From positions 1-34,921 of the IMG/VR virus record IMGVR_UViG_3300042564_000660: a DNA stretch of 34,921 bases. One strand, given 5' to 3'. Made by a program: the position numbers and the translations under genes. The stretch comes from a virus. The notes under the pieces were generated by a model, which ran no database searches, was not told the DNA's origin, and worked only from the letters and a program-made list of their open reading frames with translations. Of the stretch, positions 1-34,921 are shown piece by piece (position 1 is the stretch's first letter; each line of letters begins with the position of its first letter).

Positions 1-190
1 TAGACCCGGTAGATGCGCCAGCAAAAGAAACAGCCTTGCGTGTAGTTTCAGTTGCGCCGTTGGCTGTGCCAGCAGCACCGGGATCGCCTATGTGTAGTTG
101 CACATAAACATTTGTTACGGCGTATGCGGTGTTATTGCCTAAAGCATTTAGCAAGCTATTCGCTAGGTGTGCGCTCATTCCAGTTGCCAT
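1..190 (-). CDS. Gp80/tail-fibre-like phage structural protein, N-terminal part, cut by window edge
   Basis: The reading frame starts at ATG 190-188, sharing a base with the portal stop (TAATG), and stays open to base 1, giving 63 residues. The pattern of an N-terminal helix (LANSLLNALGNN), then VYVQLHIGDPGAAGTAN and TTRKAVSFA, resembles a small structural protein family common in actinobacteriophages and usually annotated as tail fibre or Gp80-like. This assignment is from memory of the family, not a search. It is coupled to the portal gene, so it is probably a virion component. The C-terminal half is missing. Joining base 1 directly to base 34921 does not extend it sensibly: a stop appears after about 14 codons. 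Confidence 0.6.
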   Translation of the reverse strand, partial: MATGMSAHLANSLLNALGNNTAYAVTNVYVQLHIGDPGAAGTANGATETTRKAVSFAGASTGS

Positions 191-1725
191 TAGTTTTCAA
201 CTCTTTCAATGATGTTTACAATGTGTCCATTATCGTCACGTTCAACGGTGCGAATAGTTGTTTTTTGTTGTGGTGCTTCAACCGTTACGTTAGGTGGAGC
301 TATGTTAATAATTGCTGGCGGTACATTAACAATAGTCTCTGGCATTTGCACATTTACATCGTGTGTACGTTGTACGTCATAAACGGCTTCAGGATTTTCT
401 GGGTCAATCTGTGCAATTTGTTGTAACTGTGAAGAAGGCAAACCGGTGTGCAAGATTGAAGGTAACCCTAAAGCAGATAGAACGCCAGCAGGATCAAACC
501 CACTATTGATAAGTTTCTGAGCCATCGTGACACGTTTGTCGGTTTCAACGAGTGAAGCAGCACCCAAATCCACGTTAGCCAGAGGAACGCGATAAACGTC
601 ACCGCCTTCAACAGGTCGCAAGTCCTCGAATCTACGAATGTCATTAACTGAAAGAAATCCTGCTTGTGAACCAATTGAGTATCCATTCATTCTTGTAGCA
701 AAATCGCCACGCAATAAACCATCAACATTGAATTTAATAAACGCGCCTTGTGGAAGAAGGGTGCTGTAAGCATCTTCAATCTTTGCAATGTACGGGCGAA
801 GCGTATGAGTTACAAAGTTAATACTGTTTTGTTCAACTGATGCGTAAGACTGTGCGCCCGGTGTTGTAACGCCAATCATGTGCGGTGGAACTCTAAAGAT
901 ACGAGCTACTTCTTCAATTGCTAATTTACGACTGTCTAGCATCTGAGCTTCGTCAGGGTTTACGCCAGTTCTTACAAACTTTGCGCCACCCGTTAATAAA
1001 CCAGTTTTATGAGCTTTACGGAATCCGTTATGGCGTGAGTTAAAACCGTCTACCAGTTGCTTGGCTTGTTCGCTATTTAGACCTTGTGGTGTTTCAATAA
1101 TGCCTGAAGTAGTTGCGCCCTGACCAAAGAAACGTGAAGCAAAAGACTGCAAGGCACTAGATAAACCTAAATTATCTTTTAATTCAGTTACACGCGACAT
1201 ACCGCGTAGTTCGCCAGCCTTACGCATTTCAGTAATGTGAATCATGTCTTGCTTGTTTACTGGTGTTTCTTGGTATTCGTCAATAACGTACTCAACTTCG
1301 CGTGTTACTTTGTTCCGAGTGACACGAACGCGGTAAGGATCAATTACAACTAAGTTAATTACTTGACCTGAAGTGTCACGGAAAACGCGCACAAAGGCGT
1401 TACCGTCTAGCAATAAAGAAATAAGAACTTGTTGATAATGCTCTGAACGTAAAAGGTCTACGTCTGGTCGCTGAATCCATGCAGGTTGTGGGCGATAAGG
1501 AACGCGATTACCGTCACGCCTAATAAATGAATCAATTGGTAAAGTGGAAACTGTATCTGAAATTAGAAGCACACAAGCATAAAAAGCATTTATCTTCATT
1601 GCCTGTACTTGGTCTATGTTGCTACCGGCTTCAGTAGTAAATGCAAACGAATCGCCTGCACCCCAAATAGATTGAAAACTTATGGCGCGTTCTTCCTTGT
1701 TGCCACCTGTTAAATTGCCAAGCAT
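190..1725 (-). CDS. Portal protein, HK97/phage_portal family
   Basis: This 511-residue protein forms the dodecameric ring through which DNA enters and leaves the capsid. Family signatures in order are a MKINAFYACVLLISDTV helix near residue 43, LLLDGNAFVRVFRD near 105, a stem/wing region (FFGQGATTSGIIETP), and LAIEEVARIFRVPPHMIGV followed by SYASVEQNSINFVTHTLRP, which is the most diagnostic segment. The core ends near residue 390. The last ~110 residues are a low-complexity extension rich in Val, Ile, Pro and Asn (INIAPPNVTVEAP type) that the core fold does not need and that may be surface exposed. It lies downstream of TerL and starts in the stop codon of a 45-residue membrane protein. Confidence 0.93.
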   Translation of the reverse strand: MLGNLTGGNKEERAISFQSIWGAGDSFAFTTEAGSNIDQVQAMKINAFYACVLLISDTVSTLPIDSFIRRDGNRVPYRPQPAWIQRPDVDLLRSEHYQQVLISLLLDGNAFVRVFRDTSGQVINLVVIDPYRVRVTRNKVTREVEYVIDEYQETPVNKQDMIHITEMRKAGELRGMSRVTELKDNLGLSSALQSFASRFFGQGATTSGIIETPQGLNSEQAKQLVDGFNSRHNGFRKAHKTGLLTGGAKFVRTGVNPDEAQMLDSRKLAIEEVARIFRVPPHMIGVTTPGAQSYASVEQNSINFVTHTLRPYIAKIEDAYSTLLPQGAFIKFNVDGLLRGDFATRMNGYSIGSQAGFLSVNDIRRFEDLRPVEGGDVYRVPLANVDLGAASLVETDKRVTMAQKLINSGFDPAGVLSALGLPSILHTGLPSSQLQQIAQIDPENPEAVYDVQRTHDVNVQMPETIVNVPPAIINIAPPNVTVEAPQQKTTIRTVERDDNGHIVNIIERVEN

Positions 1726-1862
1726 TACTTGCCCTTCTCAAATGCGATACCGACAAGCAAAATACTTATGCCAGCTGCGACTATTCCTAATGGCAGGATG
1801 AACAAACCTAGACCTATTGAGATTGTTGCTAGACCAACCACTTGCAGGATAGATGGGATCAA
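1725..1862 (-). CDS. Small hydrophobic membrane protein between TerL and portal
   Basis: A 45-residue frame starts at TTG 1862-1860, supported by an AGGAG ribosome site six bases upstream, and ends in TAA sharing its last base with the portal ATG. It reads as a short N-terminus, two close hydrophobic segments (about residues 5-22 and 24-41) broken by a Pro-Leu-Gly turn, and a charged FEKGK tail, so it is a predicted helical-hairpin membrane protein. Its tight spacing between terminase and portal supports it being real. Function is unknown; a small membrane anchor or accessory lysis role is possible but unsupported. Confidence 0.6.
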   Translation of the reverse strand: MIPSILQVVGLATISIGLGLFILPLGIVAAGISILLVGIAFEKGK

Positions 1863-1871
1863 CGCAAACTC

Positions 1872-3386
1872 CTAGAAACTAAAGAACTGGGGTACAACGG
1901 GTTCTTCTCTTGAAACAGTTGCCCTATCAAATCCTATGATACTAGCAACAGCAGCATCAATCTTTCGTGGCGAACCTCTATGCTCTTTAACAATTCTTGG
2001 CCCAAGCCTGTCAGTCTTAACTACTGCGTTTTGTAAGTGCCTAAGCAGTAACGGATTTCCGTCATGCGTGAGCTTCTTTTCTACAACGGCATCTCGAAAT
2101 TTGGCACATGCCGGCACCATTCTCGCTGGCGAAGTGCTGGGCCACTCCACTATGGGGAACCCTGCTTCATCTAATACCTGCATTGTTCGTTGCCAACGGA
2201 ATGGGTCACATGCAATTTCCCTTACGTTATGTGTGCCACAAAATTCAATAATCGTATTTTCTACTTCAAGAATGTCTACGCGCCAATCATCTACATCTTC
2301 TGGCTGCTTTTCCCACGCCTTAACCATAAAGATATACGGCTGTTCTTCTACGGTTACCCCAATAATTACAGAAGCATCACCGCTAAACGAACCGTCAAAG
2401 CCTAAGACAACTGGAGTATCTGCGCCTATTTCACGTTCAATTTCAAGAGATTCCCATACTCCGTTTGGTAGCCATGCGGTTTGACTGCTTACCCACTGGT
2501 TACAACGCTTCGTTCTAAACTCCGCTTCGGGTGTTCGCTTAACCATAGCTGCAAAGTCTTTGGGATCATTCAAATCACCAAATGCAGGATTAGCTTGTTT
2601 CCAAGTTAGTTCTAAGTGATGGTCTGCTTCAGGTTCCGACTCCCACCAAGCCATGAAGAATGTCGGATCATCTACTTCCTTTTGAGCTACACGCTTTCCG
2701 TATTGGTACAAACTATAAGCAATTGAATCTTGACCTGTTGCATCGGCTTTCACGCCTGCCGTAGTCAGTGCAATTAAAATTGGTGAACGTCTAGCTCCCA
2801 TACCAAGCTGCATAACGTCAAACAATTCGCGATTAGGACTGGCGTGAATTTCATCGAATAGGACTGTTGTTGGGCTTAAACCTTCTTTTGAAAAACTTTC
2901 ACTAGACAGAACACGATAGACGGAACCAGTGGCAGGTACTTCTATTGCATCTCGATAAACTTTGCACAATTCCTCAAGCTCTGGTTCTGCCTGAATCATT
3001 TTCTTAGCATCGCCAAAGACAATACGAGCCTGCTCTTTATCGGCTGCACATGAATAAACTTCACCACCATCAGGCCCCATGATTAGTGACCATAAGCCAA
3101 TGCCAGAACCTAGTGCGCTCTTGCCGTTCTTGCGAGCCATACCAATTAGCGCGGTGCGGTGTCTAAACTTTCCATCTGTACCAACAGCGAACAAATGATT
3201 AAACAATTCTTTTTGCCACTCACGAAGTTGCATCTTGTCACCAGCAAAACCTGCAACAGTTTCCTTAGTCTGTATGGCAAAGGTATCTATAAAATCAGAT
3301 ACTTCTATGCCACGCGATTTATTAAGCGCAGCTTTGTTCACAGGTGTTAGCCAAGTTGGTGGCCAAGATTCAATTTTGGCCGGCAC
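1872..3386 (-). CDS. terL: Terminase large subunit (packaging ATPase and nuclease)
   Basis: The 504-residue motor cuts and pumps concatemeric DNA into the prohead. Visible motifs are a Walker A-like GMARKNGKS at residues 82-90, Walker B VLFDEIH at 175-181, and a C-terminal RNase H-like nuclease whose acidic residues are likely D331/D337 (GFDGSFSGD), D394 (ACDPF) and D477 (KIDAAVA). Length and motif order fit the Terminase_1 family. The start is GTG at 3386, which overlaps the end of the small subunit gene by 17 bases. No frameshift or missing catalytic residue is apparent. Confidence 0.95.
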   Translation of the reverse strand: MPAKIESWPPTWLTPVNKAALNKSRGIEVSDFIDTFAIQTKETVAGFAGDKMQLREWQKELFNHLFAVGTDGKFRHRTALIGMARKNGKSALGSGIGLWSLIMGPDGGEVYSCAADKEQARIVFGDAKKMIQAEPELEELCKVYRDAIEVPATGSVYRVLSSESFSKEGLSPTTVLFDEIHASPNRELFDVMQLGMGARRSPILIALTTAGVKADATGQDSIAYSLYQYGKRVAQKEVDDPTFFMAWWESEPEADHHLELTWKQANPAFGDLNDPKDFAAMVKRTPEAEFRTKRCNQWVSSQTAWLPNGVWESLEIEREIGADTPVVLGFDGSFSGDASVIIGVTVEEQPYIFMVKAWEKQPEDVDDWRVDILEVENTIIEFCGTHNVREIACDPFRWQRTMQVLDEAGFPIVEWPSTSPARMVPACAKFRDAVVEKKLTHDGNPLLLRHLQNAVVKTDRLGPRIVKEHRGSPRKIDAAVASIIGFDRATVSREEPVVPQFFSF

Positions 3387-3819
3387 GAGCCTTCAGTTCT
3401 TCTAACTTTGACTGGCGTTTAACTTCAGCTACTCCAAGCCTTGAGCGGTCTGTTGGTGTAAATCCTAGAAGTGAAAGGTTGGCAACAAGCTGCCGATCAA
3501 GCTCACGCAAGGCTTTGCGTTCATCTGGCCTATTGTTCTGCATTACTTGAATACGCAAGTTACGGCGTTCGTCTAATAGTTCACAGGTCATAAGCAGAAT
3601 CTCAATGTCACTTAATGGACTTAACCAAGTTTGACCCATACCCCAGATGCGATCCCAAAGTTCTGTGCCTGAAGAACCCAAAGGCCGGCTAGGTTCTGGA
3701 ATGTCATAAGCAGAAGGCAGTAGGACAAGTTCTTTTGCATCAGGTAATGGCCTTCTTCCGGGATTACCCGTAAGCCTTTTCTGCTCAATTGGTTTTGGTG
3801 GTCTGCCACGCGGAGCCAT
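3370..3819 (-). CDS. terS: Terminase small subunit, P27 family
   Basis: This 149-residue DNA-recognition subunit opens with the typical P27-family N-terminus: basic GRPPKPIEQKRLTGNPGRRP, then a helical body (LWDRIWGMGQTWLSPLSDIEILLMTCELLDER). It should bind the packaging site and load TerL, whose gene overlaps its 3' end. The ParB-like gene ends two bases upstream, so nuclease, TerS and TerL form one transcription unit. The length is normal for the family. Confidence 0.9.
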   Translation of the reverse strand: MAPRGRPPKPIEQKRLTGNPGRRPLPDAKELVLLPSAYDIPEPSRPLGSSGTELWDRIWGMGQTWLSPLSDIEILLMTCELLDERRNLRIQVMQNNRPDERKALRELDRQLVANLSLLGFTPTDRSRLGVAEVKRQSKLEELKARAGQN

Positions 3820-3821
3820 AG

Positions 3822-4295
3822 TTATTCCTTAATCAAAGAACCGCAAGCCGGACAAAGTTTATCCTCTTTGAATTTTAACGGTTCTTCACTCTGATCACCT
3901 AATGGTGGCTGCAATGAATCAAATCCAAGCTGCTCAAGCTCCCAGCCATTGGCATCAAGTTCTAAAAGTTGGTCTGCAAGAATCTTGTCATCCCATTCAG
4001 CAAGTTCTGCTGTTCTGTTGTCAGCTAAGGCCCAAGCTCGTATTTGTTCCCAGCTCCAACCAACCGGTGTACGAGCTATTGCTATCTCAGTCCAACCCAA
4101 AGACTTTGCAGCTTCTAAAGTGCCATTGCCTGTAATGACAATTGAGTCTGGCGTTACGGTTAAAGGTTTGCGCTGCCCAAATTGCTTTAATGAATCGGCT
4201 ATTGCATTTAGATTCTTTTCATTATGGGTACGCGCATTAGTCGGATCAGGGGTCAAGCTGCTGATTTTAACTGTTTCAATTCTTAGCTCTGTCAT
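3822..4295 (-). CDS. ParB/Srx-fold nuclease-like protein beside terminase
   Basis: The 157-residue protein has the ParB N-terminal nuclease fold: a leading strand with ISSLTPDPTNARTHNEKN, then AIADSLKQFGQRKPLTV and the conserved ITGNGTLEAAKSLGW (GNG in place of the usual GHGR-type box), and further on WALADNRTAELAEWD. The C-terminus carries a CPAC pair that may bind metal. Phage ParB-like proteins often lie just before terminase and may act in packaging or nicking, but the role here is inferred. The ATG is only six bases past a TATGCT -10-like box and no ribosome site is visible, suggesting a leaderless message. Confidence 0.8.
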   Translation of the reverse strand: MTELRIETVKISSLTPDPTNARTHNEKNLNAIADSLKQFGQRKPLTVTPDSIVITGNGTLEAAKSLGWTEIAIARTPVGWSWEQIRAWALADNRTAELAEWDDKILADQLLELDANGWELEQLGFDSLQPPLGDQSEEPLKFKEDKLCPACGSLIKE

Positions 4296-4301
4296 GGTTT
4301 A

Positions 4302-4331
4302 AGCATAGTCAAAATCCGCATAAACATTGAA
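4302..4331 (-). promoter_or_regulatory. Candidate leaderless promoter for the packaging operon
   Basis: TATGCT (4307-4302) ends six bases before the ATG of the ParB-like gene, so transcription would start at or next to the start codon. A poor -35 match (TTCAAT, 18-base spacing) lies upstream. It follows the terminator of the preceding gene directly, which is where a new transcription unit should begin. Confidence 0.4.
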
Positions 4332-4404
4332 TTTTGAAAACTGGGAATTTCGCGAAGATGTGCAACGTGCTTGGTCGGGGTTCCGGGCCGGGCAGGGCTG
4401 TGAG

Positions 4405-4437
4405 AAAAAAACCCACCCCGGGGTCAAACCGGTGGGG
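4405..4437 (-). terminator. Intrinsic terminator after the HNH gene
   Basis: In the transcript, CCCACC and GGTGGG arms (4431-4436 and 4412-4417) flank a GC-rich loop, and seven U residues follow (4411-4405). It overlaps the last codons and stop of the HNH gene and separates the early region from the packaging operon. Confidence 0.8.
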
Positions 4438-4729
4438 CCTTGTTACCTCTGCGACTATTGCACGATCTATGAGCTGCGATCAATGGACTCGTTGGATCAC
4501 CCGGGTAGTAGTGGTCAGCTGTAAACGGGTCACCCAATGTACGGCCTAAACCACATAACCAGCAAACAGTGGCTGTATCCCTTACCTGTTTAGCTTGCTT
4601 AGCGTAATTGCCCTTGTAGTGGGGTCTGGTGGCGTTCCTAGTGGCATCTGCTAGGCGTTGGCATTCATTACATAATGAAGGGTTTCTATGTAGTGCCTTG
4701 CACTTTAAGCATGGCTTATTAAATCTCAT
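4424..4729 (-). CDS. HNH endonuclease-like protein
   Basis: About 101 residues from ATG 4729, which overlaps the Ntn-hydrolase gene by 11 bases; an in-frame TTG at 4741 is possible but less likely. An N-terminal CLKC...CNEC zinc ribbon is followed by a compact HNH core: CWLCG, TADHYYPGD and AHRSCNSRRGNK. HNH proteins near terminase often assist DNA cleavage during packaging in long-tailed phages, but a terminator separates this one from TerS/TerL, so it may instead belong to the DNA-metabolism set. Confidence 0.8.
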   Translation of the reverse strand: MRFNKPCLKCKALHRNPSLCNECQRLADATRNATRPHYKGNYAKQAKQVRDTATVCWLCGLGRTLGDPFTADHYYPGDPTSPLIAAHRSCNSRRGNKAPPV

Positions 4730-5282
4730 TGGCTCTAGCAATTACCTTGCCGTTGGTGTAGCTGCGGTACTGGTCTAGGCTGCCCCGGGTATTGGGGTCG
4801 TGCATACTTGCTGCTTCCATTGCGCGTAAGGCAGATAGGTCGTGGTTCTTGTGCCAGTCCCTTTCGTATTGCTTATCAGCTAGTGACCCTAGTGCTAGGT
4901 CTGCCCCTGATCCAATAGCCCAATAAGGTTGCGCTGTTAGAACGCTTAAGTCCTCACCTATTAGGAATGCTTTGCCATGCGTAATGAGTAAGGCTTCAGC
5001 ATCCATTTCTTTATCTTTAACAACGTAATCTATTAACGGAATTACCTTAGTTACTATCCACTTGAGCCATTCACCAGACTTAACTAATTCAATCGGTGGC
5101 TTTGGGTATTCAATAGCGTACTGAAGTTGATCGCATATTCTTGCGCTCCCAGCTACACCGATAAGCCATGTGTCTTGCTGCACGATCTTAGGCATGTCGG
5201 GATGTATTAGGTCTGATGTAATCCCTTGATCAGCTGTTAGTGTGCAGAAGTTGTTGCCTGTTGTCGTGACTATGGTTGTCAT
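4719..5282 (-). CDS. HslV/proteasome-like Ntn hydrolase
   Basis: The 187-residue protein opens MTTIV, as HslV does. After Met removal it would expose Thr1. Asp17 (LTADQG) falls exactly where proteasomal/HslV peptidases have it, Lys31 (MPKIV) sits near HslV Lys33, and YWAIGSGADLALG places a Gly-Ser-Gly at residue 124 as in HslV. WLIGVAGSARICDQL matches the family's glycine-rich segment. All expected catalytic residues are therefore present. No HslU/ClpX-type ATPase gene lies in the window, so if active it would work alone or borrow a host ATPase. It overlaps the methyltransferase stop by ATGA. The family call rests on motif reading. Confidence 0.75.
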   Translation of the reverse strand: MTTIVTTTGNNFCTLTADQGITSDLIHPDMPKIVQQDTWLIGVAGSARICDQLQYAIEYPKPPIELVKSGEWLKWIVTKVIPLIDYVVKDKEMDAEALLITHGKAFLIGEDLSVLTAQPYWAIGSGADLALGSLADKQYERDWHKNHDLSALRAMEAASMHDPNTRGSLDQYRSYTNGKVIARANEI

Positions 5283-6598
5283 AACAGCTGGCCTTCAATC
5301 TGTTCTTGCGCGTGTTTGATTCTAGCCGTTGCAATCTCTAGATAATCTGCGCTTTGATCTATGCCAATGAAACTAAAGCGTTCTAAGACTGCTGCCTTAC
5401 CGGTTGAGCCTGAACCCATGAACGGGTCTAGGACTGTTCCGTTAGGTGGTGTAATCATTCGGACTAGGTAACGCATTAGATCAGTTGGCTTAACTGTTGG
5501 GTGATGGTTAGCGCGTGTGGGATTGACATAGGTACGGTCTGGGCATTCGCAACCTTGCAAGGTAGATGCCCCACAGCTGGCACAGGTACGAGCTAGACCA
5601 TTGCCCTTAGTTCCTACTTCTTTACCTGCAAAATCATCAAGTCCTTCATTGCGGTCTTTCTTACTAGCCTTAGCGCAGTAAAAGAATCGTGCAGCTGAAC
5701 CTGAGTCCGCGTAATCAAACTGAGTAGATAACTCTTTTGGTCGCGTTCCATAAGTCAAGTTGGCGGCGGTAATACTTGCGGTGTTTAATTTGCCCGACTT
5801 CGTATCAGGAAACAACTCCACTACTTCATCTGAACCATCATGTATAAAGTTTGCAGGCCAACGACCAACAGGATTCAGTTTCTCACCCATCGTTGGATAG
5901 GTTATGCCGCTCTTTCCAAAGTTATTACCATGTGCTTGTGATAAATCTTTAATGGTTGTCGTTGTTTGTTCTGTTCCAACCCTTGACCCGTCAATGTTCA
6001 AGGCGCCTGTGCCATGAATGATTATGTTAGTTGCAACTGTTCCTATCAACGGCTTACGAGCTAGAACTATTGGCTCATGCGCAGGCTTTAGTGCTGTTCC
6101 CCATCCTGCCCATTGCTTTGCTTTGTCTGTTGTTGGAATAGTCACGTCGCCTAATCGTGCTTCACCATAAGCACCAGCCGCAACTCTTGAACGATCTTCC
6201 GCTTCTGCCACACCTTTTCTTGCGTGCATTGTTTGCCCAACAACTTCGCGCTCAACGCCTGCCTGCTTATCTATAGCCTTGCTCACATCCATAGACTTAG
6301 GAAAGCCTGAACCATAGACCCACATAATCTGGTCGCGTATCTCAAAGCCTGCATCTTCAATGGCGCAAGCCATTCGATGATAGGTACGCGAACCACTAAA
6401 GGCGAGCAAGTGACCGCCGGGCTTTAAGACTCGCAACGCTTCATCCCACATCTTTACGCTGTAAGCAATGCCAGTTGAGTCCCAAGACTTAGCCATAAAG
6501 CCAAGCTCATATGGTGGGTCAGTAACTATGGAGTCCACGCTATTAGCTGGAAGTTGGCGCATCTGCTCAATGCAATCGCCGTTACGCAGGTCAATCAT
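5279..6598 (-). CDS. DNA methyltransferase, N6-adenine/N4-cytosine type (beta class order)
   Basis: The 439-residue enzyme should methylate DNA with S-adenosylmethionine. The catalytic motif DPPY lies at residues 27-30 and the AdoMet motif DPFMGSG at 391-397, followed by FIGIDQSADYLEIA. DPPY before FxGxG is the beta arrangement. The middle holds a long recognition region, an FFYCAKASKKDRNEG segment and a Cys-rich insert (CASCG...GCECPD) that may bind zinc. No restriction enzyme lies next to it, so protection of phage DNA from host restriction is the likely role. It starts directly after the stop of the upstream gene. Confidence 0.92.
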   Translation of the reverse strand: MIDLRNGDCIEQMRQLPANSVDSIVTDPPYELGFMAKSWDSTGIAYSVKMWDEALRVLKPGGHLLAFSGSRTYHRMACAIEDAGFEIRDQIMWVYGSGFPKSMDVSKAIDKQAGVEREVVGQTMHARKGVAEAEDRSRVAAGAYGEARLGDVTIPTTDKAKQWAGWGTALKPAHEPIVLARKPLIGTVATNIIIHGTGALNIDGSRVGTEQTTTTIKDLSQAHGNNFGKSGITYPTMGEKLNPVGRWPANFIHDGSDEVVELFPDTKSGKLNTASITAANLTYGTRPKELSTQFDYADSGSAARFFYCAKASKKDRNEGLDDFAGKEVGTKGNGLARTCASCGASTLQGCECPDRTYVNPTRANHHPTVKPTDLMRYLVRMITPPNGTVLDPFMGSGSTGKAAVLERFSFIGIDQSADYLEIATARIKHAQEQIEGQLL

Positions 6599-6910
6599 TT
6601 ATCTTGTTCCATCCGTTAGGTGTAGACCGTATCTAACTAAGTCAGCTGCGCTTTGTAGTCCCGCTAAGTATTCAAGGGTTATAGATTTATCACCCATTAA
6701 GTGATACGCAACCATTGCTTCAAGTTCTGTTTCTATCACTGATGCTATTGCGTTGCGTGTAATCCCCACGCTAAGGCTCATTCGTTTAACTGATGCTTCT
6801 AGTTTGTCTATGTCTGCTTCTGGTTTGTTCTTTAACGCTGAACGCACTAAGTCATTGTGAATAGTCACGCCTACGGTGTCAGTCCAGTTCATGGAACTTA
6901 GTCTATTCAT
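6599..6910 (-). CDS. Hypothetical protein, helical
   Basis: This 103-residue protein is not recognised. It is mostly amphipathic helix with no Cys pairs, signal peptide or membrane segment. The start at ATG 6910 overlaps the HNH gene by 8 bases; a second Met at residue 7 is an alternative. Its position between an HNH protein and a methyltransferase suggests a DNA-metabolism accessory, but nothing in the sequence proves it. Confidence 0.75.
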   Translation of the reverse strand: MNRLSSMNWTDTVGVTIHNDLVRSALKNKPEADIDKLEASVKRMSLSVGITRNAIASVIETELEAMVAYHLMGDKSITLEYLAGLQSAADLVRYGLHLTDGTR

Positions 6911-7184
6911 CCCAACTGTTCTTAAGCCAGCCTTCAGTTTTACCTTGTGTCGGGTTTTGAGTAATAAACGTATGACATGGCCTGCATAGTAACGCTAGGT
7001 TTTCCCTGTCTATAATGCTTCCGCCACGAGCGCGTGTCTTTATCTCGTGTACGTCTGTTGCATAGGCAACGGCGCAACGCTGACAGGGTGGAAAGTCCCG
7101 TAACAACTCTTTGACTAATTTACGGCGTTGAGTTGCGTACAGGCTTTCCATCTTTTTAGAGCGTGGTCTTATTGGCTTAGTCAT
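6903..7184 (-). CDS. HNH endonuclease
   Basis: The 93-residue protein has a basic N-terminus (KPIRPRSKKMESLYATQRRKLVKELL), then the HNH fold: CQRC, DVHEIKTRARGG with the catalytic His, NLALLCRPCHTF. The two Cys pairs form the structural zinc site. Its small size suits a free-standing phage HNH protein rather than an intron or intein endonuclease. It overlaps both neighbours by about 8 bases. Confidence 0.88.
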   Translation of the reverse strand: MTKPIRPRSKKMESLYATQRRKLVKELLRDFPPCQRCAVAYATDVHEIKTRARGGSIIDRENLALLCRPCHTFITQNPTQGKTEGWLKNSWDE

Positions 7185-7434
7185 TGAAAGGTAAGTCCCT
7201 AACAGTGCTAATACAGTGCTGCTTCATAACCTGCATTGCTACATGAAGTGCAGGCTCTTGGTCGGTTATTTTGATAGCTTCTAAGGCTTCAATAATAGTG
7301 TCCCTGTATGCCAGCAGGCTTTTGTTACGGTAACAGCGTGGGCATACATCGTATTGACGTTGCAACTCCCACACTGTCCACCAGCCCTCGGTTTCTTTAG
7401 ATTCGCGTTTGCAGACGTGGCACTTACTTTTCAT
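7177..7434 (-). CDS. Zinc-ribbon protein of unknown role
   Basis: An 85-residue protein with two Cys pairs in the first 35 residues (CHVC and CPRCY) separated by an aromatic stretch (WWTVWELQRQYDV), followed by a helical C-terminus. This looks like a four-Cys zinc ribbon with a helical tail, suited to nucleic-acid or protein binding. The start overlaps the upstream membrane-protein gene by 11 bases. Confidence 0.75.
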   Translation of the reverse strand: MKSKCHVCKRESKETEGWWTVWELQRQYDVCPRCYRNKSLLAYRDTIIEALEAIKITDQEPALHVAMQVMKQHCISTVRDLPFND

Positions 7435-7627
7435 CAGTAAACGGCTTAGTTAGTTCTTCTGTGTATGCGTACTCACGATCTAGCTTTGCAAAGATTGGCT
7501 CTAATGAGTCACCTTCGTTAAATAGGCCAAGCGCATACATCTTGTTATGGTAAACGGCTAACCGATACCCGGCGAGAAATGTCACTATTGTCACTGTCAT
7601 TACTGATAAAACTAAAACGATAATCAT
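7424..7627 (-). CDS. Small single-pass membrane protein
   Basis: 67 residues from ATG 7627, whose ATGA overlaps the ssb stop. An N-terminal hydrophobic helix (about residues 2-20, rich in Val and Ile) is followed by a charged cytoplasm-type tail of about 45 residues. No known domain is recognised. Coupling with ssb suggests early expression. Confidence 0.7.
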   Translation of the reverse strand: MIIVLVLSVMTVTIVTFLAGYRLAVYHNKMYALGLFNEGDSLEPIFAKLDREYAYTEELTKPFTDEK

Positions 7628-7998
7628 AACCAAGGGTCACTTTCTGCTATTGTTTCTTTTGCTTTGTTTGTTTTAACTACGGCTGCAACTTCGTCAGCAA
7701 TAATTTCAACTGTCGTACGTTCTACACCGTTCTTGTCCTCATACTTTGCAACGCGTACTTTACCAGTTACAAGAATTGGCTGGCCTTTTTTCAAAACGTC
7801 AGTAGCTGCTTCAGCCTGCCCACGCCATAAAACAACGTCAAAGTAACTTGTGTCACCATCTGACCATGTTCCGTTGTCTGATTTCTTGCGTTCGTTACAC
7901 GCAATACGCAACTTGCAACGGCTAATGCCTGATGCTGTTACTTGAAAGTCTGGATCAAAAACCAGATTCCCTTGCGCAGTTATTGTTGGTAGTGCCAT
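7624..7998 (-). CDS. ssb: Single-stranded DNA-binding protein
   Basis: The 124-residue OB-fold protein begins with a typical strand pattern (ITAQGNLVFDPDFQVTASGISRCKLRIA) and contains TSYFDVVLWRGQAEAATDVLKKGQPILVTGKV, the hallmark SSB segment. The linker is very short and the tail ends DPWL, in place of the usual acidic DDDIPF-type tip that recruits host repair proteins. It would coat ssDNA in replication and recombination, next to RusA and the Rad52-like annealing protein. Confidence 0.93.
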   Translation of the reverse strand: MALPTITAQGNLVFDPDFQVTASGISRCKLRIACNERKKSDNGTWSDGDTSYFDVVLWRGQAEAATDVLKKGQPILVTGKVRVAKYEDKNGVERTTVEIIADEVAAVVKTNKAKETIAESDPWL

Positions 7999-8000
7999 TT

Positions 8001-8300
8001 TTATCCTGCTTCCTTTACGCTTTCCCGGTATTTCCGTTCCAGCTCTTGATCTATTCTTATTGGAGTTATGTGAAAAAACCTACGCAATTCAACGCGCTTT
8101 GCTTCAGTCGTTCCTGCCCAATAGCCATTGACTTTTACTTTTAAGGAGTAATCCAGACAATCATCAAACACCCGGCAACTCATGCAAATACGTTTAAGTG
8201 TTGCTTCGGTAGTTGGTGCTATTGCGCCATTGGGAAAAAATAACTCTGGGTCTACGCCCAAGCAATTTGCTTGTTCTGTGTTAAACACTTTCGACCTCAT
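8001..8300 (-). CDS. WhiB-family Fe-S regulator (second copy)
   Basis: About 99 residues from ATG 8300. The four cluster ligands are C13, C39, C42 and C48 (CxxC then x5C), followed by GYWAGTTEAKR at 59-69, the WhiB glycine-tryptophan turn, and a basic C-terminal region for DNA contact. WhiB proteins bind the actinobacterial primary sigma factor and redirect transcription; this is strong evidence for the host phylum. It shares only the cluster pattern with the other WhiB at 10556, so the two are probably not a recent duplication. The gene overlaps rusA by about 20 bases. Confidence 0.88.
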   Translation of the reverse strand: MRSKVFNTEQANCLGVDPELFFPNGAIAPTTEATLKRICMSCRVFDDCLDYSLKVKVNGYWAGTTEAKRVELRRFFHITPIRIDQELERKYRESVKEAG

Positions 8301-8703
8301 TTGCAATCACCTGACAACCAATGCGATCTGTTGAGTATTCCTTTGAAGCACTAACTGCAATCACTAGCGCATCATCTACATAAAGCCCACCAGTTGTAAG
8401 CCCATCGAAAGTCGAGCGAATCAACTTATCTAGATCAGGCTTAACACTGGGCCATTTACGATTGACACTTTTAGGTCTAGGTAAATGAAACACAAGCGCG
8501 ATTTCAACCGGTGCAGTCAATGTCCATTGTTCTGCATAAGGCCATTTGCTTGCTCTGTATTCTTCTGTTTGAGCTGCAACGGCTTCACGCCAAGGCTTGA
8601 CTTTTTTGCTTGATTCGACCATAACAACTCGACCATTCTTAACAAAGCCGTTCTTAGAACCCTGCGGTGCTGGTTCGCCTTCTATAAAATAACTAATCAT
8701 CAT
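8281..8703 (-). CDS. rusA: RusA-type Holliday junction resolvase
   Basis: 140 residues from ATG 8703; an in-frame TTG lies two codons upstream and a second ATG follows directly. The core is YFIEGEPAPQGS near the N-terminus and KPDLDKLIRSTFDGL with later YVDDALV, giving the metal-binding acidic residues D90, D92, D100 and D110/D111 expected for RusA. It resolves branched recombination and replication intermediates before packaging. It lies between a membrane micro-gene and whiB, in a recombination cluster with ssb and the Rad52-like gene. Confidence 0.9.
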   Translation of the reverse strand: MMISYFIEGEPAPQGSKNGFVKNGRVVMVESSKKVKPWREAVAAQTEEYRASKWPYAEQWTLTAPVEIALVFHLPRPKSVNRKWPSVKPDLDKLIRSTFDGLTTGGLYVDDALVIAVSASKEYSTDRIGCQVIANEVESV

Positions 8704-8842
8704 CCACAACTAAACGCAGTTGAGCGATTAAGGCATCTTGCTTTTCCTGAATCTGTCTTGGTAGTGATTGAGCGAATGCCATAATCAACATCCCAAAGAA
8801 TCCACCAAGTAGGAATAAAACTGCTCCAAAGATAAATGTCAC
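8693..8842 (-). CDS. Small membrane protein with charged helical tail
   Basis: A 49-residue frame from GTG 8842, which overlaps the stop of the Rad52-like gene (GTGA). One transmembrane helix (about residues 3-24, rich in Phe, Gly and Leu) is followed by a Gln/Glu/Lys-rich amphipathic helix and a VVDDD terminus that overlaps the start of rusA. The tight overlaps at both ends and the regular membrane-plus-helix layout support a real gene. Function is unknown. Confidence 0.65.
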   Translation of the reverse strand: MTFIFGAVLFLLGGFFGMLIMAFAQSLPRQIQEKQDALIAQLRLVVDDD

Positions 8843-9402
8843 GCGCCTAACTCAACTTTCTTGTTGTCAAAGATAAGCCGTAGGTTGCGCTTTTCTGCAT
8901 CTGTAAACGCTCCACCCTGAATCAGTGGGACTACCTCAGTGAGTTCAATCAGTGATCCGGCATTGCCGATTCGTTCAATCATCTTCTGAGTTGCTGTGCT
9001 TAATTCTTTTGTAGCTTTAGCTGCTGGCATTGGCTCTGCTGGTGCTTCTTTAGCCCAAAGATCAAGTGCTACGCCGTACCTCATGGCTGCATTTCTTACT
9101 GCGTTACCAATAGCCGATTTTTTTTGATCGTATTTATCTCTAGTTGCTGGTTCACCGTAGCCGTATCGAGTCACACCACAAACTGTCAGTTTGATCCATA
9201 GTCCACCGTTTTCATCAAACTTGGGCAGACCAGCTTCATCAAAACCGACTGGCTCCCAGTTCCATGTTGGGTCTACTTGAAGCAACCGATCAGTTACCCA
9301 CGCGTGGCTAACGTAATCTAATTGAAGTCCACCAGTTGGCAGCTTCTGAATCTGCTCTTTAGCAAATGGTGCGCGTAACGCATCCTGTTGTTCTTGTTTC
9401 AT
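8839..9402 (-). CDS. Rad52/ERF-like ssDNA-annealing recombinase
   Basis: The 187-residue protein carries the segments seen in actinophage Rad52-like annealing proteins: LDYVSHAWVTDRLLQVDP, WNWEPVGFDEAGLP, GLWIKLTVCGVTRYGYGE and KSAIGNAVRNAAMRYGVALDLW. This last helix is the most diagnostic. The final 60 residues are a helical tail after an Ala/Pro-rich linker (residues ~120-130). It should anneal complementary strands during recombination-dependent replication, alongside RusA and SSB. ERF and Rad52 families are hard to separate by eye. Confidence 0.75.
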   Translation of the reverse strand: MKQEQQDALRAPFAKEQIQKLPTGGLQLDYVSHAWVTDRLLQVDPTWNWEPVGFDEAGLPKFDENGGLWIKLTVCGVTRYGYGEPATRDKYDQKKSAIGNAVRNAAMRYGVALDLWAKEAPAEPMPAAKATKELSTATQKMIERIGNAGSLIELTEVVPLIQGGAFTDAEKRNLRLIFDNKKVELGA

Positions 9403-9623
9403 GCTTTGTTCCTGTTCTCTTGAATGTTTTGAAGCTTGCCTACGAGTGTGTAGAAATCTTGACGGCTCATCTTTGTTGTGTCAAAAGGTTTATCAAGTAG
9501 GGCTGACATAAACTCAACCTGATGCGCTGGATGTGTGATGCCTATGTATTCCAGCATCTTTCTGATCTTGTGCTTTTCATCTAGTGATGCGCGTTCCATA
9601 CTGAAAGGTACGAATCCCATCAT
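9399..9623 (-). CDS. Hypothetical helical protein upstream of the Rad52-like gene
   Basis: A better start than the first in-frame GTG (9659) is the ATGATG pair at 9623/9620, preceded by GGAAGG, giving about 74 residues. The first 12 codons of the longer frame would lie inside the zinc-ribbon micro-gene. The protein is helical with a SRQDFYTLVGKLQNI segment and no recognised domain. It overlaps the Rad52-like gene by 4 bases and may be a partner of it. Confidence 0.7.
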   Translation of the reverse strand: MMGFVPFSMERASLDEKHKIRKMLEYIGITHPAHQVEFMSALLDKPFDTTKMSRQDFYTLVGKLQNIQENRNKA

Positions 9624-9721
9624 TTGCCTTCCTTTGCCTTTGTTTCGCAAACGCGACACATTCCGGCTCTTTTAATTTGGATCGGGCTGTTAGGTTCTAT
9701 GTTGCATTTTGGGCATCTCAT
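9620..9721 (-). CDS. 33-residue zinc-ribbon micro-protein
   Basis: A very short frame from ATG 9721 (TAATG with the preceding membrane micro-gene) to TGA 9622-9620, inside the ATGATG start of the next gene. It has two CxxC pairs, CPKC and CRVC, 15 residues apart, and a Lys-rich end. Perfect chaining of stop and start codons on both sides and the paired cysteines argue for a real gene. Confidence 0.6.
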   Translation of the reverse strand: MRCPKCNIEPNSPIQIKRAGMCRVCETKAKEGK

Positions 9722-9843
9722 TAGTTGCCACCTAACGCAAACCAAGTTCCAACAAATAAAATCCATCCAGCTGCAACTACTGCAACTGCTGTTACAAGTT
9801 CACCTATAAATCTTGCTCGTGGTGTCCAGTTCCATTTAGGCAT
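9721..9843 (-). CDS. 40-residue single-pass membrane micro-protein
   Basis: The frame runs from ATG 9843, overlapping the previous gene's stop, to TAA 9723-9721, which shares a base with the next ATG. A basic, Trp-containing N-terminus (PKWNWTPRARF) precedes one hydrophobic helix of about 20 residues ending FALGGN. It is a predicted membrane protein of unknown role. Confidence 0.6.
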   Translation of the reverse strand: MPKWNWTPRARFIGELVTAVAVVAAGWILFVGTWFALGGN

Positions 9844-10093
9844 TCTGTACCATCCTTGAATCTTGTGCGCTTTTTAATGTTGGGTAGGTAGAACCAACCC
9901 AGTCAATGTCCCAATCGGTTGAACCATCATTTATGTAGATTCCCCAACATCTTGGGCCAACATTTTTAATCATAAATTTGTTATCAGAAGATACATAAAT
10001 TCGACCTTCTTGAAGAGTAATAGCCCATCTGTATTTTTTCTTAACTTGTGAAAGAACTTGCTCGGCTTGCTTCTTGGTAACTTCAACAGCCAT
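9836..10093 (-). CDS. Hypothetical protein, beta-rich
   Basis: An 85-residue protein starting in the stop codon of the preceding gene (TAATG). An N-terminal helix (TKKQAEQVLSQVKKKYRW) is followed by alternating strands with many aromatics (CWGIYINDGSTDWDIDWVGS) and a short closing helix. No family is recognised. The Trp/Asp-rich strand region suggests a small compact binding domain. Confidence 0.7.
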   Translation of the reverse strand: MAVEVTKKQAEQVLSQVKKKYRWAITLQEGRIYVSSDNKFMIKNVGPRCWGIYINDGSTDWDIDWVGSTYPTLKSAQDSRMVQNA

Positions 10094-10242
10094 TACTTGC
10101 CCACCGCCTTTTTATGATTAGCTTTTGCACATTTTGGGCATACAGTATTTGTAAAATAACCCAAGTTATCTTCGTGACCACAAGTTGCTTTTAATGTGAT
10201 GATTTTATCTTCAGACCCAACAGTCATAACAATAATTTCCAT
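10093..10242 (-). CDS. 49-residue zinc-binding protein
   Basis: The likely start is ATG 10242, sharing a base with the preceding stop, rather than an earlier in-frame codon at 10284. The protein has CGH and CPKC about 16 residues apart, forming a Cys2-His-Cys or zinc-ribbon site after two beta strands. It is one of several tiny zinc proteins in this early operon. Confidence 0.7.
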   Translation of the reverse strand: MEIIVMTVGSEDKIITLKATCGHEDNLGYFTNTVCPKCAKANHKKAVGK

Positions 10243-10436
10243 TACGCACCAGCCACATAAACATTGTTGAAAGCTACTGCACAATAACTTTCCGCGTGGC
10301 TACATCCTGAGTGCGCCCATTCTTCTTGGAAAACGCCTTTAGCAACAGCCCGTTCCATAGATTCGATATATTGTTCTACCGCTTTTTCCCACTCAGGGCT
10401 TCCAACGATTGATTCCATCTGCTTTGTCCTTTTCAT
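10242..10436 (-). CDS. Hypothetical 64-residue protein, first gene of an early operon
   Basis: Starts at ATG 10436, which follows a perfect hairpin (10442-10457) in the leader. The first 40 residues are amphipathic helix (SPEWEKAVEQYIESMERAVAKG); the rest has GCSHAESYCAVAF, which could hold a metal or simply fold. Unrecognised. It follows a 119-base non-coding region, so it should be promoter-proximal. Confidence 0.7.
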   Translation of the reverse strand: MKRTKQMESIVGSPEWEKAVEQYIESMERAVAKGVFQEEWAHSGCSHAESYCAVAFNNVYVAGA

Positions 10437-10441
10437 CTCTC

Positions 10442-10457
10442 GGAACTTCTTAGTTCC
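10442..10457. promoter_or_regulatory. Perfect hairpin in the leader of the 64-residue gene
   Basis: GGAACT and AGTTCC six-base arms enclose a four-base loop and end five bases before the ATG at 10436, where the ribosome site should be. It could be an operator or an RNA hairpin that controls translation. Confidence 0.5.
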
Positions 10458-10555
10458 CCTTACATGTATAACATTACGGCATTAAGCAGCTTTTGTATGC
10501 CATTTAGGGCATGTTTCTATAACATTTTGATAACGGAAACAATCGAACAAATGTT
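10458..10555 (-). promoter_or_regulatory. Early regulatory region downstream of whiB
   Basis: This AT-rich gap holds TGTTATAC (10473-10466), the related TGTTATAG (10524-10517) and an ATGCC/GGCAT inverted repeat (10497-10512). TATACA- and TATAGA-like -10 boxes are present, but no convincing -35 could be paired with them, so the exact promoter is not fixed. Confidence 0.45.
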
Positions 10556-10891
10556 CTAATTTGTGTAAGCGTAAACCCTAAGAAAACGGCGTTTTTCAAG
10601 CCTGTCTTTTGGCAATTTAGATTTGCTAAGTTTGTAACGATCATCCGGTGTCATGCCACCCCACATGCCCCATTTTTCATCTATACCAATCTCTAGACAA
10701 AATCCGACAACCGGGCATTCTTCACATAATCGTTTAGCTATTGCGTATAGGTGGGGTTCTTCATCTTCAGGAAAACAAGTATCGGGGTGAGCATCTCGGC
10801 AAGCAGCTGAATACATCCACGAATCCGGCGCAGTACAGATTAGGCACATTCCTGAATCCAGCCACGCTTCATGGTCGCAATCTTTGAGCAT
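10556..10891 (-). CDS. WhiB-family Fe-S transcription regulator
   Basis: This 111-residue protein shows the classic layout: C31 (AACRDAHPDTCFPED), C56xxC59 (LCEECP) and C65 (FCLEIG) for a [4Fe-4S] cluster, then KWGMWGGMTPDDR at 73-85, the turn that contacts the primary sigma factor, and a basic C-terminus. It also has an N-terminal CDH...CLIC pair (residues 5-19), unusual for WhiB and possibly an extra zinc ribbon. It probably reprograms host or phage transcription early in infection. The regulatory gap at 10437-10555 follows it. Confidence 0.93.
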   Translation of the reverse strand: MLKDCDHEAWLDSGMCLICTAPDSWMYSAACRDAHPDTCFPEDEEPHLYAIAKRLCEECPVVGFCLEIGIDEKWGMWGGMTPDDRYKLSKSKLPKDRLEKRRFLRVYAYTN

Positions 10892-10898
10892 CCATCTA

Positions 10899-11240
10899 TT
10901 ATGGTCGCTTGAGTCCTAGTTCCACCAATTTGGCTCGCACGTCATCTGGCATTCCTTGTGATCTAGGACTTGAACCAATAGCTCTTACGTTGTCTATTTC
11001 GTACTGGCGTGATCTATGAGCAGTCCACATGGCGTTGAGATGTGCTGGCATCACAGTTTCTGTTGCTGATTTGTAATGGCTACCAACCGCATCACGCGCA
11101 AACTCAAAATCCATAGTTTCGCTTAGTGCTAATGACCAGCCTTCAACTTTTGCCCTAAACGCTGATTCATCAGCTGCACCAAGCCGGGCATCTATCGCCA
11201 TTGCCACTGCTAACACTTTGCCTACGTCTGCTTTGTTCAT
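10899..11240 (-). CDS. Helicase-loader-like replication accessory protein
   Basis: The 113-residue protein is helical: KADVGKVLAVAMAIDARLG, a middle FEFARDAVGSHYKSATETVMPAHLNAMW, and a short C-terminal helix after a Ser/Pro-rich linker. The YHYK...MPAHL-type segment is common in actinophage proteins encoded just after the wHTH initiator and likened to G39P-type helicase loaders. The identification is by context and recall. ATGA overlap with the initiator supports a shared function. Confidence 0.5.
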   Translation of the reverse strand: MNKADVGKVLAVAMAIDARLGAADESAFRAKVEGWSLALSETMDFEFARDAVGSHYKSATETVMPAHLNAMWTAHRSRQYEIDNVRAIGSSPRSQGMPDDVRAKLVELGLKRP

Positions 11241-12013
11241 TGTTCTAGTTCCTTTGTTTCGTTTTCTAGGTTCTTGAGCCAGTCCATTGTCTTAGTGAAC
11301 TTGCTTTGTTTAGTGTTGCGCTGTGCTGCAAGTCGTAACTGGTCGTATTGCTTACGCAGTTTGCCGGGACTCATAATGTTGCCACGCCAGAAGTCATCTG
11401 CCTGACACCACTCAATCGCTTTGGTGATTTGTTCCCAACTGCGTTCGTCTATCCTGTTAAGTCGTTCCATGTCACTTAGCCATTTTTCATTTACAGTTGG
11501 CCTGCGTGAGCCATTTGCTTCAATCAGGTCAGCTAACAAATTGCAAGCATGATAAATCTCGACACCGTAGGTGCGAGTATTAAGTTCATTGGTTCTTAGT
11601 TCTATATGGTTATTAGTTCGTTCACCACTGGTGGGTATAGGGGTATCCCCATCGGTGGGTATAGGTCTACCCACTGGTGAGTATAGGTATCTGCAATTTG
11701 TAACGCTAGAAGTGTGCAAGTGATAAAGGTTTGAAGTCCAGTCACCGTCTTTGTTCTTACGGTTGATTTGGCAAAGCGCACCCATATCAAGCAGTTCTTT
11801 TTTAGCTCTATCCATAGTGTTAGGTGATGTGCCTAATTGCTCTGATAGTTTTTTGCGTGACCAAAAACTAACACCACGTTTGTTATCACCATTCTTGCGC
11901 AACACTAAATAAAGTTTTATAGCAGTAGCCGAAACATCAGATTCAAATACCCAGTTAGGAATCTGTTGAAACGGTAAAGGCTCAACGTGTATTTCTGCTT
12001 TGTCATTGTCCAT
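11237..12013 (-). CDS. Winged-helix replication initiator
   Basis: 258 residues from ATG 12013 (TAATG with the upstream stop). The N-terminal ~120 residues form a DnaD/RepA-type winged helix: FQQIPNWVFES, ATAIKLYLVLRKNG, RKKLSEQLGTSPNTMDRAKKELLDMGAL. The C-terminal helical half (WEQITKAIEWCQADDFWRGNIMSPGKLRKQYDQL) matches phage replisome-organiser proteins. Codons ~110-130 hold tandem DNA repeats that look like binding sites for the protein itself, the arrangement known for lambda O and its origin. It should bind the origin and, with the loader-like protein downstream, recruit host helicase. Confidence 0.8.
   Translation of the reverse strand: MDNDKAEIHVEPLPFQQIPNWVFESDVSATAIKLYLVLRKNGDNKRGVSFWSRKKLSEQLGTSPNTMDRAKKELLDMGALCQINRKNKDGDWTSNLYHLHTSSVTNCRYLYSPVGRPIPTDGDTPIPTSGERTNNHIELRTNELNTRTYGVEIYHACNLLADLIEANGSRRPTVNEKWLSDMERLNRIDERSWEQITKAIEWCQADDFWRGNIMSPGKLRKQYDQLRLAAQRNTKQSKFTKTMDWLKNLENETKELEQ
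11580..11686. other. Putative replication origin: three iterons plus AT-rich flank inside the initiator gene
   Basis: On the plus strand a 16-base unit, consensus CCAYYGGTGRGTATAG, occurs at 11625-11640, 11649-11664 and 11671-11686. The 24- and 22-base periods are not both multiples of three, so the repeats change codon frame, which points to selection on DNA rather than protein. Next to them, 11580-11620 is AT-rich with repeated TTAGTTC (11596-11602, 11613-11619; TTAAGTTC at 11580), a possible unwinding element. Confidence 0.6.
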
Positions 12014-12318
12014 TACAGGTTTTCTTGAAGCTCTACACGCGACCACTTTAAGCGCAAAGCATCTACAACTGCTTGACGTTCTAATTCTGGCAAATTAGCG
12101 ATTTCATCTAGGCTAACTTCAACCATTTCAGAACCACAAAGGAACTCTAGAACGGCAACCATGACTAGCTGGTTAGCATCGAACTCTGGTGTATCTATGT
12201 TGTCTACGATTTCCCAAACCTTTGCCCAATCAACTGGGGTGACTGCATCGTGATTCTGAAACAATTTGTGTTCTGCCATCCAAGTTGTATGTACTAACTG
12301 TTCGCTTGGTGTTCTCAT
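12013..12318 (-). CDS. Hypothetical protein between RHH protein and initiator
   Basis: A 101-residue acidic protein starting in the RHH stop (ATGA) and ending in the initiator start (TAATG). It is mainly helical (WAKVWEIVDNIDTPEFDANQLVMVAVLEFL) with no motif I recognise. The coupling on both sides suggests a replication or regulatory partner. Confidence 0.7.
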   Translation of the reverse strand: MRTPSEQLVHTTWMAEHKLFQNHDAVTPVDWAKVWEIVDNIDTPEFDANQLVMVAVLEFLCGSEMVEVSLDEIANLPELERQAVVDALRLKWSRVELQENL

Positions 12319-12470
12319 TGCTTTGCTCCTGTCATTAGTTCTATTGCTGATCTAATTACTTGACTTACATTTGCGTTATGTTGATGCGCCCATTGTCTAA
12401 CTGCAAGCATCTGCTCATTGTTAAGACGTAGCGCAATCATGTTTTCTTTGTTTTCTTTTTCGTCAGCCAT
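12315..12470 (-). CDS. Ribbon-helix-helix DNA-binding protein
   Basis: The likely start is ATG 12470, with AAAGGG six bases upstream; the longer frame from 12572 would run back through a hairpin terminator. The 51-residue product has an N-terminal charged arm, a strand (MIALRLN), a helix (NEQMLAVRQWAHQH), then NANVSQVIRSAIELM, the ribbon-helix-helix (CopG/Arc-like) pattern. It probably represses its own or a neighbouring promoter. No toxin gene is recognisable next to it. Confidence 0.75.
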   Translation of the reverse strand: MADEKENKENMIALRLNNEQMLAVRQWAHQHNANVSQVIRSAIELMTGAKQ

Positions 12471-12498
12471 TGCTAACCCTTTCAATAGTCTTTGTATG

Positions 12499-12527
12499 AC
12501 GATAAAGGAACTGTCTAACAACCGCAA
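12499..12527 (-). promoter_or_regulatory. Candidate promoter of the RHH/initiator operon
   Basis: TTGCGG (12527-12522) and TATCGT (12504-12499) are 17 bases apart, between the hairpin at 12541-12572 and the ATG at 12470. Another pairing, TTGTTA with CATACA, is also possible. Confidence 0.35.
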
Positions 12528-12540
12528 ATAGGCAAAGTAA

Positions 12541-12572
12541 ATGCCACCCGACAAAGCATAAGCAGGTGGCAT
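12541..12572 (-). terminator. Stem-loop after the 73-residue gene, terminator-like
   Basis: Perfect eight-base arms ATGCCACC/GGTGGCAT enclose a 16-base loop, followed in the transcript by TTTACTTT. The broken T-run makes it weaker than the other terminators here. A second inverted repeat, TCTAGG/CCTAGA (12579-12595), overlaps the stop codon just upstream and may be an operator. Confidence 0.55.
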
Positions 12573-12590
12573 CTACGGTCTAGGGATCGC

Positions 12591-12812
12591 CTAGAGCTGC
12601 GCAAGTTTCCCTAACCTAGCACGAAGATGCGCCAAATACACAATCGCATCATCTAGTTCTTCAAGGGTTTCTAGAACGATCTGCTCGCCTGATTTAGTTT
12701 CAATGCTTTGCTCAGTACCCCGGCTGTATTGCTCGTCACCTGTACCCATAATTCGTGAGCGCAAAGACTCAACGCATCGCGTAACTTGGTCAGCTAGTTC
12801 TTCACTTGTCAT
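12591..12812 (-). CDS. Hypothetical helical protein
   Basis: A 73-residue all-helical protein from ATG 12812. The C-terminal half (ETLEELDDAIVYLAHLRARLGKLAQL) is a strong amphipathic, coiled-coil-like helix. I do not recognise a family. It overlaps the zinc micro-protein gene by 11 bases and is the last gene before a stem-loop. Confidence 0.7.
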   Translation of the reverse strand: MTSEELADQVTRCVESLRSRIMGTGDEQYSRGTEQSIETKSGEQIVLETLEELDDAIVYLAHLRARLGKLAQL

Positions 12813-12906
12813 GGACTAACCGCACTTCACTGCATAAGCGACATGTTTCATAATCGCCTTCTGTTGATTTAACGTATAGCCAATCGTGGTTACAAGATTT
12901 TGGCAT
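12802..12906 (-). CDS. 34-residue zinc-finger micro-protein
   Basis: Frame from ATG 12906, inside the last codons of the metallophosphoesterase gene, to TGA at 12804-12802 inside the next gene. The spacing CxH (SCNHDW) then CxxC (TCRLC) about 16 residues later, with a central WLYVKS strand, matches tiny zinc-ribbon proteins seen in other actinophages. Overlaps at both ends show it is part of the operon. Confidence 0.65.
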   Translation of the reverse strand: MPKSCNHDWLYVKSTEGDYETCRLCSEVRLVHDK

Positions 12907-14068
12907 CATCCCACCTACCGTTTCCTACTGTTAGTGTCAGCATTCCTGCTGGTGCAGCTTGCCCTGATGAGTTCTCAAACCAAGTTGAGCCACCGTCTAG
13001 TGCTGGTGCTTGCATCCAAGTCTTGCGCCCTGACTGCTCAATTCGCAAGTGGTGATAGTGACCAGTCAATAGCAACGTAGCTTCGCCAATGTCTTGTTGC
13101 CCGTGTGCCATGTTCTTCCACCAGTCCACTGCCTTTCCCCGGCACTGATGCCCATGAGCAAGACCAACAACTGTGCCAGCCATGTCTAGAGTGACTGTAA
13201 GTGTGTCGTATTTAGGGAACACAAAACTAACGTGCTTGTAGTCAGGGTGATCTTCAAGCGCATCAGCTACGGCAGAAGCTGCATCGAGTGCGAATGAATC
13301 CGTGTAAGTAGTTGCCATTGAGTTTCCAACGCGCACAGCTTCATCGTGATTACCGGGAACACAAGGAACAATAAGGCGGTCAGCCAGTGGCGCAAATGTC
13401 TTAACCATGTGCAACAGCAACCTGCGATAAACACGAATCTGTGAAGTTAGGTCTAGGTCTGTACGCCAGATGTGCTTGCCACCTTGTGAGTTCATGCCCT
13501 CGATACAGTCACCTAGTTGTGGAATGTAGATAGTTCCAATGTCGCGCCCTGCCTTGCGTAACTCTTTGAGTCTGGCAACAGCTAAATCTGTCTTGTGTAA
13601 TACATTCTTGATGATTTCCTCAGAACCACCACCGTCAATCTTTCCAACTTGGGTGTCCGCAAGTACCACAACATAGGCTAAAGAGCCTGAGCGTGGCTCT
13701 GTGGGCTTCCTAGAGGTACTCCTTGGCTTCCACTTCCCCACTATTTCCAGTAGGTCATCTATGGGAACGTGCAACGCGCCACTTGTAGGCACGAACGTAG
13801 CCCTAAATGACTCCAGCCATTCGCCATCCCAACGCTGCCACTTGCTACGGCGTAGCCCTGTGATGCGCCACTTGGCAGGGTCAAGCTCGAACTCAGCTAG
13901 TAGTTCAGCGTGATCTGGTTCATCGCCTGCTGGTCTAGGTACTGACCTTAGAACGCCACCGCTTGAGTCGTACTCAATGCCGGGTTCAAAACCCTTGGGT
14001 ATTTCCTTAGCAACGCGCTTGCGCTGTTCGTCATCGCCTAGCTTTGAAAGATCATCTGCAAGACTCAT
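12890..14068 (-). CDS. Metallophosphoesterase
   Basis: The 392-residue enzyme has all calcineurin-like motifs: ADTQVGK (D138), LGDCIEG (D187), PGNHDE (239-243), AHGHQ (305-308) and GHYHH (336-340), which bind two metals. The first ~125 residues are an accessory region with a WRITGLRRSKWQRWDGEWLE strand-rich segment. Similar proteins are widespread in actinophages and may act on DNA ends or nucleotides; the substrate is unknown. It starts in the stop of the HTH-like gene (ATGA). Confidence 0.92.
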   Translation of the reverse strand: MSLADDLSKLGDDEQRKRVAKEIPKGFEPGIEYDSSGGVLRSVPRPAGDEPDHAELLAEFELDPAKWRITGLRRSKWQRWDGEWLESFRATFVPTSGALHVPIDDLLEIVGKWKPRSTSRKPTEPRSGSLAYVVVLADTQVGKIDGGGSEEIIKNVLHKTDLAVARLKELRKAGRDIGTIYIPQLGDCIEGMNSQGGKHIWRTDLDLTSQIRVYRRLLLHMVKTFAPLADRLIVPCVPGNHDEAVRVGNSMATTYTDSFALDAASAVADALEDHPDYKHVSFVFPKYDTLTVTLDMAGTVVGLAHGHQCRGKAVDWWKNMAHGQQDIGEATLLLTGHYHHLRIEQSGRKTWMQAPALDGGSTWFENSSGQAAPAGMLTLTVGNGRWDDAKIL

Positions 14069-14307
14069 TTACAAACACAACCTGTATCTTTAACGCCCCT
14101 AGCCCTGTGCCTGTTAATGGTTTGACGGCTTACGGGGTAGCCATTTTTAGTTAGGACTCTTGCAAGACTTGTGGCTGAGTTCTCTAAATCGTCTATTGCT
14201 TTGCTTAGTGCTTGTGATTCTTTTGCTGGTAACTTTTTGAGGATGCGACTAATACCGCATTCATAACTGCTTTTGCCAACAGTTTCTAGATCGTCAAGTA
14301 AGGTCAC
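14065..14307 (-). CDS. HTH-like DNA-binding protein
   Basis: The favoured start is GTG 14307, with AGGTGG five bases upstream, rather than TTG 14331, giving 80 residues. A helical N-terminus (LKKLPAKESQALSKAIDDLENSATSLARVL) leads into GYPVSRQTINRHRARG, which reads as a recognition helix, then CVC at the end. Two strong palindromes (14302-14314 and 14323-14338) overlap or precede its start, so it may regulate itself. It begins the early module after the lysis genes. Confidence 0.7.
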   Translation of the reverse strand: MTLLDDLETVGKSSYECGISRILKKLPAKESQALSKAIDDLENSATSLARVLTKNGYPVSRQTINRHRARGVKDTGCVCK

Positions 14308-14338
14308 GGTGACCACCTTTCGTCTAGACAAGTCTAGA
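14302..14338. promoter_or_regulatory. Double palindrome, putative operator
   Basis: TCTAGAC-AA-GTCTAGA (14323-14338) has perfect seven-base arms, and GGTCAC-G-GTGACC (14302-14314) has perfect six-base arms and spans the GTG start at 14307. They sit in the 42-base gap before the HTH-like gene. No T-run follows either, which argues against terminators. Confidence 0.6.
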
Positions 14339-14349
14339 GCGCAAGTGTG

Positions 14350-14628
14350 TCAGTTTGTAGATTTCTTGGCGCGTGTTGGTTTAGTGACTATTTCTTCTAT
14401 GGCGTTTAGGCGATAGTCGAGATCACCAATACGGGCTTCAATACGGTTTACAGTTGCAACTACATCGGGCAAACTCTTGCCACCATTAGCCGTTGGGTGG
14501 ATTGGATAAGTAGCTTGGTCTATGTATGCCTTAATAGGCTTAACAATGCCCCACTTAATAGCTGTGCCAGCAAGAATCAAGATCGCCATTATTGCGCCTG
14601 AGTATTGCCCTATTTCAATTAGTCCCAT
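14350..14628 (-). CDS. Membrane protein with coiled-coil tail (lysis cassette, holin-like candidate)
   Basis: 92 residues from ATG 14628, which overlaps the upstream stop (TAATG). One hydrophobic helix (about residues 9-30, AIMAILILAGTAIKWGIV) is followed by a linker and an amphipathic helix (VVATVNRIEARIGDLDYRLNAIEEIV), with a Lys-rich end. This is the layout of some phage holins or spanin-like membrane proteins, and it lies two genes after the endopeptidase. Confidence 0.65.
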   Translation of the reverse strand: MGLIEIGQYSGAIMAILILAGTAIKWGIVKPIKAYIDQATYPIHPTANGGKSLPDVVATVNRIEARIGDLDYRLNAIEEIVTKPTRAKKSTN

Positions 14629-15086
14629 TACGGTTGCCACCACTTAAATTGACGTTCATCTGAATAACACTTACCGCCTACAACTTTATACTGTGCCACG
14701 ATTGGGTAAGTAGTTTTGGATTCCCACCACATAGTGCCTTGCCAGTCTTTAGTTGTTTCGTCTGTAAATGAAAACGTGGTTGTGCCTGTGGTGTCGCGCT
14801 TACCGTCAGGAAGTAACCGGGCTAAACGCAACTTGACGTACTTAGGTCGCTTCTCGCAGTTAATGTGCAGCTGAACAAAGAACAAAGAACGCTCACCGCC
14901 AAGAACAAATGGGTCACAGTTCTTAAATGTCTGCCACTTGCCTGTAACGCTTTGATTGGATTCGACCTTGCACAGCCCAGACTTTTTAGCCATAGGAACT
15001 AGGTAAGGTTCAACCGCTTCAGCGTGAACTTGTGACGTAAAGACTAAAGATAAAGCGATAGCGCAGGCAGCTAATCGCCTGCTCAT
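14628..15086 (-). CDS. Secreted protein of the lysis cassette
   Basis: 152 residues with a clear signal peptide: MSRR, a hydrophobic core (LAACAIALSLVF) and a cleavage site after VHA near residue 22. The mature part has four Cys residues and many beta strands (LFFVQLHINCEKRPKYVKLRLARLL), with no recognised catalytic motif. Its gene starts in the endopeptidase stop codon. It may act outside the membrane, for example on wall polymers or as an exported binding protein; this is inferred from location. Confidence 0.75.
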   Translation of the reverse strand: MSRRLAACAIALSLVFTSQVHAEAVEPYLVPMAKKSGLCKVESNQSVTGKWQTFKNCDPFVLGGERSLFFVQLHINCEKRPKYVKLRLARLLPDGKRDTTGTTTFSFTDETTKDWQGTMWWESKTTYPIVAQYKVVGGKCYSDERQFKWWQP

Positions 15087-15475
15087 TACTTCGCTAAGAT
15101 CGCAGCTGGGTCAATGTCTTTGCCGGCTGACCAACGGATGTTATCGCGCATTTCAAAGTGAAGATGTGGCCCGGAAGAATTGCCTGTGTTACCTGACTCA
15201 GCAATGTGCTGACCCTTTGTGACCTTATCGCCAGCTTTAACAAGTGCCTTAGAAAGATGCGCGTAGATTACCCAACCGCCATCAACTTTTTGAACTAACG
15301 CTGTGCCGTATGCCTTGCCCCAAGAAGCGTTTTCAATCTTGCCGTCAGCTACTGCAACAATGTCTGTTCCCTGCGGAACTGCAAAGTCTACGCCTGTGTG
15401 ATAACCCTTGCTCCACATCTTGCCTTTTTTGCCGTATGCGGTTGTAATCTTTCCGCCGTTAATTGGTAAGCCCAT
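15086..15475 (-). CDS. M23-family peptidoglycan endopeptidase (endolysin)
   Basis: The 129-residue protein is one LytM/M23 domain. Zinc ligands are H26 and D30 (GYHTGVDF) and H106 in PHLHFE, with H73 (YAHLS) and H104 as catalytic partners; the SGNTGNSSGPHLHF segment is diagnostic. It should cleave the peptide bridges of host peptidoglycan at lysis. There is no signal peptide or cell-wall-binding domain, so it needs a holin to reach the wall. Confidence 0.92.
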   Translation of the reverse strand: MGLPINGGKITTAYGKKGKMWSKGYHTGVDFAVPQGTDIVAVADGKIENASWGKAYGTALVQKVDGGWVIYAHLSKALVKAGDKVTKGQHIAESGNTGNSSGPHLHFEMRDNIRWSAGKDIDPAAILAK

Positions 15476-15477
15476 TG

Positions 15478-15657
15478 TTAATCCTCATCATCTTGTCTTA
15501 AAGGCAATGTTACCAGCCAGACAAATGCACCAATAAGAATGATGTAACCCGTAACTGTACGAGCTGAACCAGTCAATGTTGCATAAGCAATTAACAGACC
15601 TACAAACGTGTAGGTTTCACCAGTAATTTCACGCAGGTATTTCTTTAACCACTTCAT
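15478..15657 (-). CDS. Two-TM small membrane protein, holin candidate
   Basis: A 59-residue frame from ATG 15657 (ATGA with the upstream stop) to TAA 15480-15478, two bases before the endolysin start. A basic N-terminus (MKWLKKYLRE), two hydrophobic helices (about residues 18-30 and 37-52) and an acidic QDDED tail match a small holin. It is the immediate neighbour of the endolysin and could be a second holin or an antiholin to the one at 16677. Confidence 0.65.
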   Translation of the reverse strand: MKWLKKYLREITGETYTFVGLLIAYATLTGSARTVTGYIILIGAFVWLVTLPLRQDDED

Positions 15658-16676
15658 TTTATCTTCCTAACTTGAGCTACCTGCGTTACAACGACTGCTG
15701 CAACTACTGTGTTCTGTGATACTTCACGTTCTTCTTCTGTCATGTCTGCGCCGATACTGACCAATGCTTTAAGTGCCTTAGCAGGGTTCTCTAAGATCGT
15801 GGCTAGAACTTCCGCGCCTGAGTCAAAGATTTCTAGGGCATCTGCAACCTCAGCCGACAACACAACACCGTTCTCTAAAGTAACTGGGGTTTCTGGTGGC
15901 AAGTCCTCGTAGTCCAGCCCGGCTTCCTGCAAGGCTTCAAAGGTAATTGGCTCGCCTGCAAACTCCTCAAGCAACGCATCAGCTACAAGCTCACGTTCAT
16001 CATCAGTTAGCACACCGTCAGCGAGTGCATCGTCAATAACTTCCTGCGTTAGTTCTTCAACCGTTAGCTCAACTTGTACAGGTTCTTGTACAGGTTCTGG
16101 CTCTGGCACTAAATCTGGCACTAAATCTGGTGCGATTGGTGTTGGCTCTATGACAGGCTCAGGCTCAACGTCAGGCACGATTGGTTCAGGTGCAGGTTCA
16201 ACTACTGGTTCAGGTGTTGGTGTAGGCTCTGGTGCTTGTGTGGCTTCTGGCGTGGGTTCTGGTGTTGGGCTTGGTGTGGGCTCTGGCGTTGGCATTGCAG
16301 TTTGACTAGGTTCAGGCGTTGGCGTTGGCTCTGGGTTCAGGCTTGGTTCAATGCTTGGGATTGGTTCAGGGCTAGGTTCTAGAACTGGAGCTATGCCATT
16401 AAACCAGCGCAATGGTGAATCGGCTGGCAAGTTGTCTCGTACATAGATTGGGTAGCCGTTACTAAATCCACCCTCGCAGTAAAGACGGGCTATGTCACCA
16501 CGACCATTAAAGAACTGGTTAGCGTTATCCCACCCAATACCAAACGTCTGCTCTGTGCCGTCATCTTTACCGCAAGTCACATCAGCAATAGCTTGTTCAG
16601 CGAATACCGGTGACGGGTTAAGTAGCGTGAAGCCACCAATTAAAAGCGCAGTTAGGAAAACCCTTGTGCGCTTCAT
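15654..16676 (-). CDS. Secreted, proline-rich (PEP-repeat) surface-type protein
   Basis: 340 residues. A signal peptide (MKRTRVFLTALLIGGF, cleavage after VFA near 26) is followed by a small N-terminal domain with C35 and C67, then about 110 residues of Pro/Glu/Thr repeats (PEPTPTPEP type, ~97-205), an acidic helical domain with two similar segments (DALADGVLTDDERELVADAL and a later MTEEEREV), and a hydrophobic tail (TVVAAVVVTQVAQV). This looks like an exported wall-spanning protein. Its place between two holin-type genes suggests a role in lysis or envelope modification, but no enzyme motif is visible. Confidence 0.75.
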   Translation of the reverse strand: MKRTRVFLTALLIGGFTLLNPSPVFAEQAIADVTCGKDDGTEQTFGIGWDNANQFFNGRGDIARLYCEGGFSNGYPIYVRDNLPADSPLRWFNGIAPVLEPSPEPIPSIEPSLNPEPTPTPEPSQTAMPTPEPTPSPTPEPTPEATQAPEPTPTPEPVVEPAPEPIVPDVEPEPVIEPTPIAPDLVPDLVPEPEPVQEPVQVELTVEELTQEVIDDALADGVLTDDERELVADALLEEFAGEPITFEALQEAGLDYEDLPPETPVTLENGVVLSAEVADALEIFDSGAEVLATILENPAKALKALVSIGADMTEEEREVSQNTVVAAVVVTQVAQVRKIK

Positions 16677-16919
16677 TTATTTCTTGCCGTTAGCCTTACC
16701 GAAAGCATTGTTGATTTCTGTTTCATCAAGTTTGCCGTCTGCAATGTAGGCACGCGCTAGTCCTTCAAGCACAATAGCCACACCAAGAATCGCAGCCATG
16801 CTTGCTGACTTCCACAACTCAACGCCAATGATCGAACCAGCACCGATTGTTCCCATAACAGATGCCACAACTACTGCAACCATACGAGTAATTATGTCTT
16901 TGACTTGCTTGCGCTTCAA
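16677..16919 (-). CDS. Holin
   Basis: 80 residues from TTG 16919, supported by GGAG five bases upstream. It has a basic start (KRKQVKDIITR), two transmembrane helices (about 12-33 and 37-58) and a soluble tail, AYIADGKLDETEINNAFGK, typical of an actinophage holin family. It would form the membrane lesion that releases the endolysin. It ends directly against the start of the proline-rich protein gene. Confidence 0.8.
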   Translation of the reverse strand: MKRKQVKDIITRMVAVVVASVMGTIGAGSIIGVELWKSASMAAILGVAIVLEGLARAYIADGKLDETEINNAFGKANGKK

Positions 16920-16961
16920 TGTAACTCCAAAAAGTATTAAGCGCAGGGTGTTAGAACAAGT

Positions 16962-17177
16962 TTACAGTGCAGCCACTTCGTCAGCAGTTAGACCAAGTTT
17001 GGCTAACTTAGCAAGTGCAGATTCACGCGCAGTTGCTTTGGCTTCTGCTTCTGCTTGTTGCGCTTCTGCTTCTGCTTGATTTGCTTCACGTTGAGCAATT
17101 TCATCTGATGTAAGTGGGCGTTCTGTTGTTTCGCCTGTTGCAGCATCAAAGATTACTGCTTTTAATGTTTCACTCAT
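16962..17177 (-). CDS. 71-residue fibre-associated protein, copy 2
   Basis: This protein is a paralogue of the one at 17922-18137: same length, similar N-terminal beta hairpin (DAATGETTERPLTSDEI), an Ala/Glu/Gln-rich helix (AEAEAQQAEAEA) and near-identical end (ARESALAKLAKLGLTADEVAAL). It starts in the stop codon of the adjacent fibre gene. Role unknown; small proteins in this position may be fibre chaperones or stay bound to the fibre. Confidence 0.8.
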   Translation of the reverse strand: MSETLKAVIFDAATGETTERPLTSDEIAQREANQAEAEAQQAEAEAKATARESALAKLAKLGLTADEVAAL

Positions 17178-17890
17178 TATGAATTCCTTAATCCGTAGAC
17201 ACGAACACTGCCAGTCATTGTTCCTGATGATGTGGTTAATCTAAATCCATCATAGGTATCGGATGCAACACTCACACCACCAACGGCATGTTCTCCACCA
17301 GCAGCATAAACACTTTGAAAAACTAAATATGTTGAATTGCTTGCACCAACTACAAGAGTTGGATCAGCAATTTCAACTCGTGTAAATGATCCACTTGTTC
17401 CAATGGTTCCAATAGTTGCTTGGTTAACATTGTTTTGTGGTACTTGGCCAGATCCGCCACTAAAATTGCTGTATAAAATGCCGCCATAATAGTTTGCTGC
17501 TCTTGGCGTTCCTGCTTTTAGGTATTGCAATCTGATACCAACACTTGCTGAACCTGTTGCATAAATGTGAAGAATGTAAGATTTGTAAGTTGAAGTGAAT
17601 ACATTGTTTAAGTCAAAACTTGCAGCCGTTGTAAAACTAGCATTTGCTAACAACGTCATTCCGTAAGGTGTCTGCCATTCTGAACCTGTGTAAGTTTCAA
17701 TCTGTGGAATAGATGCAGTACCAGTTGTCCCAATGTAGGTAGTCATACCTGTTGAAGGTGTAGGAATAGCTGAAGCTCGTGATGCCGTTCCTGCAAAGTT
17801 CATCACAGTCTGTTCCATCAAATATGTGTTTGTGTCACTCGCCGTCAAAATTTCTCCAGCGGTAAAAGTTTTCTTGCCAGCACCAGCCAT
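17177..17890 (-). CDS. Tail fibre/minor tail protein, copy 2
   Basis: 237 residues, Ser/Thr/Gly-rich and beta-structured, with an N-terminal FTAGEILTASDTNTYLMEQ segment common in phage baseplate and fibre proteins. The C-terminus (DGFRLTTSSGTMTGSVRVYGLRNS in part) matches the end of the 212-residue protein at 18137, as does a central FDLNNVFTSTYKSYILHI/VSLNNVFTTAYDNYRIMF pair. It is likely a receptor-contact protein at the tail tip. Confidence 0.75.
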   Translation of the reverse strand: MAGAGKKTFTAGEILTASDTNTYLMEQTVMNFAGTASRASAIPTPSTGMTTYIGTTGTASIPQIETYTGSEWQTPYGMTLLANASFTTAASFDLNNVFTSTYKSYILHIYATGSASVGIRLQYLKAGTPRAANYYGGILYSNFSGGSGQVPQNNVNQATIGTIGTSGSFTRVEIADPTLVVGASNSTYLVFQSVYAAGGEHAVGGVSVASDTYDGFRLTTSSGTMTGSVRVYGLRNS

Positions 17891-17921
17891 TTTGTTTTAC
17901 TCCTAAAGTTCTATTGTTAGT

Positions 17922-18137
17922 TTACAGCGCGTTGATTTCATCTTGGGTTAAACCAAGAGCAGCAAGTTTTGCAAGGGCAGATTCACGGGCATCAGCTTTG
18001 GCTTGTGCTTCTGCCTGTTGTGCTTCAAGATTTGTCGCAATCTCTTGACGATCTGAGATTTCTTCTACCGTAAGTGGTCTAATTGTTTGCTCACCAGTTA
18101 TTACATCTACTTCTAAAGCAGTTAATTGTTTAGACAT
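17922..18137 (-). CDS. 71-residue fibre-associated protein, copy 1
   Basis: Paralogue of 16962-17177; the last ~22 residues differ at only a few positions (ARESALAKLAALGLTQDEINAL). The middle is a charged Ala/Gln-rich helix. The start overlaps the stop of its partner fibre gene by TAATG, exactly as in the second copy. Confidence 0.8.
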   Translation of the reverse strand: MSKQLTALEVDVITGEQTIRPLTVEEISDRQEIATNLEAQQAEAQAKADARESALAKLAALGLTQDEINAL

Positions 18138-18775
18138 TATGAATTCCTATATCCGTAAACACGCACTGTTCCCGACATTGTTCCTGATGCAACAATAAAA
18201 CTGATTCCATCAAATAGGGTTGTATTCGCAAAGGCACTTCCAATCAACTGAATCTGCGTAGTTCCTGTTGGTTCAACCTGTCGGTTGTTAATTAGTGTAG
18301 TAAATCTTGAAAGTGCTGGGTTAGCAATGTCAATATTTGCCAAAGTTGGACTTGTGCTGTTTGCAGTAGAGATGCGATTCCAAATGTTTGCACTGCTTTC
18401 ACGAAATGCTGATGCACTTGTTCCTGCAAATTCACCAATCTGTTGGTGATAACTGCTTGCAGTGCTATCAGATCCAGCAACTCGCAGTCTTGCTCCCACG
18501 TTTTGACTTGTTGTGCTTCCAATACATTCAAACATAATCCGATAATTATCATATGCAGTTGTAAAAACATTATTCAAAGAAACGGTAGATTGTGCCGTGA
18601 ATGTAGTTGTGTTTATGTGAGTAAGACCCTGACCACCGTTAAGCAAGTAAGTTTCAATCGCTTCAATCGCATCATTAGCGTTTGCGTGTTGCGTTGAATG
18701 TGAAGGCAGGTTAAGCGAATCATTGGCAGTTGGATTCGTAAAGTTGTCCACACTAGTTGGAAAATTAGTTGGCAT
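18137..18775 (-). CDS. Tail fibre/minor tail protein, copy 1
   Basis: 212 residues. The N-terminus (PTNFPTSVDNFTNPTANDSL, then HSTQHANANDAIEAIETYL) is a motif widespread in phage tail-fibre and baseplate proteins, probably for attachment to the tail. The rest is a beta-rich, Ser/Thr/Asn-rich jelly-roll-like region ending SGTMSGTVRVYGYRNS. It follows the minor tail protein gene with a clear ribosome site (AAGGTG). Confidence 0.8.
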   Translation of the reverse strand: MPTNFPTSVDNFTNPTANDSLNLPSHSTQHANANDAIEAIETYLLNGGQGLTHINTTTFTAQSTVSLNNVFTTAYDNYRIMFECIGSTTSQNVGARLRVAGSDSTASSYHQQIGEFAGTSASAFRESSANIWNRISTANSTSPTLANIDIANPALSRFTTLINNRQVEPTGTTQIQLIGSAFANTTLFDGISFIVASGTMSGTVRVYGYRNS

Positions 18776-18783
18776 TGTTCACC

Positions 18784-20091
18784 TTAGAAAGCAAGTATGT
18801 ATCCGAATTCTTCTTGTCCATCGTATCGTACAAGGTCATCATCGTAGGAAGCAGTGATTGCATCGTATAACGGCAACGAGCCACCAAGCCTGCCGTAGAT
18901 CGGGTCATCAAGAACAATAGGGAAGTCCTGAACCGAACCAAAGTCAAACGTGACTGTATGAGTGTCAATCCCAATGGTGTGCTTAATGCCAGTAACTAAG
19001 CCGTATCGCTCAATGGCTGGCGGTATTCCGTTAGGGGTAAACACGATCTTGATAACGTCTTGAATCTCAACGGCTAGAAGTTCAGCCTGATCTGCCGTGT
19101 TCTTATCGTGCAGGGTTACATTTAAGCTGCTAAAGCGTAGCTCTGGTTGGTCGTAGCGACCTAGCAAATAGTCAGCCAAAATAAGTGAGTCAGCATCATC
19201 AACTAAAAGCAGCCCGTCTAGGGATAAAGTCTGTACGCCGTAGATGTCTTGGGATAAAAGGTTGTCAGCTACCTGTGGCGTTCCACCCTCACGAGTAATC
19301 ACCACACGGTTGTAAAGGTTCTCTGACCCGTAGATAACGGCAATGTTGTTATAGCCAACCGATTCTGCTCTACCATCGTCAGCAAAGATCAGCGTATCTA
19401 CAAGCGGTGGAACTGTGATGCGGTCACGGAATGTAAGCGCACCTGACTTAGACATAAACAATGCGCCGGGTTCTGTGGACTCAACCAGTTGCAGGTATTG
19501 CAGGGCGTTGGTGTTCTCTGGCACAACGTCTGCTTGCAAGGTTTCTTGACCGGGGTCAATGTCGCGCTCACCAGCAGGCCAAGCTACTTCAGGGCGGTTA
19601 ATAATCGTTTCAATACGCGCCCCAGATAACTGGCTTACATTTGTGAATGAGTCAATCTGGGTAGCCGATAACTGCAAGAAACCATCCACGCAGCTGATAG
19701 AAGCAAACGACTTACCGCCTAGCTCGTAGCTTAAATCCCAGTCATCTATGTACCCAGTGAACTGACGGATGCCGTTTGTTTCTATAACGACTTGCTTTCT
19801 AGGCAGAATCTGGGAACGGTACGGGCTGTCCTCATAGAACGGGTCAAAGGTTCTATCGTCATTGTGCAGGGTAACTGATGCGTTACCTGCGGTGAAGCGG
19901 TCTAACTCCCGTGACTTGCCTCTAGAAATAGAAGCACTAGCGACATAGTTAGTAACATCAACCAGAACATCGCCACCCAAAACGTAACTGCTATCAAGAA
20001 CGCCACGAACTGGATCATCAAGCGCAAAGAACGAACCACCTGATGCTGTGAGGTCAAACGCAATGTAGACCTTAGTTTGTGGATTAGACAT
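18784..20091 (-). CDS. Minor tail protein (distal tail/baseplate)
   Basis: 435 residues following the tape measure, where Dit/Tal-type proteins lie. Segments typical of actinophage minor tail proteins are ASISRGKSRELDRFTAGNASV, TLHNDDRTFDPFYEDSPY, RQFTGYIDDWDLSYE and NALQYLQLVESTEPGALFMSK. The fold should be beta-rich with a central gp27-like part. It is likely a hub protein that carries the fibres encoded downstream. Confidence 0.85.
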   Translation of the reverse strand: MSNPQTKVYIAFDLTASGGSFFALDDPVRGVLDSSYVLGGDVLVDVTNYVASASISRGKSRELDRFTAGNASVTLHNDDRTFDPFYEDSPYRSQILPRKQVVIETNGIRQFTGYIDDWDLSYELGGKSFASISCVDGFLQLSATQIDSFTNVSQLSGARIETIINRPEVAWPAGERDIDPGQETLQADVVPENTNALQYLQLVESTEPGALFMSKSGALTFRDRITVPPLVDTLIFADDGRAESVGYNNIAVIYGSENLYNRVVITREGGTPQVADNLLSQDIYGVQTLSLDGLLLVDDADSLILADYLLGRYDQPELRFSSLNVTLHDKNTADQAELLAVEIQDVIKIVFTPNGIPPAIERYGLVTGIKHTIGIDTHTVTFDFGSVQDFPIVLDDPIYGRLGGSLPLYDAITASYDDDLVRYDGQEEFGYILAF

Positions 20092-22401
20092 TTATGCGCT
20101 CGCAAATACCGGGCCACTGGTGCGCTCATATCTCTTAATAGCATCCACAATTTCACGACCAATGGAAGCACCGTCTGCGCCCATACCTGCATTGACAGTT
20201 AGGTTGATTGTGTTGCCCATGCCAGCATTGCGACCATTCAAAGGCACAACGGCTTCAGGCCCGGCTTCACCAATCAAAGCTAGGGTTGGTCTATTTACAA
20301 TGCCACCTGATGCAAAGGCAGGAACTTCAACGCCAAGTGATGCAGCCAAGTCCATGATGTTTTGACGTTCACCCTTGGTAATGTTCTTTCCACCCTTGCC
20401 ACCCTTTGAACCCTTTGACTTAGCAGCAGCAATGGCAGCATTGACTTGATTTATTGCGCCTTGATTAACTAGCGAACCATCTACGTTTATTGTAAATCCA
20501 GCAGCAGCAATGGCAGCTTTAACACCTTCTACAAGTGCTTGACCTGCGGTAATACCTGCTTGATAGAACTGGGTTGCCCCGGCTTCACCAACTGCATCTG
20601 CTACCGACTGAGTTGCGCTTACCAATGTATTTACTTGATCTACAACAGTTGCGCCACCAGCAATAATTTCGTCAGCTATCTTTGTGCCAGCATCTGCGCC
20701 TGCTGCTAACACTTGACCAAGAGCAGTTTCAGATAATCCCATTGCTAGGAGTTGCTTTACCTTAGAACCAAAGTCGGCAGCCTTAGCAGCTTGAGCGACT
20801 AGGTTTTCTAAGAACGTACCAGTTTCAGCAGTAGCAGCTTGACCAAAATCTATAATGCCCGTAATGACGTTTCTAATGCCGTCTTTGAAACTAGCGTAGG
20901 CATCTTTGGCTTTAGTTAGTGCATCGTTGTTACGAGTTAGTTCATCGCTTAATTTAGCCATTTGAGTCTGTGCAGCTTTAGCAGCTTCGCTTAAACCCTT
21001 GACGGCGGTTGCAGCTTTAGATGCCTTGCCAGCAGCTGCTGTTAAACCTGTGTCAGTTTCAGGCACTGTGACAGCAACAGGTGGAACACGACCTTGCTTA
21101 ACACGCTGGATTCCTGCATTATCCAATTCATCGGCAGCTTTACTTGCAGCTAGTGCTACGGCGTTAATTGTAACTATTGTGCCTTGTGCAGCTTGCGACA
21201 TACCTCTAAATGCTCGAACACCATTACTTTCCATGATAGTTATGGTCTTATCTGTTGCGCTTGCTTCAAGTCGCATATCGATAATCTTGCTAACTAAAAT
21301 GCCAGCAGCAACTATTAGTAGACCAATACCTGTGCTTGCTAAAGCACGTTGCATAACGCCAGTCGCAATTTGTGTAAGTGTTGCAGTTGCACCAATTGTT
21401 GTGCCAACTGTTATCCAAGCAGCTCGTAAGGCTAGAACTAACGGAGCTACGATTTTTATACCAATAAACACCAAAATTAAGTCTTTAACGATTTTTGCCG
21501 TTCCAGTTAGGTTAGTAATCAAGTTGCTAATTTCTACACCTAATGTTTTAAGACCATCACCTGCACCTTGAAACTTTATTACTTCAACAATGCGCTGGAC
21601 TGCTGGAAGTAATTTGTCATTAAAAGCACTAACTACCGATAAAGCAGCAGGTAATAATGCTTCACCAAAACCAGCCTTAGCATCTTGTAATCCGGCTTGC
21701 AAAAAACGCAACTGGTTGGCAAGTCCACCGGCTGTACGAGTAATGTCACCCTGAGCTAACGCAGTATCTTTCATAACAAGCGCGTAAGCAGCTTGCGTTT
21801 TAATTGCTTGTGGCAAAGTTCCGGAAGTAGTTTTGATAAGTCCCATTGCCATTGCTTGTTCTTTTAATCGAACATCAGTAAGGGCAATACCATAACGCTT
21901 TAGAGGTTCTGTTTCACCGGATAAACCTGATCGCAGAGCTAGTAAAGCATCATCAACAGAAGTGTTATTAAACGAAGCCATGTCAGCAGCTAATTGCACA
22001 AGGCTTGTAGACATAGAGAAAGATTGTTCTTCAGTCAAACCAAATGCGCGGAATAAGTTGCCGTATGTTGCAGCAGCTTCTAGTGATGCTTGACGGCTAA
22101 TACCTAGTGCTTTTGCAGTTGTCTTAGACCATCTTTGTACTGCTTCGGCATTTTTACCAAATACAACATCTGCTTTAGAAATAGATTCAGAAAGAGTGGA
22201 AGCAGCCATAACAGCAGACTTCATGCCACTAACAAAAGCACCAACCGACACAGCAGCCAATGCTGTTTTCATTAGTCCAGAACTAGCTGAAACAGATTTA
22301 CCTAAAACCCCGGCATCACGTTGCAGTTTTTGAAATGACTTGGAAAGGTTAGTAGTGTCACCAGTAAATTTGACTTCAAAAGTTTTGCCTGCCTGTGCCA
22401 C
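20092..22401 (-). CDS. Tape measure protein
   Basis: About 769 residues from GTG 22401, with AGGAG five bases upstream (an in-frame TTG lies one codon earlier). An N-terminal helical region (FTGDTTNLSKSFQKLQRD) and the conserved ATYGNLFRAFGLT/LALRSGLSGETEPLKRYGI block mark phage tape measures. Two hydrophobic stretches near residues 300-370 fit membrane insertion on DNA ejection. The end has FASGGIVNRPTLALIGEAGPEAVVPL, a very common tape-measure C-terminal motif. By the usual ~1.5 Å per residue the tail would be roughly 115 nm. Confidence 0.93.
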   Translation of the reverse strand: MAQAGKTFEVKFTGDTTNLSKSFQKLQRDAGVLGKSVSASSGLMKTALAAVSVGAFVSGMKSAVMAASTLSESISKADVVFGKNAEAVQRWSKTTAKALGISRQASLEAAATYGNLFRAFGLTEEQSFSMSTSLVQLAADMASFNNTSVDDALLALRSGLSGETEPLKRYGIALTDVRLKEQAMAMGLIKTTSGTLPQAIKTQAAYALVMKDTALAQGDITRTAGGLANQLRFLQAGLQDAKAGFGEALLPAALSVVSAFNDKLLPAVQRIVEVIKFQGAGDGLKTLGVEISNLITNLTGTAKIVKDLILVFIGIKIVAPLVLALRAAWITVGTTIGATATLTQIATGVMQRALASTGIGLLIVAAGILVSKIIDMRLEASATDKTITIMESNGVRAFRGMSQAAQGTIVTINAVALAASKAADELDNAGIQRVKQGRVPPVAVTVPETDTGLTAAAGKASKAATAVKGLSEAAKAAQTQMAKLSDELTRNNDALTKAKDAYASFKDGIRNVITGIIDFGQAATAETGTFLENLVAQAAKAADFGSKVKQLLAMGLSETALGQVLAAGADAGTKIADEIIAGGATVVDQVNTLVSATQSVADAVGEAGATQFYQAGITAGQALVEGVKAAIAAAGFTINVDGSLVNQGAINQVNAAIAAAKSKGSKGGKGGKNITKGERQNIMDLAASLGVEVPAFASGGIVNRPTLALIGEAGPEAVVPLNGRNAGMGNTINLTVNAGMGADGASIGREIVDAIKRYERTSGPVFASA

Positions 22402-22409
22402 CAAAACTC

Positions 22410-23135
22410 CTAATTGACAGACATACCTGCCATTAACTCTAAGAACTCACGCCTAATGTCTTGGCGTATTTCTTTTTGACTCATTCCATTGTACCTAGAT
22501 ACGTCAATGTCCTTAAATTCTATTTCACATTTAGCGCATACTTTGGCTAGTGTGCATCTACATTCCCAATGGTCTACTGCTCGTTGCGGGTCACGCTTGG
22601 TAATGGTTACTGGTGGTCGGTCTGTGTATCTAAACTCAGGAGCTTGCATAATCTCGCCATGACCACGCAAGGTTTGATAATCAGCGTTAGGTGCGTGTTG
22701 TGGCGCAAAGAAAATACGAGCAGGGTCGCTAGTTTGTGGGTCACCAGCAATGTCTAGGAAATCGTGCATCTGTTTCCAGACTGAATACCATTGGTGGCTT
22801 GGTACGGCTTCGTCAAATGGGATAACTATGTGCCAGTGCTGGTCATCTTCTTTATGGCTGTAAGTCGTGTAGGCAATGTATTCATAACCAGTTAATTTAT
22901 CTAACGTATTGGTTAGGGCTTCACCATCAAGATCAGCAACAAACGCATTGACAGCAATGACATTTTTATTACCTCTAAAGCCATTTTCAACGTATTGAAC
23001 CGGGCTGTATAAATAACCTTTGTATTTGTCCTCACGTTTAGCGTGATGTGAAAGTAAAGCTACAAAGTCAGCCCAAGAATCTGCATAGGGCTTGGGCTTG
23101 TTGTCTTTGACAGACCACCATTTAACTGCGTACAT
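22410..23135 (-). CDS. Primase-like (AEP-type) protein inside the tail module
   Basis: 241 residues, unlike its structural neighbours. Segments VNAFVADLDGE (Asp-x-Asp-type metal site), YEYIAYTTYSHKEDDQHWHIVIPFDEAVP (His before a strand) and SDPARIFFAP recall archaeo-eukaryotic primase/RepB-type phage and plasmid primases. The C-terminus has a CRC...CAKC cluster that may bind zinc. No helicase domain is attached. It has its own promoter-like sequence and no ribosome site, and it sits between a tail gene and the tape measure, so it may be an acquired gene. The fold call rests on motif reading only. Confidence 0.5.
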   Translation of the reverse strand: MYAVKWWSVKDNKPKPYADSWADFVALLSHHAKREDKYKGYLYSPVQYVENGFRGNKNVIAVNAFVADLDGEALTNTLDKLTGYEYIAYTTYSHKEDDQHWHIVIPFDEAVPSHQWYSVWKQMHDFLDIAGDPQTSDPARIFFAPQHAPNADYQTLRGHGEIMQAPEFRYTDRPPVTITKRDPQRAVDHWECRCTLAKVCAKCEIEFKDIDVSRYNGMSQKEIRQDIRREFLELMAGMSVN

Positions 23136-23141
23136 ACTTTT

Positions 23142-23170
23142 AATGTACTAGATGTTATACGCAATGTCTA
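23142..23170 (-). promoter_or_regulatory. Promoter and inverted repeat before the primase-like gene
   Basis: TAGACA (23170-23165) and TACATT (23147-23142) are 17 bases apart. The -10 box ends six bases before the ATG, predicting a leaderless transcript. CTAGA/TCTAG arms (23148-23171) frame the spacer, which also holds TGTTATAC on the plus strand (23153-23160), so an operator is likely. Confidence 0.55.
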
Positions 23171-23683
23171 GCCCATACGTTCCAAATTATTGGTGATTCT
23201 GTCTAGTGCAGCCTCGTATTTCTTAACAATAGTAGGTGACATTGCTTCAATTGTGGGCCAAAAGTAATAACCCCTATTTCCAGCACCCAACTTAGGAGAA
23301 CGACCCGGGAATTGCCTTAAACGGTCAGAACCAAACTCAGAACCAAAGAATACGTCACCTCTTGTAACTTTGTTTTTACGCCGGCGGTTTGGGCGTGTTT
23401 TAGAAACAAATGCCCCGGAACCATTTAACCTAATTACTGGAATGCGGTCTGGTCTAGCTCTAAAACCTTTAGCAGATTCAATGGCCTGTCTAGGATTTGG
23501 CGAATAAGTAGCATGAGATTGAACCTCAGTCACAACTTGTCCAATAAGTTCAACTGATGCCTTGCGTATTTCTTTATTGAACATGGGATCAGCTTTAGAC
23601 CAACGAGCTAGTGCCGGGTATAACCCAACAATTTCAATTTGAGCAGAAGCAGCTCGACCTGTTATTAGATTACTAATTGCCAC
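23168..23683 (-). CDS. HK97 gp10-like head-tail/tail completion protein
   Basis: 171 residues from GTG 23683, sharing a base with the frameshifted chaperone stop. Layout is an N-terminal helix, a central YSPNPRQAIESAKGFRARPD segment and VFFGSEFGSDRLRQFPGRS leading to GYYFWPTIEAMSPTIVKKYEAALDRI. This pattern (EFG near a Pro-rich edge, then PTIEA... helix) recalls HK97 gp10-type proteins. Such genes usually precede the tail tube gene; here it follows the chaperone, so a tail-specific relative is also possible. Confidence 0.6.
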   Translation of the reverse strand: MAISNLITGRAASAQIEIVGLYPALARWSKADPMFNKEIRKASVELIGQVVTEVQSHATYSPNPRQAIESAKGFRARPDRIPVIRLNGSGAFVSKTRPNRRRKNKVTRGDVFFGSEFGSDRLRQFPGRSPKLGAGNRGYYFWPTIEAMSPTIVKKYEAALDRITNNLERMG

Positions 23684-24083
23684 TATGACCCCTGACTGTT
23701 TCTCCAGCGCAGATACATTCCCATAGTGAAAAGCATACGCTCAGATTCTTGCATCAAAACTGACGGAGCAATGCCAGTTTCACATGCAAGATAAGCCAAA
23801 TACCAATGTTGGGATGAGTCACCCAACCCAATTATTTTGGGCTTTCTTCACTCGCTTCGATTGTGTCTACTTCTTCACACCATTCTTCAAACGTCTTTTT
23901 GGTTTTACCCTGACGTTCTAGCCAATGCCAAGCAATCCATAACAGATCAGTTATACGAGAGTCTGTTGCAAGGTTGCCTATTGACTTGTCAAACTTGTCC
24001 TCGAAAGCAACAATGTCACGCATAGTGCCATTGACTTCTTCTACTGTTTCGTCATTAAAAGTAACGCGCAGGTTGATCTTCAT
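23683..24083 (-). CDS. Tail assembly chaperone long form, made by -1 frameshift
   Basis: The short frame ends CCA AAA TAA. The heptamer C CCA AAA (23841-23835) has the X XXY YYZ form for -1 slippage. After slippage, 50 further codons run to TAG at 23685-23683 and give a fused protein of 133 residues. The extension (HWYLAYLACETGIAPSVL then ERMLFTMGMYLRWR) is a typical GT-type chaperone C-terminus, like lambda gpG-T. The product should coat the tape measure during tail assembly and is not expected in virions. Confidence 0.85.
23832..24083 (-). CDS. Tail assembly chaperone, short form (gpG-like)
   Basis: 83 residues from ATG 24083, two bases after the tail tube stop; an earlier in-frame start at 24125 would overlap that gene. 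The N-terminus is a beta hairpin (KINLRVTFNDETVEEVNG) followed by MRDIVAFEDKF, RITDLLWIAWHWLERQG and an acidic end, standard for this family. It terminates at TAA directly after the slippery heptamer. Confidence 0.85.
   Translation of the reverse strand: MKINLRVTFNDETVEEVNGTMRDIVAFEDKFDKSIGNLATDSRITDLLWIAWHWLERQGKTKKTFEEWCEEVDTIEASEESPK
23835..23841 (-). promoter_or_regulatory. -1 ribosomal slippery site CCCAAAA
   Basis: In the minus strand, C CCA AAA lies immediately before the zero-frame TAA. The -1 frame is open from here for 50 codons and encodes the expected chaperone extension. Confidence 0.85.
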
Positions 24084-24085
24084 AG

Positions 24086-24493
24086 TTAGCTGGTTGCCCG
24101 TACTACTGTGCCTGATGTAGGCCATGTAATTGAGAATGTTGCTATGTCACCAACGGATGAAGCAAACGGACTGTAAGAGTTTACTAGGCATACTGCGGTG
24201 TAGCTTGGGTTAGCAGTTCCAACGGCTGAACTTGTTGGTGTGATAACAACTGTTGCAAGTGTGTTGAATAGAGGAAAGATTGTGGCATCTACGGCTGATG
24301 CAGCAAAGTCCTGCATGAACTGAAGTGTTAGTGAACCAGATTTTAAGCCACCAATAGATTCTCTAAAGGTTGTGCCAAAAGCCGTTGTTTCAAGTTGGTC
24401 GCTCTCTAAAGCTAGCTCAACGCTGTTAAGTGATGTGGACAGATTTGTACCTGCCACGACGATTTTGTAATCAGTAGCTGCAAATTTTGCCAT
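24086..24493 (-). CDS. Major tail (tube) protein
   Basis: 135 residues, beta-rich with few charges, located directly before the chaperone as in most siphoviruses. Key segments are YKIVVAGTNLSTSLNSVEL, DQLETTAFGTTFRESIGGLKSGSLTLQF and a C-terminal DIATFSITWPTSGTVVRA. The GTTFRESIGGLKSGSL pattern is common in tube proteins of this type. It would polymerise into the tail tube around the tape measure. Confidence 0.85.
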   Translation of the reverse strand: MAKFAATDYKIVVAGTNLSTSLNSVELALESDQLETTAFGTTFRESIGGLKSGSLTLQFMQDFAASAVDATIFPLFNTLATVVITPTSSAVGTANPSYTAVCLVNSYSPFASSVGDIATFSITWPTSGTVVRATS

Positions 24494-24507
24494 GCTGTTT
24501 AATGCTC

Positions 24508-24915
24508 CTAGTCTGCGTAGCAGAGAACTAAAAATTCTGCTGCTAGATAGTTTACTTCACCAACAGCAATGCTTGCGTAAGCCCGCATATCGGTAACTCT
24601 TAAATCATACACTTTGCCAGCGAGTGTCTTGTCAGACTCCAAAGCCAACTTGATGCTAGATGAACCAGTGCTTGAACAGAAGGCATCTATGGCGTTTTGG
24701 GCTGATCGTTCTGCCACGCGACCTACAAGAACTACAACTGTAAAAGTGTAAGTCTGCATTCCCCTATTAAAAGTATCGTCATAGGAAATTGAATCTGGCT
24801 GAATAATGGCAATTGGTGGGTTTGGATTATCCGGCATTACTGCTGCCGTTCGTAGGCCAGTGATGGTGGCAAGGTTAGTTGCTAACCCTGTACGGATTTC
24901 AGTTAATAAAGCCAT
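24508..24915 (-). CDS. Tail terminator-like protein
   Basis: 135 residues starting in the stop codon of the connector gene (TAATG). The opening ALLTEIRTGLATNLATITGLRT, then NPPIAIIQPDSISYDDTFNRGMQTYTFTVVVLVGR, is the usual pattern of phage tail terminator (gpU/gp-minor) proteins: an N-terminal helix, then strands. It should cap the tail tube at the head-proximal end. The position between connector and tube supports this. Confidence 0.75.
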   Translation of the reverse strand: MALLTEIRTGLATNLATITGLRTAAVMPDNPNPPIAIIQPDSISYDDTFNRGMQTYTFTVVVLVGRVAERSAQNAIDAFCSSTGSSSIKLALESDKTLAGKVYDLRVTDMRAYASIAVGEVNYLAAEFLVLCYAD

Positions 24916-25520
24916 TACGCAAAATTACGCATTCTGCGATAAGGCGAAACTAATTGAGCAACGTCTGGGTCAATGTCCCGAGTTACGGAAATGGCTCCAA
25001 GATCGCCAAAGCCAGCTACGCCAAGAGGACTATCAAGTCGCTTAAAAATTCTGCTTGCCTGAATGATGCAAGCCTGAGTAATTGCAATTGGAACTGATGA
25101 CCAACCAAATACAGCAGTTAGTTTTACCAGTGCTTGTTCTGCTTCTACCGGGAATAGGTAGTTTTCAACAGCACGAATGCGTGTGTATGGAACAGCAAGG
25201 CCATCTACGTTTCCGTTAAGTGGTTCTAACTGATAATCACCAACAGCCCAAGTTGTATCAAATACGCCGTCACCACCTGATGAAGTTTGCAAAGTCAGAG
25301 CAGTTCCAGAAACGTCATCTATCTGAGTAATAAAAGAATCGTCTGCTGCATAATAGCGCGTAGCAGTTCCTGATGAATAGAAGTATCGCCCAGCATGTCC
25401 ATCAATAGCGCGTGATGCAGATTCAACAGCCATCTCAAGTAATGAGTCATCTACGGCATCTGAAATGCGTAAAGCTGCTTTTACTTGTGCAAGTGTGGCG
25501 TAGCCGTTTGTAATAGCCAA
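24915..25520 (-). CDS. Head-tail connector protein, gp6-like
   Basis: About 201 residues from TTG 25520, with AGGAG five bases upstream; the longer frame to 25568 would cross the leader. YATLAQVKAALRISDAVDDSLLEMAVESASRAIDGHAGRYF is the hallmark helical start of gp6-type adaptor proteins, which form the ring below the portal. The middle is strand-rich and the end has VTRDIDPDVAQLVSPYRRMRNF. It begins just after a terminator. Confidence 0.85.
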   Translation of the reverse strand: MAITNGYATLAQVKAALRISDAVDDSLLEMAVESASRAIDGHAGRYFYSSGTATRYYAADDSFITQIDDVSGTALTLQTSSGGDGVFDTTWAVGDYQLEPLNGNVDGLAVPYTRIRAVENYLFPVEAEQALVKLTAVFGWSSVPIAITQACIIQASRIFKRLDSPLGVAGFGDLGAISVTRDIDPDVAQLVSPYRRMRNFA

Positions 25521-25558
25521 AGAAACTCCTAAAGTCTTTACTATTCTATGACAGAGTA

Positions 25559-25584
25559 AAACCCCCAAATTTCTCTGGGGGTTT
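25559..25584 (-). terminator. Intrinsic terminator after the 134-residue gene
   Basis: Nine-base perfect arms (AAACCCCCA/TGGGGGTTT) enclose an eight-base loop, and the transcript continues TTTTA. It lies between the accessory gene and the connector gene. Confidence 0.85.
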
Positions 25585-25598
25585 GTGTTGTCTGCTTT

Positions 25599-26003
25599 TT
25601 AGATTTTCCAACTCCATTCAGCCCGACCATAGTAATTCACGTTGAAGTAGTCAATCATGCTGTTGATTGCTTCTCTGTTGTATTGGTTCCGTACCGCTTC
25701 AGCTTTCTCTTGGATTGCTTTGGCTTCTGGCAACATGATTTTCAACATCCGACTATAAGGTTCTGACCATTCTTCTTTCCAGACCTGCTCGCTGTTCCAG
25801 CCTGAGATAACTACTTCAACGGATTGACCGCCAGCAAACTTACTGCTCTTAACTGAGAACTTGATTTCAGCAGGGAACTGTCCAGCCTTTTGCATGGATA
25901 CCAATTCCTTTTTCACTGCTCGTGAAATCTCAGCTGCATCATGCAACTGGTCAGCCTTTGAACCAACGAAAGTGTCTGCATACATGGTGTCTGCGTAACT
26001 CAT
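25599..26003 (-). CDS. Accessory (moron-type) protein, LPD29-like
   Basis: 134 residues from ATG 26003 with GAGG upstream. The segment AEISRAVKKELVSMQKAGQ, then EIKFSVKSSKFAGGQSVEVVISG, resembles the LPD29-type domain found in polyvalent and mobile-element proteins; this is from memory. The C-terminal half is helical with an aromatic end (YFNVNYYGRAEWSWKI). The gene has its own promoter (26038-26066) and a terminator behind it, so it is expressed on its own within the head module. Function unknown. Confidence 0.75.
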   Translation of the reverse strand: MSYADTMYADTFVGSKADQLHDAAEISRAVKKELVSMQKAGQFPAEIKFSVKSSKFAGGQSVEVVISGWNSEQVWKEEWSEPYSRMLKIMLPEAKAIQEKAEAVRNQYNREAINSMIDYFNVNYYGRAEWSWKI

Positions 26004-26037
26004 TTTTTCCTCTTTTCCTTTGCTTTCCTACATAACT

Positions 26038-26066
26038 ATTGTGACAGTTTGTATAACAAATGTCAA
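26038..26066 (-). promoter_or_regulatory. Moron promoter 2
   Basis: TTGACA (26066-26061), 17-base spacer, CACAAT (26043-26038). The first 16 bases are identical to two other promoters in the window. The -35 box overlaps the stop of the 52-residue gene, and the target is the 134-residue gene. Confidence 0.75.
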
Positions 26067-26221
26067 GCTGATTTAACAGCCAATGCAAACAATATTTCTT
26101 GTGCAATTTGCTTTTGTTTTTTAGCCATTTCTTGCGCTACTTTATTAGCGACTGCGTAAGCCTTTTCAATCATTTCAGGGTTAATTTCCCATTTCTGTTC
26201 AATGGGCATTTCACCAATCAT
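26063..26221 (-). CDS. 52-residue accessory protein
   Basis: A short frame from ATG 26221, preceded by a purine-rich GAGAGAGGTGAGAG ribosome site, to TGA 26065-26063. After an N-terminal stretch (GEMPIEQKWEINPEM) it is one long Ala/Lys/Gln-rich amphipathic helix (EKAYAVANKVAQEMAKKQKQ), possibly a coiled coil. It has its own strong promoter 30 bases upstream. No function can be assigned. Confidence 0.7.
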   Translation of the reverse strand: MIGEMPIEQKWEINPEMIEKAYAVANKVAQEMAKKQKQIAQEILFALAVKSA

Positions 26222-26251
26222 TTCTCTCACCTCTCTCTGTCCTACATAACT

Positions 26252-26280
26252 ATTATTTCATTATGTATAACAAATGTCAA
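26252..26280 (-). promoter_or_regulatory. Moron promoter 1
   Basis: TTGACA (26280-26275), 17-base spacer, AATAAT (26257-26252); the start would fall near 26245, then GTAGGACA and a ribosome site for the 52-residue gene. It shares the core with promoters 2 and 3 and the leader motif TATGTAGGA with promoter 2. Confidence 0.8.
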
Positions 26281-26298
26281 GGGTAGAAACGCTTGATT

Positions 26299-27165
26299 CT
26301 ATTGACTTTTTCGCTCTTTTAAGGCCCTACGAATGCCTTCACGCAAACTGATCTGGGGAACAAAATACTGGTGCGATAGGTGGGGATCACCAACCCGATA
26401 CTCAACCCCGGTAGGCGCGGTGACTATGTGGTTAAACATAGGATTCATACCGGCTTCTTCACAGATCATTTGAGCCAAGTCATTAAAGCTAGTGGCTAAA
26501 CCAGAACATAAATTGAATGTGCCGGTGTAGCCCGTCTGAACGTGCCAAAGCACAGCTTGAACAATGTCCTCAATGTGGATGAAGTCGCGCACCTGTTCAC
26601 CGTTACCCCAGATATCAAAGACTTCTACCCCGGCTAAAGCGCGGTCAATAAAACTAGGAAACGGGTAATCAGCATCTTGGTCTGATCCGTAACCACTAAA
26701 AGGTCTAAACACAAATAAGTTAGTGCCTTCCAAGAATTGCGCTAGGTATTCCCCAGTAAGTTTTGCCCAGCCATAAGTTAGGTCAGGATTTAGAACGGCA
26801 TCTAGGTTAATGTCGTACTCAGCTAACTGGTAACGGCGGTGCGAATTCTGCAACACAATTGGGTAAGCAGCTGAACTAGAGAAGTAAACCGTATTTATTG
26901 GTTTTGTTCTTTGCACCCAGTTAAAGAATTCAGCATCTATTGACAAGTCAGTTGCCACGCTTAACGGCTCACCTTCGATAGTTGCTCGACCACCAACAAT
27001 GGCTGCTAAGTGAATTACCAAATCAAACTGTTCATCGTTAGTCTTGAAGAAGTCCCGGCAGTCGTTGCCGTCTTTTAGGTCAATGCCCGTAATTTCACTA
27101 TCTGGTAAAGCCTTAACAAAGTTGCGACCAACAAAACCCTTATGCCCAGTAATCAGTATCTTCAT
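26299..27165 (-). CDS. NAD-dependent epimerase/dehydratase (extended SDR)
   Basis: 288 residues from ATG 27165 (TAATG with the glycosyltransferase). A Rossmann start ILITGHKGFVGRNF gives GxxGxxG for NAD(P); HLAAIVGG follows, the catalytic Ser region is YFSSSAAYP, and YGWAKLTGE provides YxxxK. QVRDFIHIEDIVQAVLW is the usual C-terminal nucleotide-sugar domain segment. It resembles GDP-fucose-synthase/UDP-glucose-epimerase relatives and likely makes or modifies a nucleotide sugar used by the three upstream glycosyltransferases. Confidence 0.9.
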   Translation of the reverse strand: MKILITGHKGFVGRNFVKALPDSEITGIDLKDGNDCRDFFKTNDEQFDLVIHLAAIVGGRATIEGEPLSVATDLSIDAEFFNWVQRTKPINTVYFSSSAAYPIVLQNSHRRYQLAEYDINLDAVLNPDLTYGWAKLTGEYLAQFLEGTNLFVFRPFSGYGSDQDADYPFPSFIDRALAGVEVFDIWGNGEQVRDFIHIEDIVQAVLWHVQTGYTGTFNLCSGLATSFNDLAQMICEEAGMNPMFNHIVTAPTGVEYRVGDPHLSHQYFVPQISLREGIRRALKERKSQ

Positions 27166-27839
27166 TACCAAGCCTTGACGTTCTCAACATCGTTAGCAAA
27201 TTCTGTGGCTAGGTATTCAGCAAAGATAGCTTGATCGCCGTTGTGCATTTCTACGGTATTCACAGCTGCGTATCTTTCATCGTGTTCAGCCTTACCGTTT
27301 GTGTAGTGCAAGTGTTCAATGATTACCTCTGGCAAGTAGTTCACGTTCTCTAAGGCGTTGCCCATAGCAAGCCAATAGTTATCTAGGAACAAATGCTTTA
27401 GGGCTGGCGGTGACATAAAGCCAGTAGCCCTAATGATCTTGCTAGACATAACTACGGCAGTTGGCAGGTTCTCGCCTTGCAGTAGATCGTTGCCATAAGC
27501 AATGCCCGGCTCTGTGCCAATGGCTTCTGCAAGTTTGGTATCCCAACCACCAGTGCGCGGTAAGTGGTCATCACCCATAAAACAGATGTAATCATAGTCA
27601 GGCGCGAACCACAAAGCCCAATGGTTAAGAGTGCCGTTCATTCCCATACGGTCTGCAATGCAAACCTTGACGTTATCTAGTCCTGCCGTTTCGTGCATAA
27701 GTCCTTGATAAGTTTTAACATCATCTGCATCTATGGCAAAGATAACTTCTGTAAAGTCTGCCGTTGCATTTATCGCTTCAAACAAACGAATTGCATTATC
27801 GTTGCGACCACGAGTAGGAATAATCGTAAGCATTCTCAT
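27165..27839 (-). CDS. Glycosyltransferase, GT-A/family 2-like
   Basis: 224 residues. It starts LTIIPTRGRNDNAIRLFEAI, a GT2-type opening, with EVIFAIDADD and DYDYICFMGDDHLPR giving a DxD-like nucleotide-sugar metal site, followed by GGWDTKLAEAIG. The C-terminal part (NYWLAMGNALENVNYLPEVIIEHLHY) is the acceptor side. It is coupled by ATGA to the upstream glycosyltransferase and by TAATG to the epimerase. Confidence 0.85.
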   Translation of the reverse strand: MRMLTIIPTRGRNDNAIRLFEAINATADFTEVIFAIDADDVKTYQGLMHETAGLDNVKVCIADRMGMNGTLNHWALWFAPDYDYICFMGDDHLPRTGGWDTKLAEAIGTEPGIAYGNDLLQGENLPTAVVMSSKIIRATGFMSPPALKHLFLDNYWLAMGNALENVNYLPEVIIEHLHYTNGKAEHDERYAAVNTVEMHNGDQAIFAEYLATEFANDVENVKAW

Positions 27840-28639
27840 TGTTGCACCAATCTCCAGAAGGTATCCCCTGCGTTATCTATCATGTGTCTTAGGTGGTCTG
27901 CATCTTGCCAATCTTCAACTGATGTAATGCCTACCAATTCGTTAGTGTGAATCCTGCACCCAGATAACACAGCTTCCATAACTGCCCTGCATTCTGATTC
28001 AAAGGCTAACGGTAAATGCACAAACCATTCGCATCTTGCCATCGCATCTAGGACTTGCTCACGGGGTACGTTTGTCAAAGCCTTAAATTCATAACCTGCC
28101 TGTGCTGCCCAAGCGTGAGCTTTAAGTTTGCCTTTAAGTGGATGTTCACGGGCTGCCCACAATGCGTAAGGTTTCTTGTCCATGTGGTCATAGCATTTAC
28201 TGGTATTAAAGTAGCTTAGAACTTGCGCGGTCTTGCGTGGCTTTGCCCAAGATAATTCTCTGCGCATATGTGCCGGGGTATGGGTTACGAATAAGCGACT
28301 ACCTGCAATCAAGGCCAACAGCCCTGCGCGTGGTGTTTGTAGGTGATGCACAAATACGAACGGGTCATACTCACTAAGTCGGTTCAGCTGCTGGTCAGAG
28401 AACGAATCTGTTCCTGTTACAACTATCGAGTCAAATTGGTGTATGTCATGTGTATCGAATGTGTATGGGGTGACAATCTCTATCTCAAAGCCCAACGGTG
28501 CTTGCAAGCGGTATTCGTAGTCTGACATTTCTGCGCCACCTGCGAACTGCCCCGTGAATAGCCCTGACAGGCTCTCAGACGAACGTAGAGCCACGTTAGG
28601 GTCATTCTCTATGTGATGTGTGTACCAGCCTATTTTCAC
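27836..28639 (-). CDS. Glycosyltransferase, GT-B-like
   Basis: 267 residues from GTG 28639, overlapping the previous stop (GTGA). It has GGAEMSDYEYRLQAP near the N-terminus, strands at FDSIVVTGTDSFS and YDPFVFVHHLQ, and a C-terminal FESECRAVMEAVLSGCRIHTNELVG that resembles the GT4 donor site with the first acidic residue kept. It is shorter than usual GT-B enzymes (350-400 residues), so the domains may be reduced. Confidence 0.75.
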   Translation of the reverse strand: MKIGWYTHHIENDPNVALRSSESLSGLFTGQFAGGAEMSDYEYRLQAPLGFEIEIVTPYTFDTHDIHQFDSIVVTGTDSFSDQQLNRLSEYDPFVFVHHLQTPRAGLLALIAGSRLFVTHTPAHMRRELSWAKPRKTAQVLSYFNTSKCYDHMDKKPYALWAAREHPLKGKLKAHAWAAQAGYEFKALTNVPREQVLDAMARCEWFVHLPLAFESECRAVMEAVLSGCRIHTNELVGITSVEDWQDADHLRHMIDNAGDTFWRLVQQ

Positions 28640-29817
28640 GCTGTCGGTCTTTCTGTGCCTTTTGTCCCTAATACTTTGATAGCAGGTTTCCAGTATTGGT
28701 CAAAGACGGTATCTGCGTTATACGCCTTAGCAAAGTCTTGAGCCTTTTGAGAACGACCACGCCCACGCTGATACGCCTGCTCTAGCGCATCCACAATGCC
28801 GGGAACGCTAGGCATATGAAACCAACTTGACTGCGGTGCATCCCATAGTGGCTGACCTTCTACAAGCCAACCGTCACCAACAAGTTCAGTTGAAGCTGCA
28901 AACTCAGAAACAATTACAGGAGTACCGCAAGCCTGCGCTTCTATGGTTGGCACTCCAAAGCCTTCGCCGTAGCTCGTAGCAAGCAATACATCCATAGCCG
29001 TATAAAGCGTTGCAAGTGTTGGCTGATCTATTCCAGTTCTAAGAACATAAGGGTCTACGAATGCGTACTGATGTTCTTTAATACCGCATGACGTTATTAG
29101 TTCTTGTAGCTTGATGCCACCAAGAGAACCGTTGGAATCTGTGTGCAGATAAAGAACTACGTCATCGTGCATTTGTGCAAACATAGAGAACGCCAAAATG
29201 TTCTCGCCAAATGCCTTACGATTAGGGCTTACGCCTTTATTAGCTGCGTTCATTCCAACAATGAATACATCTTCACTAGCACCAATAAAATCCCTGCCAG
29301 TAGTTCCCTTGTGGCGTTTCATTGGCTTAAAACTGGATTCAATGGCGTGTGGAATGTATAAAGATTCAATTCCTACGTTTTCAAGCATGGCTTGCCCGTA
29401 TTCGCTCATGGCAATAGGGGTAACAAAGTCATTGCGACACCATGCAGCAACTTGTGGTGGTGCTGGTATGTGATCTATTGGAACCCAACTTGCAACATTC
29501 CAGTCAGACCAACGCTTACCCTTAAGAACCCACGCATCGTAAAGAGTAAAAAGAATGTGATTTTGCTTTGGGTTATGTTCAGTCCAATTAAACATATGAG
29601 CTGGAATAATATCATTGGAATACATGTCTGCGCCACGCTGATAAATCGGGATGCCGTTCCAGTCGGTATTACTGCCTTCAAGCCCGTAGTTGTTAAAGAT
29701 CGCTACGTTGTGACCCATTGCTTTCATACGGCTAGTTACTTGAGCCGTTTGCATTCCGTATCCAGTATTCGCCCAAGGCGCGTTAGATACCCAACCAATA
29801 CATAAAGAATCCTGCAC
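28636..29817 (-). CDS. Glycosyltransferase, GT4 family
   Basis: 393 residues from GTG 29817 with AAGGA upstream. The N-terminal domain has IGWVSNAPWANTGYGMQTAQV; the C-terminal donor domain has SYGEGFGVPTIEAQACGTPVIVSEFAASTELVG, the EX7E motif of retaining GT4 enzymes. Length and layout are complete. It is the first gene of the sugar cassette, just after the capsid terminator. Target could be a virion protein, DNA or the host surface. Confidence 0.9.
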   Translation of the reverse strand: MQDSLCIGWVSNAPWANTGYGMQTAQVTSRMKAMGHNVAIFNNYGLEGSNTDWNGIPIYQRGADMYSNDIIPAHMFNWTEHNPKQNHILFTLYDAWVLKGKRWSDWNVASWVPIDHIPAPPQVAAWCRNDFVTPIAMSEYGQAMLENVGIESLYIPHAIESSFKPMKRHKGTTGRDFIGASEDVFIVGMNAANKGVSPNRKAFGENILAFSMFAQMHDDVVLYLHTDSNGSLGGIKLQELITSCGIKEHQYAFVDPYVLRTGIDQPTLATLYTAMDVLLATSYGEGFGVPTIEAQACGTPVIVSEFAASTELVGDGWLVEGQPLWDAPQSSWFHMPSVPGIVDALEQAYQRGRGRSQKAQDFAKAYNADTVFDQYWKPAIKVLGTKGTERPTA

Positions 29818-29876
29818 AGATAATCCTTTGTTCGCAGATAAAAGAAACTTACCCTAAAGGTTGCTAAAACAAAAGC

Positions 29877-29912
29877 AGAACCCCACCAAGCCTGCGCTCC
29901 CGGTGGGGTTCT
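29877..29912 (-). terminator. Intrinsic terminator after the major capsid gene
   Basis: Perfect 11-base arms (AGAACCCCACC/GGTGGGGTTCT) with a 14-base loop are followed in the transcript by GCTTTTGTTTT. It separates the capsid gene from the sugar cassette. Confidence 0.9.
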
Positions 29913-29931
29913 ACGTTTTGGGGTTTCCTAA

Positions 29932-31122
29932 TTAGGAAGCTGCTCCAGCAAAGTACTTCACATGTGAAGTCTGGATTAGGTTTCCATCCACGCGCATTGT
30001 GGCGCGGAATGTAATTAGGTCGTTCTGGAATGCATAGTCATCAGACCGATCTAGGCGTAAGCCACCAACAGTGCGAGCATAGTAACTTGGCAAGTGACCA
30101 AAGATTACTGACTTCGCGCTTGTTGCTGGGTCTGCCATACCTGGGTTCTCAAAGATTGGGTAACCAAGCAATAGATCACGAGCATCAGCTGAAAGTGAAG
30201 GGCTGAACAGATACTGGCCTGCGTTGTCCTTCAACTTACGAACAGCAGAAATAGCCTTAGCGTTCATCTGCCATCCTGTACCCGGAAGTGTGCGACCTGC
30301 GGTATCAACGCTGTAAACCAAGTCAATTAGGTTGTCAGCTGTGAATGCGCCTGTTACGCCGGTTCCACCAGTGATTCCTGAACCAGCAGCAGTTACGATG
30401 CCTGTTGGCTGAACTGTTCCTGTTCCAGTTGTTAGTGCGCCATTGACTGCATAGCCAAGTGCGTTACCAGTCTGAGTTGCAAGGAATCCAAGAATGTCCA
30501 CGCCTGCATCTTCAACCATTTCTCTCGAAATCTGGGTGAGGAAACTGTACTTGTAAGCACCAAGTGTTTTGAAGGCGTTGAATGTTGGATCGCTCTCACC
30601 AATAGCAGCAGCTTCAGCAGAAACCGTACCAGTGCTGTATGCACTTAGTGAAGGAATCTGAAGGTTTTCACCACCAGCAGTGTTAAGGATTGTTGATGTT
30701 TCTAGCATTGGGCCAACGTGACGAGCAAGCATGATTACCTGATCGTAGAAAGAGGTCGGTACTGGTGCGCCAGTTGAACCCTTAGTTACGTCGCGCTTCT
30801 CGAACGAGTGGGAACGAATCTCACCACGAGCTAGGGAACGGATAAGTTCAGCTTCGTCAATTGCTGGAACAGCAACGGCTGGCTTAACTTGTGCTTCGAA
30901 ACCTGACATTGCTTCAGCAGCGCGTTCTTCGCGTTCTGCTTGTGCCTTCATGGTTTCCATTACCAATGAACGCTGATCAAGGTCTGCCATGATGCGGTCA
31001 TAGGTTTGGTTTTCTTCTGCGGATAGATCGCGCTTTTCAGCTGCTGCTGAATCGAGAAGAGCCTTAGCTTCTTCCCAAGCCTTTGCACGAGCTTCCGCTT
31101 GCTGACGGATGTAGTCAGACAT
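29932..31122 (-). CDS. Major capsid protein, HK97 fold
   Basis: 396 residues. The first ~110 are a charged coiled coil (RQQAEARAKAWEEAKALLDSA), the delta scaffold domain removed by the prohead protease. The rest has the HK97-fold markers VPTSFYDQVIMLARHVGPML, FKTLGAYKYSFLTQISREMVED, GWQMNAKAISAVRKLKDN and FENPGMADPA, then an E-loop/P-domain end (YARTVGGLRLDRSDDYAFQNDLITFRATMRVDG). It follows the protease and has terminators on both sides, so it may be a separate, strongly expressed unit. Confidence 0.95.
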   Translation of the reverse strand: MSDYIRQQAEARAKAWEEAKALLDSAAAEKRDLSAEENQTYDRIMADLDQRSLVMETMKAQAEREERAAEAMSGFEAQVKPAVAVPAIDEAELIRSLARGEIRSHSFEKRDVTKGSTGAPVPTSFYDQVIMLARHVGPMLETSTILNTAGGENLQIPSLSAYSTGTVSAEAAAIGESDPTFNAFKTLGAYKYSFLTQISREMVEDAGVDILGFLATQTGNALGYAVNGALTTGTGTVQPTGIVTAAGSGITGGTGVTGAFTADNLIDLVYSVDTAGRTLPGTGWQMNAKAISAVRKLKDNAGQYLFSPSLSADARDLLLGYPIFENPGMADPATSAKSVIFGHLPSYYARTVGGLRLDRSDDYAFQNDLITFRATMRVDGNLIQTSHVKYFAGAAS

Positions 31123-31167
31123 GTGGACTCCTAAAGTCTTAGATTGTATGAGGTCTTAAGTTTCTGC

Positions 31168-31203
31168 GTGGCTCCACGACAGTAAGCGCAATGGTGGCTC
31201 CAC
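31168..31203. repeat. Two direct copies of the dyad GTGGCTCCAC before the capsid gene
   Basis: Identical 10-base units lie at 31168-31177 and 31194-31203, 26 bases apart. Each is itself an inverted repeat (GTGG/CCAC). They lie in the capsid leader, 45-80 bases before the ATG, and could be activator or repressor sites. Confidence 0.55.
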
Positions 31204-31232
31204 TCAATCGCACAATTCAATTATGGCACAAT

Positions 31233-31270
31233 AAAAAACGGCCTAAATGCTTCCCCACATTTAAGCCGTT
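31233..31270 (-). terminator. Intrinsic terminator after the prohead protease gene
   Basis: A 13-base stem (AACGGCTTAAATG/CATTTAGGCCGTT, one G-U pair) with an 8-base loop is followed by TTTTA in the transcript. The rest of 31123-31283 holds the dyad repeats and no gene. Confidence 0.9.
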
Positions 31271-31283
31271 CTTTGTATTTAGA

Positions 31284-31991
31284 TTAAAACGCTTTAAGCA
31301 TTAAGTCAAGTTGTTTTCGCTTAATTTCTAACAGGTCAAAATTTTCAGTTTTATCTTCGCGCAACTTACCAACAACAGTTGTAAGAATTTCTGCTTGGCT
31401 TTCCGTTAGATTCTGACCTTCTTCTAGGCGAATCATGGCATCTGCTAAAACGTCTGCATCTACAAGGGTTCTAGTTGCCAGAATGTCAATAGTTCTTACA
31501 TCGGCAGTTGTAGCTTCATAGGCAGGAAAACCGGTAACAACGGAAACTTCGTGTAAACGAATTTGGTGCAGTTCACGAGTTGCGCCGTCTTGACTCCACT
31601 TATCACCATTGGGTGGAACGCTAAAGCCAAAGCTCATTGAGTGAACGTCACCACGTTGCATGAGAATAGATAAGTCTTTGCCACTTGTTGTTTCTGGCAA
31701 CTTTGCTTCTGCTAATAACCCGGTTGAATCTTCGATTAACTTCAAAGTTCCTGACCTCGTAGAAGCTAAAACATGATCAGTATTGTGATTCATAAACATC
31801 TTGACTTCATTGCGTGTTTTAAGAGAACGATTGAAAGCACCCTCACGAATAACTTCAGTGAATGGCAATGGCTCTGACGGGGAATTGAAAACGGCAGCAT
31901 AACCCCGGAATGTCATTTTGTCTGCACTTGCTTCACCGTCAAAATTTAATTCAAAATTGACTGGACTGTTTCTACGTTCAACGATTTTCAA
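31284..31991 (-). CDS. Prohead protease, HK97 gp4/U35 family
   Basis: 235 residues from TTG 31991, chosen because GGAG lies five bases upstream; a longer frame to 32036 would start inside a terminator. FRGYAAVFNSPSEPLPFTEVIREGAF is the family start, MFMNHN gives the catalytic His (H69) and GDVHSMSFGF the catalytic Ser (S118). The C-terminal 60 residues are helical. It cleaves the delta domain of the capsid protein encoded next. Confidence 0.93.
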   Translation of the reverse strand: MKIVERRNSPVNFELNFDGEASADKMTFRGYAAVFNSPSEPLPFTEVIREGAFNRSLKTRNEVKMFMNHNTDHVLASTRSGTLKLIEDSTGLLAEAKLPETTSGKDLSILMQRGDVHSMSFGFSVPPNGDKWSQDGATRELHQIRLHEVSVVTGFPAYEATTADVRTIDILATRTLVDADVLADAMIRLEEGQNLTESQAEILTTVVGKLREDKTENFDLLEIKRKQLDLMLKAF

Positions 31992-32034
31992 AATGACTCC
32001 AATTTTACTTAATCTGTTGTTTCTATTTTGGCAC

Positions 32035-32063
32035 AAAAAAATGACGGTATCTCTACCGCCATT
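32035..32063 (-). terminator. Intrinsic terminator after the 75-residue gene
   Basis: A 10-base stem (one G-U pair) with a GAGA tetraloop is followed by seven T residues. It isolates the small gene upstream from the protease gene. Confidence 0.92.
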
Positions 32064-32071
32064 CTATTTCT

Positions 32072-32299
32072 TTATTTAGAAGATGCTTTTATTTTGAAAG
32101 GTTTTCCAATTTTTTCCCCAGCAGGCATAATTGCAACAATCGAAGGATAAGGAGTTTCACCAAATTCCTCTTTTTTAGCAATTTGCTGATAAGTCACATA
32201 ACCGGAATTGCTTACTTTAATAACTTTGTAGAAATTGTAAGATTTTGCGCCATTACTGGAGTAAACAATCTGACCTACTTGTGGAGCAGGGGTTTTCAT
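32072..32299 (-). CDS. 75-residue accessory (moron-type) protein
   Basis: Basic, beta-rich small protein (QVGQIVYSSNGAKSYNFYKVIKV, then GYVTYQQIAKK) with a KAxGK-type Lys-rich end; an SH3/KOW-like barrel is conceivable. It lies between its own promoter (32330-32358) and a terminator (32035-32063), the classic layout of a moron. It has GGCGGTG as ribosome site. Its base composition is more AT-rich than the structural genes, suggesting separate origin. Function unknown. Confidence 0.75.
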   Translation of the reverse strand: MKTPAPQVGQIVYSSNGAKSYNFYKVIKVSNSGYVTYQQIAKKEEFGETPYPSIVAIMPAGEKIGKPFKIKASSK

Positions 32300-32329
32300 A
32301 TAATCACCGCCTAATTTGTCCTACGATTA

Positions 32330-32358
32330 ATTATCTCAAAACGTATAACAAATGTCAA
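32330..32358 (-). promoter_or_regulatory. Moron promoter 3
   Basis: TTGACA (32358-32353), 17-base spacer, GATAAT (32335-32330), then GTAGGACAAA in the leader. It begins two bases after the stop of the 72-residue gene and has the same 16-base core as promoters 1 and 2. Confidence 0.8.
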
Positions 32359-32359
32359 T

Positions 32360-32578
32360 CTAAAAGGCGTTAGGAAACAGGGTTTTTGCCACATTTGATG
32401 AAATTTTCACTAATGTTGGCTCACCTTCTGATAGATATTTGAAAAATAACTCTGATTTAAGCCATTTTCCTTCAGATTCGTTCCAGATTTCTTCAGCATA
32501 ATTAGTCGAGCTTGAATCATGCCTATAAATGTTGATAATTTTGTCACTATCAATTGTTGATTTTCCGTAATAGATCAT
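32360..32578 (-). CDS. 72-residue protein after the RelA/SpoT-like gene, immunity candidate
   Basis: An acidic, aromatic-rich small protein (IINIYRHDSSSTNYAEEIW, KWLKSELFFKYLSEGEP) with GAGG before ATG 32578. It begins 26 bases after the RelA/SpoT-like gene and before promoter 3, so it is co-transcribed with that gene. Immunity or antitoxin genes often lie exactly here and are small and acidic. No family is recognised, and the immunity role is an inference from position. Confidence 0.7.
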   Translation of the reverse strand: MIYYGKSTIDSDKIINIYRHDSSSTNYAEEIWNESEGKWLKSELFFKYLSEGEPTLVKISSNVAKTLFPNAF

Positions 32579-32604
32579 TTTTTACCTCAATTTGATCTTA
32601 ATGG

Positions 32605-34041
32605 TCAAGATGCAGGTTGTAAAACTGGGGAACCTATAAGTCCCAATGTGCTTAAGTCTGTTGGGTTTTGAACAGAATCCCAATTTGCTGCCATTTCTCT
32701 TTCAAGAGCTGATTTTCTCTCTTTTGAAGTTTTCGGTAACCTGTGTTCTTCATAAAGTTGGTGGTTTTTTGTTTCCTTAAGTTTGAAGCTAGCTTTTGTG
32801 TGAAATTGCAATTCAAATTTTTGACCATCTGGGGAAACTGCTGAAACATTAACTCCCTTGTAAATGTTTCCTTCTTGCCAGTAATTTTTAACTTTTAATG
32901 TGTAACCTTCAGCAGCTAGTTCGTCAATTGTTTCTTTAGTTCCTGAAGAGTAGTTACTTTCTGAAAGTGCCATAGTGTATCTAACAGAATCGCCAATATC
33001 TGCTGCTGCTGCCTTGGTATCACCACCAAATTCTTCTTTTGCTTTATCATCTATTTTTCGTGCCATAGATTCTGTGCCTTTGATTTTGTATTCTAAGCCG
33101 ATTAACTCACCGCCAGCATTTTCACTTAATGACTGCATTTTTTGAGTTATTGCCGGTTCTGCTGCAATAGCCTTAGCTTGAAGTTTTTTGGATTCAGCCA
33201 TTGCACCTGAGCTAACGCCCTTACCACCGCCTGAAGCGTGTGATTTTTGGTCGTGCTTTCCGCTTAAATGTCGCTCTTCATTGCGTATTCTTTCTGCAAC
33301 TCTTTGTGCGTATTCCATAGCAGCTGTGGCTCTTGCCTTAGATGGGCCACTTCCCCAAAGTAAATGAGCTACAACTCCTGCACTTGGGTAGTTATCTGAG
33401 TTAGGGTCCGCATCTGGTGAATCTAAATCGCCTAAATGACGAGCTATCCAAGCAGCTGTTCGAATCCATTTGTCATCTGAAACTTGACCATCTGCCATAA
33501 GTCGTGCTTCGCGTATCGTTTTATCAACTAGACCATCGCCACCCTTGCCATCTGCGTAGTATTCAAGCCCACGTCTAGCAGCAGCTCGCATGTAGGCAGG
33601 TGCATTTTGATTTATTGCGCGTAGGTCATCTTCATCTTCATCTTCATTTGTGTAATCCTCTGGCTGCCAAGCGTTACAGTAATAACCGCCATCCACGAAT
33701 TCATCCCATTTTTCACACCATGCTTTATCCCCTGCTTCATTGACACGGGACTCATCGTAGAAATAGCAGTTCCCACAAGCACGACCTTCTGGAACGTCAT
33801 TTGCTAGTGCTGGTCTGTAATTTTCAGGCAGTTCGCGGTAGCCCGTCATCATGGGTTTTGCTTTTTTCATCTTGTGCTTCTTACGTTCACCGCCGGGTTC
33901 CATTTCCTCAGCTAGTGATACGGCAACCATCTGATCTATTGCATCCTGCTTAGTTGTATGGCAACCAATAACTTCGCCATCCTCTTTAGTAGTTGCCCAG
34001 CCTGAGCAACCTTCTGCGCTATCTGTTATGAAGTACGGCAT
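32605..34041 (-). CDS. Head-region multidomain protein ending in a RelA/SpoT-like (alarmone-synthetase-fold) domain
   Basis: 478 residues from ATG 34041 (TAATG with the upstream gene). Residues 1-48 are a small CSGWA...GCH domain often attached to phage head proteins. C89/C92/C109/C122 could bind metal. Residues 147-255 (MRAAARRGLEYYADGKGGDGL, YPSAGVVAHLLWG) are another phage head-associated module. A HLSGKHDQKSHA linker (258-269), seen before C-terminal toxin domains in phage head proteins, leads to residues ~310-435: YKIKGTESMARK, ADIGDSVRYT (D348), NIYKGVNV (Y394), FELQFHT (E410, Q412) and NHQLYEEH (H427), which follow the RelA/SpoT synthetase pattern. Activity is inferred. Confidence 0.7.
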   Translation of the reverse strand: MPYFITDSAEGCSGWATTKEDGEVIGCHTTKQDAIDQMVAVSLAEEMEPGGERKKHKMKKAKPMMTGYRELPENYRPALANDVPEGRACGNCYFYDESRVNEAGDKAWCEKWDEFVDGGYYCNAWQPEDYTNEDEDEDDLRAINQNAPAYMRAAARRGLEYYADGKGGDGLVDKTIREARLMADGQVSDDKWIRTAAWIARHLGDLDSPDADPNSDNYPSAGVVAHLLWGSGPSKARATAAMEYAQRVAERIRNEERHLSGKHDQKSHASGGGKGVSSGAMAESKKLQAKAIAAEPAITQKMQSLSENAGGELIGLEYKIKGTESMARKIDDKAKEEFGGDTKAAAADIGDSVRYTMALSESNYSSGTKETIDELAAEGYTLKVKNYWQEGNIYKGVNVSAVSPDGQKFELQFHTKASFKLKETKNHQLYEEHRLPKTSKERKSALEREMAANWDSVQNPTDLSTLGLIGSPVLQPAS

Positions 34042-34307
34042 TAGTATTGTGTCTGCCTTAACCAAGAAATGAGATGAGAACCAGATTCTGAAATAGCATA
34101 AAGCGATTCACCGGGATTAAGAACCAATTCAACACTGTCTAATTTTTGCAATGCAAGACCATTTCCGATAGTCACAGAACCGTTCCCAATAAACAATTGT
34201 TTTGTGTTATCCATGTTATGAATGTGCAGGCGTGACGGATTTGGGGAAATGCCATCTATTAACTGCGCGGACGTTCCTATTGTTTGTTGCCCAGATGTAA
34301 TCGCCAT
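34041..34307 (-). CDS. Small beta-rich structural-type protein
   Basis: 88 residues from ATG 34307 with AAGGA upstream. It consists of beta strands: SAQLIDGISPNPSRLHIHNM, KQLFIGNGSVTIGNGLALQKLDSVELVLNPGESLYAIS, ending HLISWLRQTQY. The LFIGN...NGL...LDSVEL...PGE..YA pattern recurs in many phage genomes near head genes and looks like a decoration or fibre-associated fold. Exact function unknown. It is coupled to the next gene. Confidence 0.75.
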   Translation of the reverse strand: MAITSGQQTIGTSAQLIDGISPNPSRLHIHNMDNTKQLFIGNGSVTIGNGLALQKLDSVELVLNPGESLYAISESGSHLISWLRQTQY

Positions 34308-34315
34308 CAAAATCC

Positions 34316-34921
34316 TTAGAGCATTAGAAGCAAGTCTGCTTCATCTTCTAGTATTGACCATTCTACTTGCGCTTGAACGCTAATAGAGAATGCTGGACTT
34401 AGTGCAGAAGTTGTAGCCGTAATTGTTGCAGGCATTCTTACAGGTCGCGCTGGTGGTGTTTCTACAATTACAGGCGTTGTTGGCTGCGGTAGTGGCTCAA
34501 CCTTTGGCTGGCGTATTGGTGGTGCAGGGTATGGGCGGTTAGAACCGTAAACGGCTTTCTCTGGTTCTGGTGGTGTCGGCGGTATAACAGTTGCATTAGC
34601 CGTAGCTTGTAATTCACCAAGAGAACCCATAAATACGGGTTTAATAGTTGGCAGGCTGTTTGCCGTTGCAGTCATTGCGCCTAGCTCAGATGCAGCCGTT
34701 GCAATGTGTGTAACTGTTGCACTTACAGCGTTAGCAAGATCACCAAGAGGAGCATCTAATACCGGCAGAATTTGTGGAATAGTTGTAGCTGTGGAATTCA
34801 TAGACCCTAGCGATGCAGTAGATGAAGCCGTGTGGCTTACCCCTGAAATGCTTGAACTGGTCAATGCTCCTAAAGCACTAGATGCAGAAACTACGACATT
34901 TGGCGTAGATGCAATGCTTGC
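34316..34921 (-). CDS. Proline/alanine-rich 21-residue-repeat protein, N-terminus cut by window edge
   Basis: The frame is open to base 34921; the first visible possible start (TTG 34864) is not needed, since 19 further codons precede it. From residue ~17 the sequence is a tandem 21-residue repeat beginning LG[ADES][LM] (LGAL, LGSM, LGDL, LGAM, LGEL), pairs of which make a 42-residue unit with inner matches such as VSHTASSTAS/VTHIATAASE. A Pro-rich segment (TPPEPEK to PARPVRMP) and a short C-terminal domain follow. It may be a fibrous virion protein. Position between portal-type and protease genes supports a head-surface role. Confidence 0.65.
   Translation of the reverse strand, partial: ASIASTPNVVVSASSALGALTSSSISGVSHTASSTASLGSMNSTATTIPQILPVLDAPLGDLANAVSATVTHIATAASELGAMTATANSLPTIKPVFMGSLGELQATANATVIPPTPPEPEKAVYGSNRPYPAPPIRQPKVEPLPQPTTPVIVETPPARPVRMPATITATTSALSPAFSISVQAQVEWSILEDEADLLLML

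Follow-up and report, generated by a model that had tools for sequence, protein, structure and literature searches.

The window analyzed here, a 34.9-kb IMG/VR record (34,921 nt), raises the question of why a phage would carry the same promoter three times, each time ahead of one short gene. An earlier note on this DNA had described an identical core at 26066, 26280 and 32358, with a 17-nt spacer and a shared GTAGG leader. Indeed, TTGACATTTGTTATAC occurs in three exact copies with 5' ends at these positions, all on the minus strand, and it is the sole 16-mer with at least 3 copies on one strand of the window; in shuffled sequences, its match count averaged 0.46 (up to 3 mismatches allowed). 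The three predicted promoters (P1, P2 and P3) are near-consensus, combining TTGACA and a 17-nt spacer with an extended -10 (TGn), and are the top three sigma-70-type matches within 20 to 35 kb. In agreement with what had been noticed before, each precedes one short gene (134, 52 or, from GTG, 55, and 75 aa, respectively), and two of the units have strong terminators (Table 1). The 52-aa unit is without a terminator, and the TGA stop codon of its gene overlaps the -35 box of P1; in other words, these units are packed head to tail.

Table 1. Coordinates of the cassette units and of related elements in the window.
Feature	Position	Strand	Description
Promoter P1 (predicted)	26038..26066	-	TTGACA-N17-CACAAT, extended -10 TG, GTTATAC 26051-26057; same promoter in L005, L009, L019
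GTAGG leader of P1	26027..26031	-	GTAGGAAAG
P1 gene, 134 aa	25599..26003	-	Replaced by 132-aa gene in L019, L083, L090
P1-unit terminator	25559..25584	-	-17 kcal/mol (folded segment), then TTTT
Promoter P2 (predicted)	26252..26280	-	TTGACA-N17-AATAAT, extended -10 TG, GTTATAC 26265-26271; syntenic in L005, L009, L019, L083, L090, L091
GTAGG leader of P2	26241..26245	-	GTAGGACAGAG
P2 gene, 52 aa (ATG 26221) or 55 aa (GTG 26230)	26063..26230	-	Pfam or PHROG family: none
P3 cassette left end	32359..32387	-	AAAAACCCTGTTTCCTAACGCCTTTTAGA; overlaps 3' end of 72-aa ORF 32360-32578; in-register match to left end of L090 epimerase-site cassette
Promoter P3 (predicted)	32330..32358	-	TTGACA-N17-GATAAT, extended -10 TG, GTTATAC 32343-32349
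GTAGG leader of P3	32320..32324	-	GTAGGACAAA
P3 gene, 75 aa	32072..32299	-	Distant relatives of 108-116 aa at same site in L019, L090, L091, L111
P3-unit terminator	32038..32065	-	-14.8 kcal/mol, then T7
Further promoter, reversed box	23142..23170	-	TAGACA-N17-TACATT, GTATAAC 23154-23160; precedes accessory 241-aa gene 22410-23135
Cassette-like early unit	10242..10472	-	GTTATAC 10466-10472, hairpin GGAAC/GTTCC, AAAAGGACAAAG, small gene 10242-10436, 3' junction GGTGCGTAATGG

The cassettes lie among genes for an S78 protease, an HK97-type capsid, glycosyltransferases, an epimerase and a connector, and the phage is a small one with an HK97-type capsid rather than a T4-type genome. Among named phages, the nearest capsid (45% identical) is that of Pontimonas phage phiPsal1, which infects a marine member of the Microbacteriaceae; the host of the window virus is therefore likely an actinobacterium, probably from among the aquatic actinobacteria. 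PhiPsal1 is lytic according to its description, with a circular map and without signs of integration (PMC6106888), and the scanned genes of the present phages include no integrase.

The genes of the three units have no clear Pfam or PADLOC family. The 134-aa protein has a weak, sub-threshold match to LPD29, a weak match to phrog_10415 and, again through weak matches, distant relatives in two Mycobacterium phages, Phabba and Myrna; the 75-aa protein weakly matches phrog_37844. An AlphaFold model reached a pLDDT of 56, too poor for use as fold-search input. The 134-aa and 132-aa types of protein may be distant homologues, sharing just a short C-terminal DYFNV motif. Two further elements in the window resemble the three units. 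The promoter with the reversed box, whose mRNA is probably leaderless, precedes a 241-aa gene that has a box before it in 11/11 relatives possessing that gene. The early unit at 10242..10472 is an atypical or doubtful family member, as its -10 is not clear-cut.

The earlier note had proposed searching related phage genomes for the core, and we ran this check on about 90 related phage contigs; 80 capsid relatives were fetched and scanned. The pattern T[TAG]GACAnn[TC]GTTATAC gave 39 matches in 929 kb of relatives against 0 for the reversed control, linked to accessory genes as described below, and the shorter GACAnnYGTTATAC was found in 14 of 30 full relative records (control, 0). When combined with TAGGACA, the motif had only 7 scattered matches across 257 Gb of genome sequence from bacteria and archaea, not one of them in a record with an actinobacterial title, which indicates that the element is specific to this phage clade. 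What is invariant across the relatives, and common to all subtypes, is not the whole 16-base core but a 7-bp box within the promoter spacer, GTTATAC or its variant GTATAAC, which differ in the inner three bases only. The TT ahead of GTTATAC varies among relatives. The box lies 6 to 9 nt upstream of the -10, tolerates shifts of 2 to 3 bp, and stays constant while the -35, the -10, the flanks and the leader diverge between subtypes. Some GTATAAC matches may be ordinary promoters, given the likeness of this variant to a -10 box TATAAC; those ahead of a C5-methyltransferase-like gene and of another early gene were judged to be ordinary -10 boxes and discarded.

These counts bear directly on the idea that consensus-like promoters have simply recurred by chance in an AT-rich genome. 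The bare 16-mer does occur by chance in viral contigs, and most of the 47 that have it are unrelated and offer no promoter context, so that it is not diagnostic on its own; however, no other 16-mer is present three times in the window, the controls returned zero, and the element is strictly tied to accessory genes. We consider chance refuted.

That tie emerges most clearly from a comparison of occupied and empty sites, in which ORF calling was mechanical and the close relationship among many loci means that counts are not independent and p-values overstate the evidence. At the epimerase/connector site, the box was found at 24/24 occupied versus 0/27 empty loci (Fisher 4e-15, overstated because of related loci), and at the MCP/glycosyltransferase site, with its cassettes in the opposite orientation, at 21/23 occupied versus 0/55 empty loci, again many of them related. 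The two occupied loci without a box at the latter site comprise one ORF boundary error and one locus that is not truly occupied. Own terminators, carried by 2 of the 3 window units, were detected by a strict scan at 14/24 occupied versus 1/27 empty epimerase-site loci. No box was found upstream of the core genes examined: MCP (0/81), connector (0/53), tail tube (0/47), tape measure (0/41), epimerase (0/39), portal (0/30) and large terminase (0/25). It precedes nearly all accessory clusters in the relatives, where cassette units sit between core genes and are missing from close relatives. We take this pattern to bear out the earlier description of a repeated moron cassette. Its placement inside the head module holds for the window units and does not extend to the family: several relatives have further cassette units in their early region, and units occur on both strands and at no fewer than four sites. 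Two apparent exceptions were rejected: the box upstream of GT267 (48/67) is in-frame coding sequence (KAYNAD), and the one near GT393 is part of a neighbouring divergent cassette. G008, at first taken as cassette-free, has one unit, with GTAATAC.

In most relatives, the promoter is followed by a leader with a short hairpin (mostly 5 bp), then TAGGACA and then a Shine-Dalgarno sequence. The hairpin usually begins 12 nt past the -10, usually has a GNRA-type loop and is not followed by a T run. Across 14 distinct sequences, 98.6% of cells were paired, with 15 compensatory cells; none of 500 shuffles equalled this, and slid controls gave 0. Such a hairpin is absent from the leaders of P1, P2 and P3, which we therefore assign to a hairpin-less subtype. 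The leader also allowed the box to be assessed independently: when leaders were chosen solely by the hairpin and TAGGA[CA]A, the box was present in 29/29 distinct contexts, and with further loci included, 30 of 31 box-blind picks carried it exactly, the exception having GTAATAC. This persistence of GTTATAC/GTATAAC as its surroundings change supports the earlier suggestion that conservation goes beyond the needs of the sigma factor.

We next consider how the units came to occupy their sites. At the epimerase/connector site, empty loci read ...GCAGAACGCAAGTAGAATAG..AGACTTAGGAG and occupied loci ...GAGCGAAAAACCCAATARACACGCC-cassette-...TAGAATAG..AGACTYAGGAG, so that the interval of insertion is defined. 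On the other strand, at the capsid/glycosyltransferase site, the left end AAAAACCC...ACGC is found again, and in all the same left end was seen at three different sites, on both strands. At the third site, the 32358 unit of the window has AAAAACCCTGTnnnnnAACGCCTTTTA, which lines up in register with the unit at the epimerase site of L090; because the L090 sequence includes the 3' end of the epimerase gene itself, the 32358 unit looks as if it had been copied from an L090-like phage. The genes behind the cassettes change as well. Contigs L131, L144 and L149 are 92-100% identical per 50-nt block across 700 nt upstream and have a nearly identical cassette, followed by different first genes (67, 115 and 68 aa, respectively), after which identity resumes; in L149, the 68-aa gene is inserted directly ahead of the 115-aa gene. 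A second swap after a near-identical cassette separates L159 from L085 and L163, and behind P1 all four combinations of presence or absence of the 55-aa gene with the 134- or 132-type gene are found (window, L009, L019 and L083). Unrelated cassette genes have in common a 3' junction, GGTGCATAATG, with overlapping stop and start codons. Judged from these alignments, downstream genes are exchanged behind one cassette, and together with the left end shared between sites, the swaps uphold the spread of the cassette that the earlier note had envisaged. At the same level of evidence, the relatives document gain and loss of units and independence of orientation, alongside the conserved box and RNA hairpin.

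Could these instead be ordinary, vertically inherited promoters, with the pattern of gain and loss reflecting gene deletion in other relatives? The synteny of P1 and P2 in L005, L009, L019, L083 and L090 would fit such a history, but other relatives have units in their early region, units at a second site lie on the opposite strand, the 32358 unit has the left end of a cassette from another site, and contigs that are 92-100% identical outside the unit hold different genes inside it. Since the gene swaps contradict it, we regard vertical inheritance as very improbable. The three sites belong, with good probability, to a family of mobile moron cassettes that is specific to this clade and whose units have their own predicted promoter. 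Each unit would consist of a left end (AAAAACCC..AATARACRCGCC or relatives), a sigma-A-type promoter with GTTATAC/GTATAAC, a short leader and one or a few small genes, often with a terminator. Host RNA polymerase would read the units in either orientation, independently of the operons and late programme of the phage, so that genes located in the late module could be expressed early or constitutively. Units come and go, are copied to further sites and receive different genes; the most likely route of this exchange is homologous recombination within the cassette ends that relatives infecting the same cell have in common, and the hairpin of the relatives may serve in mRNA protection or ribosome access.

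A separate question is what holds the spacer box constant. RNA polymerase hardly reads positions from about -28 to -19. Considering that the box is conserved at such positions and tolerates shifts of 2 to 3 bp, it may well serve as an operator, bound by a protein that is probably a repressor or timing switch; the tolerated shifts fit a repressor better than a spacer-bound activator. The common regulator that the earlier note suggested for the three promoters is likewise our inference. It is conceivable, on a somewhat more tentative footing, that captured genes thereby join one portable accessory regulon, at any site and on any strand, with GTTATAC/GTATAAC as the operator of its regulator. Neither a regulator nor a recombination enzyme was identified; the proteins encoded in the window include WhiB and a weak ribbon-helix-helix-like one, neither of which is tied to the box. 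Two other accounts of the box appear unlikely, to a similar degree. In the first, no regulator binds it, and it belongs to a recombination anchor kept identical by repeated exchange copying. Long identical blocks do flank the swaps, and cassette ends, leader and 3' junction are also common to unrelated genes, but the box is exact although the -35, -10, flanks and leader have diverged, and a pure anchor would not hold 7 bp constant amid such drift. In the second, the box answers a requirement of the host, making for a good promoter in this actinobacterial lineage through either a transcription factor of the host or an unusual contact with sigma-A. Nine of the 11 distinct full-consensus extended promoters in the relatives have the box, and Pontimonas, as host of the nearest cultured phage, has two sigma factors only (PMC6106888); yet motif and leader are essentially absent from cellular genomes, with no match in a record titled as an actinobacterium, and the phage's own capsid and connector leaders are without the box. 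We favor an operator over either account.

Several known systems resemble these cassettes in part. Morons of lambdoid and other phages are extra genes with their own promoter and terminator, located between core genes in some relatives only. The present units likewise have a near-consensus predicted promoter directly before each cassette gene and are inserted between core genes and absent from relatives; however, they form one family in which a single promoter-leader cassette extends across sites and genes, and we know of no such common cassette among classical morons. In T4-type phages, promoter early stem-loop (PeSL) cassettes mediate gene shuffling (Arbiol et al. 2010, doi 10.1093/gbe/evq006; Comeau et al. 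2014, doi 10.1093/gbe/evu129; as summarized in PMC4503421 and PMC3950731). In both systems a conserved promoter unit stands before small accessory genes that are shuffled, and a stem-loop is present here in most relatives. As far as those summaries describe PeSLs, they differ in phage group and sequence from the present cassettes, which have a GTTATAC spacer box and a covarying hairpin without a T run, occur on either strand and also within the structural module, and include a window subtype without a stem-loop. On this basis, PeSLs are the closest known system by mode of action, and the present cassettes are not members, since sequences and phages differ and the window units are without a stem-loop. 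In the haloarchaeal virus HGTV-1, a conserved TATA-like motif and an inverted repeat precede most ORFs of one genome half and have been suggested to drive shuffling (summarized in PMC3950731). The conserved promoter-like motif ahead of genes and its proposed role are shared with our cassettes; going by that summary, HGTV-1 differs in being an archaeal virus with an archaeal promoter type, and for the present cassettes gain, loss and swaps are seen by comparison. Finally, cluster K mycobacteriophages have a repeated motif (SAS) directly upstream of many genes, at the translation start, in half of the cases with an inverted repeat (ESAS), a 17-bp imperfect one that is tied to the same gene family across genomes (PMC3203893). 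This too is a repeated motif of an actinophage group that stands ahead of many genes, but the present box lies in the promoter spacer, and unrelated genes follow near-identical cassettes. We found no description of the present element in the literature covered, which most subscription papers fall outside.

Most phages of streamlined aquatic actinobacteria have yet to be cultured, and little is known about the ways in which they obtain accessory genes and have them expressed. With a diagnostic promoter-leader signature, such genes become findable in metagenomes by sequence alone, and unnamed small ORFs become a testable class of probable host-interaction genes. Gene shuffling through shared regulatory cassettes, established for T4-like phages and proposed for a single virus of haloarchaea, extends to small actinophages, and the strict conservation of a 7-bp box in the promoter spacer offers a direct route to the regulator.

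The junction GGTGCATAATG, in which a stop codon overlaps the start of the next gene, is common to the 3′ ends of unrelated small genes carried by cassettes (mobile moron units) in other phage loci (L130, L131, L138, L149, L164, L166, L099 and L101), and is also found at the end of such a gene in the window. Because unrelated cassette genes share this junction, exchange may also take place at their 3′ ends.

The capsid and connector genes have a common leader that differs from that of the cassettes and that, together with the motif before it, may constitute the phage's own late promoter, as predicted from sequence. This leader is partly retained at empty sites, the same inter-gene positions in relatives without a cassette. 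In the terminator following the capsid gene, the loop is kept in relatives and the stem varies; in relatives carrying cassettes, this terminator may be bidirectional.

Features of the window, with positions and strand
Feature	Position	Strand	Remark
3′ junction GGTGCATAATG	near 10251	-	end of small cassette gene
Putative early-region cassette variant	10420-10472		
WhiB-family regulator gene	10556-10891	-	
Weak CopG/ribbon-helix-helix-like protein (DUF6290) gene	12315-12572	-	
Accessory 241-aa gene	22410-23135	-	before tape measure gene
Leader AAGACTTTAGGAGT	25520-25560 and 31120-31150	-	preceded by CATA[CG]AAT; capsid and connector genes
Strong predicted terminator	29875-29914		3′ of capsid gene; loop GGAGCGCAGGC
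Hairpin-forming GTGGAGCCAC..-type sequence (CTGTCGTGGAGCCACGCAGAA)	31140-31220	-	upstream of capsid gene; conserved among relatives

A putative early-region variant of the cassette, present in the window and in L168, L170, L174 and L176, has the sequence of the spacer box, GTTATAC (GTAATAC in L176), with a GAACC/GGTTC-type hairpin close behind; here, the -10 may be the box itself. Only some relatives have the accessory 241-aa gene before the tape measure gene; its predicted promoter carries the reversed box, GTATAAC, and its mRNA is, judging from the sequence, probably leaderless. Palindrome-like CTGACAAGTGTTATAC..TAGGACA matches, identical in L135, L136 and L137, were regarded as unrelated; the three contigs are larger and unrelated, with no obvious gene downstream of the match. 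Candidate regulators of the box are the WhiB-family and CopG-like proteins.
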